Positions 1-64,000 of a stretch of DNA of 64,000 nucleotides are shown here, one piece after another. The position numbers were made by a program, and so were the translations under genes. The stretch is taken from the NCBI GenBank assembly GCA_007116035.1, contig SKJG01000066.1:1-64000 (forward strand). Reading direction: 5' to 3'. This stretch comes from Thioalkalivibrio sp. Lineage in GTDB: Bacteria; Pseudomonadota; Gammaproteobacteria; Ectothiorhodospirales; Ectothiorhodospiraceae. Position 1 is the first letter of the stretch, and every line of letters begins with the position of its first letter. The notes under the pieces are model-generated. The model saw only the letters and a list, made by a program, of their open reading frames with translations. It did not search any database and had not been told where the DNA came from.

Positions 1-1445
1 ATGGCCTCCACGGCCGCGTCCTGGCTTTCGAAGATGCGGGCGGGGCCGGTGAACACTCGGATCAGCGAGGTCGGAACACTGGTCGTGTACCGCAGCTCCT
101 CGGTCTCGAACATGCTCTCGTCGATACCCGCCGTCTTCACGATACAGCCTTCGGGCGCGATGTTGCCGTACAGCACGGCGAGCCCGCCGTCCCGGGAATA
201 GGCGTGTTCGATATCGCGAATGCACCCGTTCACGCGGTCCACGTCCAGATCGTCCCACATCGCATCCTGCGAGAAGGCCACCTGGGTCGGAATGCCACCC
301 GGCGCGGCGCGGTAACGGGTTCTCGTCTCGCCGGCCTCGGCGCGGACCACGTCCCAGCGATCCAGCGCGGTTCCCAGCGTTGCGCTGTGCACGGTGGGTA
401 CGTCCCGATGGAGCAGCCCGCCGCGGTCCAGTTCACCGAGGATCCCGATGACCCCCCCAGCGCGATGCACGTCCTCCATGTGGTACTTCTGCGTCGCCGG
501 GGCGACCTTGCAGATGTTGGGGACGCGGCGCGACAGGCGGTCGATGTCGGCCATGGTGAAGTCCACCCCGCCCTCCTGCGCGGCGGCGAGCAGATGCAGC
601 ACGGTGTTGGTCGACCCGCCCATCGCGATGTCCAGGCTCATGGCGTTCTCGAAGGCCTGGAAACTGGCGATGGATCGCGGCAGCACCGCGTTGTCGTCCT
701 GTTCGTAATGACGCCGGGCCAGGTCGACGATCAGCCGCCCGGCCTCCAGGAACAGATCCCTGCGGCCCGCGTGGGTCGCGAGCAGCGAACCGTTGCCGGG
801 AAGGGACAGGCCCAGGGCCTCCGTCAGGCAGTTCATCGAGTTGGCGGTGAACATGCCGGAACAGGAGCCGCAGGTTGGGCAGGCGGAGCGTTCCACCGAC
901 GCAACCTCGTCGTCGGTGGCATCGGGGTCAGCCGCCTGCACCATCGCGTCGACGAGATCCAGGTGCACTACCTTGCCGCGAAGCTGGATCTTGCCGGCCT
1001 CCATCGGTCCGCCGGAGACGAAGACGGCGGGAATGTTCAGGCGCATGGCGGCCATCAGCATCCCGGGCGTGATCTTGTCGCAGTTGGAGATGCACACCAG
1101 CGCATCGGCACAGTGGGCGTTGACCATGTACTCGACGCTGTCCGCGATGATCTCGCGCGAAGGCAGCGAATAGAGCATGCCCGCGTGCCCCATCGCGATC
1201 CCGTCATCCACCGCGATGGTGTTGAACTCCTTGGCCACGCCGCCGGCCGCCTCGATCTCCCGCGCCACCAGCTGGCCGAGGTCCTTCAGGTGCACGTGGC
1301 CGGGCACGAACTGGGTGAAGGAGTTGGCCACCGCAATGATCGGCTTGCCGAAGTCACCATCCTTCATGCCAGTCGCGCGCCAGAGCGCGCGCGCGCCGGA
1401 CATGTTGCGGCCGTGGGTCGTGGTGCGGGAACGATACTGGGGCAT
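1..1445 (-). CDS. ilvD: Dihydroxy-acid dehydratase, 3' end cut by window edge
   Basis: Reverse-strand translation from cat at 1443-1445: [57 protein letters not shown]...; typical IlvD N-terminus, open to window edge. Confidence 0.96.
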
Positions 1446-1526
1446 TCGATAATCCCTTGAACATTTGGCGTAATGTGAAATCATACATTCACTTTCCCGA
1501 TCGTGACGAAACCCCTGGAGGATCCC

Positions 1527-1799
1527 ATGCGCATCGAAGTGGAAAACATCAAGTGCGGCGGTTGCGCCGGCAGCATCCGGAAGGGCCTGATGGGCCTCGA
1601 CGGAGTCGATGCGGTCGACGTGGACATCGAGGGCGGCGTGGTCCAGGTGCAGGCGGACGACGGGCTCCGTCCCGAAATCGCGCAGAAGCTCGCCGCCATG
1701 GGCTATCCCGAAACCGGAACCGTGCGCGGGCTGAAGTCTGCCGGCGCCAGGGCCAAATCCTTCGTGAGCTGCGCCGTGGGGCGCATGGACAAGGAGTGA
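1527..1799 (+). CDS. Heavy-metal-associated (HMA) domain protein
   Basis: [37 protein letters not shown]...; CxxC metal-binding motif of the HMA fold. Confidence 0.85.
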
Positions 1800-2296
1800 G
1801 GACTCGATACGGCACGGTAGCCCGGCCAGTGTCACGGCGCACATGGACTGCGGCAGTGGCCACGATCCTACTGCTCTGGATCGCCATCGGCAGCGCATGG
1901 GCGGAGCTCCCGACCGGAGAATTGAGGGTTGCCGAGCAGATCCTGACGGTGGAGATCGCCGCCACACCGCAGGCGATGGCGCGGGGCCTGATGTTTCGCG
2001 AGCACATGCCGGAGGATCATGGCATGCTCTTCATCTGGCCCGGGGACCAGGTCGTTGCAATGTGGATGAAGAACACCCTCATCCCGTTGTCGGTTGCATT
2101 CATCGATCGTGATTTCCGGGTGCTGAACATTGCCGACATGGAACCCCATTCGCTGCGGACGCACCCCTCGCTGGGTCCGGCACGCTATGCCCTCGAGGTC
2201 AACCAAGGCTGGTTTGGTCGCCATAGTGTCGATGCTGGCACCCGGATCGAGGACCTCGAGCGACTGGTGACGGACCTCGCGGGCGGCCACTATTGA
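1796..2296 (+). CDS. DUF192 family protein with N-terminal signal/TM segment
   Basis: GTG start overlapping the upstream TGA; ...[62 protein letters not shown] matches the DUF192 pattern. Confidence 0.85.
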
Positions 2297-2423
2297 TGGG
2301 TCGCCTCGCCCGAAGCTGACCCCGGAAGTATCCGCAACCGACGCCGCTGGATACACACAGCAGCATCCCCACAAGTCCCTGCCGGAACGGCAGGCATCCG
2401 ACGATCCCGAAGCCGACCTGAAC

Positions 2424-5400
2424 ATGCGCCTGCCATCGAACCTCCTCCGCCAACTCCTGGTTCTCGCCTTCCTGTTGCCGTGGGCCCCAGGCGCGACGGC
2501 ACAGGAACGGAGTAATGACCTCGGTGCCGCCGCACCGGTCATGGTCACGACAGAGCGGTTGCTGGATCTGCGCGCCGCCCTGCGTCACGGTCTGGAACGG
2601 GTCCTGCCAATGGTCGATGCCATCGACACCGACCCCGCTGAAGACTGGCTGGAGGCGAGCCCGGCGGACCGCATCGCGGAGGTTCTCGCGGTGACGGCCG
2701 AGGATGTAGCCGAACAGAGCATCTGGCAGGCTGCCCTGGAGCATGAACGGGCGGGCACCGAGCGCATTCGCGGTGCCCTGGAGCGGGCCGCCCTGGCCCT
2801 GGCAGCCGAGCAACGTCTCGGGGAGGCTGAACGGCGCATCCGGGAGATCCTGGATGCCAGACTGGTTCCACTGCCCGACGTGGACGATCGCAGCCTGTCC
2901 GGGATCGAGCAGGAGATCGCCGCGCTGGAGCACCGACGCGCCCAGGTAGCGCTGGAGCAGGACCAAAAGCGGCAAATACTGGAGCGGCTCGAGGGCCAGG
3001 CACGTACGCAGCAGGAGACCCTGGAGCGCCTGCGCCAGGAACGCGCGACCGATCTCGATACGACCCCCTGGGGTCCGCTCGAGGAACCCGGCATCGCAGA
3101 CGCCTTCGCGGCCTGGGAGCGCGCGCAGGAACGGCGGGCCGATGCCCGCATCATTGCCGCACGACTGGACGCCCAGACGATTGCTCCAAGGATTGAAATC
3201 CTGCGTTTCGAGTTGCTGGTCCTGGAGGTCGAAACCCTTTGGCTCGGGCAACTCCAGGGGCAGCTGGCCGCGGAGCTCGCCGAGCGCGCGGGCGAGGAAC
3301 TGCGGGCATTGCGCGCAGAGGTTCAGCGCCTGATCGAACGCGAACCCGAGGCCGCGCAACGGTTTGGACCCGAGATCCAGGTCATGCTGCAGCGCATCGA
3401 CAGGATCGCCGCGACCCAGGCCCGCGTCCGCGAGCTCCACGAGAGCCGCGAACGCTATGCGCAGATCGAGAGCGACCTGACCCAGACCCTGGCCAGCGTC
3501 AGGGAGAGGCTGGAGATCGGCGGCCTGACCGATGTCCTCGGCGGCCTACTGATGGAAGAGGAAAGGCGCCTGCGGCGGCTGGTCGACCTGCAGTTCGTGC
3601 TGCGCGACGTAGAGCGGGAACTGGCCCAGTCACGGCTCCGGGACATCACCCTTCGCGATGAGCTGCGCACCCTGCCTCCACCCCCTCCCGTCATGGCGGA
3701 CGACCGCGCGCAGGCCGAACTCCGTCGCCTGCAACGCGAGGTGATCGAGACTCAGCTGCATGCCGATGAGCAGCTGACCGAGCAGCTGCGCCATGTGGAG
3801 ACTCGACTGCGCACCGTGGTCCTGCAGGTCGAGGAACTGTCGCAGATCCTCCGGGAGTCGCTGCTGTGGTGGCCGAGCCACCCGCCGGTGGGCCTCGAAT
3901 GGTCCGCGCGCCTACCCGCGGCGGTGATCGTACTCCTGGATCCCGCATCCTGGCAGGAGATTCACGACGCACTGTACGCGGTGACCATTGGCAGCCCCTT
4001 TGGTGCGTTGCTGTCCATCCTCGTCGCCGCCCTGTTGGCGATGTGGGGACGGGGTACGCCGGGACACCTGGCGCGTCTGGCGGAGATGACCACCCATCGC
4101 TTCACCGACCGGATCGGCCTGACCTTCCAGGCCATCGGATGGAGCCTCCTGCGCGTGATCCCGATCCCGGTCCTGCTGGCCGCTACGGGCTTCCGCCTCG
4201 AGCGGATACCGGACATCGGACCGGGTGTCGAGATGCTCGCGCTGGTGCTGTTCAGTGTCGCCCTGTGGTGGGTGGCCGGGCACATCTTCCTGCTGTTCAC
4301 CAGCAGGAACGGCGTCGGCATGGCCCATCTCGACTGGAACCCGCTGATGGTGCGGCGGCTGCGCCGCCATCTTGCCTGGTATCTTCCGGTGCTCCTGCTC
4401 CTGGTCGTCTTCCTCGCATTGACCTTCGGGCATCCCCACGAACTGGTTTCCGATGTCTTCGCCCGGGCCGGGCTGGCCGGGGCGGCCTTCGTGACCGGGC
4501 TCTTCGCGTGGCGCATGCTGGCCCCTCGAAAGGAATCCGAGGCCACGGAGAGACAGGAGCGGCACCGGCGACTGTTGCGTATCGCGCTCACGGCGTTTGC
4601 CACTGCACTGATCGTCCTGACCCTGGCCGGCTACCTGCTGACGGTTGCGACCCTGCTGGGCCGGACCATCAATACCGTCATCGTGGTGGCCGCCGTATGG
4701 CTTGGCTTCAGTCTCGCGGAGCGCGCATTGGTGCTCAGCGAGACCCGCCTGGTGATTCGCCGGATGCGTGAGCAACGCGCCAAGGCAGCGGCCATGGAGG
4801 CAGGGGTTACCGTTGGCGAAGGCGCTGTCATCGACATGCCGGAGCCCCACCTCAGCGTGGAGAACATCAACCAGCAGACCCGCACCCTGCTCCGGGTCAC
4901 CGCGGGGGCGGCCTTGGTCCTGGGGTTGTTCGGAGTCTGGGCGGACATTCTGCCGGCGCTGACCTGGCTGGACGGAGTCACGCTGTGGTCACGCACCATC
5001 GCCGTGGGCGACACGGAGATCCTGAGCCGCGTCAGCCTCCAGGACTTCCTGCTTGCCATTTTCCTGGGCGTGCTGTTTACGCTGGCGGCCCGCAACCTGC
5101 CGGGCCTGGTGGAGATCCTGCTGTCGCGCAGCACCCAGATGGATGCAGCCGGCCGCTACACCGTCACCACGCTGCTGCGCTACGTGCTGGCCGTGGTCGC
5201 GGTCATCAGCGTGTTTTCCCTGCTGGGATTGCGCTGGAGCGAACTGCAGTGGATGGTCGCGGCGCTTACTCTGGGCTTGGGCTTCGGACTGCAGGAGGTG
5301 GTCGCCAACTTCGTCTCGGGCCTCATCATGCTGTTCGAACGGCCGGTGCGCGTGGGCGACACCATCACCATCGGTGAATACAGCGGCACGGTATCGCGCA

Positions 5401-5876
5401 TCCGTACTCGGGCCACCACCATCGTCGACTGGGACAATCGCGAAATCGTGGTCCCGAACAAGACCTTCATCACCGAAAGGCTGATCAACTGGACACTCTC
5501 TGACACCATGACCCGGATCGTGCTGCCGGTGGGCGTCAGCTATGACGCCGATGTCGACGCGGTGATGAAGACATTGCGCGAAATCGCCGAGGCCAGCCCG
5601 CTGGTGCTGAAGGAACCGCCACCCAACGTGCTGTTCCTGAAGTTCGGCGACAGCGCCCTGAACTTCGAGCTGCGTATCTACGTGAACCAACTGAAGGATC
5701 GCCTGATTACCGTCAGCGAGCTGCACCAGACCATCATCAAGGAATTCCGCAGGAAGGGCATCGAGATCGCGTACCCGCAGATGGACCTGCACATCCGGGA
5801 TGTCGCGCGGGGAGCCGGGGGAGCAGCCGGTCCCTTGCCCTCGTCCGACCAGGGAGGCCCGCGCCCAGCCAGCTGA
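2424..5876 (+). CDS. Large mechanosensitive channel protein (MscS/MscK-like) with periplasmic coiled-coil N-terminus
   Basis: 1150 aa; signal peptide, long alpha-helical region, many TM segments, then MscS core ...LGLGFGLQEVVANFVSGLIMLFERPVRVGDTITIGEYSGTVSRIRTRATTIVDWDNREIVVPNK. Confidence 0.93.
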   Translation: MRLPSNLLRQLLVLAFLLPWAPGATAQERSNDLGAAAPVMVTTERLLDLRAALRHGLERVLPMVDAIDTDPAEDWLEASPADRIAEVLAVTAEDVAEQSIWQAALEHERAGTERIRGALERAALALAAEQRLGEAERRIREILDARLVPLPDVDDRSLSGIEQEIAALEHRRAQVALEQDQKRQILERLEGQARTQQETLERLRQERATDLDTTPWGPLEEPGIADAFAAWERAQERRADARIIAARLDAQTIAPRIEILRFELLVLEVETLWLGQLQGQLAAELAERAGEELRALRAEVQRLIEREPEAAQRFGPEIQVMLQRIDRIAATQARVRELHESRERYAQIESDLTQTLASVRERLEIGGLTDVLGGLLMEEERRLRRLVDLQFVLRDVERELAQSRLRDITLRDELRTLPPPPPVMADDRAQAELRRLQREVIETQLHADEQLTEQLRHVETRLRTVVLQVEELSQILRESLLWWPSHPPVGLEWSARLPAAVIVLLDPASWQEIHDALYAVTIGSPFGALLSILVAALLAMWGRGTPGHLARLAEMTTHRFTDRIGLTFQAIGWSLLRVIPIPVLLAATGFRLERIPDIGPGVEMLALVLFSVALWWVAGHIFLLFTSRNGVGMAHLDWNPLMVRRLRRHLAWYLPVLLLLVVFLALTFGHPHELVSDVFARAGLAGAAFVTGLFAWRMLAPRKESEATERQERHRRLLRIALTAFATALIVLTLAGYLLTVATLLGRTINTVIVVAAVWLGFSLAERALVLSETRLVIRRMREQRAKAAAMEAGVTVGEGAVIDMPEPHLSVENINQQTRTLLRVTAGAALVLGLFGVWADILPALTWLDGVTLWSRTIAVGDTEILSRVSLQDFLLAIFLGVLFTLAARNLPGLVEILLSRSTQMDAAGRYTVTTLLRYVLAVVAVISVFSLLGLRWSELQWMVAALTLGLGFGLQEVVANFVSGLIMLFERPVRVGDTITIGEYSGTVSRIRTRATTIVDWDNREIVVPNKTFITERLINWTLSDTMTRIVLPVGVSYDADVDAVMKTLREIAEASPLVLKEPPPNVLFLKFGDSALNFELRIYVNQLKDRLITVSELHQTIIKEFRRKGIEIAYPQMDLHIRDVARGAGGAAGPLPSSDQGGPRPAS

Positions 5877-6041
5877 ATGCCCCTGACGCGCGCAAGCCCG
5901 CTTGCGCGCATCTGCTCCGGGGGTGGCACGGGGCTGGGAAAAGTCGGCCATGGGCCTGACGCCAGAACCGGACAGAGCCCGGCAACTGCGCGAATATTCA
6001 GTCTCCGGACAGACTCCTACTAAAGCGGCGGCAAGCCGCCG

Positions 6042-6986
6042 CTATTCCGGCGCCGGAGCCTGTCCGGGGGCTTGGACCCGAACCCTGCTTCCGAGTCGGT
6101 TGGCCTCCTCCTGGAACAGGTCCATGAAACGCTGCTGGAATCGACGCACGTATTTCTCCCGAACATAAGCGACCTTCGTGACCTCCCAGGGGAACAGGTG
6201 GCTGAGATCACGCATCCCCAGGTCGGCATCCTGCTCGGGCTGGAAGGCCAGGTCCGCGATCACGCCGACGCCCATGCCCTCGCGCACGTACGTCTTGATC
6301 ACATCGGTGTCTGCCGCGCTGAGGACCACCCTGGGGCGCAGCCCCACCTTGGCGAAGGAACTGCTGAGGCGGCCGCGCCCGGTGAATCCGTAGAGATAGG
6401 TGATCATCGGGTACTCGCACAGTACGCCCAGGGAGATCGGCCGCCGCGACAGCACCGGGTGCCCGAGCGGCGCGATCAGGCAGCGATTCCAGCGATACGA
6501 GGGCAGCGTGGTGAACGCCGGGTGCTCACCGATCGCCTCGGTACAAATGGCCAGATCCACCTGGTCGGCCAGCGTCATCTCCACCAACTGCCCGGGTGTA
6601 CTCTGAAGAATTTGCACCTCCACCTCCGGATAGGCCTGGCTGAAACGCCTGAGTACCGGGGGCAGCACATAGCGCGCCTGGGTATGCGTGCTGCCGATGC
6701 GGAGCACGCCGCGGCCCTCCTCCACATGGTCGCGCCCGATCGCAACGATATTGGCCACTTCCGCGAGCGTGCCGCGCGCATGGGCCAGCACCTTGCCACC
6801 GGCGTCGGTGAGTCCGGTCAGGCGCTTGCCGGTGCGCACGAACAGGGGCGCTCCGAGTTCGTCCTCCAGCAACCGCAGGTGCTGCGAAACCGCCGGCTGC
6901 ACCAGGTGCAGCCGTTCCGCGGCACGGCTGACGCTGAATCCGTTCTCCGCGAGGGCGATCAGCGATCGAAGCTGCCGGAGCTCCAT
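6042..6986 (-). CDS. LysR-family transcriptional regulator, CysB/Cbl-like
   Basis: MELRQLRSLIALAENGFSVSRAAERLHLVQPAVSQHLRLLEDELGAPLFVRTGKRLTGLTDAG; CysB-like effector domain (GSTHTQARYVLPPVLRRFSQAYPEVEV). Confidence 0.9.
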   Translation of the reverse strand: MELRQLRSLIALAENGFSVSRAAERLHLVQPAVSQHLRLLEDELGAPLFVRTGKRLTGLTDAGGKVLAHARGTLAEVANIVAIGRDHVEEGRGVLRIGSTHTQARYVLPPVLRRFSQAYPEVEVQILQSTPGQLVEMTLADQVDLAICTEAIGEHPAFTTLPSYRWNRCLIAPLGHPVLSRRPISLGVLCEYPMITYLYGFTGRGRLSSSFAKVGLRPRVVLSAADTDVIKTYVREGMGVGVIADLAFQPEQDADLGMRDLSHLFPWEVTKVAYVREKYVRRFQQRFMDLFQEEANRLGSRVRVQAPGQAPAPE

Positions 6987-7035
6987 ATCATTTTTCCTGA
7001 TATCAACGGGCTATTCATTATTTTACTTGATACCA
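6985..7035. promoter_or_regulatory. AT-rich divergent control region with TATCA-N7-TGATA inverted repeat and TTGATA-type repeats
   Basis: ATATCATTTTTCCTGATATCAACGGG...TTACTTGATACCAAGG between the CysB-like gene and dsrC-like gene. Confidence 0.4.
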
Positions 7036-7114
7036 AGGGGCGTCAATACTGCAGGTAAGGCGCCGCGATCGAAACGGCGCGGAAACGCCCAGCATCCAGA
7101 TCAGGAGGTGCCCC

Positions 7115-7471
7115 ATGCTCGATACCAGACCGCACAGTCAACAGACGCCGACACCCAGCCCGTTCCTGGTACCGGCCTCTATCTTCGACGAGGACGGGTT
7201 TCTCGTGGATTTCGGGCAATGGAACGAGGCGCTCGCTCAACGCATCGCCCAGCAGGAAGGCATCACCCACCTGGACGATCCGCATTGGCGGCTCATCCGC
7301 CATGTTCGCGAGCGGTTCCTCGCGCTCGGCGGATTACCCAGCCTGCGCCGGGTCTGCCGGGCGACGGGCCTGTCGCGGGACGAGGTGCATGACCTCTTCG
7401 GCGGCTGCCTGCCGGTCTGGCGCATCTCGGGGCTGCCGAACCCCGGCGAGGAAGCCAAGGCATACATGTAA
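7115..7471 (+). CDS. DsrC/TusE-family protein lacking the canonical C-terminal cysteines
   Basis: FDEDGFLVDFGQWNEALAQRIAQQEGITHLDDPHWRLIRHVRERF... and C-terminal ...PVWRISGLPNPGEEAKAYM aligning to DsrC ...GACRIAGLPKPTGCV; strong SD AGGAGGTG. Confidence 0.9.
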   Translation: MLDTRPHSQQTPTPSPFLVPASIFDEDGFLVDFGQWNEALAQRIAQQEGITHLDDPHWRLIRHVRERFLALGGLPSLRRVCRATGLSRDEVHDLFGGCLPVWRISGLPNPGEEAKAYM

Positions 7472-7532
7472 AGCATCCCGTCGCCGGCGTGCCTGGCGAA
7501 GCGACCTGGTACCGAACTTCCCGCATGGCCCA

Positions 7533-9044
7533 CTAGGCCGAATCCGGGGACGGTGCGCGGATGGCCGCGGCCTGACTGCGGCGGGACGTATCCAGGCGCC
7601 GGATGAAGTCCTCCATTAGGGTTCTGTAGAGGGCCTCGCCCAGGATCTTGTCCTCGACGCCGGCATCCAGGTTGGGGTTGTCATTGACCTCGATCACCAT
7701 CACGCCGCGGTCGGTGAGCTTCAGGTCGACGCCGTAGAGCCCGTCGCCGATCAGGTTGGCGGCCTTCACTGCGGTACGTACCACGGCGGCCGGGGCTGCG
7801 CCGATGTCCACGGTATTGAAGCCCCCGTGACGCGGGCCGCCCTTGGCCTCGTGGTTCACGATCTGCCAATGCTTGCGTGACATCAGATATTGCGAGGCAT
7901 AGAGCGGCTTTTTGTTCAGCACGCCGATGCGCCAATCGAACTCGGTATACACGAATTCCTGGGCCAGGATCAGGTCGCTCTCCTTCAACAGCTTCTTCGC
8001 AATCGACTCCAGTTCCGACCGCGTGCTCGCCTTGAACACCCCGCGCGAAAAGCTCCCGTCGGGGATCTTCAACACCACCGGATAGCCGATCAGTTCCTCG
8101 GCCCGCAGAACCGAGTCACGGTTCAGGATCACCGTCTTCGGCGTCGGCACCTTCTGCGCCGCAAGGCGCTCGGCCAGGTAGACCTTGTTCGTGCAGCGTA
8201 GGATCGAGTTCGGGTCGTCGATCACCACCATGCCCTCGCCCTCGGCCTTGCGCGCGAAGCGGTAGGTGTAATGGTCGATCCGCGTCGTCTCGCGAATGAA
8301 CAGGGCGTCGAACTCGGCCAGACGCCCGAAGTCGCGTGCCTGGATGAGCTCGACATCGACCCCGAGCGCGCGTCCGGCGCGCACGAAACGCGTCAGCGCC
8401 GCCGGACTCGACGGCGCCAGCTGTTCATCCGGATTGTGCAGGATGGCGAGATCGTAACGGTGGCTCCTGGCTCCCCGGGGTCGACGCCATGGCTTCTTCA
8501 GATAGCCATCGAGCGCGCTGAAGAACTCCCCTTCCTGGGCCGGAGTCAGGGAGTTCAGGGCAAAGGGCTTGAGCGAGTGAATCTGCCACTGGCCCTGCAG
8601 GCGAAACTCGACCTTGAACATCGGCGCCGGGAACAGGCTGAACAGCTGCCCGGCAATCTCCTGCATCTCCCGAGGTGCGCACTGGCCGAAAAACACCGTC
8701 AGTTCCAGCACGATGGGCTGCAGGCCGGCCCGGCTGCGGCCGAGCACCTTGGCGACCTTGCGGTCGATGTCCTCGGTATCCAGGCTGTAGATGGCCTTGC
8801 GCGAGAGATCCTGCAGGGTGCGGACGCTGGGCACCACCCGGTGTCCGCGCGCCTCCGCGAGCAGGGAGCCGTAATAGCCCTCGGACAGGTAACGCTGACT
8901 GCGGCAGAGATTGATCACACGGAGGTTGGGCGGATAGGCCTCGGCAGGCTCCTTCAGGTAGTCGTCGATCGCAGCCACCGGCAGATCGGGGAAATGCTCC
9001 TTCCAGTCGGCCTTGCGTTCGACCAGCAGCAGATGTTCAGACAT
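7533..9044 (-). CDS. RimK-like ATP-grasp ligase with N-terminal RimK-associated domain
   Basis: MSEHLLLVERKADWKEHFPDLPVAAIDDYLKEPAEAYPPNLRVINLCRSQRYLSEGYYGSLLAEARGHRVVPSVRTLQDL...; ATP-grasp core VVLKIPDGSFSRGVFKA...GLYGVDLKLTDRGVMVIEVNDNPNLDAG. Confidence 0.92.
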   Translation of the reverse strand: MSEHLLLVERKADWKEHFPDLPVAAIDDYLKEPAEAYPPNLRVINLCRSQRYLSEGYYGSLLAEARGHRVVPSVRTLQDLSRKAIYSLDTEDIDRKVAKVLGRSRAGLQPIVLELTVFFGQCAPREMQEIAGQLFSLFPAPMFKVEFRLQGQWQIHSLKPFALNSLTPAQEGEFFSALDGYLKKPWRRPRGARSHRYDLAILHNPDEQLAPSSPAALTRFVRAGRALGVDVELIQARDFGRLAEFDALFIRETTRIDHYTYRFARKAEGEGMVVIDDPNSILRCTNKVYLAERLAAQKVPTPKTVILNRDSVLRAEELIGYPVVLKIPDGSFSRGVFKASTRSELESIAKKLLKESDLILAQEFVYTEFDWRIGVLNKKPLYASQYLMSRKHWQIVNHEAKGGPRHGGFNTVDIGAAPAAVVRTAVKAANLIGDGLYGVDLKLTDRGVMVIEVNDNPNLDAGVEDKILGEALYRTLMEDFIRRLDTSRRSQAAAIRAPSPDSA

Positions 9045-10254
9045 GGGTTGCCGTTCCGGTCGCGTCCCGCGGCCCAACGATCACGGCCGCCTGAAGACCG
9101 GCACGACCGTAACGCGCCATGCGCTCGAAATCACGGCGCAGGATCGGCATGTTTACCGAATCCAGCGCGCGCTCGCCTTCATCGACGTCGACCAGGGGGT
9201 CGTGCACATAGATGAAGCGATCGTCGAAGCCCGTCACGGTGACCCAGTGCGGAAAGCGTTCCGCGTAGATCCGAACGCTGCTGATCAGGACCACCGGCAT
9301 CCGGCCGGCGTTGAACCGCGCCTCGAGCCCGGCAACGTTCACCGGTCCCTGGGTGATCGGCACGCGGAGCTGTTCCAGTTCTTCCACCATGTCTTCCTGC
9401 ACCAGACGCATCACCCGTTTTTTCTCCTCGCTGCGCACCGAATCGAAGAAGGCCACGCCGCTATCCCGCACCAGCAGTTCCACTGCGTGACCACGGCGCG
9501 CGGCAGCCAGCGCCAGCCCGTACGGGCCGCAGCCGCCGTGACCCGACGTCATGAAGATCGTGGTCGCCTCGCGCCACAGGCGCAATTCCAGCCGCCGGTC
9601 CAGCTTCAGCGCCGCGTCGAGCGCCCGCATGGCCATCATCAATGCGGCGGGACCGCAGGTGAAGTCCAGGGTCTGCGCGTAGTAGGGCGCGCGCACCAGG
9701 GCCGGATCGGGTCCCGGGGCCAGCGACTTCTGCAGTCGCAGCGCACCCATGTGATCCTCGTAATAGTCCTCGATAGTGCCGAATTCACGGAAACTCATGC
9801 CACGGAAGAGGGCCAGACTCGCGGGGTTGTCGCGACGCACTTCCAGGCGGAGGTCGGCGCAGCCGTTCCGGCTCGCCACCTTTTCGGCGGAGTGCACGAG
9901 CTCCCGCCCGAGCCCCATGCCCCGGGCTGCCTCGCTCACGGCGATCGAATACAGGCGGGCCAGCGAGGTTCCTCGACTGAACAGGAGCATCACGTAACCC
10001 AGCAACCCCCGGCCGCGTGGATCGGGAGCCACCAGTGTCCGGGCATGACCCCGGGTCAGCAGGTAGCGGAACTGGCGGCGCGAGATCCGGTCGCCCTGGA
10101 AGGCGGCCTGCTCCAGCGCGACCAGCGCATCCACGTCCTGGACCCCCGCCTCGCGGATGGTCACGCTCCCCGGAGCCAGGTCATCATCGAGAGCAACCGG
10201 GCCCTTCGCCATCCCTGCAGAATGCTCCGGAATCCGGGCCTTTCCCGTCGTCAT
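9037..10254 (-). CDS. Bifunctional GNAT N-acetyltransferase / peptidase C39-like protein
   Basis: GNAT part SIAVSEAARGMGLGRELVHSAEKVA...LEVRRDNPASLALFRGMSF; C39-like part YYAQTLDFTCGPAALMMAM...HWVTVTGFDDRFIYVHDP. Confidence 0.9.
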   Translation of the reverse strand: MTTGKARIPEHSAGMAKGPVALDDDLAPGSVTIREAGVQDVDALVALEQAAFQGDRISRRQFRYLLTRGHARTLVAPDPRGRGLLGYVMLLFSRGTSLARLYSIAVSEAARGMGLGRELVHSAEKVASRNGCADLRLEVRRDNPASLALFRGMSFREFGTIEDYYEDHMGALRLQKSLAPGPDPALVRAPYYAQTLDFTCGPAALMMAMRALDAALKLDRRLELRLWREATTIFMTSGHGGCGPYGLALAAARRGHAVELLVRDSGVAFFDSVRSEEKKRVMRLVQEDMVEELEQLRVPITQGPVNVAGLEARFNAGRMPVVLISSVRIYAERFPHWVTVTGFDDRFIYVHDPLVDVDEGERALDSVNMPILRRDFERMARYGRAGLQAAVIVGPRDATGTATHV

Positions 10255-10377
10255 GGCTCCTCGCGCGGACTGGCGACCGTAAGGCTTCATTCTATCCGGT
10301 TCCGAGCGTTCTGAAGTCCGACCTCCTATGCTTCCGGAACCGGCTGCATCGAAGAACACACATGGGGAAACATCGAC

Positions 10378-11448
10378 ATGGGACACCTGTTCAGAAAATC
10401 CTACCACCCACCCGGCACTGCCCCTGGCACCCTTCCCGAGCACCGCACAACGCAGGCAGCGGCCCGGGTGCACGTGGTGCGCTACCGCGGGCCGGAGGTC
10501 GCTGACCACGCGGATTGCGACCTGGAGCAGTGCCTGCCCCTGGAAGAACAAGGCATCCTTTGGTGCCATCTGCAGGGACAGCCAAACCCGGCACAGCTGG
10601 CGCGGCTGCGCGAGATCTTTTCACTGCATCCGCTGGCGGTGGAGGATGTGGGCAATCACGGGCAGCGGCCCAAGGCGGACCTCTTCGACGACAGCGCATT
10701 CGCGATCCTCAACCAGCCCAGATGGGAGGACGGCAGCATCGTCCTGGATCAAGTCAGCCTTTTCCTCGGCCGCAACTTCGTGGTCACCGTGCACTCGGGT
10801 CCACACGATCCGTTCCCACCCATCCGCCACCGACTTCGCGCAACCAACCGGCATTTCACGAATCTGGGCGCGCCCTATCTGGCCTACACCGTCATCGACA
10901 TGGTCGTGGACCAGGCCTTTCCCGTGATGGAGGAACTGGGGACCCAGATCGCCGAGCTCGAGGATCGCGTGCTGGACAAGGCCGAGCGATCAACCTATGA
11001 ACAGATTCATGGGCTGCGGCGGGAGCTGCTGGTGCTACGCCGCCAGTTCTGGCCCACGCGGGACATGCTCGGTAAATTGATGCGCGACGGCGCCGAACGC
11101 TTTGGCGACGAGACGCTGCCCTACATGCGGGACGTCCACGACCACACCATCCAGATCATGGATCTGCTCGAATCCTATCGGGAGATGACCGCGAGCATGG
11201 TCGACGTCTTCATGTCAGCGGTCAATCACCGACTCAACGAGGTCATGAAGGTCCTGACGGTCATCGCGACGATCTTCATTCCCCTGACGTTCCTGGTCGG
11301 GGTCTACGGGATGAACTTCGCTCATCCGGACAGCCCCTGGGCGATGCCGGAGCTGTACGCCTACTACGGCTATCCCGTGCTCTGGCTGGTGATGCTCACC
11401 ATCGCCGGCGCGATGATGCATGCGTTCCGGCGCCGCGGCTGGTTCTGA
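10378..11448 (+). CDS. CorA-family divalent cation transporter
   Basis: C-terminal TM pair with the GMN signature: FIPLTFLVGVYGMNFAHPDSPWAMPELYAYYGYPVLWLVML. Confidence 0.95.
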   Translation: MGHLFRKSYHPPGTAPGTLPEHRTTQAAARVHVVRYRGPEVADHADCDLEQCLPLEEQGILWCHLQGQPNPAQLARLREIFSLHPLAVEDVGNHGQRPKADLFDDSAFAILNQPRWEDGSIVLDQVSLFLGRNFVVTVHSGPHDPFPPIRHRLRATNRHFTNLGAPYLAYTVIDMVVDQAFPVMEELGTQIAELEDRVLDKAERSTYEQIHGLRRELLVLRRQFWPTRDMLGKLMRDGAERFGDETLPYMRDVHDHTIQIMDLLESYREMTASMVDVFMSAVNHRLNEVMKVLTVIATIFIPLTFLVGVYGMNFAHPDSPWAMPELYAYYGYPVLWLVMLTIAGAMMHAFRRRGWF

Positions 11449-11604
11449 TACCGGGGAGGACCACCGGGACAGCGGGCCGGGGGGCACGGCTCTATCCCCG
11501 CAGTTGCGGGAACAGAGCGGTGCCTCCACGACCACAGGAAGATCGATTGTGGTGGGCCATCCCTTGGCCGGACATTGCCGTCCGTTGCATTCCGCGCGCG
11601 CCGG

Positions 11605-11763
11605 TCACGAGCGGAGGAACCTGTTTCGTTCGCCGGTCATGCCGCCCCGAGCGGCGACCCTCCGGTTGCTGTCATTGCGTTCCGGCATCATCAGACGGAT
11701 GGTCAGACCGCCGATCGCAAGGGCCGCCGTGATGCCTAGCAAGGTAAAATTGTCGAAATGCAT
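11605..11763 (-). CDS. Small single-TM protein (52 aa)
   Basis: MHFDNFTLLGITAALAIGGLTIRLMMPERNDSNRRVAARGGMTGERNRFLRS; preceded by SD-like AGGAGA. Confidence 0.5.
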   Translation of the reverse strand: MHFDNFTLLGITAALAIGGLTIRLMMPERNDSNRRVAARGGMTGERNRFLRS

Positions 11764-11982
11764 ACTGACTTCTCCTGTAATTTGGCTTCGTATCGAATGA
11801 TGCTCACGGTACCCCGCCGGATCCGCCAAAGCGCCGCGGTTGGCGAAAAATCCGCCTCCTGGCGCAGGCAACGCGTGCAGCCTTCACCATACGGACCACC
11901 TGTTTCATTAGAGTGTCCTGATATACTGAATATGTAACAGTGTGTTTCAACGCCTTGTTTTTGAGCTACGCAGGAAGGAGCC

Positions 11983-12708
11983 ATGGAAGCGACCAACCCC
12001 GCCCGAATTCTCGTGGTCGACGACGATCCGGGACTGCGCGATCTGCTGCAGCGCTATCTCGAAGAACAGGGCTATGAGGTCACCGCCGTCCGCGATGGCG
12101 TGGCGATGGATATCGCTCTGTCGAAGGAGGCTTTCGACCTCCTGATTCTCGACCTGATGCTGCCGGGTGAAGACGGACTCTCGCTGTTGCGCAGGCTGGT
12201 CACCCGGAATGCGCTGCCGGTGATCATCGTCTCGGCGCGTGGTGAGGACATCGACCGGATCGTCGGCCTGGAGGTGGGCGCCGACGACTACATCGCCAAA
12301 CCCTTCAACCCCCGGGAACTCCTTGCACGCGTACGGGCGGTGCTGAGACGAGGCTCGGCCACGGTCGACGAGGACGAGACCCCGGGAGATGTCCATCGCT
12401 TTGGGCCCTACGAGATGCAATGGGCGTCCCAACGCCTGCTGCGCGCCGGCGAGGAGATCCCCCTGACCACGGGCGAATTCACGCTGCTCCGGGTGCTGGT
12501 CGAACACCCGCAGCGCGTTCTCGATCGCAACACCCTTCTCGACCTGATCAAGGGTTACGAACATCAGCCCTTCGATCGCAGCATCGATGTGCGGGTGGCC
12601 CGCCTGCGGCGCAAGATCGAGGACGATGCTGGCAACCCGCGCTATATCCGGACCGTGTGGGGGCGCGGATACCTGTTCGCCCCGGACGGCAATGAGGTCA
12701 CGACATGA
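11983..12708 (+). CDS. OmpR-family response regulator
   Basis: Receiver ILVVDDDPGLRDLLQRYLEEQGYEV...LLILDLMLPGEDGLS...KPFNPRELLARV plus winged-helix DNA-binding domain. Confidence 0.95.
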   Translation: MEATNPARILVVDDDPGLRDLLQRYLEEQGYEVTAVRDGVAMDIALSKEAFDLLILDLMLPGEDGLSLLRRLVTRNALPVIIVSARGEDIDRIVGLEVGADDYIAKPFNPRELLARVRAVLRRGSATVDEDETPGDVHRFGPYEMQWASQRLLRAGEEIPLTTGEFTLLRVLVEHPQRVLDRNTLLDLIKGYEHQPFDRSIDVRVARLRRKIEDDAGNPRYIRTVWGRGYLFAPDGNEVTT

Positions 12709-14042
12709 ATTCCCTTGGGTCCCTCGCGCCGAGTTCAATCTTCCTGCGCACCACGGGCACCCTGCTGATCGCGTTTCTCGCCTTTGCGATCCTGGTCCTG
12801 GCATCGGTCGCCCATTTCACCATCATTCCCCTGGCAAGGAGCGCGGGCGACGATCTCGCCGCGCTGATGCTCCTCTCGGCGCGCAGCTGGACCGAGATCC
12901 CGCCGCAGGCACGCGCCGAATTCAATGATCGCCTCTATCGCAACCACGGCCTGCGGATCACGGAACGTACCGAAGCGATTCCCGCAGGGGACAAGCTGCC
13001 ACTGCCCTATCTGGAGTTCGTCGAGGAATCCCTTTCACGCCGAGCGGGCTTCGATCTCCCCCTGCGGCAGCAGATGCTCGATGGCGAGCAATGGTTCTGG
13101 GCAGACCTGTCCTTCGGCGGGCAGAGCCTGCGCATCGGATTCCCAATCGGCCGCGTAGCGACGCGGCATCTCGAGGGCGTTCTGGCCGTAGGGATGATCA
13201 CCGTGTTGCTGGTCCTGGTGACCTCCGTCTTCATGGCCGGAAGAACCACGCGGCGGATACGCCTGCTGTCTGCCGCAGTCGCAGACGTGACGCATGGCCA
13301 GCTGCCAGAGCCATTACCCGAGAAGGGAGCCCATGAGGTCAGAAGACTGGCGCGGAACTTCAACCACATGGCGCAGGAGGTGCGCGAGCTGCTCGCGAAC
13401 CGGACCACCCTGCTGGCCGGTATCTCGCACGATCTGCGCACGCCGCTGACCCGCATGCGGCTGTCGCTCGAGATGCTCCGCGAGCTCCAGGATCCCAAGC
13501 TGATCGACGGTCTGTGCAAGGATCTCGAGGTCATGGATCGCATCATCGGACAGACGCTGGCGCTCAGCCGTGACCTGGAGACGCGTGAAGAGAAGACGGT
13601 GGACCTCGTGGCGCTGATCGAACAGGTCGCTGCGGACGCAGGCCGCACCGACGCCGACATCCGGTTGAGCAGGGTGGCCAGGACCTGCATACGGCGGATC
13701 AACCCCCTGGCCTTGCAGCGCGTACTGTCCAACCTGGTGGGAAACGCCGTCCGCTATGGCGAAGACAAGCCCGTGGATTTGATGCTGGAGTGCGCCTCGA
13801 CCGTGATCATCCGCGTGATGGACCGCGGCCCAGGCATTCCCGCGGAGCAGCGGGAGGCCGTATTCCGGCCGTTCCATCGGCTGGACAGCTCGCGGAGCGC
13901 ACAGACGGGTGGCAGCGGTCTCGGGCTTGCCATCACCCGGCAATTGGCCAATGCCAACGGCTGGTCAGTCACACTGCACGCCCGCGAGGGCGGGGGCACC
14001 GAGGCCCGCGTCCTGCTACCGGCGGAGCAAGGCCGGAAATGA
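12705..14042 (+). CDS. EnvZ-like sensor histidine kinase
   Basis: Two TM segments, HAMP, H-box LLAGISHDLRTPLTRMRLSLEM, N/G boxes; overlaps the regulator stop (ATGA). Confidence 0.95.
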   Translation: MNSLGSLAPSSIFLRTTGTLLIAFLAFAILVLASVAHFTIIPLARSAGDDLAALMLLSARSWTEIPPQARAEFNDRLYRNHGLRITERTEAIPAGDKLPLPYLEFVEESLSRRAGFDLPLRQQMLDGEQWFWADLSFGGQSLRIGFPIGRVATRHLEGVLAVGMITVLLVLVTSVFMAGRTTRRIRLLSAAVADVTHGQLPEPLPEKGAHEVRRLARNFNHMAQEVRELLANRTTLLAGISHDLRTPLTRMRLSLEMLRELQDPKLIDGLCKDLEVMDRIIGQTLALSRDLETREEKTVDLVALIEQVAADAGRTDADIRLSRVARTCIRRINPLALQRVLSNLVGNAVRYGEDKPVDLMLECASTVIIRVMDRGPGIPAEQREAVFRPFHRLDSSRSAQTGGSGLGLAITRQLANANGWSVTLHAREGGGTEARVLLPAEQGRK

Positions 14043-14298
14043 GGGCATGACGGCCTCTCTGTTTCGAACGCCTTGAACTTCGCGAACACTTGCCGGCGCT
14101 TCACCCCGAAGCGCTTGCCGCTCCCGTCGGCTTCCCCGGCCGCCTCCGTTCCCAATCGCGGACCCGTTCCCTCGGTTCTCCCGCCGGCGCGCCTTCGCCG
14201 CGCATTGGCGACCATGTGTTGCCCCCGCGCTTGATTCGGGCAGAATGGGAGGACGCGCGACATTCCCAGGGGCCGGCGGAACGGCGGGTTGACGAAAC

Positions 14299-15621
14299 AT
14301 GGACAACGACCAGCAACAGACCGGGCTCGACTGGTTTCGCGCCGCGGTGCCCTACGTGGCGGCGCATCGGGACCGGACGATGGTCATCGCCATCGCCGGG
14401 GAGGCCGCGCAGGCGCCGGAGTTTCCGGCACTGCTGCGCGACATCGCGCAGCTGCGGGCGCTGGGTCCGCGCGTGGTGCTGGTGCACGGGGCGCGCCCCC
14501 AGATCGAGGCCCGCCTGCGGGAACGCGGACTCACACCCCGCTATGCGCAGGGATTGCGGGTCACCGACGCGCAGGCGCTGGAGGCGGTCTGTGACGCGGC
14601 GGGCCGCCTGCGCCTGCACATCGAGGGGTTGCTATCGCGCAACCTGGGGAGCCCCAGCGTGGCCGGCACCCGAGTTCGCGTGGCCAGCGGAAATTTCGTC
14701 ACCGCAAGGCCGCTCGGGGTGCGCGGCGGGGTGGATTTCCAGTTCACCGGCGAGGTCCGAAGAGTGGACAGCCTGGCGATCGAGCGCCTGCTCGACGACG
14801 GGCAGATCGTGCTGCTGTCGCCGCTCGGGTACTCCCCGACCGGCGAGGTCTTCAACCTTTCCGGCGAAGACGTGGCCACGCAGGTCGCGCTCGCGCTGCA
14901 GGCGGACAAGCTGGTCTTCCTGACGGAGGCCGGCCCCCTGCGTGACCAGCACCTCGACACCCTGGCGCAACTCACCGTTCCCGCCGCCGAGCGACTTCTC
15001 GCCGGAGACCGGCAGCTTCCGGAGGAACTGGCCAGCCACCTGCGCAGCGCGGTCGAGGTGTGCTCGATCCGCGATCTGCGCGTGCACCTCGTCGACCGGC
15101 ACATCGACGGCGGCCTGCTGATCGAACTGTTCTCACGCCGGGGCATCGGGACGCTGGTGAGCCGCGAGCCCGTCGAGCGACTGCGCCCCGCAACCATGGA
15201 CGACGTCGGCGGCATCTTCGACCTGATCCAGCCACTCGAGAGCGAGGGCATCCTGGTCCGGCGCTCACGCGAACACCTGGAGCTCGAGATCGACTGCTTC
15301 CAGGTGCTGGACGCCGATGGGCTGATCATCGGCACGGCGGCACTCTATGCCTTTCCCGAGGCCGGGACCGCCGAGATCGCCTGCCTGGCGCTGCATCCCG
15401 ACTACCGGGGCGGTGGACGCGGGGACCAGATCCTGGAGCACATGGAGGCGCTGGCGCTAAAGCGCGGGCATCGGCGCGTCTTCGTGCTGACGACCCGCAC
15501 CGCGCAATGGTTCCAGGAACGGGGTTACGAGCCGGGCAGCGTCACGGACCTCCCTCCCGTACGCCAGGCCCTGTACAACCAGGCCCGCAACTCCAGGGTC
15601 TTCGTGAAGAACCTGGGCTGA
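14299..15621 (+). CDS. argA: Amino-acid N-acetyltransferase (N-acetylglutamate synthase)
   Basis: Kinase-like N-terminal domain (RVVLVHGARPQIEARLRERGLTPRY) plus C-terminal GNAT domain (IACLALHPDYRGGGRGDQILEHME). Confidence 0.93.
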   Translation: MDNDQQQTGLDWFRAAVPYVAAHRDRTMVIAIAGEAAQAPEFPALLRDIAQLRALGPRVVLVHGARPQIEARLRERGLTPRYAQGLRVTDAQALEAVCDAAGRLRLHIEGLLSRNLGSPSVAGTRVRVASGNFVTARPLGVRGGVDFQFTGEVRRVDSLAIERLLDDGQIVLLSPLGYSPTGEVFNLSGEDVATQVALALQADKLVFLTEAGPLRDQHLDTLAQLTVPAAERLLAGDRQLPEELASHLRSAVEVCSIRDLRVHLVDRHIDGGLLIELFSRRGIGTLVSREPVERLRPATMDDVGGIFDLIQPLESEGILVRRSREHLELEIDCFQVLDADGLIIGTAALYAFPEAGTAEIACLALHPDYRGGGRGDQILEHMEALALKRGHRRVFVLTTRTAQWFQERGYEPGSVTDLPPVRQALYNQARNSRVFVKNLG

Positions 15622-15668
15622 CGAAAGCAGCGGGCCGCACCCGCCACGGCGCGCAGCGCCGCCGGAGC

Positions 15669-15753
15669 GCGGCGGCTTGCCGCCGCTTCAGGCGCTGGGA
15701 CGGGGTCCGGTATCCCGAAAGCGGGAGCAGGCTCCCGCACTCCATGAGCGGGA
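15669..15753. repeat. Composite BIME-like element, copy A
   Basis: GCGGCGGCTTGCCGCCGC, then about 34 bp later GCGGGAGCAGGCTCCCGCACTCCAT; same order as copy B at 45604. Confidence 0.75.
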
Positions 15754-15758
15754 GTCCT

Positions 15759-15876
15759 GTAGGTCGGGTTAGCGTAGCGAAACCCGACGTGCCAGGGTGA
15801 GGGGTAGGACGCTGCCGTGCGGACACGGGTGGGGGCGAGGCCCGTCGGGTTACGCCCTTTGGGCTAACCCGACCTA
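15759..15876. repeat. Inverted pair of GTAGGTCGGGTTAG palindromes
   Basis: GTAGGTCGGGTTAGCGTAGCGAAACCCGAC ... GTCGGGTTACGCCCTTTGGGCTAACCCGACCTAC. Confidence 0.8.
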
Positions 15877-15923
15877 CGGTTTGCGGCGTTTCATCGCCAT
15901 GGGGTGGCGCAGGGCCATGAAAG

Positions 15924-16727
15924 TTAACGCCGGCCGGCACGAAGACGGTCCAGGCGCAGGCGCGAGCGGTGGTCGAACAGGCGCCGGCAGGCGAACCAGA
16001 CGGCCCCCAAAGCGCCGAAGCCGGTGCCGGCAGCGATCAGGAACATGATCAGGATCTGGTACTTCACCGCCTCCACCGGCGGCACGCCGGCCAGAATCTG
16101 GCCAGTCATCATGCCAGGTAGGCTCACCACCCCGGCGGCCGCCATCGCATTGATCGTCGGCATCAGGCCGCTGCGCGAAGCCTCGCGCCGCATCGTGGCG
16201 GTGGCGTTCACCCAGGATTCTCCGAGCGCCAGGCGGCCCTCGATCACGCGCCGTTCGCGCCACACCGTCTGCGTCAGTCGGTCCAGCCCCAGTGCAATGC
16301 CGGTCATCGTGTTCCCGAGCAGCATGCCCAGCAGAGGGATCGCATACTGCGGTTCCCACCAGGGCGTCGGGCCGACCATCGTCGTCAGGGCGAGCACGGT
16401 GACCGCGAAGGCGGAGACGAACATCGTTGCCGCGCCGATGCCATAGCCCCAGAAGCCGGCGAAGCGCCGTTCCTGCCGCGCCATCACCTCGTACCCGGCC
16501 ACGGCCAGCATCACCAGCGCCATCAACGCAACCCATCCGAGTTGGGCGTGATCGAACAGGGCCTGCAGCACCAGGCCGACCAGGAGCAACTGCAGCACCG
16601 TGCGGGCGGATGCAATCAGCAGGCTTCGACCGACACCAAGTCGCGCCCACAGCGTCAAGGCCGCCAGCGCGAGCACCAACAGCGCCGCCAGGGCAAGATC
16701 GAGCGCACTGAGGCTGATCACGGTCAT
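15924..16727 (-). CDS. fetB: FetB-like ABC transporter permease (UPF0014)
   Basis: MTVISLSALDLALAALLVLALAALTLWARLGVGRSLLIASARTVLQLLLVGLVLQALF...; LLGNTMTGIALGLDRL...SLPGMMTGQILAGVPPVEAVKYQILIMF. Confidence 0.9.
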   Translation of the reverse strand: MTVISLSALDLALAALLVLALAALTLWARLGVGRSLLIASARTVLQLLLVGLVLQALFDHAQLGWVALMALVMLAVAGYEVMARQERRFAGFWGYGIGAATMFVSAFAVTVLALTTMVGPTPWWEPQYAIPLLGMLLGNTMTGIALGLDRLTQTVWRERRVIEGRLALGESWVNATATMRREASRSGLMPTINAMAAAGVVSLPGMMTGQILAGVPPVEAVKYQILIMFLIAAGTGFGALGAVWFACRRLFDHRSRLRLDRLRAGRR

Positions 16728-16980
16728 CGCGGATCCCGATGACCAGGGAAGGTCCAAAGGTGGTCGCATTGGCGCTGTTTCAAGGGACGCCCCTGTGGGA
16801 GACCAGCCTCTGGGCGAAGGTTTTCCGCCCTTAGGTCGCCGAGAGGGCTCGCCCCCCACGAGGGACAGCCATGCAGGGCGTTGCGCACGAACGGATTGCG
16901 CCCGAGAGGTGCGCCCGCCGCGGCATCTAGTCGCCGCAGGCCCCTGGAGGGCGAGGTCGACACGGGCATCAGGCGATCCG

Positions 16981-17628
16981 TCACGAGTCCAGCTTCCCTG
17001 CGCGAATCTCGAGGATGCGGCCGCCCAGACGTTGGCGCTGCAGCGTGTCGTGGCTGACCCAGAGCGCCCCCGCAGCCTCCTCGGCCAGATACCCGCGCAC
17101 CGCGCGCTCGATGCGCCGCGTGTTTTCCAGGTCGAGGTTCGCGGTCGGCTCGTCCAGCAGCAGGACCCGCGGATGATTCAGGAAGGCGCGCAGCAGGCCC
17201 AGACGCTGCCGCTCTCCGCTGGAGAGCCGCTCGATATCCCATTGCAATGACTCTTCCGGCAGCGAGAAACGAGCCAGCCAGCCCTGGACTTCCCCGCGGA
17301 CCCAGCCTGCCGGGAAATGCTCGGCGACCTGCAGCGCCCACCAGGCCGTTTCGGCAGGCACGTAGGCCACCTTACGGCGCCAGTCGGTCGGAGCCAGGTC
17401 ATCACGGGCCTGATCGTCCAGACGAACCCGGCCCCGATTCGGATCCAGATCCGCGATCGCCCGCAACAGCAGCGACTTTCCGGAGCCCGATGCGCCGGTG
17501 ATCTGCACCAGTTCGCCCGGCTGTACGCACAGATCCACCGGGCCCAGATGGGAAGTCTCCAGGCCCTCGATTTCGAGCAGGCAATCCATGAGCACCGCGG
17601 CTCCCTCGTCGATCGCAGCCTTTGCCAA
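16981..17628 (-). CDS. fetA: FetA-like ABC transporter ATP-binding protein
   Basis: Walker A GASGSGKS, signature LSSGERQRLGLLRA, Walker B VLLLDEPTANLD; next to fetB. Confidence 0.9.
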   Translation of the reverse strand: MAKAAIDEGAAVLMDCLLEIEGLETSHLGPVDLCVQPGELVQITGASGSGKSLLLRAIADLDPNRGRVRLDDQARDDLAPTDWRRKVAYVPAETAWWALQVAEHFPAGWVRGEVQGWLARFSLPEESLQWDIERLSSGERQRLGLLRAFLNHPRVLLLDEPTANLDLENTRRIERAVRGYLAEEAAGALWVSHDTLQRQRLGGRILEIRAGKLDS

Positions 17629-17792
17629 GGCGCGATTCTACCCCAGTCGCGGCGAACACCCGGGCGGACAAGACGCAGGAAAACCGGGAGGGATCCATTC
17701 GAGCATCACGACCGGGCGTGGCGGCCCGGCTCGGCAGCGAGACACTGTCGTTCTTCGCATGCGCCGCAGGAGTGCGCCCATGCTGGGCAAAC

Positions 17793-17820
17793 AAAAAAAA
17801 GCGGGCGCTGTTGCGCCCGC
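17793..17820 (-). terminator. Rho-independent terminator downstream of amtB
   Basis: Minus-strand GCGGGCGCAACAGCGCCCGC followed by a T8 tract. Confidence 0.85.
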
Positions 17821-17877
17821 GAACCACCGATTTCAAGCCTGGGAGACTCTATGGTCGGTGCTGGAGGAGACTCCTTT

Positions 17878-17908
17878 GGAATGCCCGGCCCCACTGGCCG
17901 GGCATTCC
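17878..17908. other. 13-bp perfect stem hairpin downstream of amtB
   Basis: GGAATGCCCGGCC-CCACT-GGCCGGGCATTCC, no T tract. Confidence 0.6.
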
Positions 17909-17919
17909 GGTTCGTGCCA

Positions 17920-19167
<1,248 letters not shown>

Positions 19168-19209
19168 AATGGGATTTCTCCAGTGTTAAGTGAGTTCAGT
19201 CGCCGCGCT

Positions 19210-19551
<342 letters not shown>

Positions 19552-19618
19552 TCACTCCTTTTCGAGAGAGCCGGTGTGTCCACAGGGACGATTGGTGTCT
19601 TTCAGACAGGCGGAGTCT

Positions 19619-19635
19619 TGCATGGCCCGTGCCAA
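19619..19635 (-). promoter_or_regulatory. Sigma-54 promoter of glnK-amtB
   Basis: Minus strand TTGGCACGGGCCATGCA versus YTGGCACGRNNNTTGCW; one mismatch in the -12 element. Confidence 0.75.
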
Positions 19636-19728
19636 CAGCATCGGAGGCCGTTGCGGCGGCTTTTTCGATCAGGAGGGGGGACGCCGCGTGGCGTTTGCAC
19701 CAAGACGGCACGGAATACGGGGCAGCAA

Positions 19729-19745
19729 TGCACCTTAATGGTGCA
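19729..19745. promoter_or_regulatory. NtrC-type binding site
   Basis: TGCACC-TTAAT-GGTGCA perfect palindrome about 95 bp upstream of the sigma-54 element; a half-match TGCACCAAGACGGCAC lies about 33 bp closer at 19696. Confidence 0.75.
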
Positions 19746-19756
19746 ACGCCGATATA

Positions 19757-19882
19757 GGAGCGGCTTCCAGCCGCGATCCAGCGCGGGTAATCGCGACCAG
19801 AGGTCGCTCCTACGGATGGTGGCAAGGTGGAGCGGCCTCCGGCCGCGACGGGGGGCGGCGGATCGCGGCCAGAGGTCGATCC
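19757..19882. repeat. Two tandem 54-bp REP-like elements
   Basis: GGAGCGGCTTCCAGCCGCGATCC...TCGCGACCAGAGGTCGCTCC (19757-19810) and GGAGCGGCCTCCGGCCGCGAC...TCGCGGCCAGAGGTCGATCC (19829-19882). Confidence 0.8.
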
Positions 19883-19918
19883 TCCGGGAGCGGGCCAATG
19901 CGAAGAGGTTTGACGGAT

Positions 19919-20422
19919 CTAGAGCGGATCCGGCTCGAGAACCGTCAGCTCGTCGGCCCCCGCAAAATTCCGCCAGAGGTCGCTGAGCGGATCTGTGCCT
20001 CCCGGAAGCCGATGCCTCGGGGCCAGCATCGCCAGCGGGCCCAGCACGTAGGCCCGTGTCAGGATCTCGGGGTGCGGCAGGGGCGGTGCCGCGGAGGTCT
20101 CATCGCCCAACAGAAGCAGGTCGGCGTCGAGCGTCTTCGGGGCGTAGCGCGGCTCATTCGGCTGCCGACCCAGACTGCGCTCCAGATCCTTCAGCGCGGC
20201 CACCAGGGCCTCCGCAGGCAACGCGGTGTCGAATTCGACACAGAGATTCCAGTAGTCCGGCCCGTCATAACCCGCGGCCGGACTGACACAGACGGGGGAA
20301 CGCCGCAGATCCCCGAAAGTCCGTTCCAACGCCACGAGGGCTGCGCGCAGATTCCGGGCCGGCTCGACATTGCTGCCCAAGCCGACGAAGGCCCGCCGCG
20401 GGGACCGCTGGTCGATGCTCAA
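19919..20422 (-). CDS. folK: 2-amino-4-hydroxy-6-hydroxymethyldihydropteridine pyrophosphokinase
   Basis: AFVGLGSNVEPARNLRAALVALE...NLCVEFDTALPAEALVAALKDLERSLGR...YAPKTLDADLLLLGDE; TTG start overlapping the folB stop. Confidence 0.92.
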   Translation of the reverse strand: MSIDQRSPRRAFVGLGSNVEPARNLRAALVALERTFGDLRRSPVCVSPAAGYDGPDYWNLCVEFDTALPAEALVAALKDLERSLGRQPNEPRYAPKTLDADLLLLGDETSAAPPLPHPEILTRAYVLGPLAMLAPRHRLPGGTDPLSDLWRNFAGADELTVLEPDPL

Positions 20423-20772
20423 GAGCGACCGCGCTCGATCCGGATGCCCACCTCGCGGGCGCCGGGGACCGCGCCCGGCTTGCCCACCGTCAGCCGGATC
20501 GAGCGACTGCCAAAGCGGTCGAGCAGCGTCTGCGCGATCTCCTCGGCAAGGCTCTCGAGCAACACGTGGGGTTCCCGGCCGGCGATGGCACGGATGCACT
20601 CTGCGACGGCCTCGTAGTCGACGGTATCCGCGATGTCGCCGGAACGGGCGGCCACGAGCGTATCTGCTCCCATTTCGACATCGAAGCGCAGGCGGCGTCG
20701 GATGCGTTGCTCCCAGGCGTAGACGCCGATAACGGCCTCGACCTCCAGGTCGCGTAGATAGATCTGATCCAT
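20419..20772 (-). CDS. folB: Dihydroneopterin aldolase
   Basis: MDQIYLRDLEVEAVIGVYAWEQRIRRRLRFDVEMGADTLVAARSGDIADTVDYEAVAECIRA. Confidence 0.95.
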   Translation of the reverse strand: MDQIYLRDLEVEAVIGVYAWEQRIRRRLRFDVEMGADTLVAARSGDIADTVDYEAVAECIRAIAGREPHVLLESLAEEIAQTLLDRFGSRSIRLTVGKPGAVPGAREVGIRIERGRS

Positions 20773-21039
20773 GAAAGGCAGCCCCTCCCGCCGGGACGTG
20801 TAAACGATGCGCGAATGCGCAAGAATAACCGACAGAGACGGCCACCGCCGTCCCATCACCCACCTGCCGCCGACGCGCAACTCGCGTCTGCCCTCGATGA
20901 TCGACGAGCACTGGTACGAGCCCACCTGCCGCCCGCGCGCAAAGACCTCTGGTCGATGGGTACGTGAACGGTGCGCTATGATTCCGGCGTGAACACCAAG
21001 GGGCAGGAACGGGTGAATGCCCCTGGAGCATATCTGGCG

Positions 21040-22032
21040 ATGACCACTCAATTCAGAGACCTTCCCTGGCGACACACGCCCGACGACAGCCCACGCCGTA
21101 TCGGCGTCGAGATCGAGATGGCCGGAGTCGCACTCGATGTGATGGCCGAGGCCGTCCGGGACGAGTTCGGGGGCCGGATCTCGTCGGAGGGACCCTTTGT
21201 CACGCACGTCCGCGATACAGAATTCGGGGATTTCGAGGTCGAGCTGGATGCCCGCGTACTCAAGGACAGGGGCTACCGAGAGCACCTGAAACGGCTCGGG
21301 ATCGAACTGGCCGCCGAGGACAGCGCAGCACTGGATCGCTGGCTCGCCGACGCTGCCGGCCGGCTGGTCCCGCACGAAATCGTCGCCCCGCCGGTGCCGC
21401 TTGAGATCCTGCCACGCATCGACCGGGTGCGGGCCGCGCTGCAGAAGAAAGGCGCCCGCGGAACCGAGTCCTCGCTGCTGTACGCCTTCGGCCTGCAGTT
21501 GAACATCGAGGCCCACAGCCTCGAAGCCGACTGGCTGACGTCCATCCTCAAGGCCTTCGTACTGCTCTACGAAGCCCTGGTCAAGGCCGGCAACATCGAT
21601 TTTTCGCGCCAACTCTCCCCTTACATCAAGCCCTTTCCGGGCAGCTACGTGCGCCATGTGCTGCAGCCCGGCTACCGCCCCACCATCACGGAACTGATCG
21701 ATGACTACCTCGAACACAACCCGACGCGTAATCGGCCCCTGGACATGCTGCCTCTGTTTGCCGAGATCGACCGGGAACGCGTGATGGCGGCACCGGTGGA
21801 ACGCAACCTGATCAAGCCTCGCCCGGCCCTGCACTACCGCCTGCCGAACTGCGAGATCGACGACCCCGACTGGACCCTCGCGCGGCCCTTCAATGGCTGG
21901 GCCGAGGTGGAACACCTGGCTGCGGATCCGGAGCGCCTGGCGGCAGCGGGCTCGGAATACCTGCAGCGGCCGGCCCAGGCCTGGGGGCAACTCGCCGACG
22001 AATGGGCAAAGCGCATCCGTGACTGGTTCTGA
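21040..22032 (+). CDS. Amidoligase family protein (amidoligase_2-like)
   Basis: RRIGVEIEMAGVALDVMAEAVRDEFGG...DTEFGDFEVELDARVLK...SLLYAFGLQLNIEAHSLEADWLTSILKAFVLLYEAL; COOH-NH2 ligase pattern. Confidence 0.82.
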   Translation: MTTQFRDLPWRHTPDDSPRRIGVEIEMAGVALDVMAEAVRDEFGGRISSEGPFVTHVRDTEFGDFEVELDARVLKDRGYREHLKRLGIELAAEDSAALDRWLADAAGRLVPHEIVAPPVPLEILPRIDRVRAALQKKGARGTESSLLYAFGLQLNIEAHSLEADWLTSILKAFVLLYEALVKAGNIDFSRQLSPYIKPFPGSYVRHVLQPGYRPTITELIDDYLEHNPTRNRPLDMLPLFAEIDRERVMAAPVERNLIKPRPALHYRLPNCEIDDPDWTLARPFNGWAEVEHLAADPERLAAAGSEYLQRPAQAWGQLADEWAKRIRDWF

Positions 22033-22864
22033 ACGGCACGAGGCCAACGATGCGGTGGATCCGGCGGCCTTCAAGCCCCGGCGCCCGCTGGTGGCCATCA
22101 CCGGTCCGGACCGCGGAGGATGGCTGGCGTGGTTCTTCACCGCACTGGCCGTGCGTCGCGCGGGTGGCCGTGCCCTCCGTATCCGCCCGGCCCAGCCCTG
22201 CCACCACTGCCGATTCGATGCCCTGATCGTCGGTGGCGGCGCCGACGTGGACCCCTCGCTGTACGGAGATTTCGAAGGACCCGGCGTCAGCGACATCCAG
22301 GCAGCGGAGCGCCGCTGGTCCCAGCGGATCTTCGGTTATGCCTTCTACCCCGTCCTCTGGCTGCTGCGACGCATATTCCAGTCGCACGGCGGAACGTTGG
22401 ACAAGGAACGGGACCGTCTGGAAAAGGCCCTGATCAACCGGGCACTGGACGAGCACAAGCCGGTGCTGGGCATCTGCCGCGGCATGCAACTGATCAATGT
22501 CGTGCTGGGCGGTACCCTGAACCGCAATCTCGATGGCTTCTACGTGGAGATTCCACAGGCCCGCAGCCTGCTGCCGGTGAAACACGTCACCCTGAAACCG
22601 GGCACCCGGCTGGCGCGCGTCTTCGATCGCGACGACCTGTGGGTGAACGCCCTGCACGACCAGGCCGTGAACAAGCTGGGAAAGGGACTGCGGGTGGCTG
22701 CCTGCGAGGCCACCGGCGTCATTCAGGCCATCGAGGGCGTGCAGGGCTGGAGCGTCGGTGTGCAGTGGCATCCCGAGTACCTGCCGCAGAAGGAGACCCA
22801 ACAACGCCTCTTTCAGGCCCTGGTCCGGACGGCAGCCGAGGGCATCGAGGAAGAGCGGGCCTGA
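22019..22864 (+). CDS. Class-I glutamine amidotransferase-like / gamma-glutamyl hydrolase (peptidase C26-like)
   Basis: DALIVGGGADVDPSLYGD...HKPVLGICRGMQLINVVLGGTL...WSVGVQWHPEYLP; GTG start overlapping the amidoligase gene by 14 bp. Confidence 0.88.
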   Translation: MTGSERHEANDAVDPAAFKPRRPLVAITGPDRGGWLAWFFTALAVRRAGGRALRIRPAQPCHHCRFDALIVGGGADVDPSLYGDFEGPGVSDIQAAERRWSQRIFGYAFYPVLWLLRRIFQSHGGTLDKERDRLEKALINRALDEHKPVLGICRGMQLINVVLGGTLNRNLDGFYVEIPQARSLLPVKHVTLKPGTRLARVFDRDDLWVNALHDQAVNKLGKGLRVAACEATGVIQAIEGVQGWSVGVQWHPEYLPQKETQQRLFQALVRTAAEGIEEERA

Positions 22865-23509
22865 TCAGGCCTCCGCGGGATAAGGGACCGCCAACCCGCC
22901 CAGACCGCAATAGCCCCCGGGATTCTTCGCCAGGTACTGCTGGTGATACTCCTCGGCGAAGAAAAACGCCTCGAGCAATGCGATCTCGGTGGTAACCGGG
23001 CCGCGCCCGGCACTGCGCAGGGCCGTTGCGAAGCGCTCGCGACTCGCCTCCGCGACCGGCACATGCTCGGGGACCGACACATAGATCCCGGACCGGTACT
23101 GGGTTCCAGCATCGTTACCCTGGCGCATGCCCTGGGTCGGGTCGTGCCCCTCCCAGAAAACCTTGAGCAGGGTCTCGACCGAAACCGCTTCAGGGTCGAA
23201 CACCACCCGCACGATTTCATTGTGCCCCGTCAACCCGGAACACACTTCCCGGTACGTCGGGTTCGGAGTATGCCCCGCTCCGTACCCGACCGCCGTGGTG
23301 TACACGCCCGGCGACATCCAGAACAGCCGCTCCGCCCCCCAGAAACATCCCATCCCGAAGTGGATCGTCTGCATCCCCTCCGGATACGGCGGCGCCAGGG
23401 GCGCATCGAGGACCGAATGGCGCGCCGGGACCGGCATCGCGGCGTCACGGCCGGGCAGGGCCTCGGAGGGGTCGGGCATACGGGTCTTGTGCATGGCGGC
23501 GAACAGCAT
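22865..23509 (-). CDS. msrA: Peptide methionine sulfoxide reductase MsrA
   Basis: [58 protein letters not shown]. Confidence 0.96.
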
Positions 23510-23519
23510 CGATGTTTCC

Positions 23520-24671
23520 TCAGGGTTTCGTGGCCGGTTCGATGCGCAGCAGCTCCCCGGGGTCGTGATCGGTCAGCACGTAGATCAGGCCGTCGCGCAC
23601 GCGCACGTCGCGGATCCGACTGCCCCAGGCCTCCAGCATGCGGACTTCGGACACGACCTCGTTGTCGGCATCGAAGCTTAGACGGGCCAGGTGACGGTGC
23701 GCCAATGCCCCGACCAGAAGGTCGCCTTCCCAATCCGGGAAGGCGTCGCCCCGATAGAAGGCCATCCCGGAGGGCGCGATCGAGGGGGTCCAGTCGTACA
23801 GCGGCTGCTCCATGCCCTCCTTTTCGCGGATGCCGTCGCCGATCGGCGCGCCGGAATAGTCGATGCCGTGGCTGATCACGGGCCAGCCGTAGTTCAGCCC
23901 GGCCTCGATGATATTGATCTCGTCGCCGCCGCGCGGGCCGTGCTCGTGCTCCCAGAGCGCGCCGGTCTGCGGATGCAGGGCCATGCCCTGGGGATTGCGC
24001 ACCCCGTAGGCGAAAATCTCCGGGAGCACGTCGCCGCGCCCGACGAAGGGGTTGTCTTCGGGGACCCGCCCGTCGTCGTGCAGGCGCACGATCGTTCCGG
24101 CATGGTCATCGAGACGCTGGGCACGCGGCATGTCGCCGCGGTCGCCGACGGACACGAACACGTAGCCATCGCGGTCGAAAACGATGCGGCTGCCGAAATG
24201 ACGGCCACCCCGGCTCGCGGGCTGCGCCGTGAACAGCACCTCGACGTCGTGGAGGCGATCGTCCACGAAGCGGGCCCGCGCCAGCCGGGTGGTGACGCCG
24301 TTGTCCACCGATGCCGCATAGGTGTAATACAGCCAGCGGTTCTGCTCGAAGTCCGGGTGCAGGGCCAGGTCCAGCAGCCCGCCCTGCCCGGTCGCGGTGA
24401 TCGCGGGCAGGCCAGGCACGGGATCCGGCTGCAGCGCCTCGTCCCGGAAGATCCGCAGCCGGCCCGGGCGTTCGCTGATCAGGATGCTGTCATCGGGCAG
24501 GAAAGCGATGGCCCAGGGATGCGCCAGATCACTGGTCATCGAGACGACTCGGTAGTCTTCCGAGGCGGCGGATGGCCCGCTGGTCTCTCCGGCACAGGCG
24601 CCGACCGTCAGCAGGAACAGAAGCAGGGCAGTGCGCAGCGGCAGCTGGGCGGGACGGAGCAATGGCAGCAG
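23520..24671 (-). CDS. PQQ-dependent sugar dehydrogenase-like lipoprotein
   Basis: Lipobox [33 protein letters not shown]...[22 protein letters not shown]...[28 protein letters not shown]. Confidence 0.92.
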
Positions 24672-24738
24672 CATGTTTCCCCCAGGATTTTCGAGCCAAT
24701 GCAGCATTTGTCCGTCGGGAAGGCCGCCGGGTTCCGCG

Positions 24739-25752
24739 TCAGCGGCTTACTGGTGCGTCCGGCATACCCCTGCGGCCACAGTCGCGCGCGATGGCGCGAA
24801 CCGCGGCCACCAACGCCTCGGCCGCACCGGCGCGCAGGCGGGCGCGCAGGTGTTCGACAAGGTCGGTCTGGCGCGTTTGCAGATCCCGCGCCAGTGACAT
24901 CAGGCCGGCGCGCTCGTCCTGCTGCCGCGCGAGTTCGAGTTCCGGGGCGTCGAACGGCAGGGTCAGGGACAACTCGATCAGCTTGCGCAGACGCGCCGCG
25001 CCCGCCTCCTCGGAAGCCTCGGCCAGTTCCTTGCCAAACACCTGCAGGTCATGGATCTCGCCGAGCAGTTCCTGCAGCACCTTGAGCGCAACGACCTGCT
25101 CCGCCGCCTGCGGGAACGCGAGGGTCAACGGTTCGAGCAGGTAACGCAGGCGCTTGCCGCTGATGCGCGCCATGTGCAGCGGCTCCTCGGAACTGTCGAC
25201 CAGGATCTGCGCGCAGCGCAGCGAGAAATCACCGCTGGCCTCCAGCAGCAGGCCGGCAGTGACCTCGGCAAAAACGGGTTCCGTCCCTTCGCTCCGGGTC
25301 TTGAGCCGCGCGCGCAGGGGCTTGTGCACCAGCCGGAACCGCTCCGCCAGCGAAGCACACAGTTCCTCGTATTCCGACTCCAGGCGCCGTTCCAGGCGTT
25401 CCTGCAGCCAATCGAAGCCAGGCTGGTGATGCGGCTTGGGATCGGCTCTACGCTGCGCCAGCCGAGTCAGCTGCACCTCCGTATCCCGGGCTGCGCCGGT
25501 CGCCGCGACCACGGCCTTCAGGCGCCGCCGCAGCTTCGGCGTGACGACGTCAGCGAGGTAGGGCCGATACGCCGTCTCGATACTGCGGGCACGCCGCATG
25601 GCGACCCGGAACTGGTGCACCGCCTCGGGATCGTGCAGCGTCGCCAACAGGGATTCGGCCACGGCGAGGCGCCTGCGCATCAGACGACGCGCCACCTGCC
25701 CCACCGGCCGGTGCAGATCGGACGGCTTGATCGTCAGGACCTTGGCTACCAT
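24739..25752 (-). CDS. CHAD domain protein
   Basis: His-rich helical motifs: DPEAVHQFRVAMRRARSIETAYRPYL...EEPLHMARISGKRLRYLLEPL...VLQELLGEIHDLQVF. Confidence 0.9.
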   Translation of the reverse strand: MVAKVLTIKPSDLHRPVGQVARRLMRRRLAVAESLLATLHDPEAVHQFRVAMRRARSIETAYRPYLADVVTPKLRRRLKAVVAATGAARDTEVQLTRLAQRRADPKPHHQPGFDWLQERLERRLESEYEELCASLAERFRLVHKPLRARLKTRSEGTEPVFAEVTAGLLLEASGDFSLRCAQILVDSSEEPLHMARISGKRLRYLLEPLTLAFPQAAEQVVALKVLQELLGEIHDLQVFGKELAEASEEAGAARLRKLIELSLTLPFDAPELELARQQDERAGLMSLARDLQTRQTDLVEHLRARLRAGAAEALVAAVRAIARDCGRRGMPDAPVSR

Positions 25753-25821
25753 CCTGTTACGGTAATACGGCCATTGTTACCGTTTCCACCTCGCCCGCCA
25801 GTGGTCGCTGTGTTCGACCCA

Positions 25822-26796
25822 TTAGTCGGTGGACTTCACTGGGTATGGGTGCGGCCCTCCACCCGGGCGCGTCCGGAACATGCGCATGGTCCAGAGGTAC
25901 TGGGCAGGGGTCTCACGGATCGACGCTTCGATCGCCTCGTTCATGGCCACCGCATCCGCGTGCGCTTCGCCAGCGGGGAAGCCCTCCAGCGGCGGCCAGA
26001 GCTTCAGCACGTACTGGTCCACCGCGTCATCGTAATAGGCGAAGCTGGGCAATACGGCCGCACCCGTCAGACGCGCCAGGCGTCCCAGGGCCGTCAGGGT
26101 CGCTTTCGGCACACCGAAGAAATCGGCGAAGACTGCACCCTCGGCACCGAGGTCCTCGTCCGGCAGGTAATAGAAGAAGCGCCCCTTGCGGATCTGGCGA
26201 ATCGCGGGGCGCAGACCCTGCGAACGAGTGAAGATATCGCCAGAGTAGCGGGTCCGGGAACGGTGATTGATCCATTCCACGACCGGGTTGCGCATCGGCT
26301 TCGCGAACGACACCCCATCGTGCAACTGGCTCATGCGCAGGCCGCCGTGATCCAGCGCGACGGAATGGGGTGCCAGCACGATGACCGGGATCCCGCGAGC
26401 GTACAGGCGCTGAAAGTGTTCCTCCCCAATCATCCGGATACGTGCGGCGTGCGTCTTCGGCGAACCGAACCACAGCATTCCGTAGTCCAGCAGGCTGCGG
26501 GCGGCATATCGATAATGCTCACGCAGCAGGCGCTGCCGCTGCGCCTCGCTCCATTCCGGGAAACACCAGGACAGGTTGATCTGTGCGATGCGCCGGCGCT
26601 TGGCGGAGCCGAGGCGCATCAGCAAGGCCAGCAGGGCCGCGGGGCCGCGCAGGACCGGACGCGGCAGCGCATGCAGCAGCCACACCAGGCCCAGCCCCAG
26701 CCAGGTGCCCCAGAAACGGGGGGCGAAGTGCGCGCGAGTCAGGGGCGCCCGGTAGGCATCATCCGCGGCCGCAGCCACCTCGTCAGTGCGGTTCAT
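25822..26796 (-). CDS. LpxL/HtrB-type lipid A acyltransferase
   Basis: GIPVIVLAPHSVALDHGGLRMSQ; HxxxxD acyltransferase motif and LpxL-like length. Confidence 0.9.
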   Translation of the reverse strand: MNRTDEVAAAADDAYRAPLTRAHFAPRFWGTWLGLGLVWLLHALPRPVLRGPAALLALLMRLGSAKRRRIAQINLSWCFPEWSEAQRQRLLREHYRYAARSLLDYGMLWFGSPKTHAARIRMIGEEHFQRLYARGIPVIVLAPHSVALDHGGLRMSQLHDGVSFAKPMRNPVVEWINHRSRTRYSGDIFTRSQGLRPAIRQIRKGRFFYYLPDEDLGAEGAVFADFFGVPKATLTALGRLARLTGAAVLPSFAYYDDAVDQYVLKLWPPLEGFPAGEAHADAVAMNEAIEASIRETPAQYLWTMRMFRTRPGGGPHPYPVKSTD

Positions 26797-27173
26797 GGCT
26801 GACTGGAAGGCGGTTCCATCTGCTTCCGGGCCCTCCGAGCGAAGACCTCCATCTCCTTGGCCGCCTGAAGATCGCCCTTTTCGCGGGCCACGGCGATCCC
26901 CCGTTCACAGGCCTGCAGCGCGCGCGCCGGTTCCCCGATGGCCAGCAACTGCCTGGACAGCAGTTTCCACGCGGCCGAGTAGGACGGGTCCTGCGCCACC
27001 GCGTGCTCGAGGTGGGCCACGGCCTCCTCGCTCCTGCCTGCGGCGACCAGGGCATTGCCCAGAGAAAGGCGCAGCATCGGCGAGTCCTGGCCACCTGCGA
27101 GCATGGCTTCGAACCGCGCAATCATGTCCGCCATTTCGGTGACTCCGTTTTGTCCCTGCGCGGAGATTAGCAC
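26793..27173 (-). CDS. Tetratricopeptide repeat protein
   Basis: PMLRLSLGNALVAAGRSEEAVAHLEHAVAQDPSYSAAWKLLSRQLLAIGEPARALQACERG. Confidence 0.75.
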   Translation of the reverse strand: MLISAQGQNGVTEMADMIARFEAMLAGGQDSPMLRLSLGNALVAAGRSEEAVAHLEHAVAQDPSYSAAWKLLSRQLLAIGEPARALQACERGIAVAREKGDLQAAKEMEVFARRARKQMEPPSSQP

Positions 27174-27221
27174 AGCCCGACGGGTGCTCTGGAAGCCGTT
27201 CGGGCAGCCCCCCCACGGCGC

Positions 27222-28601
27222 TCAGAAGAAGCTCGCCCGCGGCTGGAACAGCCGCTGCACCGCCTTCACCCGGTCACGGTCGGTCAGGAACAGGATCGCG
27301 TGGTCGTCGGCCTGGATCACGGTATCGTGATGCGGGATGATCACCTCGCGGTCGCGCACGATGGCCCCGATGCTGGCGCCCTTGGGCAGACTCAGATGGT
27401 CGATCCGACGACCCACCACCCGCGAGCTCCCGGCATCCCCATGGACGATGGTCTCGATGGCTTCCGCGGCGCCGCGGCGCAGACTGTGCACGGTGGCGGT
27501 GCCACCCTCGCGGACCCGGGCCAGCAGCACCCCGATCGTGGCCTGCTGGGGGGACAGGGCGATATCGATGGCGCTGTCCTGCATCAGATCCACGTACCCC
27601 GGCCGGTTGATCAGCGCCATGACCTTGCGCACGCCCCGGCGCTTCGCCAGCATGCCCGAGAAGATATTGGCCTGGTCGTCGTTGGTGACCGCGCAGAACA
27701 CATCCATGTCGCCGATGCCGGCACGGTCCAGGAAACGATCGTCGGAGCCGTCGCCAACCAGCACCTCGGTGCCTGCGGGCAACTTCTGCCGGAGGTAGTC
27801 CGCGCGTTGCGGGTCGTGCTCGATGATCCTGACTTCGTAACGCCCGGTCAGGGCCTCCGCCAGGCGCCGACCGATATTGCCGCCGCCGCCGATCAGGATC
27901 CGCTTGTAGGGCTTCTCCAGCCGCCGCAGCTCCGACATGACGGCGCGGATGTTCTTCTTGGCCGCGACGAAGAAGACCTCGTCCTCGGCCTCGATCACGG
28001 TGTGCCCGTCCGGAGCAATGGGGTGGTTGCGACGGAAGATGGCGGCGACGCGGGTCTGAATACCCGGCATGTCGGTACGGATATTGCGCAACTCGTGCCC
28101 GACCAGCGGCCCGCCGTAGTAGGCCCTGACGCCAACCAGCGAAACCAGCCCGTCGGCGAAGTCCAGCACCTGGAGCGCGCCCGGATGCTCGACCAGTCGC
28201 TGGATCTGGCTGGTCACAATGGCCTCCGGCGAGATCAGCAGGTCCACCGGAACCGCATCCGGCGCAAAGAGCTTCGGGTTTTCGTGGTAGCTGCGCTCAC
28301 GAACCCGCGCGATCTTGGTACCGATGCCGAACAGCGTGGATCCGACCTGGCAGGCAAGCATGTTCACTTCGTCCGAATCGGTGACCGCGATCAGCATCTC
28401 GGCGTCCCGGGCCCCCGCCGACTCCAGCACGCCGGGATGGCAACCGAAGCCGTTGATGGTACGGATGTCCAGATGGCTCTCGATCGCCTCGAGGCAGTCG
28501 CTGCGGGTGTCGATCACGGTGACGTTGTGACCGTCGCCGCTCAGTGCCTCGGCGAGGGACTGCCCGACCTGGCCAGCGCCCACGATGACGATCCGCTTCA
28601 T
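27222..28601 (-). CDS. trkA: Trk potassium uptake system regulatory protein
   Basis: MKRIVIVGAGQVGQSLAEALSGDGHNVTVIDTRSDCLEAIESHLDIRTINGFG; duplicated RCK domains. Confidence 0.95.
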   Translation of the reverse strand: MKRIVIVGAGQVGQSLAEALSGDGHNVTVIDTRSDCLEAIESHLDIRTINGFGCHPGVLESAGARDAEMLIAVTDSDEVNMLACQVGSTLFGIGTKIARVRERSYHENPKLFAPDAVPVDLLISPEAIVTSQIQRLVEHPGALQVLDFADGLVSLVGVRAYYGGPLVGHELRNIRTDMPGIQTRVAAIFRRNHPIAPDGHTVIEAEDEVFFVAAKKNIRAVMSELRRLEKPYKRILIGGGGNIGRRLAEALTGRYEVRIIEHDPQRADYLRQKLPAGTEVLVGDGSDDRFLDRAGIGDMDVFCAVTNDDQANIFSGMLAKRRGVRKVMALINRPGYVDLMQDSAIDIALSPQQATIGVLLARVREGGTATVHSLRRGAAEAIETIVHGDAGSSRVVGRRIDHLSLPKGASIGAIVRDREVIIPHHDTVIQADDHAILFLTDRDRVKAVQRLFQPRASFF

Positions 28602-28605
28602 CCCA

Positions 28606-29982
28606 CTAGGCTTCCGTCTTGAGTTTCTTCGGATCGATGCCCAGCGTCTTGAACTTGCGGTAGAGATGGGTGCGCTCGAGGCCGACACGCTCCGCAAGCC
28701 GGGTCATGTTGCCCTCGCTGCGCTCGAGTTGATGGATCAGGTACTGCCGCTCGAACTGCTCGCGCGCCTCGCGCAGCGGAAGGTCCGGGAACAGGCTCGC
28801 CTCGTCCAGCTCGGCCTCGTGCAGCGTCTGGCCCGACAGCGTGCGCTCGACCTCGTCGCTGGTGACCTCGTCGCCGGAACCGAGAATCATCAGCCGCTGC
28901 ACGAAGTTGCGCAGCTCGCGGACATTCCCGGGCCAATGGTAACGGCGCAGCCGGTCCAGGGCCCCCGCCTGGAAACGGCGCGCCGGGAGGCCTTCCTGCT
29001 GATGCAGATGCATCATGTGATAGTCGAGCAGGGTCGGAATGTCCTCCGGATGCTCCCGAAGGGGCGGGATCTTCAGCGGCAGCACGTTCAGCCGGTAGTA
29101 GAGGTCCTCGCGGAAGCGCCCTTCGCTGACGGCCTCGGCGAGGTCGTCCTTGGTGGCGGCGATGACGCGGACGTTCACTGCGATGGGGTGATTGCCGCCG
29201 ATCCGGGTAATGCGCTGGGTATCCAGGGCATGCAGCAGGCGGCCCTGGGTCTGCAGATCCATCTCCGCGACCTCGTCGAGGAACAGCAGGCCGCCGGCCG
29301 CCTGCTCCAACAGGCCGAACCGGATCCGGTCGCCCTGCTCGGTGCCGAACAGTTCGGCGATGGATTCCTCTCCCGTCAGCGAGCCGACCGCGACGATGAT
29401 GAATGGATTGTCCCGCCGGGCACTGCGCGCATGCAGGTAGCGCGCGAAAGTCTGTTTGCCCACGCCGGCCTCGCCCGAGATCAGTACCCAGGTATCGTGC
29501 TGTGCCATGCGCTGCACCTGGTCACGCAGGTTCTGCATCACCGGGCTGTTCCCGACCGGGTCGGCGGTCGCGGCACCGTGACGGCGCAGACCCTGGTTTT
29601 CCCGCTGCAGGCGGTCCGATGCCAGCGCGTTGCTCAGGGTGATGGTCAGCTTGTCGATGGAGAGGGGCTTCTCGATGAAGTCGTAGGCGCCGAGCCTTGT
29701 GGCATCGACCGCGGTTTCGACGTTGCCATGCCCCGACATCATCACCACCGGACAGGGCAGTCCATCCTCGTCGCTCCATTCCTTCAACAGGCTGACGCCG
29801 TCGCCATCCGGCATCCAGACATCGAGCAGGATCAGATCGGGGCGGCGGCTGCGGCGCGCCGCCTTGGCCTCCGCAACCGAACCGGCCAGCGCAACCTCGT
29901 ACCCCTCGTCCTCGAGCACATCGCGCAACAGCATGCGGATGTCCGGCTCGTCGTCCACCACCAATACGTAAGGTCCGCTCAT
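28606..29982 (-). CDS. ntrX: NtrX-type sigma-54 response regulator
   Basis: Receiver plus AAA+ plus Fis-type HTH; downstream of an NtrY-like kinase. The canonical GAFTGA stretch is absent (around VGSLTGEESIAELFG). Confidence 0.88.
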   Translation of the reverse strand: MSGPYVLVVDDEPDIRMLLRDVLEDEGYEVALAGSVAEAKAARRSRRPDLILLDVWMPDGDGVSLLKEWSDEDGLPCPVVMMSGHGNVETAVDATRLGAYDFIEKPLSIDKLTITLSNALASDRLQRENQGLRRHGAATADPVGNSPVMQNLRDQVQRMAQHDTWVLISGEAGVGKQTFARYLHARSARRDNPFIIVAVGSLTGEESIAELFGTEQGDRIRFGLLEQAAGGLLFLDEVAEMDLQTQGRLLHALDTQRITRIGGNHPIAVNVRVIAATKDDLAEAVSEGRFREDLYYRLNVLPLKIPPLREHPEDIPTLLDYHMMHLHQQEGLPARRFQAGALDRLRRYHWPGNVRELRNFVQRLMILGSGDEVTSDEVERTLSGQTLHEAELDEASLFPDLPLREAREQFERQYLIHQLERSEGNMTRLAERVGLERTHLYRKFKTLGIDPKKLKTEA

Positions 29983-32171
29983 TTCTGTTGTTCTCCGACA
30001 CCACCGGTGTCACCGCCGTGACTGACCGGAATCCGGATCACGAACACGGCGCCCCCTTCCGGCTGATTATGGCATTCAATCATACCGCCATGTTCCTCCA
30101 CGATCTTTTGCGCCACGGCCAGCCCCAACCCGGTGCCACGCGGCTTGTCCGTCGTGTAGGGCTCGAAGATGCGTTCCAGGAAGTCCTGGCGGATCCCGGG
30201 CCCATTATCGGCGACGCGAAGCTCCACGCGGCGGCCGCGGTCGTCCTCGAGGCTGCGGGTGGACACGCGCACCTCGCCGTCGGGACGTCCCTGCACCGCC
30301 TCCAGGGCATTCTTGATCAGGTTGTGCATCAACTGGCGCAGGCGTCCCGCATCGGCCCGTATGGTCGGCATCCGGGGTGCGAGGTCCAGCGCCACCCGCG
30401 CCGGCTGCCCTTCGCCGTCATAGAGTTCGCAGACATCGCGCAGCAGACTGTTCAGGTCCAGCGGCGCAAGGGCGAGGCGCGGCGCCTGGGCATAGTCGCG
30501 GAAGGCATTGACCAGCGTCTTCATGGCCTCCACCTGCTGCACGATGGTCTGGGTAGCACGGTCGAGCATCTCGCGGTCGGCTCCCTCGAGAGTCTTGCCG
30601 AGCCGGCGTGACAACCGCTCCGCTGACAGCTGTATCGGCGTCAGCGGATTCTTGATCTCGTGCGCCAGACGCCGAGCGACCTCGCCCCAGGCCGCGTCAC
30701 GCTGGGCGCGCAGGAACTCGGTCATATCGTCGAACACGATGGCATGCAGCCCGCGGTTGTTACCCGGGTTGGGCAGCCAGACTGCGCGGGTCATCAGGAC
30801 CTTGCGTCCGCTGCGTGTAAAGACCACCACCTCCCGCGACCACTCCTTTTCGCGTCGGGTCAGGGCGTCGCTGATCGCGTCGAAAAACTGGGCCACCAGC
30901 GGACAGTCCTCGTCGAATTCGGAGGGGAAGCGGTTGTGTCCGGAACGCAGATCACATTCCAGAATCTGGCACGCGGCATCATTGGCGGTACGCAGCCGCA
31001 GGCTGCCGTCCAGCGCCAGCACCCCGGAGCGCAGGTGCTGGAGCACGCTCTCGAGATAGGCGCGCTCCGCGTCCAGCAGGCGCCGACTCCGCTCCGCTTC
31101 CTGCCGCGCCTCGCTCAGCGTACGGGTCATGGCGTTGAAGGAGCGCACCAGAAATCCGAGTTCATCGTCCCGACTTACAGCCAGGCGCGTGCTGTAGTCG
31201 CCCGAGGCCACCAACCGCGTACCCTCGGCCAGATCGGTGACCGGCCGAACCAGGCGCCGCGCCACCAGCAGACCCGCCCAGAGCGCCGCCATCAGCGAGA
31301 TGGCCAGAGCCAGCGACATGGTGAAGATGAAGCCCTGCTTGATCGGGCCCCGCAGGTAGGCGAATTCCCGATAGTCGACGAACGCGTCCTCAACCCGGAC
31401 CGCCAGTGCGCTCATGCGCGGGTCCACCGGATAGATTCCCTGCAGGATCCGACTGTCCGCGCCCGGGCGGCGGTCCCCGCCGGTGGCGACGACCCGGATC
31501 ACCAGCGAACCATCCGGCTGGGGCTCGAGCCTGGTAAAGGGTTGGCCGGGGCTCATGCGCCACAGGATGTCGGCGCCAGGCGGCGATGGCAGGCGCCGGA
31601 TCGGGCTGTCGGTGCTGGAGGCGATGATGCGGTTGTTGGCGCCGACCAGCGTCAGTTCCTGTGCGTTCAGCTGGGCGCGAACGTCATTCAGTGCCAGAGG
31701 GACCAGGGCCTCGGACACGTCCTCCAGCTGGCGCATGATCTCCTGCGTCTCCCGCGACAGCTGTCGCACGCGCAGGTCCAGCGACGAACGCGACAACTCC
31801 AGCGCGTCCTCGAGGGCTCCGTCGACGCGCACATCGAACCAGGAGTCCACACCCTCGTTCAGAAACTTGAAGGAGAAGTAATACACCACCGTCGCCGGCA
31901 GCACCGCGACGAGCATGAAGCCGAAGACCAGACGCAGCGTGAGGCGGCTGCCGGGCACGCCGTCCCGATTCTGGACAATCAGGCGGGAGAGCTGATAGAT
32001 GATCAGCGTACCCAGCACCACCAGCACCAGGCCATGGAAGGCCAGCAGCCAAAGGAACAGCCGCTCGAAGCGGTCCGAGTTCTGTGCGGCGTCGCCCATG
32101 ACCACCAGCGACGCCAGCAGCAACAGGAACAGGACGACCATGCCCAGCAGACCCCAGGGGAAACGCCTCAT
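29979..32171 (-). CDS. ntrY: NtrY-type sensor histidine kinase
   Basis: N-terminal TM segments, HAMP, PAS, H-box AWGEVARRLAHEIKNPLTPIQLSAERL. Confidence 0.92.
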   Translation of the reverse strand: MRRFPWGLLGMVVLFLLLLASLVVMGDAAQNSDRFERLFLWLLAFHGLVLVVLGTLIIYQLSRLIVQNRDGVPGSRLTLRLVFGFMLVAVLPATVVYYFSFKFLNEGVDSWFDVRVDGALEDALELSRSSLDLRVRQLSRETQEIMRQLEDVSEALVPLALNDVRAQLNAQELTLVGANNRIIASSTDSPIRRLPSPPGADILWRMSPGQPFTRLEPQPDGSLVIRVVATGGDRRPGADSRILQGIYPVDPRMSALAVRVEDAFVDYREFAYLRGPIKQGFIFTMSLALAISLMAALWAGLLVARRLVRPVTDLAEGTRLVASGDYSTRLAVSRDDELGFLVRSFNAMTRTLSEARQEAERSRRLLDAERAYLESVLQHLRSGVLALDGSLRLRTANDAACQILECDLRSGHNRFPSEFDEDCPLVAQFFDAISDALTRREKEWSREVVVFTRSGRKVLMTRAVWLPNPGNNRGLHAIVFDDMTEFLRAQRDAAWGEVARRLAHEIKNPLTPIQLSAERLSRRLGKTLEGADREMLDRATQTIVQQVEAMKTLVNAFRDYAQAPRLALAPLDLNSLLRDVCELYDGEGQPARVALDLAPRMPTIRADAGRLRQLMHNLIKNALEAVQGRPDGEVRVSTRSLEDDRGRRVELRVADNGPGIRQDFLERIFEPYTTDKPRGTGLGLAVAQKIVEEHGGMIECHNQPEGGAVFVIRIPVSHGGDTGGVGEQQK

Positions 32172-32719
32172 TCCAAAGACCACCGATACCACCCCAGTTG
32201 TGTCCCGTAGGCACCACGCAGCCGCGCATCCCATTGTAGGGGCAGCGGCAGGGCCGTGTGGTCCAGCTGTACCCGCGAGGCCAGCGTGTAATCCCGGCCG
32301 GGGCGCAACGCGTCACGATCCACCTCCAGCACCACGCGGCCAAGGCGCCGGGCGAGCATCTCCAGCGCATCCCCCACGGTGGGGGCGAAGTCCATCTGCT
32401 GCCGCTCGAGATCCGTGACCAAGTAATGCCGGCTCAGCGCGTAATACTCGAGCCGCACAACCTTGCCGGCCGACTGCAGGGTACGCTCGCCGAGGATGCC
32501 GCGCGCGCGCTCGAGGCGCACCTCGGAGCGAAAGTTGACCACCACGCCGTTGGCCAGTGCATCCGCGAGGACGTCCGGCAGGCTCATGTCGAGATACAGG
32601 CGTACCAACAGGCGGTTCTCGTCCTGCCAGATATGGTCCGCATGTCTGATCTCGGCCGCCATCGTGGCGGAAGGCGCGAGCAGCAGCAAGACCAGCAGGC
32701 CGAAGAGCCATCCGCGCAT
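32168..32719 (-). CDS. DUF4390 domain protein
   Basis: Signal peptide; EIRHADHIWQDENRLLVRLYLDMSLPDVLADALANGVVVNFRSEVRLERARGILGERTL; located between rsmB and ntrY. Confidence 0.82.
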   Translation of the reverse strand: MRGWLFGLLVLLLLAPSATMAAEIRHADHIWQDENRLLVRLYLDMSLPDVLADALANGVVVNFRSEVRLERARGILGERTLQSAGKVVRLEYYALSRHYLVTDLERQQMDFAPTVGDALEMLARRLGRVVLEVDRDALRPGRDYTLASRVQLDHTALPLPLQWDARLRGAYGTQLGWYRWSLE

Positions 32720-32723
32720 GAGC

Positions 32724-34043
32724 TCAGGCCTCGCGTGCCAGCAGCGCATAGTAGAAACCGTCCATCCCTTCCGTACCCAGGGCGATGGCCCGCCCGACCA
32801 CGCGATCGATGCCACCGGGGAATGCAAGCGGTACCGCTTTCGCGTCCGCTGTCCGCGCCAGCCATGCTGCCACCACCTGCTCGTTCTCCGCGGCCAGCAA
32901 CGAGCAGGTCGCGTACAGCAGGCGCCCGCCCGGACGCAGCAGCTCCCAGGCCGATGCCAGAAGGTCGGCCTGGCGCGCCGCGAGCGCGCCGACGTCACCC
33001 GCGCGGCGCAGCAGCTTGATGTCCGGATGCCGCCGGATCACGCCGGTCGCGGAACAGGGGACATCCAGCAGGATCGCGTCGAACGGTTCGCCATCCCACC
33101 AGCTCTCCGGGTCGGCGAGATCGCCGATGTGCATCCTGGCCCGGTATCCGAGCCGGCGCAGATTCTCGCGCACGCGGCCCATGCGCGGACCGTCCACGTC
33201 CAGCGCGGTGAGGTCGAGATCCCCGGCCACCGTCTCGAGCAGGTGGCCGGTTTTGCCCCCCGGCGCTGCACAGGCGTCGAGTACCCGCTCACCTGGTCTT
33301 GGCGCGAGCAGCAGCGCCGCCCATTGCGCCGCCGCGTCCTGCACCGACACCAGCCCATCGGCGAATCCCGGCAGTCTGTCGACATCCAGCGGCTCGGCGA
33401 GCGTCAGCGCCGAGGGCACCAGCGGGTGCGCGGCGGCGGTCAGACCCGCCTCCGCCAGCCGCTCCAGCAGTGCCGCCCGCTCGCTGCGGGCCGTGTTCAC
33501 CCGCAGCGTCATCGGTGCCAGCTCGGTGGAGGCCCGCAGAATCTCCTCCCAGATATCAGGGAAAGCGTCGCGGATGCCGGCCACCAGCCAGCCCCGGCAT
33601 GCGTACCGCATGCCGGGGCTGCGGTCCATCGCGGCCGTGAGTTCCACGCGTTCGCGCAAGGCTCGGCGCAGCAGCGCATTGACCAGCCCGACGGCGCCGG
33701 GCCGCTGGATGGCGCGGGCGAGTTCCGCGGTCTCGCGCACCGCCGCGTGATCGGGCGTGCCGAAATGGAAGATCTCCGCCAACCCTTGGCACAGCAACAC
33801 CCGCACCACCGCATCACGTGGCTTCAGCGGATGTTCCAACATGCCCTCGACGATCGCCTCGAGCCGGATGTACCAACGCACCGTCGCATAGGTCAGGGCC
33901 CGGACCCATGCGGCCTCGCGCGGGGGCAGCTCGGCGGTCTCTTCGAGCAGCGCGGCCGTCAGCGACTCGCCCTTCAGAATGACCCGGCTCGATGCCTCCA
34001 GGGCCTGCCGGCGGGGAACCCACCCGGTCCGCCCACGGCTCAC
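32724..34043 (-). CDS. rsmB: 16S rRNA (cytosine-967-C5)-methyltransferase
   Basis: RVLDACAAPGGKTGHLLE...FDAILLDVPCSATGVIRRHPDIKLLRR; NusB-like N-terminal domain; GTG start overlapping the fmt stop. Confidence 0.95.
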   Translation of the reverse strand: MSRGRTGWVPRRQALEASSRVILKGESLTAALLEETAELPPREAAWVRALTYATVRWYIRLEAIVEGMLEHPLKPRDAVVRVLLCQGLAEIFHFGTPDHAAVRETAELARAIQRPGAVGLVNALLRRALRERVELTAAMDRSPGMRYACRGWLVAGIRDAFPDIWEEILRASTELAPMTLRVNTARSERAALLERLAEAGLTAAAHPLVPSALTLAEPLDVDRLPGFADGLVSVQDAAAQWAALLLAPRPGERVLDACAAPGGKTGHLLETVAGDLDLTALDVDGPRMGRVRENLRRLGYRARMHIGDLADPESWWDGEPFDAILLDVPCSATGVIRRHPDIKLLRRAGDVGALAARQADLLASAWELLRPGGRLLYATCSLLAAENEQVVAAWLARTADAKAVPLAFPGGIDRVVGRAIALGTEGMDGFYYALLAREA

Positions 34044-34999
34044 GCGACGGCTCCGAGCATCCGGCCCGCCAGATCCCCGCCGTGCGCCCAGGCACTGGCC
34101 GGGATCGGTTTGCGGCCCGGCAACTGCACCGTCTGCAGGCGCAGGATCCCGTCCCCGGTGGCCACATCGACGCCGTCCCGCCGGGTGGCGAGGACGGTCC
34201 CCGGCGGAACGTCCCCGGGAACGGGTTCGCCCGGCAGGGGCCGCGCCGCATGAATACGCAGGACCCGGCCGTCGAGCGCCGTCTGCGCAACGGGCCAGGG
34301 CGTGAAGGCGCGCACCCTGCGGTCGATCGCGAGCGCAGGCTCGGCCCAATCGATCCAGGCCTCCCCTTTATCGATCTTGTGTGCGTAGCGCACGCCCTCC
34401 TCCGGCTGCGGCCGTGGCGCCAGCTGATCGTCGAGGATGGCTTCGAGTCTTTCCAGGAGAAGATCCGCACCCATCGTGGCAAGCCGATCGTGCACACTGG
34501 CGGCGGTCGCGTCGGCGTCCAGTTGCAGATGTTCGCAGGCGAAGACGGGACCGGTATCCAGGCCCGGTTCCATCTGCATCAGGCAGACGCCGGTCTCGGT
34601 ATCGCCGGCGAGGATGGCCCTCTGAATCGGCGCTGCGCCGCGCCAGCGGGGCAGCAGGGAGGCATGGATGTTCAGACCGCCCAGTGGCGGTATCGAGAGC
34701 ACAGCGCGCGGCAGAATCAACCCGTAGGCTGCGACCACCATGAGATCGGGTGCGAGTGCCGCGAGCTCGGCCTGGGCGTCGGCGGGCTTCAGCGAAGCCG
34801 GCTGCAGGACCGGGATACCGGCCTGCTGTGCCAGTTTTTTCACCGGACTGGCAGTGAGCCTGCGGCCGCGCCCCGCCGGCCGATCGGGCTGCGTGTAGAC
34901 CGCAACCGGCGAGCGGCCGGCGGCGATCAGTGCTGCCAGGGCAGGTACCGCGAATTCCGGCGTTCCGGCATAGACGATACGCCGGCCTGCGGCCATCAA
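34040..34999 (-). CDS. fmt: Methionyl-tRNA formyltransferase
   Basis: [51 protein letters not shown]...[24 protein letters not shown]. Confidence 0.97.
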
Positions 35000-35538
35000 A
35001 GGTTGACGGCGGAGCCGGCCAGCGACGTGCGCTCCGACGGTGCTTTCGCGGCCTGCTTCTCCAGCTTCTTGCGGATGCGGTTGCGCTTCAGGGTGGAGAG
35101 GTAATCGACGAAGAGCTTGCCATCGAGGTGATCGATCTCGTGCTGGATGCAGACGGCGAGCAGGCCATCGATGTCCATCTCGAAAGCTTCGCCGTCGCGG
35201 TTCAGGGCCCGGACGCGCACGCGCTCGGCGCGCTGCACCCGTTCGTAGAAGCCGGGAACGGAGAGGCAGCCCTCGTCCATCTCCTCCTCACCCGCGCGAC
35301 TGAGAATCTCCGGGTTGATGAGGCAATGCGGCGCACTCTGGTCATCCGACACATCGGCCACCAGGATGCGTTTCTGCACATTGATCTGCGTGGCCGCGAG
35401 GCCGATCCCCGGCGCCGCATACATGGTCTCGAACATGTCGTCGACCAGGGCGCGGATGGCATCGTCGACTGCATCCACCGGGCGGGCGCGCAGACGCAGG
35501 CGGGGATCTGGAAAGTGAAGAATTTCTCTAAGTGCCAT
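34996..35538 (-). CDS. def: Peptide deformylase
   Basis: [17 protein letters not shown]...[14 protein letters not shown]...[19 protein letters not shown]. Confidence 0.97.
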
Positions 35539-35826
35539 GGGTAAAACCTCGATCTCGAATGCTGTGCCGGCGCCTTTTTTCTGCTAAGTTTGGGTAGGGT
35601 GTGATAGCGCCACCATGTTCCTGATGCAGTATATTGGGTTCAGGGCTCGTTTTACGAGAGAACCGCGGATCGGCGTGGACACTGCACCAGCAGCAAGGGG
35701 CTCTATAGCTGGAGACAGCGAAAGGTGGCAGGAATTCGCGGCGATACGCTCGCAGTGCGGGCGAAACAGGCGGAATTGCGGGAAGCCCGGCGCCTTCGGC
35801 ACGGGCACACGATCAGGGGGAAACCG

Positions 35827-36930
35827 ATGTTCTACGCATGGGCTGCAGCAGCATTGATGCGCCGCACGGGTGTCGTTGTCCTGCTGGCTCTGGGCATGGT
35901 CGCCTGCGCGACCGTACCCGAGCCCGCCGCACCGGCCGACACCCGGGTACCGGCCGCCGAACCAGCACCTGCCCCGGAGCCGGCGGCGGCGGGACCGGAA
36001 TTCAGGGCCAGCGCGCCGGAACGGTATGTCGTCCAGGAGGGCGACACGCTCTGGGACATCGCCAACGTCTTTTTGCGCGACCCTTGGTACTGGTCGGAAA
36101 TCTGGCTGGTCAACCCACAGGTGCGCAACCCACACCTGATCTATCCCGGTGACGTCCTCAGCATTTACTTCGTCGGGGATCGACCCGGGGTGATGATCGA
36201 ACTCGCACCGCGGGTGCGGATCGAGGCACTGGATGACGAGCCATTCCCCATTTCCGCCCTGCAGCCGTTCATGTTCCGCGCGCGCGTCGTTGATGAAGAG
36301 ACGCTGGAGCAGGCGCCATACATCGTCGCCGCACAGGACGAGCGCGTGATCTTTGGCCCTGACGACCGCGTGTACGTGCGCAACGCGCCCGACGCCCAGC
36401 GCTGGGATCTGTACCAGCTCGTGCGCCGGGACCGCATGCTGATCGATCCCGACACCCGGGAGGAACTGGGTGTGGCCACCATTCCCGTCGGGGAAGCGGA
36501 AGTCGTCCGTGGTGGCGAAATCGCAACCGTCATACTGCGCGACGGTCAGCGCGAGGCGGTCCGCGGCGATCGCTTGATCGGCTTCGACGACGACCAGGAT
36601 CTCCTGTTCGACATCAGCCGCCCCCCGTCCGGGCTCGAAGGGACGGTGATCATGCTGTTCGATGCCATCACCCAGATCGGGACCCTTCAGACGGCCGTGA
36701 TCAACCGGGGCGAGCGCGAGGGCATCCGCAACGGCCAGGTCTTCGCGGTCTGGGAGGCGGGCCGCGTCGCGCGTGACCCGGTCAGCGGCACGGGCAACGA
36801 TATGGTCCAATTGCCCGAGGAAGAGATCGGCAACCTGATGGTGTTCCGTACCTTCGACAAGGTGTCCTACGCGCTGGTGATCAAGTCCATCCGTCCCATC
36901 CGTGAAGGCTTCAAGGTCCGGCACCCCTGA
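35827..36930 (+). CDS. LysM-domain lipoprotein
   Basis: Lipobox-like LGMVAC; RYVVQEGDTLWDIANVFLRDPWYWSEIWLVNPQVRNPHLIYPGDVLSI. Confidence 0.9.
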   Translation: MFYAWAAAALMRRTGVVVLLALGMVACATVPEPAAPADTRVPAAEPAPAPEPAAAGPEFRASAPERYVVQEGDTLWDIANVFLRDPWYWSEIWLVNPQVRNPHLIYPGDVLSIYFVGDRPGVMIELAPRVRIEALDDEPFPISALQPFMFRARVVDEETLEQAPYIVAAQDERVIFGPDDRVYVRNAPDAQRWDLYQLVRRDRMLIDPDTREELGVATIPVGEAEVVRGGEIATVILRDGQREAVRGDRLIGFDDDQDLLFDISRPPSGLEGTVIMLFDAITQIGTLQTAVINRGEREGIRNGQVFAVWEAGRVARDPVSGTGNDMVQLPEEEIGNLMVFRTFDKVSYALVIKSIRPIREGFKVRHP

Positions 36931-38071
36931 TCCGGCCACCGAGACGCCGAGGGAGCGGCTGCGAGACTGGCTTCGGCTGCTGCACACGCCGGGCCTCGGG
37001 CCCCGGCGTGTCGCCCGGCTGCTGGAAGGTTTCGGAACGCCCGCCGCTGCACTGCGGTCCGATGCGCGCGGCTGGGCCTCGGTCGGCGTAGCGACCGCGC
37101 GCGAAGGTGACGCGGTTTCCACCCGCGAGGCCGGGGTCGAGGCCGACCTGGCCTGGCTTGAACGCGACGATCGCCATCACATCCTGGCCCGTGACGACCC
37201 CGCCTACCCGCCGCTTCTGGCCGAACTCCCGGACCCCCCTCCGGCACTCTACCTGGTCGGCGATCCGGACCTGCTGCGGCGCCCGCAGATCGCCATCGTC
37301 GGCAGCCGCGAGGCCACGGCGCAGGGTCTGCGTCATGCCGAACGTTTCGCCGGGGCCCTGGCTGCGGCAGGGCTCACGGTAACGAGCGGTCTCGCGCTCG
37401 GCATCGACGCCGCGGCGCATCGTGGAGCCCTGGCCGCCCCGGGTGGTAGCACGGTGGCGGTGGTGGCGACCGGCCCGGACCGGGTCTACCCCTCCGCACA
37501 CCGGCGCCTGGCCCACCGGATCGCCGACCAGGGGCTGCTGGTGTCGCTTTGGCCGGTGGGCACCCTCGCGCGCCCGGGCCATTTCCCCCAACGCAACCGG
37601 GTCATCAGCGGCCTCACCCTGGGCACCCTGGTGGTCGAGGCGGCGCTGCGCAGCGGTTCCCTAATCACCGCACGCCTCGCTGCGGAACAGGGCCGCTCGG
37701 TGTATGCGATCCCCGGGTCCATCCTCAGTCCGGTCAGTCGTGGCTGCCACCATCTCATCCAGCAAGGTGCACAACTGGTTGAATCGCCGGATGACATCCT
37801 CGAGGATCTGGCGGATTGGCTGGGGGTGCCCGGATCAGCGCCGCCCGACACCGCGGCACCCGCCGACGCCGCCAGCCTAGACCCGGAACACGAACGGGTG
37901 CTCACAGAGATGGGATTCGATCCGATCGGTCTCGAGGAATTGCTGCAGCGCACCGGATTGACCGTGGCGGCGCTTTCCTCCATTCTGGTTTTACTGGAAC
38001 TCAATGGCCGCGTGGCCTTACTCAGCCACGGGCGCTACCAGCGCCTCGACGCAGGACCCCCCAAGACATGA
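36902..38071 (+). CDS. dprA: DNA processing protein DprA
   Basis: IAIVGSREATAQGLRHAERFAGALAAAGLTVTSGLALGIDAAAHRGALAAPGGSTVAVVATGPDRVYPSAHRRLA. Confidence 0.96.
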   Translation: MKASRSGTPDPATETPRERLRDWLRLLHTPGLGPRRVARLLEGFGTPAAALRSDARGWASVGVATAREGDAVSTREAGVEADLAWLERDDRHHILARDDPAYPPLLAELPDPPPALYLVGDPDLLRRPQIAIVGSREATAQGLRHAERFAGALAAAGLTVTSGLALGIDAAAHRGALAAPGGSTVAVVATGPDRVYPSAHRRLAHRIADQGLLVSLWPVGTLARPGHFPQRNRVISGLTLGTLVVEAALRSGSLITARLAAEQGRSVYAIPGSILSPVSRGCHHLIQQGAQLVESPDDILEDLADWLGVPGSAPPDTAAPADAASLDPEHERVLTEMGFDPIGLEELLQRTGLTVAALSSILVLLELNGRVALLSHGRYQRLDAGPPKT

Positions 38072-38553
38072 AAGAGAACGTGCTGGACGTGCTGATGTAT
38101 CTGTTCGAGCACTACATGGACGATGACACCGACAGCGAGCCGGATCGCCAGGATCTCGAGTCCCGCCTGCAGGAAGCCGGGTTCCCCTCCTCGGAGGTCG
38201 ACCGCGCCCTGGGCTGGCTGGATCGACTGGTCAGCGAAGAGCCGGTGGCCGCGAGGGTCGGATCCGAGGCAGCGCAGCGAGTCTACACGTTCGATGAGCA
38301 GAACCGCCTGGATCTGGAGGCCCGTGGCTTCCTGGTCTTCCTGGAACAGAACGGGCTGCTGACCGCGGGCACGCGCGAACTCGTCATCGACCGGGTCATG
38401 GAACTCGACGCCGAGGAGATCGACCTCGACCAGCTCAAATGGGTCGTTCTGATGGTGCTGTTCAATCAGCCCGACGATAGCATCGCCTACTCCCGTCTGG
38501 AGGAGGTCGTGATGGCCGAAGGCACGCCCCCGCTGGTGGAATATCTGCACTGA
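38068..38553 (+). CDS. smg: Smg (DUF494) family protein
   Basis: MKENVLDVLMYLFEHYMDDDTDSEPDRQDLESRLQEAGFPSSEVDRALGWLDRL; located between dprA and topA. Confidence 0.94.
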   Translation: MKENVLDVLMYLFEHYMDDDTDSEPDRQDLESRLQEAGFPSSEVDRALGWLDRLVSEEPVAARVGSEAAQRVYTFDEQNRLDLEARGFLVFLEQNGLLTAGTRELVIDRVMELDAEEIDLDQLKWVVLMVLFNQPDDSIAYSRLEEVVMAEGTPPLVEYLH

Positions 38554-38694
38554 GAACCCTGTAACGAAGCCCTGCGCCTGCCGGTATCGGCCGTATCCAA
38601 TCGGTCCAACGCGGCCTATCGGCGCCGGCCCTGACGGTCCCGTCGACGCGGATCGTGTTGGAACCCGGGCGCAAACGGAGTGGTCCCGAGCGAC

Positions 38695-41286
38695 ATGAGC
38701 AAAAACCTCGTCATTGTGGAATCGCCTGCCAAGGCCAAGACCATCGGCAAGTACCTGGGCCCGGAATTCACCGTGCTCGCTTCCTATGGTCACGTGCGCG
38801 ACCTGGTGCCCAAGGAAGGAGCGGTGGATCCCGAAGCCGGGTTCCGCATGAACTACGAAGTGATCGAACGCAACGAGAAGCAGGTACAGGCCATCGCCAA
38901 GGCGCTGAAGCCCGCGGACACCTTGATCCTCGCGACTGACCCCGACCGTGAAGGCGAGGCCATCTCCTGGCACCTGCTCGAGATCCTGCGTGAACGCGGC
39001 CTGCTCGGGGACCGGCCGGTCAAACGGGTGGTCTTCCACGAGATCACGCAGAAGGCGATCCAGGATGCGGTCGCCCACCCGCGCACCCTGTCGCTGGACC
39101 TGATCAACGCGCAGCAGGCTCGGCGCGCACTCGACTACCTGGTCGGCTTCAACCTTTCCCCGTTGCTGTGGCGCAAGATCAAGCGCGGCCTTTCGGCAGG
39201 CCGCGTGCAGAGCCCGGCGCTGCGCATGATCTGCGAGCGCGAGGACGAGATCGAGCGCTTCGAGGCGCGCGAGTACTGGACCATCGACGCCCGGGCCGAA
39301 CGCGAGAAGCAGCCCTTCACCGCGCGCCTGACGCATTTCGACGGCCGGAAACTGGACCAGTTCGACCTGAACGCCGACACGCTCGCCAACGACGCCCGTC
39401 GCCGTCTGCTCGACGCGGCCGAAGGCCGACTGCGCGTCGCGTCGGTCGAGAAGAAGCAGCGCAAGCGCAATCCGGCCGCACCGTTCACTACGTCCACACT
39501 GCAGCAGGAGGCGTCGCGCAAGCTGGGCTTCACCGCCAGCCGCACCATGCGCGTCGCGCAGCAACTGTACGAGGGCATCGATCTGGGCAGCGGCGCGATC
39601 GGCCTGATCACCTACATGCGGACCGACTCGGTCACACTCGCGGGCGAGGCCATTGCCGAGATGCGGGGGCTGATCAGCGAGCGCTACGGCGCCAACAATC
39701 TCCCCTCCAGCCCGCGCCAGTACAAGACCAAGTCCAAGAACGCCCAGGAGGCGCACGAGGCGATCCGCCCCACCTCCGTGCGGAGGCTGCCGGAAGAGAT
39801 CCGCAACCGGATGACCTCAGACCAGGCCCGGCTGTACGACCTGATCTGGAAGCGTACCGTCGCCTGCCAGATGGTCCATGCAACCTTCGACACCGTCGCC
39901 GCCGACCTCGTGCCGGGCGATACCACCCATCGCTTCCGGGCCACCGGTTCGACCCTGCGCCACGCGGGCTTCATCGCCGTGTACCAGGAGGGTCGCGACG
40001 AGGCGGGGAAGGACGACGACGAGGACCGCCGTCTGCCGGAACTGTCCGAAGGCATGGTCGTGGACCTGCTCGACGTCAGCGCGGACCAGCATTTCACCGA
40101 ACCGCCACCGCGCTACACCGAGGCAAGCCTGGTCAAGACCCTCGAGGAGTACGGCATCGGACGGCCGTCGACCTATGCCAGCATCATCTCGACCCTGCAG
40201 TCGCGCGAATATGTCGAGATGGACGGGAAGCGCTTCCTGCCCACCGACATCGGCAGGATTGTGAACAGCTTCCTGACCCAGCATTTCACCCGTTACGTCG
40301 ACTACGACTTCACCGCGAAGCTGGAGGACGAACTGGACGAAATTGCCCGCGGGGAAAAGGAATGGGTACCGGTGCTCGAACGTTTCTGGACCGGTTTCCG
40401 GGAACAGGTGGAAGACAAGGCCGCCAGTGTGACCCGGGCGGAGGCCGTGCAGTCGCGTGACCTGGGCACCGACCCGAAGAGCGGCCGCCCGGTCAGCGTG
40501 CGTATGGGCCGCTTCGGTCCGATCGTGCAGATCGGCACCAAGGACGACGAGGAGAAGCCGCGCTTCGCGGGCCTGCTGCCCGGACAGAAGATGGACCACG
40601 TGACGCTGGACGAGGCCCTGACCCTGTTTCAGCTCCCGCGCGAGCTGGGCGAGACCGCCGACGGCGAGCCGGTGCAGGTCAATGTGGGCCGCTTCGGCCC
40701 TTACGTGAAGTATGGCCGCAAGTTCGCCTCCCTCGGGCCCGACGACGACGTCTGGACCGTGGAACTGCCGCGTGCGCTTGAGATCATCGCCGAGAAACAG
40801 GCGATGGACGCCCAGAAGTACATCAAGTCCTTCCCTGCTGAGGGCATCGAGGTGATCAATGGGCGTTACGGCCCGTACATCACCGATGGCAAGAAGAACG
40901 CAAAGATCCCGAAGGACCAGGAGCCGACGGCCCTGACACTGGAGCAATGCCAGGAATTGCTTGCGTCCGCCCCGGAGCGCCGCGGTCGAAAGACCGCGAA
41001 GGGCGGCGCGAAGGCTACTGGCAAGGCTGCCGGCAAGACAGCCGCCGCAAAGACGAAGAAGGCCGGCGAGACCAAGGCCAAGGCAAACGGTACCACCAAG
41101 GCCGGGACCGCAAAGACGGCGACCAAGAAGGCGACTGCGGGCACACCAACCTCCAAGAAACCCGCCGCCAGGAAACCTGCAGCCAAAACGACTGCGGCAA
41201 AGAAGACCTCCAAGCCGGCTGGCGCCAGAAAGGCGGGCGGCTCCCCGCGTTCCGGCGGCGGCCCGCGCGTCGTCGACGGCCGCTAG
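38695..41286 (+). CDS. topA: DNA topoisomerase I with Lys/Ala-rich C-terminal tail
   Basis: MSKNLVIVESPAKAKTIGKYLG...; Toprim, GLITYMRTDSV active site, RFGPYVKYG repeats, basic tail. Confidence 0.97.
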   Translation: MSKNLVIVESPAKAKTIGKYLGPEFTVLASYGHVRDLVPKEGAVDPEAGFRMNYEVIERNEKQVQAIAKALKPADTLILATDPDREGEAISWHLLEILRERGLLGDRPVKRVVFHEITQKAIQDAVAHPRTLSLDLINAQQARRALDYLVGFNLSPLLWRKIKRGLSAGRVQSPALRMICEREDEIERFEAREYWTIDARAEREKQPFTARLTHFDGRKLDQFDLNADTLANDARRRLLDAAEGRLRVASVEKKQRKRNPAAPFTTSTLQQEASRKLGFTASRTMRVAQQLYEGIDLGSGAIGLITYMRTDSVTLAGEAIAEMRGLISERYGANNLPSSPRQYKTKSKNAQEAHEAIRPTSVRRLPEEIRNRMTSDQARLYDLIWKRTVACQMVHATFDTVAADLVPGDTTHRFRATGSTLRHAGFIAVYQEGRDEAGKDDDEDRRLPELSEGMVVDLLDVSADQHFTEPPPRYTEASLVKTLEEYGIGRPSTYASIISTLQSREYVEMDGKRFLPTDIGRIVNSFLTQHFTRYVDYDFTAKLEDELDEIARGEKEWVPVLERFWTGFREQVEDKAASVTRAEAVQSRDLGTDPKSGRPVSVRMGRFGPIVQIGTKDDEEKPRFAGLLPGQKMDHVTLDEALTLFQLPRELGETADGEPVQVNVGRFGPYVKYGRKFASLGPDDDVWTVELPRALEIIAEKQAMDAQKYIKSFPAEGIEVINGRYGPYITDGKKNAKIPKDQEPTALTLEQCQELLASAPERRGRKTAKGGAKATGKAAGKTAAAKTKKAGETKAKANGTTKAGTAKTATKKATAGTPTSKKPAARKPAAKTTAAKKTSKPAGARKAGGSPRSGGGPRVVDGR

Positions 41287-41319
41287 ACCCGAACCGGCCG
41301 AGCGCAGGGATCCGCGTCG

Positions 41320-41952
41320 ATGCCCCCGAATCAACCGGTCCGGCAAACCCTGATCAGCGGTGACATCGGGACGGTCGCCAGCATCCTCCGCAAGGGGGGC
41401 GTGGTTGCCTACCCGACCGAGGCCGTGTTCGGACTCGGCTGCCGCCCGTCCGATCCCTCGGCCTGCGAACGGGTGCTGACGCTCAAGAACCGGACGGCCG
41501 ACAAAGGCCTGATCGTGATCACCGACGATCTGGCGCGCATCGCTTATTGGCTGGAGCCAGTACCGGAGGAGCTGCAGGCGCGCGCCGAGGCCACCTGGCC
41601 CGGACCACACACCTGGCTTTGGCCCGCGCGGGCCAGTTGCCCTCCCTGGCTGCGCGGCGCGCACACCCGGCTGGCGGTGCGGGTCACCGCCCATCCCGGC
41701 GTCAGGGCGCTCTGCGCGGCCGCCGGCTCGGCGCTGGTCTCGACCAGCGCCAACCTCTCCGGGGAGCCGCCCTGTCGCGACAGTGCCTGTGTACGGGCAG
41801 GGTTCGGCGGGCGGATCGACGCCATCCTGGACCTGCGCTGCGAGGGGGCCGACGCGCCGAGCACGATACGCGATATCCTCACCGGCGCCTGGATCCGCGG
41901 CGGTCCGCAGTCCACCCCGGAAACGGGGCACTCCACAGCGGCTGACCCGTGA
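41320..41952 (+). CDS. tsaC: Threonylcarbamoyl-AMP synthase (YrdC/Sua5 domain)
   Basis: GGVVAYPTEAVFGLGCRPSDPSACERVLTLKNRTADKGLIVI...ALVSTSANLSGEPPCRD. Confidence 0.93.
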   Translation: MPPNQPVRQTLISGDIGTVASILRKGGVVAYPTEAVFGLGCRPSDPSACERVLTLKNRTADKGLIVITDDLARIAYWLEPVPEELQARAEATWPGPHTWLWPARASCPPWLRGAHTRLAVRVTAHPGVRALCAAAGSALVSTSANLSGEPPCRDSACVRAGFGGRIDAILDLRCEGADAPSTIRDILTGAWIRGGPQSTPETGHSTAADP

Positions 41953-41967
41953 AGCCGGGAACGCTGA

Positions 41968-44779
<2,812 letters not shown>

Positions 44780-44854
44780 GGGCCGTTCATGCCCCGTTCA
44801 ATGGTATGGTTCCAGTATTCAGGTTCAAAACGTCCCATTTACGAGGAAAGGATC

Positions 44855-45517
44855 ATGCGTAAGCTTTCGCTTCTGGCCCTGGTCGGTCTGCTCGTCTTTG
44901 TGACCGGTTGCACGACACTGGACCCGTACACGCGCGACGAGCGGGTTTCGCGTACCGCGGCCGGCGCCGGTATCGGTGCAGCGGCCGGGGCCATCATCGG
45001 CAGCATCACCAGCAGCCGCAACCGGACCCAGCGCGCGATGATCGGCGCCGGCATCGGTGCCCTTGCGGGCGGCGCAATCGGCCACTACATGGACCAGCAG
45101 GAAACCGAACTGCGCCAGGAACTCGAGGGGACGGGCGTGAGCGTGACCCGCGTCGGTGACAACCTCGTCCTCAACATGCCCGGGCACATTACCTTCGACG
45201 TCGATCGCACCGAGATCAAGCCGGAGTTCCAGCGGGTTCTCGACTCGGTGGTGCTGGTGCTGAACAAGTACGAGCAGACCGGTATCGAGGTCGCCGGGCA
45301 TACCGACAGCACGGGCTCGGTGCAGTACAACATGGACCTGTCCGAACGGCGGGCCCAGAGTGTGGGTCACGCACTGACCGTCCGGGGCGTGAACCGGGTC
45401 AGGATCGCCACCATCGGCCTGGGGCCGCACCAGCCCATCGCGACCAACGAGACCGCTGCAGGCCGGGCGATGAACCGGCGGGTCGAATTGACCCTGTTCC
45501 CGCTGACCACGGGTTGA
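44855..45517 (+). CDS. OmpA-family lipoprotein with glycine-zipper domain
   Basis: Lipobox FVTGC; RTAAGAGIGAAAGAIIGSI...AMIGAGIGALAGGAIGHYMD; OmpA motif VAGHTDSTGSVQYNMDLSERRAQSV. Confidence 0.92.
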   Translation: MRKLSLLALVGLLVFVTGCTTLDPYTRDERVSRTAAGAGIGAAAGAIIGSITSSRNRTQRAMIGAGIGALAGGAIGHYMDQQETELRQELEGTGVSVTRVGDNLVLNMPGHITFDVDRTEIKPEFQRVLDSVVLVLNKYEQTGIEVAGHTDSTGSVQYNMDLSERRAQSVGHALTVRGVNRVRIATIGLGPHQPIATNETAAGRAMNRRVELTLFPLTTG

Positions 45518-45603
45518 TGCCCCGGGAGCATGTCGCTTGGGCTAACTCTCATGGCCTCGGAGCGCGCCACCCCAAATGATGACAGCACAAGCGCCTGTGG
45601 AGT

Positions 45604-45685
45604 GCGGCGGCTTGCCGCCGCTCTGGGGAGTTGAGTCAGCCCATACACCGAATAGCGGGAGCAAGTTCCCGCACTCCATCAACGG
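45604..45685. repeat. Composite BIME-like element, copy B
   Basis: GCGGCGGCTTGCCGCCGC, then about 34 bp later GCGGGAGCAAGTTCCCGCACTCCAT; same order and spacing as copy A at 15669. Confidence 0.75.
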
Positions 45686-45754
45686 GGGCGTAGGGGCGGG
45701 CGTGACCGTGATTTTCACATTAAGCTTGGCGCTCCGCCCATCCCCTGGTCCCAG

Positions 45755-46624
45755 ATGACTCCGCGTGAGCGCCTCGGCGAATATGCCCGGCTGATCCGGC
45801 TGGATCGTCCGGTTGGCATCTACCTCCTCCTCTGGCCTACGCTCTGGGCCCTGTGGATCGCGGCGGATGGCCTGCCCCCGGTGGACACCCTGTTCATCTT
45901 CGTTGCCGGGGTCGTGCTGATGCGTTCCGCCGGCTGCGCGATCAACGACTTCGCCGACCGCCATATCGACCCCCATGTCGAACGCACCCGCTCCCGTCCG
46001 CTGGCCCGTGGCAGCATCCGCCCCTGGGAGGCGGTCGTCGTCTTCCTGTTCCTCTCGGCAATCGCCTTCCTGCTGGTGCTGCTCACCAACGCGTTGACGG
46101 TGATGTTCGCCCTGGTCGCCGTCACCCTCGCCGCGACCTATCCGTTCATGAAACGCTTCCACAGCCTGCCCCAGGTGCACCTGGGGGCGGCCTTCGCCTG
46201 GGCCGTGCCGATGGCTTTCACGGCCGTCCACAATGAATTCCCGCCACCGATCGCGTGGCTGCTGTTCGTGACCACCTTGACCTGGACCGTGGTCTACGAC
46301 ACCTTCTACGGCATGGTGGACCGGGACTACGATGTGGCCCTGGGCGTGCGTTCCACCGCGATCCTGTTCGGCGAGCAGGATCGCCTGATCACCGGCATCC
46401 TGCAGGTGCTGGTCTGGCTCGGACTCTACCTCGTCGGGCAGCAGGCCGGATTCGGGGGCATCTATCTGGGCACGCTGGTGGTGGTGGCCATGCTGATGTT
46501 CTACCAGCAGTTCCTGATCTTCGACCGGGAGCCCGAGGCCTGCTTTCGGGCCTTTCGCAACAACCACCACCTTGGCCTGGTGGTCCTGGCCGGCATGGTC
46601 GCCGACACGCTGCTGGGCGGTTGA
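45755..46624 (+). CDS. ubiA: 4-hydroxybenzoate octaprenyltransferase
   Basis: YARLIRLDRPVGIYLLLWPTLWALWIAADG...AGCAINDFADRHIDPHVERTRSRPLARG. Confidence 0.96.
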   Translation: MTPRERLGEYARLIRLDRPVGIYLLLWPTLWALWIAADGLPPVDTLFIFVAGVVLMRSAGCAINDFADRHIDPHVERTRSRPLARGSIRPWEAVVVFLFLSAIAFLLVLLTNALTVMFALVAVTLAATYPFMKRFHSLPQVHLGAAFAWAVPMAFTAVHNEFPPPIAWLLFVTTLTWTVVYDTFYGMVDRDYDVALGVRSTAILFGEQDRLITGILQVLVWLGLYLVGQQAGFGGIYLGTLVVVAMLMFYQQFLIFDREPEACFRAFRNNHHLGLVVLAGMVADTLLGG

Positions 46625-46881
46625 GATCCTATGGGTCGCGCGGTGCAGCGAAAACGAACGCTACGCAGGCCCGCTGACACTTATGGTCACTTCTTGCCCA
46701 TCTTGGCCCGTTGGCAGCGTCTGCAGTAGCGGCAAACCGTGACGCGTCGCGTATTCCCGCTCCACGGCACGCCATGTGCTTACAATGGAAGGATGAGCGC
46801 GGGCGCCAGACGCGGGCAACGATGCCGGCGGTCACATGGCCGGCCTGTGCGGATACTTGACACGCAGAGGGGAAGCGTTGA

Positions 46882-48018
46882 ATGGAATCCTTCGGCAGAA
46901 ATGGGCGGGATCCGAAGATCGTAGCCATCGGGGGCGGTACGGGGACCTCGACGATACTCCAGGGACTCAAGGAGCACACGGCGAACCTGACCGCGATCGT
47001 CACCATGTTCGACAGTGGTGGCAGCACCGGCCTCCTGCGGCGAGACTACGGCCTACCCCCCTTTGGCGACCTGCGCCAATGCCTCCTCGCCCTCGGCGGG
47101 GTCAACGACGGCACGCGCCCGATTCGCGACGCACTGGAGTTCCGCTTCGGCGGAGAGTCCAGCTTGAACGGTCATAGCGTCGGCAACCTCTTCATGGCCG
47201 CCCTGGTCAGCCTCAGCGACGACCTGGAAAGCTGCATCGACCAGCTTTCCCGGATCCTGCAGGTTCAGGGCCGTGTGCTTCCCGTGACACTGGGCAAGGC
47301 CGACCTCTGCGCCGAACTGGAGGACGGCCGGATCATTCATGGCGAATCGCACATCGATCTCAGAACCGCGCCTCTTCCGCGCATCAAGCGAATATTCCTG
47401 GATAACGAGGTCGAACCCAATCCCCATGCCGTGCAGGCCATCGCGGAGGCCGATGCCGTCGTCATTGGTCCAGGGGATCTCTATACGAGCATCCTTCCGG
47501 TCTTTCTGGTCAAGGGAATGGCCGAGGCGTTATCCACCTCCAGGGCCACCCGGATCTATGTCTGCAATCTGATGACGAAGCTGGGCGAGACCGACGACTT
47601 CAAGGCGTCGGATTTCCTGCGCGAGCTGGAGTGTTACACAGGCGGCGGACATCTGGACTGGGCCATCGTCAACACCTCCGTCCCTGGTGGCACCATCCAG
47701 GCCACCTACGATGAAGAAGGCGCGCAGTTGGTGGAAGCCGACCTGGATGCTCTCGGCCACTGTGTGAATGGCATCTTCGCCTCGTCGTTCGCCACCGATG
47801 ATCTTCCGCTCCGTCACGCGCCTGACGTGGTCGGCCAGGCGGTGCTGCAGATCGTGCGCGCGGGCCGCGTGGGGCGATGCCACCGGACGGACCGCCCTGC
47901 CCGTGGCAATGGGCACCGCCCTGTGCCTGCAAAGCCCGGCTTGCCAACCGTCGTAAAATTTGCTGGACAAGCCGTGAAGGATACGGCGCCCACGCCACGC
48001 AGGCAGTCGTCGGAGTGA
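46882..48018 (+). CDS. YvcK/CofD-like family protein
   Basis: IVAIGGGTGTSTILQGLKEHTANLTAIVTMFDSGGSTGLLRRDYGLPPFGDLRQCLLAL...VVIGPGDLYTSILPVFLVKGMAEAL. Confidence 0.92.
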   Translation: MESFGRNGRDPKIVAIGGGTGTSTILQGLKEHTANLTAIVTMFDSGGSTGLLRRDYGLPPFGDLRQCLLALGGVNDGTRPIRDALEFRFGGESSLNGHSVGNLFMAALVSLSDDLESCIDQLSRILQVQGRVLPVTLGKADLCAELEDGRIIHGESHIDLRTAPLPRIKRIFLDNEVEPNPHAVQAIAEADAVVIGPGDLYTSILPVFLVKGMAEALSTSRATRIYVCNLMTKLGETDDFKASDFLRELECYTGGGHLDWAIVNTSVPGGTIQATYDEEGAQLVEADLDALGHCVNGIFASSFATDDLPLRHAPDVVGQAVLQIVRAGRVGRCHRTDRPARGNGHRPVPAKPGLPTVVKFAGQAVKDTAPTPRRQSSE

Positions 48019-48062
48019 CTCGAACCCGCCCGTTTCCCCCTGGAGTAGCACCGGGAGGGAGC

Positions 48063-48191
48063 TCACTGCACGCGAAAAGCCTCGTGACAGGCGACACACC
48101 GTGCGGTAACGCATGCCCGAGCCGGCCGGACGTCGCCGACGGCCGAAGCGTCTGCGGCACCTGTTCGTAGCGTTTCGATGGGTAACCCATG
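48063..48191 (-). pseudogene. Possible remnant of the C-terminal region of a cytochrome c'-like protein
   Basis: Open frame ...ETLRTGAADASAVGDVRPARACVTARCVACHEAFRVQ*; CxxCH near the end as in cytochrome c'; no start or N-terminal domain. Confidence 0.45.
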
Positions 48192-48211
48192 TCAAATGGG
48201 ACAGGGTGCAG

Positions 48212-49126
48212 CTATCCCGATTGATCGATGACGCGGCGCAGCTCGGCGATGTGCGCCGGGCCCACTTCGCAACAGCCGCCTACAATCGAGGCGCCGACAT
48301 CCAGCCAGCGTCGCGCGTGTTCGGCATAGCGCGCCGGGGTCAACTCTTCGCGCCGGTCGGGCACGTTGGCACCGTCTGCAACCTCGAATCCCGCCTCGAT
48401 CGCGCTAAAACCGTTGGCATAGGCGCCAAACGCGCGGCCGGCGTGTTCGGCAAGCGCTGGCAGCGCCGCCTCGACGCTTTCAGGCATCGAACAGTTGAAC
48501 AGCAAGGCCTCGACCTCGACCCCGTCCAGCGACTCGACCGCTTCCCGCACGGTTTCGCCGCTTCGCAGCAGCCCGCTGCCGTCGTCGGCGACCGTCCACG
48601 AGACCCATACCGGCAGGCCGGTCGACGCAGCACCGCGGGCTGCTGCCAGCGCCTCCGCGGCAGTCGACATCGTCTCGCAGATGAACAAGTCGACGTATTC
48701 GGCAAGGATCACAGCCTGCTCGCGGTACAGCGGCTCGATTTCCTCCAGCGGTCGGACCCGATCCGGCCGGTAGCTGCCGTGGATCGGCGGCAGTGATCCG
48801 GCAACAAGCACTTCGCGGTCGGCTTCGTCGGCCGCCTGGCGCGCCAGCTTGCCTGCGGCCCGGTTGCAGCGCACGAAACCGTCTTCGATGTCCGCAGAAT
48901 CCAGCCGCCGGCGAGTTGCGGCATACGAGTTGGCCGTGATGACGTCGGCTCCCGCAATGATGAAATCACGGTGCACAGTGACCACCGCCTCCGGGTGGTC
49001 GACCAGCGCCCGGGCCGACCAGAGACCGTCGCTAGTCTCAAGGCCACGTGCGGCCAGTTCCTGGCCCATACCGCCGTCCAGGAGAATTGTTTGCCCGTCC
49101 TGCAAATTACGTGTCGATGCTTTCAT
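48212..49126 (-). CDS. Homocysteine S-methyltransferase family protein
   Basis: ILLDGGMGQELAARGLETSDGLWSARALVDHPEAVVTVHRDFIIAGADVITANSYAA...VGGCCEVGPAHIAEL zinc-ligand motif. Confidence 0.92.
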   Translation of the reverse strand: MKASTRNLQDGQTILLDGGMGQELAARGLETSDGLWSARALVDHPEAVVTVHRDFIIAGADVITANSYAATRRRLDSADIEDGFVRCNRAAGKLARQAADEADREVLVAGSLPPIHGSYRPDRVRPLEEIEPLYREQAVILAEYVDLFICETMSTAAEALAAARGAASTGLPVWVSWTVADDGSGLLRSGETVREAVESLDGVEVEALLFNCSMPESVEAALPALAEHAGRAFGAYANGFSAIEAGFEVADGANVPDRREELTPARYAEHARRWLDVGASIVGGCCEVGPAHIAELRRVIDQSG

Positions 49127-49526
49127 GATGTAAATCCGTTGAATTTCAAGCTCATCGTGACACACTCCCGGCGCTGCTGTCCTACTCATGCCGGTCTAAG
49201 CTCAGCGGGTATCTGCGAATCAGGTAGATCCCGCTTCCGACCGTCGAGCAGATCGACCAGCGCGGAACGCTGTTCGGTGCACACACCGCTTGGACCCGAC
49301 GTCGCGTGGATGGCGGAATGTTGTGGTGAGAATGAACCAACACCTGACACGAAAGAGACATTACGTTCTGGTCTTCAGGGTACCCGGCGCACAAAAAACG
49401 ATGAAGCCTGCCTGCATTCGATCACCAAAGAGCGCGCGAGGACTGTCCGCACTGAGCACGACAGCGGACCTTCATCCACCCGGAATGGTCTATACTCCAT
49501 CAATCCGTGGAATACGGGAATGATAC

Positions 49527-49910
49527 GTGCCTCTCTGCGAACACCCATCCGCCGGGACGCCTGACATCCCGCCGACCGAGCTTCTGGTCCATGCGGCCGA
49601 GTTTTTCCGCGCGATGGGTGATCCGGAACGTCTCCGCCTTCTTGCCATGCTTCGGGATGGCGAGCGCTGCGTGGGTGAACTGGTCGGCGAGCAGGACAAA
49701 CTCAGCACCGTTTCGGCGCGGCTACAAGCCCTGCACCGCGCCCGATTGCTGCACCGGCGTCGCGAGGCCCGGCACATCTACTACCGGCTCGCCGACGGGC
49801 ACGTGGCGAGTCTGCTGAACAATGCACTGGAACACGCGGCGGAGCGGCTTGCGCCGCCGGTACAATCCCTTCAGGAGGACGACTTCGATGAGCTGTCAGA
49901 AACACCCTGA
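49527..49910 (+). CDS. ArsR/SmtB-family metalloregulator
   Basis: GTG start; AAEFFRAMGDPERLRLLAMLRDGERCVGELV...ALHRARLLHRRREARHIYYRLADGHVASLLNNALEHAAE; contains DxHx10HxxE. Confidence 0.93.
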   Translation: MPLCEHPSAGTPDIPPTELLVHAAEFFRAMGDPERLRLLAMLRDGERCVGELVGEQDKLSTVSARLQALHRARLLHRRREARHIYYRLADGHVASLLNNALEHAAERLAPPVQSLQEDDFDELSETP

Positions 49911-50235
49911 TCACGATCATGAACATGGCCCGGGTTGCGGGCACACGGCGGTAGAGCACGACGGTCACGTCGATTACCTGCACGACGGGCACCTGCACCA
50001 CCCGCATGGCGACCACGTCGACGAGCACGTGATTCCGGTGACCGCGGCCAACCCCGGTCAATGCACGCCTGCGCATGACTGCGGCGGTCACGAAGCCGGT
50101 CACGTGCATGGGCCGGACTGCGGACACGAAGCCGTTCCGCACGGGGATCATGTCGACTACCTGGTCGACGGCCATCTGCATCATCCCCACGGGGATCACT
50201 GCGACGATCACGGACCGTTGAAGGTGATCGGCTAA
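49888..50235 (+). CDS. Histidine/cysteine-rich putative metal-binding protein (115 aa)
   Basis: MSCQKHPDHDHEHGPGCGHTAVEHDGHVDYLHDGHLHHPHGDHVDEH...; SD TCAGGAGG; overlaps the ArsR gene by 23 bp. Confidence 0.88.
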   Translation: MSCQKHPDHDHEHGPGCGHTAVEHDGHVDYLHDGHLHHPHGDHVDEHVIPVTAANPGQCTPAHDCGGHEAGHVHGPDCGHEAVPHGDHVDYLVDGHLHHPHGDHCDDHGPLKVIG

Positions 50236-50247
50236 GGGCGCCTCCAC

Positions 50248-50273
50248 ACGCCGGCGCCGATTGACGCCGGCGT
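50248..50273. other. GC-rich hairpin between convergent genes
   Basis: ACGCCGGCG-CCGATTGA-CGCCGGCGT, 9-bp stem; no T tract seen. Confidence 0.5.
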
Positions 50274-50338
50274 ACCCTCCGGTCTGCTCGACCGCCTGAG
50301 GCAGATCACAGGGGATGATTGGCACCCAAGGCATTCGC

Positions 50339-51079
50339 TCAGGCGCGGGCCAGCGCCACTGCGCCCACCCAGGCCGCGCCCGCCTTGCGCACCTCGCGCG
50401 CGAGCACAGTGAGCGTCGTCCCCGTCGTCATCACGTCGTCCACCAACAGCACCCGAAGCCCGGAGAGATCTCGCCCCACTGCGAAGGCTCCGCGCAGATT
50501 GACCTTGCGCGCCCGGCGGCTCAGCCCCTGCTGACTGGGCGTGGCGATGATACGCCGGACCGCACGCGCATCCAGACGAAGCCCACGGCTACGGCATAGC
50601 ACCCGCGCCAATTGCTCGGCCTGGTTGAAACCCCTTTGCGCCAACCGCTGCTCGTGCAGGGGCACCGGGATCACGCAATCCACGCCCAGTGTCGCCTCCG
50701 CGGGCAAATGATCGGACAGCAGCCTCGCCAACGGACGCCCGAGCTGCGGCCGCCCCCCACTCTTGTAACCCAGCAACAGCTGGATCAGCGGCCAGGCGTA
50801 GACGAAGGGCACCCAGACCGCATCCAGGGGCGGAGGCGCGCGTTGACAGGCAGGACAGGAACCGGCAGCCGGAAGCGGCTCGGCGCAGGTGGGGCAGGAC
50901 GGCCCCGGCGTCAACAGGTCCGCGGTGCAGGCCGCGCAGATGCCACTGCCGGCCGGGGCCAGGCAGAGCACGCAGCGATCCGGATACAACCATTCCAGGG
51001 TCGCCCCCGCCCAGGAGGAAATCAACCGGATCCCATGACCGGGTGCCGCTATAGGGGATTCTGGGTCCGATACCGGCAC
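50339..51079 (-). CDS. ComF family protein
   Basis: Zn-finger CVLCLAPAGSGICAACTADL...CPTCAEPL...CPAC; PRTase motif VLLVDDVMTTGTTLTVLARE. Confidence 0.94.
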   Translation of the reverse strand: MPVSDPESPIAAPGHGIRLISSWAGATLEWLYPDRCVLCLAPAGSGICAACTADLLTPGPSCPTCAEPLPAAGSCPACQRAPPPLDAVWVPFVYAWPLIQLLLGYKSGGRPQLGRPLARLLSDHLPAEATLGVDCVIPVPLHEQRLAQRGFNQAEQLARVLCRSRGLRLDARAVRRIIATPSQQGLSRRARKVNLRGAFAVGRDLSGLRVLLVDDVMTTGTTLTVLAREVRKAGAAWVGAVALARA

Positions 51080-51114
51080 GGTGCTAAGATGACGGTTTTT
51101 CCGGATGGCCCTTC

Positions 51115-51567
51115 ATGGCAACCAAGACCGTCCCCGGGCGTTCCTGCCGCCGCGCTGCATCGACCTTCGACTGGGGGAACCTCATCGCCGTCTCCCTGGC
51201 TGGTATACCGCTGTTCCTGGTCAGCGGCGAAGTGGGTATCGCCACCATCATCGCCGCGATTATGGGGATCGTACCACTGATCTTCTGGTTCGGCGCCTCG
51301 ATGATGGTGTATGCGATGTGCCGCCATCATCCGGAAGACCGCGTCGGCCAGTTCACCCAGTGGGCCGCCTACCGCTACTACGGGCTCATGGGCTCGCTGA
51401 TCGTGGTGGCGACCTTCTTTCCGCCCGACCTGAATTATTACCGGGGCTACTGGGTGGTGGCCGCGGCCATCCTGATTCCCTGGACGATCGTCGCCTTGAT
51501 CCGCATCTACCGGGAGGACTGGAACGACGTCCAGATCGAGGTCGAACCCGAGGAAAACACGGAATGA
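51115..51567 (+). CDS. Hypothetical multi-TM membrane protein
   Basis: [48 protein letters not shown]...; at least three hydrophobic segments; overlaps bioB. Confidence 0.7.
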
Positions 51568-52577
51568 GTCTCACCCGACACGACTGGACGATCGAAGAAA
51601 TCGAGTCCCTGCTGGAGCTCCCCTTCAGCGACCTGATCTTTCGGGCCCAGGGCATTCACCGGCAGCATTTCGACCCCAACCGGGTGCAGGTCAGCACCCT
51701 CTTGTCGATCAAGACCGGCGCCTGCCCGGAGGATTGCGGCTACTGCCCGCAGAGTGCCCATCACGATGTCGCGCTGGAACGGGAACGGCTGCTGCCGCTG
51801 GACGAAGTGCTGGAGGCGGCCCGGGGCGCCCGGGAGAAGGGCGCGACCCGGTTCTGCATGGGCGCCGCATGGCGCAACCCGACCGACCGGAACCTGGAAC
51901 GGGTGATCGAGATGGTGCAGGCCGTGCGCGAACAGGGGCTGGAGACCTGCATGACCCTGGGCATGCTGACCCCGGAGCAGGCGCAGCGGCTGGCCAGGGC
52001 CGGCCTCGACTACTACAACCACAACCTGGACACCTCCCCCGAGTTCTACGGCGAGATCATCAGCACGCGCACCTACCAGGAGCGCCTGGATACGCTGGAG
52101 CATGTGCGTGCCGCAGGCATGAGCGTCTGCACCGGCGGCATCCTCGGCATGGGCGAGTCGCGCCGCGACCGGGCCGGCCTGCTCCAGCAACTCGCCAATC
52201 TCCCGCGCCATCCGGAATCCGTGCCCATCAACCAGCTGGTCCAGGTCGAGGGAACCCCCCTGTTCGGTGTCGAGGACCTGGATCCCTTCGAATTCGTCCG
52301 CACCGTCGCGGTGGCGCGGATCCTGATGCCCGAGGCACATGTGCGCCTATCGGCCGGGCGCACCGGCATGAGCGACGAGATGCAGGCGCTGTGCTTCCTG
52401 GCCGGCGCCAACTCGATCTTTTACGGCGAACAACTCCTGACCACCCCGAATCCGCACCAGGATCGCGATCAGGCCCTGTTCCGGCGCCTCGGCATCCTGC
52501 CCGAGGCAGCAGAGGAGCCTCCGACGGCGGTCGGCGAGCCATCTTCGGAGCCTTGGGAACGGATCCGGCACCTCTGA
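51564..52577 (+). CDS. bioB: Biotin synthase
   Basis: [28 protein letters not shown] radical-SAM motif. Confidence 0.98.
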
Positions 52578-52735
52578 CTGGACCCCGACGGAACGCGCCA
52601 GGCAGCCATGTTTGAGGACCCCATCCCAATCCGCCTTGCAAGCAAGGACCGATCTGATGCGGCCGGCCCCCGACCCGCTGCCCGCTGGGTAGCAGGCCGC
52701 AGCGGGCCGCCCGCCTGCAGCCCCGGGAGAATGTC

Positions 52736-53920
52736 GTGACGGCGGCTGCGGAAGTGCGGCTGCGCGAACGCCTGGATGCGGTCCATGCCGCCGGGCGCTG
52801 GCGCATGCCGCGGGTACTGGAGGGTCGGCAGGCGCCGGAGCAGGTCATCGACGGGCACAGGGTCCTGGCCTTCTGCTCCAATGATTATCTCGGGCTGGCG
52901 GCGGATCCACGGGTCACCGCGGCCGCCCGTGCCGCGATGGAACGGTACGGACTCGGCGCCGGAGCGGCACATCTGGTCAACGGTCACACCCGCGCGCACG
53001 CCGAACTGGAAGAAGACCTGGCCGCTTTCACCGGCCGTCCGCGGGCGCTGCTGTTCTCGACCGGATACATGGCCAATCTCGGTGTCCTGCAGGCGCTGGC
53101 GGGGCGGCATGACGTGGTGCTGGAAGACCGCCTGAACCACGCCTCACTGATCGATGCGAGCCGCCTGGCCGGCTGCCGTGTGCGTCGTTACCGGCACGCG
53201 GATGCGGAGCATGCCGCCTCCCTGCTGGCCGTAACAGCGCCGGGGCAATCCAGCCTCATCGTCACGGACGGGGTGTTTTCCATGGATGGCAATCTTGCCC
53301 CCCTGCCCGCCCTTGTCGATGCCGCGCGGCGGCGGGCCGCCTGGCTGATGGTCGACGACGCGCACGGCCTTGGCGTGCTCGGCGAGCAGGGCGGTGGGAG
53401 TTGCGAGCATTTCGGCCTGTCTCCCGACGAGGTGCCGATACTGATGGGGACACTGGGCAAGGCCTTCGGCACCGCTGGCGCTTTCGTCGCGGGCAGCACC
53501 ACACTGATCGAGGGCCTTGTGCAATTCGCGCGAACCTACACCTACACCACGGCCATGCCCGCGGCGCTGGCGGCGGCCACCCGCGTATCCCTCGATATCG
53601 CGCGTCGGGAAGGCTGGCGCCGGGAACACCTGCGTGCACTGATCAAACGTCTGCAGCAGGGTTTCGCCCAGCTGGGTCTGCCTGTGCCGGCGAGCCAAAC
53701 ACCCATCCAACCGTTACTCCTGGGATCCTCCCGGCTCGCCAGCGAGACCGCCGCAGCGCTGTTTGAGGCAGGCGTCATGGTACCCGCCATTCGCCCCCCC
53801 ACCGTGCCGGAGGGTACGGCCCGACTGCGGATCACGCTGTCCGCGAGCCATTCGGAGAGCCAGGTCGACCGGCTGCTGGAGACCCTGAAACGGGTGCTGG
53901 CGCGGACCCGCGCGGCGTAA
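52736..53920 (+). CDS. bioF: 8-amino-7-oxononanoate synthase
   Basis: FCSNDYLGLAADPRVTAAARAAMERYGLGAGAAHLVNGHTRAHAELEEDLAAFTGRP...GTLGKAFGTAGAFVAG. Confidence 0.96.
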   Translation: MTAAAEVRLRERLDAVHAAGRWRMPRVLEGRQAPEQVIDGHRVLAFCSNDYLGLAADPRVTAAARAAMERYGLGAGAAHLVNGHTRAHAELEEDLAAFTGRPRALLFSTGYMANLGVLQALAGRHDVVLEDRLNHASLIDASRLAGCRVRRYRHADAEHAASLLAVTAPGQSSLIVTDGVFSMDGNLAPLPALVDAARRRAAWLMVDDAHGLGVLGEQGGGSCEHFGLSPDEVPILMGTLGKAFGTAGAFVAGSTTLIEGLVQFARTYTYTTAMPAALAAATRVSLDIARREGWRREHLRALIKRLQQGFAQLGLPVPASQTPIQPLLLGSSRLASETAAALFEAGVMVPAIRPPTVPEGTARLRITLSASHSESQVDRLLETLKRVLARTRAA

Positions 53921-53987
53921 CCGCGAGCCCTTTGCTGTCAATCCATCCATACCTGTTGTTGGACCATCCGGACCGGAGCCGTTTGCA

Positions 53988-54452
53988 ATGCCTGTGAAGA
54001 GAATCACCATCATCGTCACCAAGGGTACGCTGGACGCGGCCTACCCGCCCTTCATCCTCGCCTCGACGGCGACCGCTCTGGGTTACGAGTGCCGGATGTT
54101 CTTCACCTTTTACGGGCTTCGATTGCTGAAGCAGGACCTTCAGTATCTGGACATGAGCCCGCTGGGCAACCCCGCCATCGCGACACGGATGCCGGTCGTG
54201 CTGCAGCTGCTTCCGGGCATGCAGGCGCTCTTCACGAGGAAGATGCGGGCAAGGCTGCAGGCGAAGGGGGTCGCGGACATCGCGGAACTCCGCCAGCTGT
54301 GCCTGGACGCCGAGGTGCGGATGTTCGCGTGCCAGATGACCGCCGAACTCCACGCCTACCGCAAGCGGGACCTCATCAAGGGAATCGAGTTCGCGGGCGC
54401 CGCCACCTTCTTCGACTCCGCGGGCGAATCCGACATCTGCCTGTACACCTGA
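53988..54452 (+). CDS. DsrE2-like (DsrE/DsrF family) protein
   Basis: ITIIVTKGTLDAAYPPFILASTATALGYECRMFFTFYGLRLL...LPGMQALFTRKMRARL...CLDAEVRMFACQMT...GIEFAGAATFFD. Confidence 0.9.
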   Translation: MPVKRITIIVTKGTLDAAYPPFILASTATALGYECRMFFTFYGLRLLKQDLQYLDMSPLGNPAIATRMPVVLQLLPGMQALFTRKMRARLQAKGVADIAELRQLCLDAEVRMFACQMTAELHAYRKRDLIKGIEFAGAATFFDSAGESDICLYT

Positions 54453-54503
54453 ACCGCGCAGCCCCCTGTCGCCGCGGACATGCGGTCACGCGCGGGCCTG
54501 CGC

Positions 54504-55706
54504 TCAGCCCACGTCCGCGCCGGACTGCCGCGCCTCCAGAATCGCGGTGATCTCCGCGTCGTGCAGTACGATGGGGTTGGTCTTCATGCTGGAACCTCGG
54601 CTGTTGGCAACGATCCGGGGATGATCCCCGGCAGTGATCCCGAAGCGATCCAGGGTGGGCAGATCCAGCAGCCCCGTCCACGCCTCCAGTTGTTCGACCA
54701 GGGCGGCGCGGGCCTCGCCGTCATCCAGAGCGTCCCGGCCCGTCAGCAGGCGGCCCACGACGGCATAACGCGCCAGCGCGGGATGTCCCGGGTCGCGCTC
54801 GGACAGGGCGCGGATATTCACCGCAGTGGCAGCGGCCACGAGTGTGCCGCAGGCGACACCGTGTGGGATCGGGAAGAACGCGCCCAGCGGCGCCGCCAAA
54901 CCGTGGACGGACCCCAACCCGGTCTGGGCCAGGGTGATGCCGGACAGCAGCGATGCATAGGCCATTCCGGACCGGGCCGCGGCGTTGCCGGGGTCGCGGT
55001 AAAGGGTGAACAGGCTGTCGCGCGCATGTGCCATCCCGTCGAGGGCCAGCGCATCGCAGAAGGGGTTCGCGCGCAACGAGAGATAGGACTCCAGTAATTG
55101 GGTCAATGCATCCATTCCGTTGCCGGCAATCACCCCTGGCGCGCAGGTCGCGAGGAAATCGGGATCGACCACCGCGTACTCCGCCACCAGGCGCTCATCC
55201 CGGAAGGATTTCTTGTAGGCCCCGGCCCCGTGCGTGCTGAGCACCGCGTTCCTGGTCGCCTCCGAGCCCGTCCCGGCGGTGGTCGGCGCCGCAATGAAAG
55301 GCAGCGCCGGGCCACGATAGGGCCGCTCCGGACCGACGCCCTCGAGGTGATCCAGCACCGGGTTGCCCGGAAGCAGCAGGCCGGCGATCGCCTTGCCGGC
55401 ATCCAACGCACTGCCGCCACCGATCGCGACCACCACCGAGACATTGCGGCCCCGATAGCGCTGCACCGCGGCATCGATGGCCTCCGGGGAGGGTTCGCCG
55501 GAGATGCGATGGCCGATCACGTCCAGGCCCTGGGCCGTGAAACCGGCCTCGAGTTCCGGCCAGAACGGTCCCTGCAGCAGCGAACGGCTGCCCGTCACCA
55601 ACAGCACCCGCCTGCCGAAACCCGCCGCCAGCGCCGGCAACCTGTGCCTCACGCCGGCCCCGAACTCGATCCGCGGCAGGCGCGCGATCGCAAAATCCAT
55701 CGCCAT
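54504..55706 (-). CDS. Iron-containing alcohol dehydrogenase
   Basis: VVVAIGGGSALDAGKAIAGLL...APTTAGTGSEATRNAVL...GMDALTQLLESYLSLRANPFCDALALDG...LAAPLGAFFPIPHG. Confidence 0.94.
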   Translation of the reverse strand: MAMDFAIARLPRIEFGAGVRHRLPALAAGFGRRVLLVTGSRSLLQGPFWPELEAGFTAQGLDVIGHRISGEPSPEAIDAAVQRYRGRNVSVVVAIGGGSALDAGKAIAGLLLPGNPVLDHLEGVGPERPYRGPALPFIAAPTTAGTGSEATRNAVLSTHGAGAYKKSFRDERLVAEYAVVDPDFLATCAPGVIAGNGMDALTQLLESYLSLRANPFCDALALDGMAHARDSLFTLYRDPGNAAARSGMAYASLLSGITLAQTGLGSVHGLAAPLGAFFPIPHGVACGTLVAAATAVNIRALSERDPGHPALARYAVVGRLLTGRDALDDGEARAALVEQLEAWTGLLDLPTLDRFGITAGDHPRIVANSRGSSMKTNPIVLHDAEITAILEARQSGADVG

Positions 55707-55754
55707 GCTGGTCCCCCTTGCTGTTTTCACCACATCACCGGTGACCGACCCATG

Positions 55755-56426
55755 TCAGATCAGCCCCCGCTCGGCAAACGACAATGTCTCATCGGCGACG
55801 ATCACGTGATCAAGCACCCGCACATCGACCAGACCCAGTGCCTCCTGCAATCGTCGTGTGATCGCCTCATCGGCTCGCGACGGCTCGGCCACCCCGGAGG
55901 GATGATTATGCGCCAGGATCACCGCTGCGGCGTTGTGGTGCAACACCCGGCGCACGACCTCGCGCGGGTGTACGCTGGCCCCGTCGATGGTGCCCCGAAA
56001 GAGTTCCTCGAAGGCGAGCACACGGTGCCGGTTGTCGAGGAAAAGGCAGGCGAAGACTTCGAACGGATAGTCACGGAGCCGGGCCGCGAGAAAGGTCCGG
56101 GTCGCCACCGGCGAGGTGATCGCATCGCCGCGCTGCACCGTGGCGGCGAGGTGCCTGCGCCCCATCTCCAGCACGGCCCGCAGCTGGGCATATTTCGCCG
56201 CGCCAAGTCCACGGGCGTCGCAAAAGGCCTTCTGGTCTGCCTGCAACAGCGGACGCAGGCCGCCGAAGTGGGTCAGCAGTTCGCGCGCGAGATCCACCGC
56301 GCTCTTGCCCGAGACCCCAGTGCGCAGGAAGATCGCCAGCAGTTCGGCATCGGACAGTGCGTCCGGCCCGCGCAGCAGCAGTTTTTCCCGGGGACGTTCC
56401 TCCACCGGCCAATCAGAAATCGCCAT
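55755..56426 (-). CDS. radC: RadC/JAB-domain protein
   Basis: [37 protein letters not shown]...[25 protein letters not shown]. Confidence 0.96.
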
Positions 56427-56501
56427 CACCACCTCCCTGTGGCTGTTCAACTATCCTCGCTTCTTACCACGCGCCGAAGGACAAGCCAAGACCCGCAGGG
56501 A

Positions 56502-56644
56502 TTTTTCACCACGAAGACCACGAAGACACGAAGACACGAAGATTTTCTGGGGAACGCAGGGGTGAGGAACATGGAAGCATGCCCGATCTAAGTATCCAGC
56601 GGCGGCGCCGTCCCAAGAACCTTCGTGATCTTCGTGGTGAACAC
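56502..56644. repeat. ACGAAG-repeat-containing inverted intergenic element
   Basis: Left arm TTTTTCACCACGAAGACCACGAAGACACGAAGACACGAAGA; right arm CTTCGTGATCTTCGTGGTGAA. Confidence 0.75.
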
Positions 56645-56691
56645 CAAGCCCCTGCTTCGCGGTGAAATCCCGACTGGGGTAAGCTTCCGCG

Positions 56692-57906
56692 ATGAAAACC
56701 GGGGGCAGACCGAACATCCTGCTGGGGGTCAGCGGCGGCATCGCGGCCTACAAGGCCTGCGAGCTGGTGCGGCGTCTGCGCGACGCCGGCTGCGAGGTGC
56801 GGGTGGTGATGACGCGCGCGGCCACGGCCTTCGTCGCGCCGCTGACCTTTCAGGCCCTGTCCGGGCAGCCGGTGCGCACGGACCTGCTGGACGCGGAAGC
56901 GGAAAGCGGCATGGACCACATCGCGCTCGCCCGATGGGCGGACCGGGTGGTCATCGCTCCCGCCAGCGCGAACCTGATGGCCCGGCTTGCGGCGGGCATG
57001 GCCGACGACCTGCTGACCACCCTGTGCCTGGCCACCGAGGCTCCGATGCTGCTCGCGCCGGCCATGAATCGGGTGATGTGGGCCCACCGTGCGACCCGGG
57101 CCAACACCGAGCGCCTGCTGACCCGTGGGGTCCGGATCGTCGGACCCGAATCCGGCAGCCAGGCCTGCGGTGAGGAGGGAGCCGGACGCATGGCCGAACC
57201 CGCCAGCATCCTGCACGCCTTGCTGGGTCCGGGATCCGGCCCCCTGTCCGGACGCCGGGTGCTGATCACGGCGGGCCCGACCCACGAGCCGATCGACCCG
57301 GTGCGCTTCGTCGGCAACCGCAGCTCCGGTCGCATGGGCGTCGCGCTGGCCACGGCGGCGCGCGATGCCGGCGCCGAGGTCTGTCTGGTGCACGGACCGC
57401 TTGCAGTGGAACCACCCGCTGGGGTCGAGGCGGTGCCGGTAGAGACCGCCGCGGCGATGCGCATCGCGGTGCTGCAGCGTCTCGATGACCAGGACCTGTT
57501 CATCGCCGCGGCGGCCGTGGCCGATTACCGGCCGCGCGAGGTGGCCGGGCAGAAGCTGAAGAAGGACGCATCGACACTGACGCTCGAGCTGATCCGCAAC
57601 CCGGATATCCTCGCTGAGGTGGCCGCGCGGCGTCCGCGCCCCTTCGTCGTCGGCTTCGCGGCCGAGACCACGGACCTGCGTGGGAACGCGCTGGCGAAGC
57701 TGGCGCGAAAGGGCCTGGACCTGATCGCCGCGAACGACGTCTCCGCAGGACAGGGGATCGGACGACCAACCAATGCGCTGTCGGTGTTCTGGGAGGGCGG
57801 TGAGCGTCTGTTTCCGGAACAGCCCAAGGCCGACCTGGCGCGTGCCCTGATCGATCTGATCACCGAGCGCATGGAGCACGGCAGCGCAGATCCTTCCACC
57901 ACCTGA
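56692..57906 (+). CDS. coaBC: Bifunctional phosphopantothenoylcysteine decarboxylase/synthase
   Basis: NILLGVSGGIAAYKACELVRRLRDAGCEVRVVMTRAATAFVAPLTFQALSG...VLITAGPTHEPIDPVRFVGNRSSGRMG. Confidence 0.97.
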   Translation: MKTGGRPNILLGVSGGIAAYKACELVRRLRDAGCEVRVVMTRAATAFVAPLTFQALSGQPVRTDLLDAEAESGMDHIALARWADRVVIAPASANLMARLAAGMADDLLTTLCLATEAPMLLAPAMNRVMWAHRATRANTERLLTRGVRIVGPESGSQACGEEGAGRMAEPASILHALLGPGSGPLSGRRVLITAGPTHEPIDPVRFVGNRSSGRMGVALATAARDAGAEVCLVHGPLAVEPPAGVEAVPVETAAAMRIAVLQRLDDQDLFIAAAAVADYRPREVAGQKLKKDASTLTLELIRNPDILAEVAARRPRPFVVGFAAETTDLRGNALAKLARKGLDLIAANDVSAGQGIGRPTNALSVFWEGGERLFPEQPKADLARALIDLITERMEHGSADPSTT

Positions 57907-57921
57907 ACCGGAGTCCCGGGC

Positions 57922-59983
<2,062 letters not shown>

Positions 59984-59985
<2 letters not shown>

Positions 59986-60745
59986 GTCCCCCCTCGATCA
60001 CCTGGGTCTGGTGCTGATTGCCCTGGTCGCAAACGGTCTGTCGGCGCTTGCTGGTGGCGGCGCTGGCCTGCTCCAGCTTCCGGCGCTGATCTTTCTCGGA
60101 CTCCCGTTTCCGGTCGCCCTCGCCACGCACAAGATCGCCTCTGTAGCACTAGGTATCGGCGCGAGTCTACGACACTTGAGGCAGAGCAGCTTCGAGGCCA
60201 GGCGGCTGGTGCTGATCCTGGCCACCGGGCTGCCCGGCGTGGTGCTCGGAGCCATGCTGGTGCTCGAGATCCCTCCGCGCGCCGGCGAAATCGCCCTCGG
60301 TGCGCTCACCATCGGGCTCGGCTGGTACTCCTGGCGCCGACCGCAGCTCGGCCAGCAGATGGTGGTCGTCGCCGGGGGCTCCGCGCACGTGCTGAACGGA
60401 GCCCTCGGCCTGTTCCTGATCGGCGTATTGAACGGCTCGCTGACCTCCGGGACGGGACTGATGGTGACCCTATGGCTGGTGCGCTGGTACGGACTGTCCT
60501 ATACCCAGGCCGTGGCCTACACCATGGTGCTGGTCGGACTGTTCTGGAACGGCACCGGGGCGCTGGTACTAGGGACCCTGGGCGAAGTGCGCTGGGACTG
60601 GCTGCCCGCCCTGCTAATCGGAAGTTTCGCCGGCGGCTATCTCGGCAGCAGCCTCGCCCTCCGCTACGGCAACCGCCTGGTCAAGCGGGTCTTCGAGGTC
60701 GTGACCGTCCTTACCGGCCTGGCGCTGCTTCTGCCCTGGCCATGA
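59984..60745 (+). CDS. TauE/SafE-family sulfite exporter-like permease
   Basis: LIALVANGLSALAGGGAGLLQLPALIFLGLPFPVALATHKIASVALGIGASLRHLRQ...; multi-TM. Confidence 0.92.
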
Positions 60746-60805
60746 CCGTCATTCAGAGGATTCTTGGAGCGCCCACGCCTGCTCCCGTGTTGCAGCGGCA
60801 GGCGT

Positions 60806-62995
60806 TCAGCGCTGATCCATTCCGCGGGGCTGCTCCGGGACATCACAGCGGTTCAGCAGATCGAAGTACGCCACCGCTTCCAGGACGCCCAGCGCGTGCA
60901 TGGCCTCGGCGAAGTAGATGCGTGCGAACCCACGGAGCTTGTCCAACTCCGGATGATGGTTGCCCACCACCACCCCCAACAGCCGCCCGCGCAGCATGTC
61001 CTCGTCGTTTCCCGAGTCGCCGGCGACCAGCACCTGCTCCAGCGGAATGGCCCATTTGTCCGCAATGTACCGGACCGCGAGACCCTTGGAAGCCCGCACC
61101 GGCAGCAGGTCCAGAAACATGCCGTGCGAATGGATCACGCGGGCATGAAGATCCGCCTGGTACAGAAGTCGCTCAATGGCCGGGACACCCTCGAACTCCT
61201 CCGGATCGACGAAGAAACTGAGCTTGAACGGGCGCTGGTCGACATCGGGCTGGAGGACCAGCTTCATCTCCCGCGCCAGCAGATCCCGCAGACGGTCCGG
61301 CTCCCAGCGATGGCTGATGTGCCGCTCCCACCCCTTATCGGGGGTCGCTTCGGCACCGTAGTTGATCTCAGCCCCAACCGAGGTGATCCAAACGTCCGGC
61401 GCCGGGACGCCATGCCGCTCGAGTGCTTCCTGCGCCGAATCCAGTCTCCGGCCGGTGGCCACACCGAAGGCGACCTGCTTGCGGTGCCGCCGCAGCCAGG
61501 CCAGGAAGGACTTGAGCGCCGCCGGATCCCCGATGAGGGTGTTATCGACATCCGTGAACACAGCGCGGTCGACATCGGCGAGCCGCCCCGAGACCGAACG
61601 TTGTTCGCGCCGGGCACGCTTCACCTCGCGGCCAAGCTTCTTGATCAGGCGGATGTACTGCGCCGCGTGTCCGTCCCAGGAATAGTGCTCGCGCACGCCC
61701 TTCAACCCCTGTTCCGCGTATCGCCGCCACTGCGCACGGTCCCCGAGAATGGTCTCGATCGCCTTGGCGATCCCCGGGGGATCCAGGGGATCGACCAGCA
61801 GGCCGTTGTGGCAGCGCGAGATGATCTCCTTCGGCCCGCCATCGTTGGTCGCCACGATGGGCGCCCCGCTGGCCGCTGCCTCGATCAGCGTCAGGCCGAA
61901 CGGCTCCGTCAACGCGGGATTGACGAAGACCCCCTTGCTGGTCGCCACCAGCCGGTACAGATCGGGAACGTCGTCGCTCTGATGATGCTTCGGATAGGCG
62001 ACCTTGCCATGCAGATCGTGGCGGTCGATCCGCAGCAACAGGTCGATCATCACGTCCCTCGCACCCTTTTCCAGTTCCGCGACGTCGTCCCGGTTGCCGG
62101 CAATGATCAGCAGGTTTGCATGCTCGCGCAGCCATGGACTGCCGGCATACGCCTCGAGCAGGCCACGGATATTCTTGCGCTCGTCGGCACGGGAAAGGGC
62201 CATGATCAGGGGCCGCTCCGGCCTTTCCAGGAAGCGGGCGACCTCGGACCAGATCGGGGGCTTGCTCTCGCCGCGCCGGGCCGGTCGGAAGCGCGACAGG
62301 TCGGTCCCCGGGGGCACCACGACCATCCGCGACGGGTGGTAATTGTGGTAGGTGGCGTATTGGTCCTCGACCTCCTGCTGGGTACTGGCGATGACCCGGT
62401 GCGCGTGGGCCAGGGCCTCCTCCTCCGCCTGAATCCGCCAGGAGATGTTGTAGCGGGCCTCGATGTCGGCCTCCTTCATGCCGTTGGCGAGCAGCCGCTC
62501 GCGCTTGACGCGACCCAGCGAATGGCCCGTGTGCAGCATCGGCACCCCGAGGAGGTTGGACAAACGCGTGGCCACGTAACCCGCATCGGCATAGTGACCG
62601 TGAATCACATCGGGGCGCAGGCCCACCCGGCGGATATGGTCCAGCGCGTTGTCGGCGTAGCAGTCGAGATGGGGCCAGAGCCGCTCCTTGTGCAGATACC
62701 GGCGTGGCCCGCACTCCAGGCGCACGATACGCGCGCCGTTGCCGAGATCTTCTTCGGGTACCAAATAGTCGTCGGCAACACGGGCATCTTCGACGCGGCG
62801 GGTCAGCAGGTCCACCCGGCCGACCTCGGGGTGACGTGCCAGGGCTCCGGCAAGTTCGACGACGTAGAGCGTTTGGCCTCCCGTGTCCGCATCGCGGCCC
62901 AGTTCGAGGTTCGAGGCGCGAATCAGCCCATGCACGCTGATCAGGATGAGGTACAGGCCCTCGCCGGCTCGTGCCTTGCTCTGGGTTTTCTTCAC
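60806..62995 (-). CDS. Sucrose-phosphate synthase with C-terminal HAD domain
   Basis: YLILISVHGLIRASNLELGRDADTGGQTLYVVELAGAL...PDVIHGHYADAGYVATRLSNLLGVPMLHTGHSLGRVKRERLL...RAVFTDVDNTLIGDPAALKSFLAWLRRH. Confidence 0.93.
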   Translation of the reverse strand: MKKTQSKARAGEGLYLILISVHGLIRASNLELGRDADTGGQTLYVVELAGALARHPEVGRVDLLTRRVEDARVADDYLVPEEDLGNGARIVRLECGPRRYLHKERLWPHLDCYADNALDHIRRVGLRPDVIHGHYADAGYVATRLSNLLGVPMLHTGHSLGRVKRERLLANGMKEADIEARYNISWRIQAEEEALAHAHRVIASTQQEVEDQYATYHNYHPSRMVVVPPGTDLSRFRPARRGESKPPIWSEVARFLERPERPLIMALSRADERKNIRGLLEAYAGSPWLREHANLLIIAGNRDDVAELEKGARDVMIDLLLRIDRHDLHGKVAYPKHHQSDDVPDLYRLVATSKGVFVNPALTEPFGLTLIEAAASGAPIVATNDGGPKEIISRCHNGLLVDPLDPPGIAKAIETILGDRAQWRRYAEQGLKGVREHYSWDGHAAQYIRLIKKLGREVKRARREQRSVSGRLADVDRAVFTDVDNTLIGDPAALKSFLAWLRRHRKQVAFGVATGRRLDSAQEALERHGVPAPDVWITSVGAEINYGAEATPDKGWERHISHRWEPDRLRDLLAREMKLVLQPDVDQRPFKLSFFVDPEEFEGVPAIERLLYQADLHARVIHSHGMFLDLLPVRASKGLAVRYIADKWAIPLEQVLVAGDSGNDEDMLRGRLLGVVVGNHHPELDKLRGFARIYFAEAMHALGVLEAVAYFDLLNRCDVPEQPRGMDQR

Positions 62996-63220
62996 GTTTC
63001 TCCTCGCATGTTCGGTGGGATCGTTCAGCCGCCCCGGAATGACCGCTAGACTGCAGCAGGATCGGGGCGGAACCAGAACGCCCGACAAAGCCGCTGCGCC
63101 GGTTCGGGAACGCCCGCACAACAGGCAGACCGCTCCTGGCCGCGCATAACCATACACAACCACAGGTCATTCGGCCAACCGCCCTGGGCCGGCTGCGCAG
63201 CACCAACCGAGGAGCCCGAC

Positions 63221-63616
63221 ATGTCGCAATCCGATGAAATGCCAGAGACCGAAATCCGGCAGAAGCTCACGCCCGAACAATACCGCATCGCCCGTGAAGG
63301 CGGCACCGAACCCGCCTTCACGGGAGCGTATTATGCCCACAAGGCACCCGGCCGATACCGCTGCGTGGTCTGCGGCGCCGAACTCTTCCGATCCGGGGAC
63401 AAATACGATTCCGGCTCTGGCTGGCCGAGCTACACCGCGCCAGCGTCCGACGGGGCCGTCAGCGAACATCGTGACGTCAGCCACGGCATGACCCGCACCG
63501 AGGTGCGCTGCGGACGCTGCCAGTCGCACCTCGGGCATGTCTTTCCGGATGGCCCCGCCCCCACCGGCCTGCGTTACTGCATCAATTCGGCGGTGCTGGA
63601 GTTCGAGCCAGAGTGA
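63221..63616 (+). CDS. msrB: Peptide methionine sulfoxide reductase MsrB
   Basis: [30 protein letters not shown]...[38 protein letters not shown]. Confidence 0.97.
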
Positions 63617-63803
63617 CCTGCGAAGTTACCGAACTTCCCGCATGGCCCACCAGGGAAGCGCTGAAGCAAGCCATCCTGGCTTTCTCGGCGCGCGCTGCGC
63701 TGCAAACGCGATTTGCGGCTTGCTTCAGCATCCACCACCTGCCGTGCTCGATGCTGGCGGCACTTCGGCGTGCCTGGGGAAACTCCGATAAACCCGCGTT
63801 TCC

Positions 63804-64000
63804 CTAGATGACCCCGCCCTCGCGCTGCCGGTCGATATCCTCGATGCGCCCGTCCAGGCCGTCGATATGCCGGCTCATGGCCTTCGGCGAGGAGGTCCGG
63901 CGCGCCAGCAACCCATAGGCGGCGGGGATCACGAAGAGGGTGAAGAGGGTCGCAAACAGCACCCCGGAGAAGACCGCGATCCCGATCACGAACCGGGTCT
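63804..64000 (-). CDS. RND efflux transporter, C-terminal fragment (5' end outside window)
   Basis: ...TRFVIGIAVFSGVLFATLFTLFVIPAAYGLLARRT; the terminal TM helix of AcrB/MexB-like pumps, open to window edge. Confidence 0.88.
   Translation of the reverse strand, partial: TRFVIGIAVFSGVLFATLFTLFVIPAAYGLLARRTSSPKAMSRHIDGLDGRIEDIDRQREGGVI

Follow-up and report, generated by a model that had tools for sequence, protein, structure and literature searches.

The CzrA-CzrB and ZiaR-ZiaA systems are governed by alpha5-type zinc sensors that are derepressed by zinc. The sensor of mycobacterial SmtB-ZitA is of the same type and is likewise derepressed by zinc (PMC7174638), and in Anabaena metals release the SmtB-type repressor AzuR, whose gene sits inside the znuABC operon, from a 12-2-12 site before the metallothionein gene of the AzuR-NmtA system (PMC8790569). 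Bacterial cytoplasmic zinc buffering outside the metallothioneins is poorly known. Hpn, Hpn-like, PA4063 and other metal proteins with a very high histidine content have been proposed to store or buffer metals. Also, a text search for His-rich wording in a report on the Zur regulon with COG0523 chaperones (PMC2770081) turned up histidine stretches only within COG0523/G3E GTPases and related chaperones, and no separate His-rich gene.

We have analysed a 64,000-nt stretch of Thioalkalivibrio DNA, referred to below as the window, in which an arsR gene overlaps a gene for a His-rich protein (Table 1). We favour, with a probability of about 0.6, the reading that this pair is a self-contained, autoregulated zinc sensor-buffer operon, in which a zinc-derepressed SmtB-type sensor drives production of a cytoplasmic zinc buffer. 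By analogy, the unit would most likely follow the logic of SmtB-SmtA of Synechococcus with a different buffer protein: it resembles SmtB-SmtA and AzuR-NmtA in having an alpha5 ArsR/SmtB repressor, a 12-2-12 operator that overlaps the promoter, and a small target that would sequester metal. It differs from both in that the target is a His-rich protein with a predicted beta fold rather than a Cys-rich metallothionein, that the sensor lies in the same operon or ORF as its target, and that the operator core is TCCA...TGGA rather than TGAA...TTCA. The preliminary description of this DNA had proposed a sensor with a metal buffer or chaperone, and not an efflux operon. To judge from the sequence, that proposal appears to hold in part, with the alpha5 site, the operator, gene fusions, zinc-gene neighbourhoods and the lack of an adjacent exporter in its favour. 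It took no account of the operator, of the breadth of the family and its fusions, of relatives that lack arsR and lie among zinc-limitation genes, or of a predicted fold in place of a flexible His tail.

Table 1. Features of the arsR/His-rich unit (window positions)
Feature	Position	Strand	Remarks
Operator TATACTCCATCAATCCGTGGAATACG	49491..49516	+	26-bp imperfect palindrome, 12-2-12 geometry
Putative -10 hexamer TATACT	49491..49496	+	coincides with left arm of operator; read from the sequence
arsR, SmtB-type ArsR regulator	49527..49910	+	GTG start, 127 aa; NF033788 above cut-off, best PDB match SmtB
N-terminal C4-E5-H6, half of alpha3N-like site	49536..49544	+	from alignment of coupled ArsRs
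Cys48 (E-R-C-V), other half of alpha3N-like site	49668..49670	+	aligns with Cys of SmtB ELCV
Alpha5 metal site DGHVASLLNNALEHAAE	49794..49844	+	D90, H92, H103, E106; residues 90-106 of ArsR
Shine-Dalgarno AGGAGG of His-rich gene, within arsR	49873..49878	+	9-nt spacing to ATG
His-rich protein gene	49888..50235	+	ATG, 115 aa, 27 His (23%), 6 Cys
His-rich repeat 1 (HGPGCGH...HVDYLHDGHLHHPHGDHVDEH)	49924..50028	+	four predicted strands, residues 20-47
His-rich repeat 2 (HGPDCGH...HVDYLVDGHLHHPHGDHCDDH)	50107..50211	+	predicted strands, residues 81-110
9-bp hairpin	50248..50273	+	GC-rich, 13 nt past His-rich stop, no T-run; fold z = -2.0

The sensor and the overlapping His-rich gene

The ArsR protein matches the NCBIfam model NF033788 (HTH_metalloreg) at 70.1 bits (cut-off 55) and PF01022 at 26.2 bits (cut-off 22), as a winged-helix protein of the ArsR family should, and its best match in the PDB is SmtB itself (1r1t, E 3.8e-18). 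Its GTG start is supported by the orthologues at three other loci of the same genus (L091-L093), which have an ATG at the same distance of 10 nt from the operator. The exact DxHx10HxxE motif noted earlier is present as D90-x-H92-x10-H103-x2-E106. We compared it with the 45 ArsRs whose genes directly precede that of a His-rich relative, or that are fused to such a relative, and observed in the alignment that the D/H/H residues are invariant in all 45, which rules out a chance origin of the motif, and that the Glu is kept in 44; the DxHx10Hxx(E/H) ligands of the alpha5 group are thus conserved among orthologues. Like SmtB, the window ArsR has an alpha3N-like site in addition to the alpha5 site. 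The C-x-H element and Cys48 that make up the former are both present in 29/43 coupled ArsRs and both absent from 11, with Cys48 alone in 3 (Fisher 6e-8, a statistic that ignores phylogeny). The recognition helix of the coupled ArsRs reads S-A/Q-R-L (SARL/SQRL), whereas that of SmtB reads S-H-Q-L.

We could confirm that the downstream gene begins 23 bp inside arsR and is preceded by a strong Shine-Dalgarno sequence, and a recount of its product gave the same length, His and Cys figures as before. The overlap is 23-35 nt in L091-L093, in the arsR frame, and a purine-rich GGAGG or AGAGG element is retained there before the His-rich gene; this arrangement suggests that the two genes are translationally coupled. 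The His-rich protein has no visible hydrophobic signal segment. An alignment of 66 His-rich sequences contains 31 invariant columns, including 17 His and 3 Cys, and AlphaFold2 applied to these sequences returned an all-beta model of two repeats of four short strands each (pLDDT 85.1, pTM 0.79). With so confident a predicted fold, the protein is probably no mere disordered stretch of His residues, and it differs in this respect, and in its invariant CGH/DYL/GHLHH framework, from the Hpn/PA4063 group, with which it shares a very high His content. No Pfam or NCBIfam model matched the protein, no sequence relation to a solved chain was found in the PDB, and a Foldseek comparison of the predicted fold with the PDB gave nothing significant. 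Nor does it resemble an SmtA-type metallothionein, which is Cys-rich with metal-thiolate clusters: there are 6 Cys beside the 27 His, and no Pfam or NCBIfam match. The hairpin beyond the stop codon was not scored as a terminator; it is possible that it marks the end of the transcript or stabilises its 3' side.

Operator, promoter and surroundings of the pair

When palindromes upstream of the coupled arsRs were enumerated, TCCA-N8-TGGA ranked first; the family consensus is aACATTCCAT-N6-ATGGAATGTt (in weight-matrix form, aACATTCCAT.gATc.ATGGAATGTt), and in nearly all coupled loci only a few bases separate the site from the start codon of arsR. The geometry is the palindromic 12-2-12 type that alpha5 sensors use at their own promoters, equal to that of the SmtB and AzuR repeats, with a different core. 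A symmetric 26-bp weight matrix, tested by five-fold cross-validation, recovered 40/45 coupled loci at p<=0.005 and 43/45 at p<=0.05; several of the lowest-scoring loci have a palindrome in that register whose half-site differs, for example ACACTTGCA. Sites of 19 bits or more within the 735 kb of locus DNA that we scanned all sit upstream of such an arsR, and none was found at arsR-less loci. The operator was clearly the best site in a scan of the 64-kb window, at 19.0 bits (9.6 for the next independent site). Scores of 19-21 bits also arose 5 times in 800 kb of control DNA, and a score of 19 bits is therefore no proof by itself. A pattern built on the window site had one exact match in the host genome and two matches with 2 mismatches, one of them within a porin-like ORF. 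The site is therefore present at nearly all coupled arsRs, absent where arsR is absent, and convincing at one place in the genome, from which the unit looks self-contained and autoregulated; no convincing second target appeared in the window, the host genome or the 735 kb of locus DNA, and we therefore discarded the regulation of other genes through this operator. The putative -10 hexamer has counterparts at the same position in L091-L093 (TATATT, TATATT and TACAAT); a promoter scan found no -35 match and no full sigma-70 site at the arsR promoter.

The pair is flanked by a divergent homocysteine S-methyltransferase gene and a convergent comF/gntX-like gene, and no metal exporter adjoins it, as had been described; we therefore rejected an efflux operon. 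CzrA-CzrB, ZiaR-ZiaA and SmtB-ZitA all control exporters, whereas here there is none adjacent and no other convincing operator target in the genome. The host genome (186 contigs, 99.7% complete) encodes three P-type heavy-metal ATPases away from the pair, and no CDF (PF01545) exporter was found in it; all 14 control genomes have one. The divergent methyltransferase gene was also rejected as an operator target, being ~300 bp away and not paired with arsR in L091-L093. Its product (48212-49189, - strand; PF02574) has the GGCC motif typical of zinc-dependent members, and the neighbourhood in L093 has instead what reads as metE, also zinc-dependent, together with a LysR regulator; the occurrence of zinc-dependent methyltransferase-type neighbours at both loci is possibly a coincidence. 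An island of foreign composition is unsupported (GC 0.65, compared with 0.66 for the window). Further along, at 51115-51567 (+ strand), a 150-aa probable membrane protein without a family match above cut-off is encoded upstream of bioB.

We propose that apo-ArsR, bound to the palindrome over the -10 region, would repress its own two-gene mRNA. As free cytoplasmic Zn(II) rises, it would fill the inter-subunit alpha5 site (D90, H92, H103', E106'), and the zinc-loaded ArsR would leave the DNA, allowing expression of arsR and of the overlapping, translationally coupled His-rich gene. The latter would supply a small cytoplasmic beta protein, with two HGPxCGH...GHLHHPHGDH repeats, that binds several zinc ions and lowers free zinc, so that ArsR would re-bind in a closed feedback loop. 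Derepression at metal excess is what alpha5 sensors generally, and AzuR particularly, lead us to expect, and buffering is the role that we infer for the His-rich protein. Two observations count against a zinc sensor-buffer, namely the operator core, TCCA in place of the TGAA of SmtB, and the many relatives without arsR. If the proposal is correct, a zinc reporter could be built from the operator by ordinary means.

Spread of the family, fusions and zinc-gene neighbourhoods

One genome scan yielded at least 575 relatives of the His-rich protein, and our locus analyses rest on the best 80 of these, which biases them towards close relatives. The 80 come from Proteobacteria, Planctomycetes, Verrucomicrobia, Myxococcota, Acidobacteria, Actinobacteria and Hydrogenedentota. 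The spread is patchy, the gene being present in 9/274 genomes of the class and in only 5/29 other genomes of the same genus (three with arsR, two without). Four same-genus copies have only arsR and the His-rich gene in common among the window genes tested, and none of the other neighbours tested was found beside the copies in the five genomes; the arsR/His-rich pair therefore moves as a unit. In the protein tree, ArsR-coupled relatives are intermingled with those in other contexts. Few of its branches have good support, but those that do require the ArsR label to have changed at least 6 times.

Six relatives are one-ORF ArsR::His-rich fusions (L015, L039, L048, L051, L062 and L079), which come from Alphaproteobacteria, Burkholderiales and Planctomycetes and, in one case, from an unclassified MAG. 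The planctomycete fusions L051 and L079 are sisters, and the other four lie apart on the tree. On the reading that we prefer, gene overlap and fusion would fix the ratio of sensor to buffer, and a fusion would be a one-protein sensor-buffer. The same fusions, the ratio fixed by the overlap and the near-exclusive operator are also what one would expect if the His-rich protein were a co-regulator that delivers metal to ArsR or strips it, with buffering secondary. We consider this very improbable: an arsR gene is near and upstream in 41/80 of the best relatives, and about half of the relatives thus have no arsR nearby, so that the His-rich protein works without ArsR.

Zinc-homeostasis genes were found near 25/80 relatives and 1/80 control windows (p 1e-7). 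The association is strong, and the ratio is indicative because the loci under study also supplied the neighbour seeds and because the control windows came from gammaproteobacterial relatives only. The genes counted were those for COG0523 GTPases, Zur-like Fur, ZnuA/B, DUF1826, a WD40 partner and HisI/PyrC/ThrS paralogues, with identities checked against Pfam and NCBIfam. A gene for a ZnuD-like receptor adjoins L061, and annotated znuABC/zigA genes lie alongside the P. sprentiae copy. In two planctomycete loci (L056 and L058), the ArsR/His-rich pair lies amid several COG0523 GTPases, a WD40 protein and DUF1826.

These neighbours bear on the metal. The preliminary description spoke of a Zn/Co/Ni-type sensor; we would narrow the metal to zinc, because the terminal Glu of the alpha5 site is SmtB-like and because Zur, Znu, COG0523 and ZnuD-like genes recur nearby. 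The same architecture could in principle serve nickel or cobalt, as an NmtR-like sensor with an Hpn-like buffer, given that DxHx10H is common to Ni/Co sensors and that His-rich proteins often bind nickel; the His-rich sequence could itself bind Ni, Co or Cu instead. We regard a nickel or cobalt unit as improbable, since the terminal alpha5 residue is Glu as in SmtB and not His as in CzrA and NmtR, and since the neighbours are zinc genes, with no nickel-enzyme gene among the recurrent ones.

They bear also on the direction of the response. Fourteen arsR-less relatives lie with zinc-limitation genes, a setting that would point to production of the protein in zinc shortage and not in excess. Many relatives lie in clusters like those of the Zur regulon with its COG0523 chaperones (PMC2770081), whereas the window copy lies beside ArsR and away from any such cluster. 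Near zinc-uptake genes, the His-rich protein might catch the surge of zinc that enters a starved cell. The zinc-limitation neighbourhoods fit such capture after the onset of uptake, and they fit equally the main alternative, that the protein is a metallochaperone or scavenger that hands zinc to COG0523 GTPases or enzymes in zinc limitation, with ArsR only tuning its amount. COG0523 genes near 12/80 relatives, together with DUF1826, ZnuABC, the HisI/PyrC/ThrS paralogues and the ZnuD-like receptor, point in that direction, and so does the presence of Zur-box-like sites upstream of a few copies that lack arsR (with 1 mismatch in L038). Yet significant sites of this kind occur at only 3/41 arsR-less loci, which rules them out as a general rule for such copies, and at 4/45 ArsR loci, the window locus not among them; moreover, no zinc-limitation gene adjoins the window pair, and it is normally an excess of metal that causes alpha5 sensors to derepress. 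We therefore think the chaperone role unlikely, though less so than the other alternatives, and retain the zinc sensor-buffer as the preferred reading.

As a broader and tentative proposal, which we hold somewhat short of an even chance, the relatives may form a family of "histidine metallothioneins" that extends across phyla and has a fold of its own, the same zinc buffer being placed under SmtB-type control (excess) or Zur-type control (shortage) and sometimes fused to its sensor. What gives the family its interest is that it is widespread, yet neither Pfam nor NCBIfam has a model for it, and that it combines a defined sensor and operator, natural fusions and two regulatory contexts that look opposite. 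We found no description of the arsR/His-rich unit in the open-licence PMC literature, in which the phrase "zinc transporter permease", an automatic name for such proteins, was likewise unmatched. Plasmid records contain 7 matches, called "hypothetical protein" where annotated. Within the genus, the His-rich copies of L094 and L095/L002, which have no arsR, lie beside a ubiG-like methyltransferase gene.
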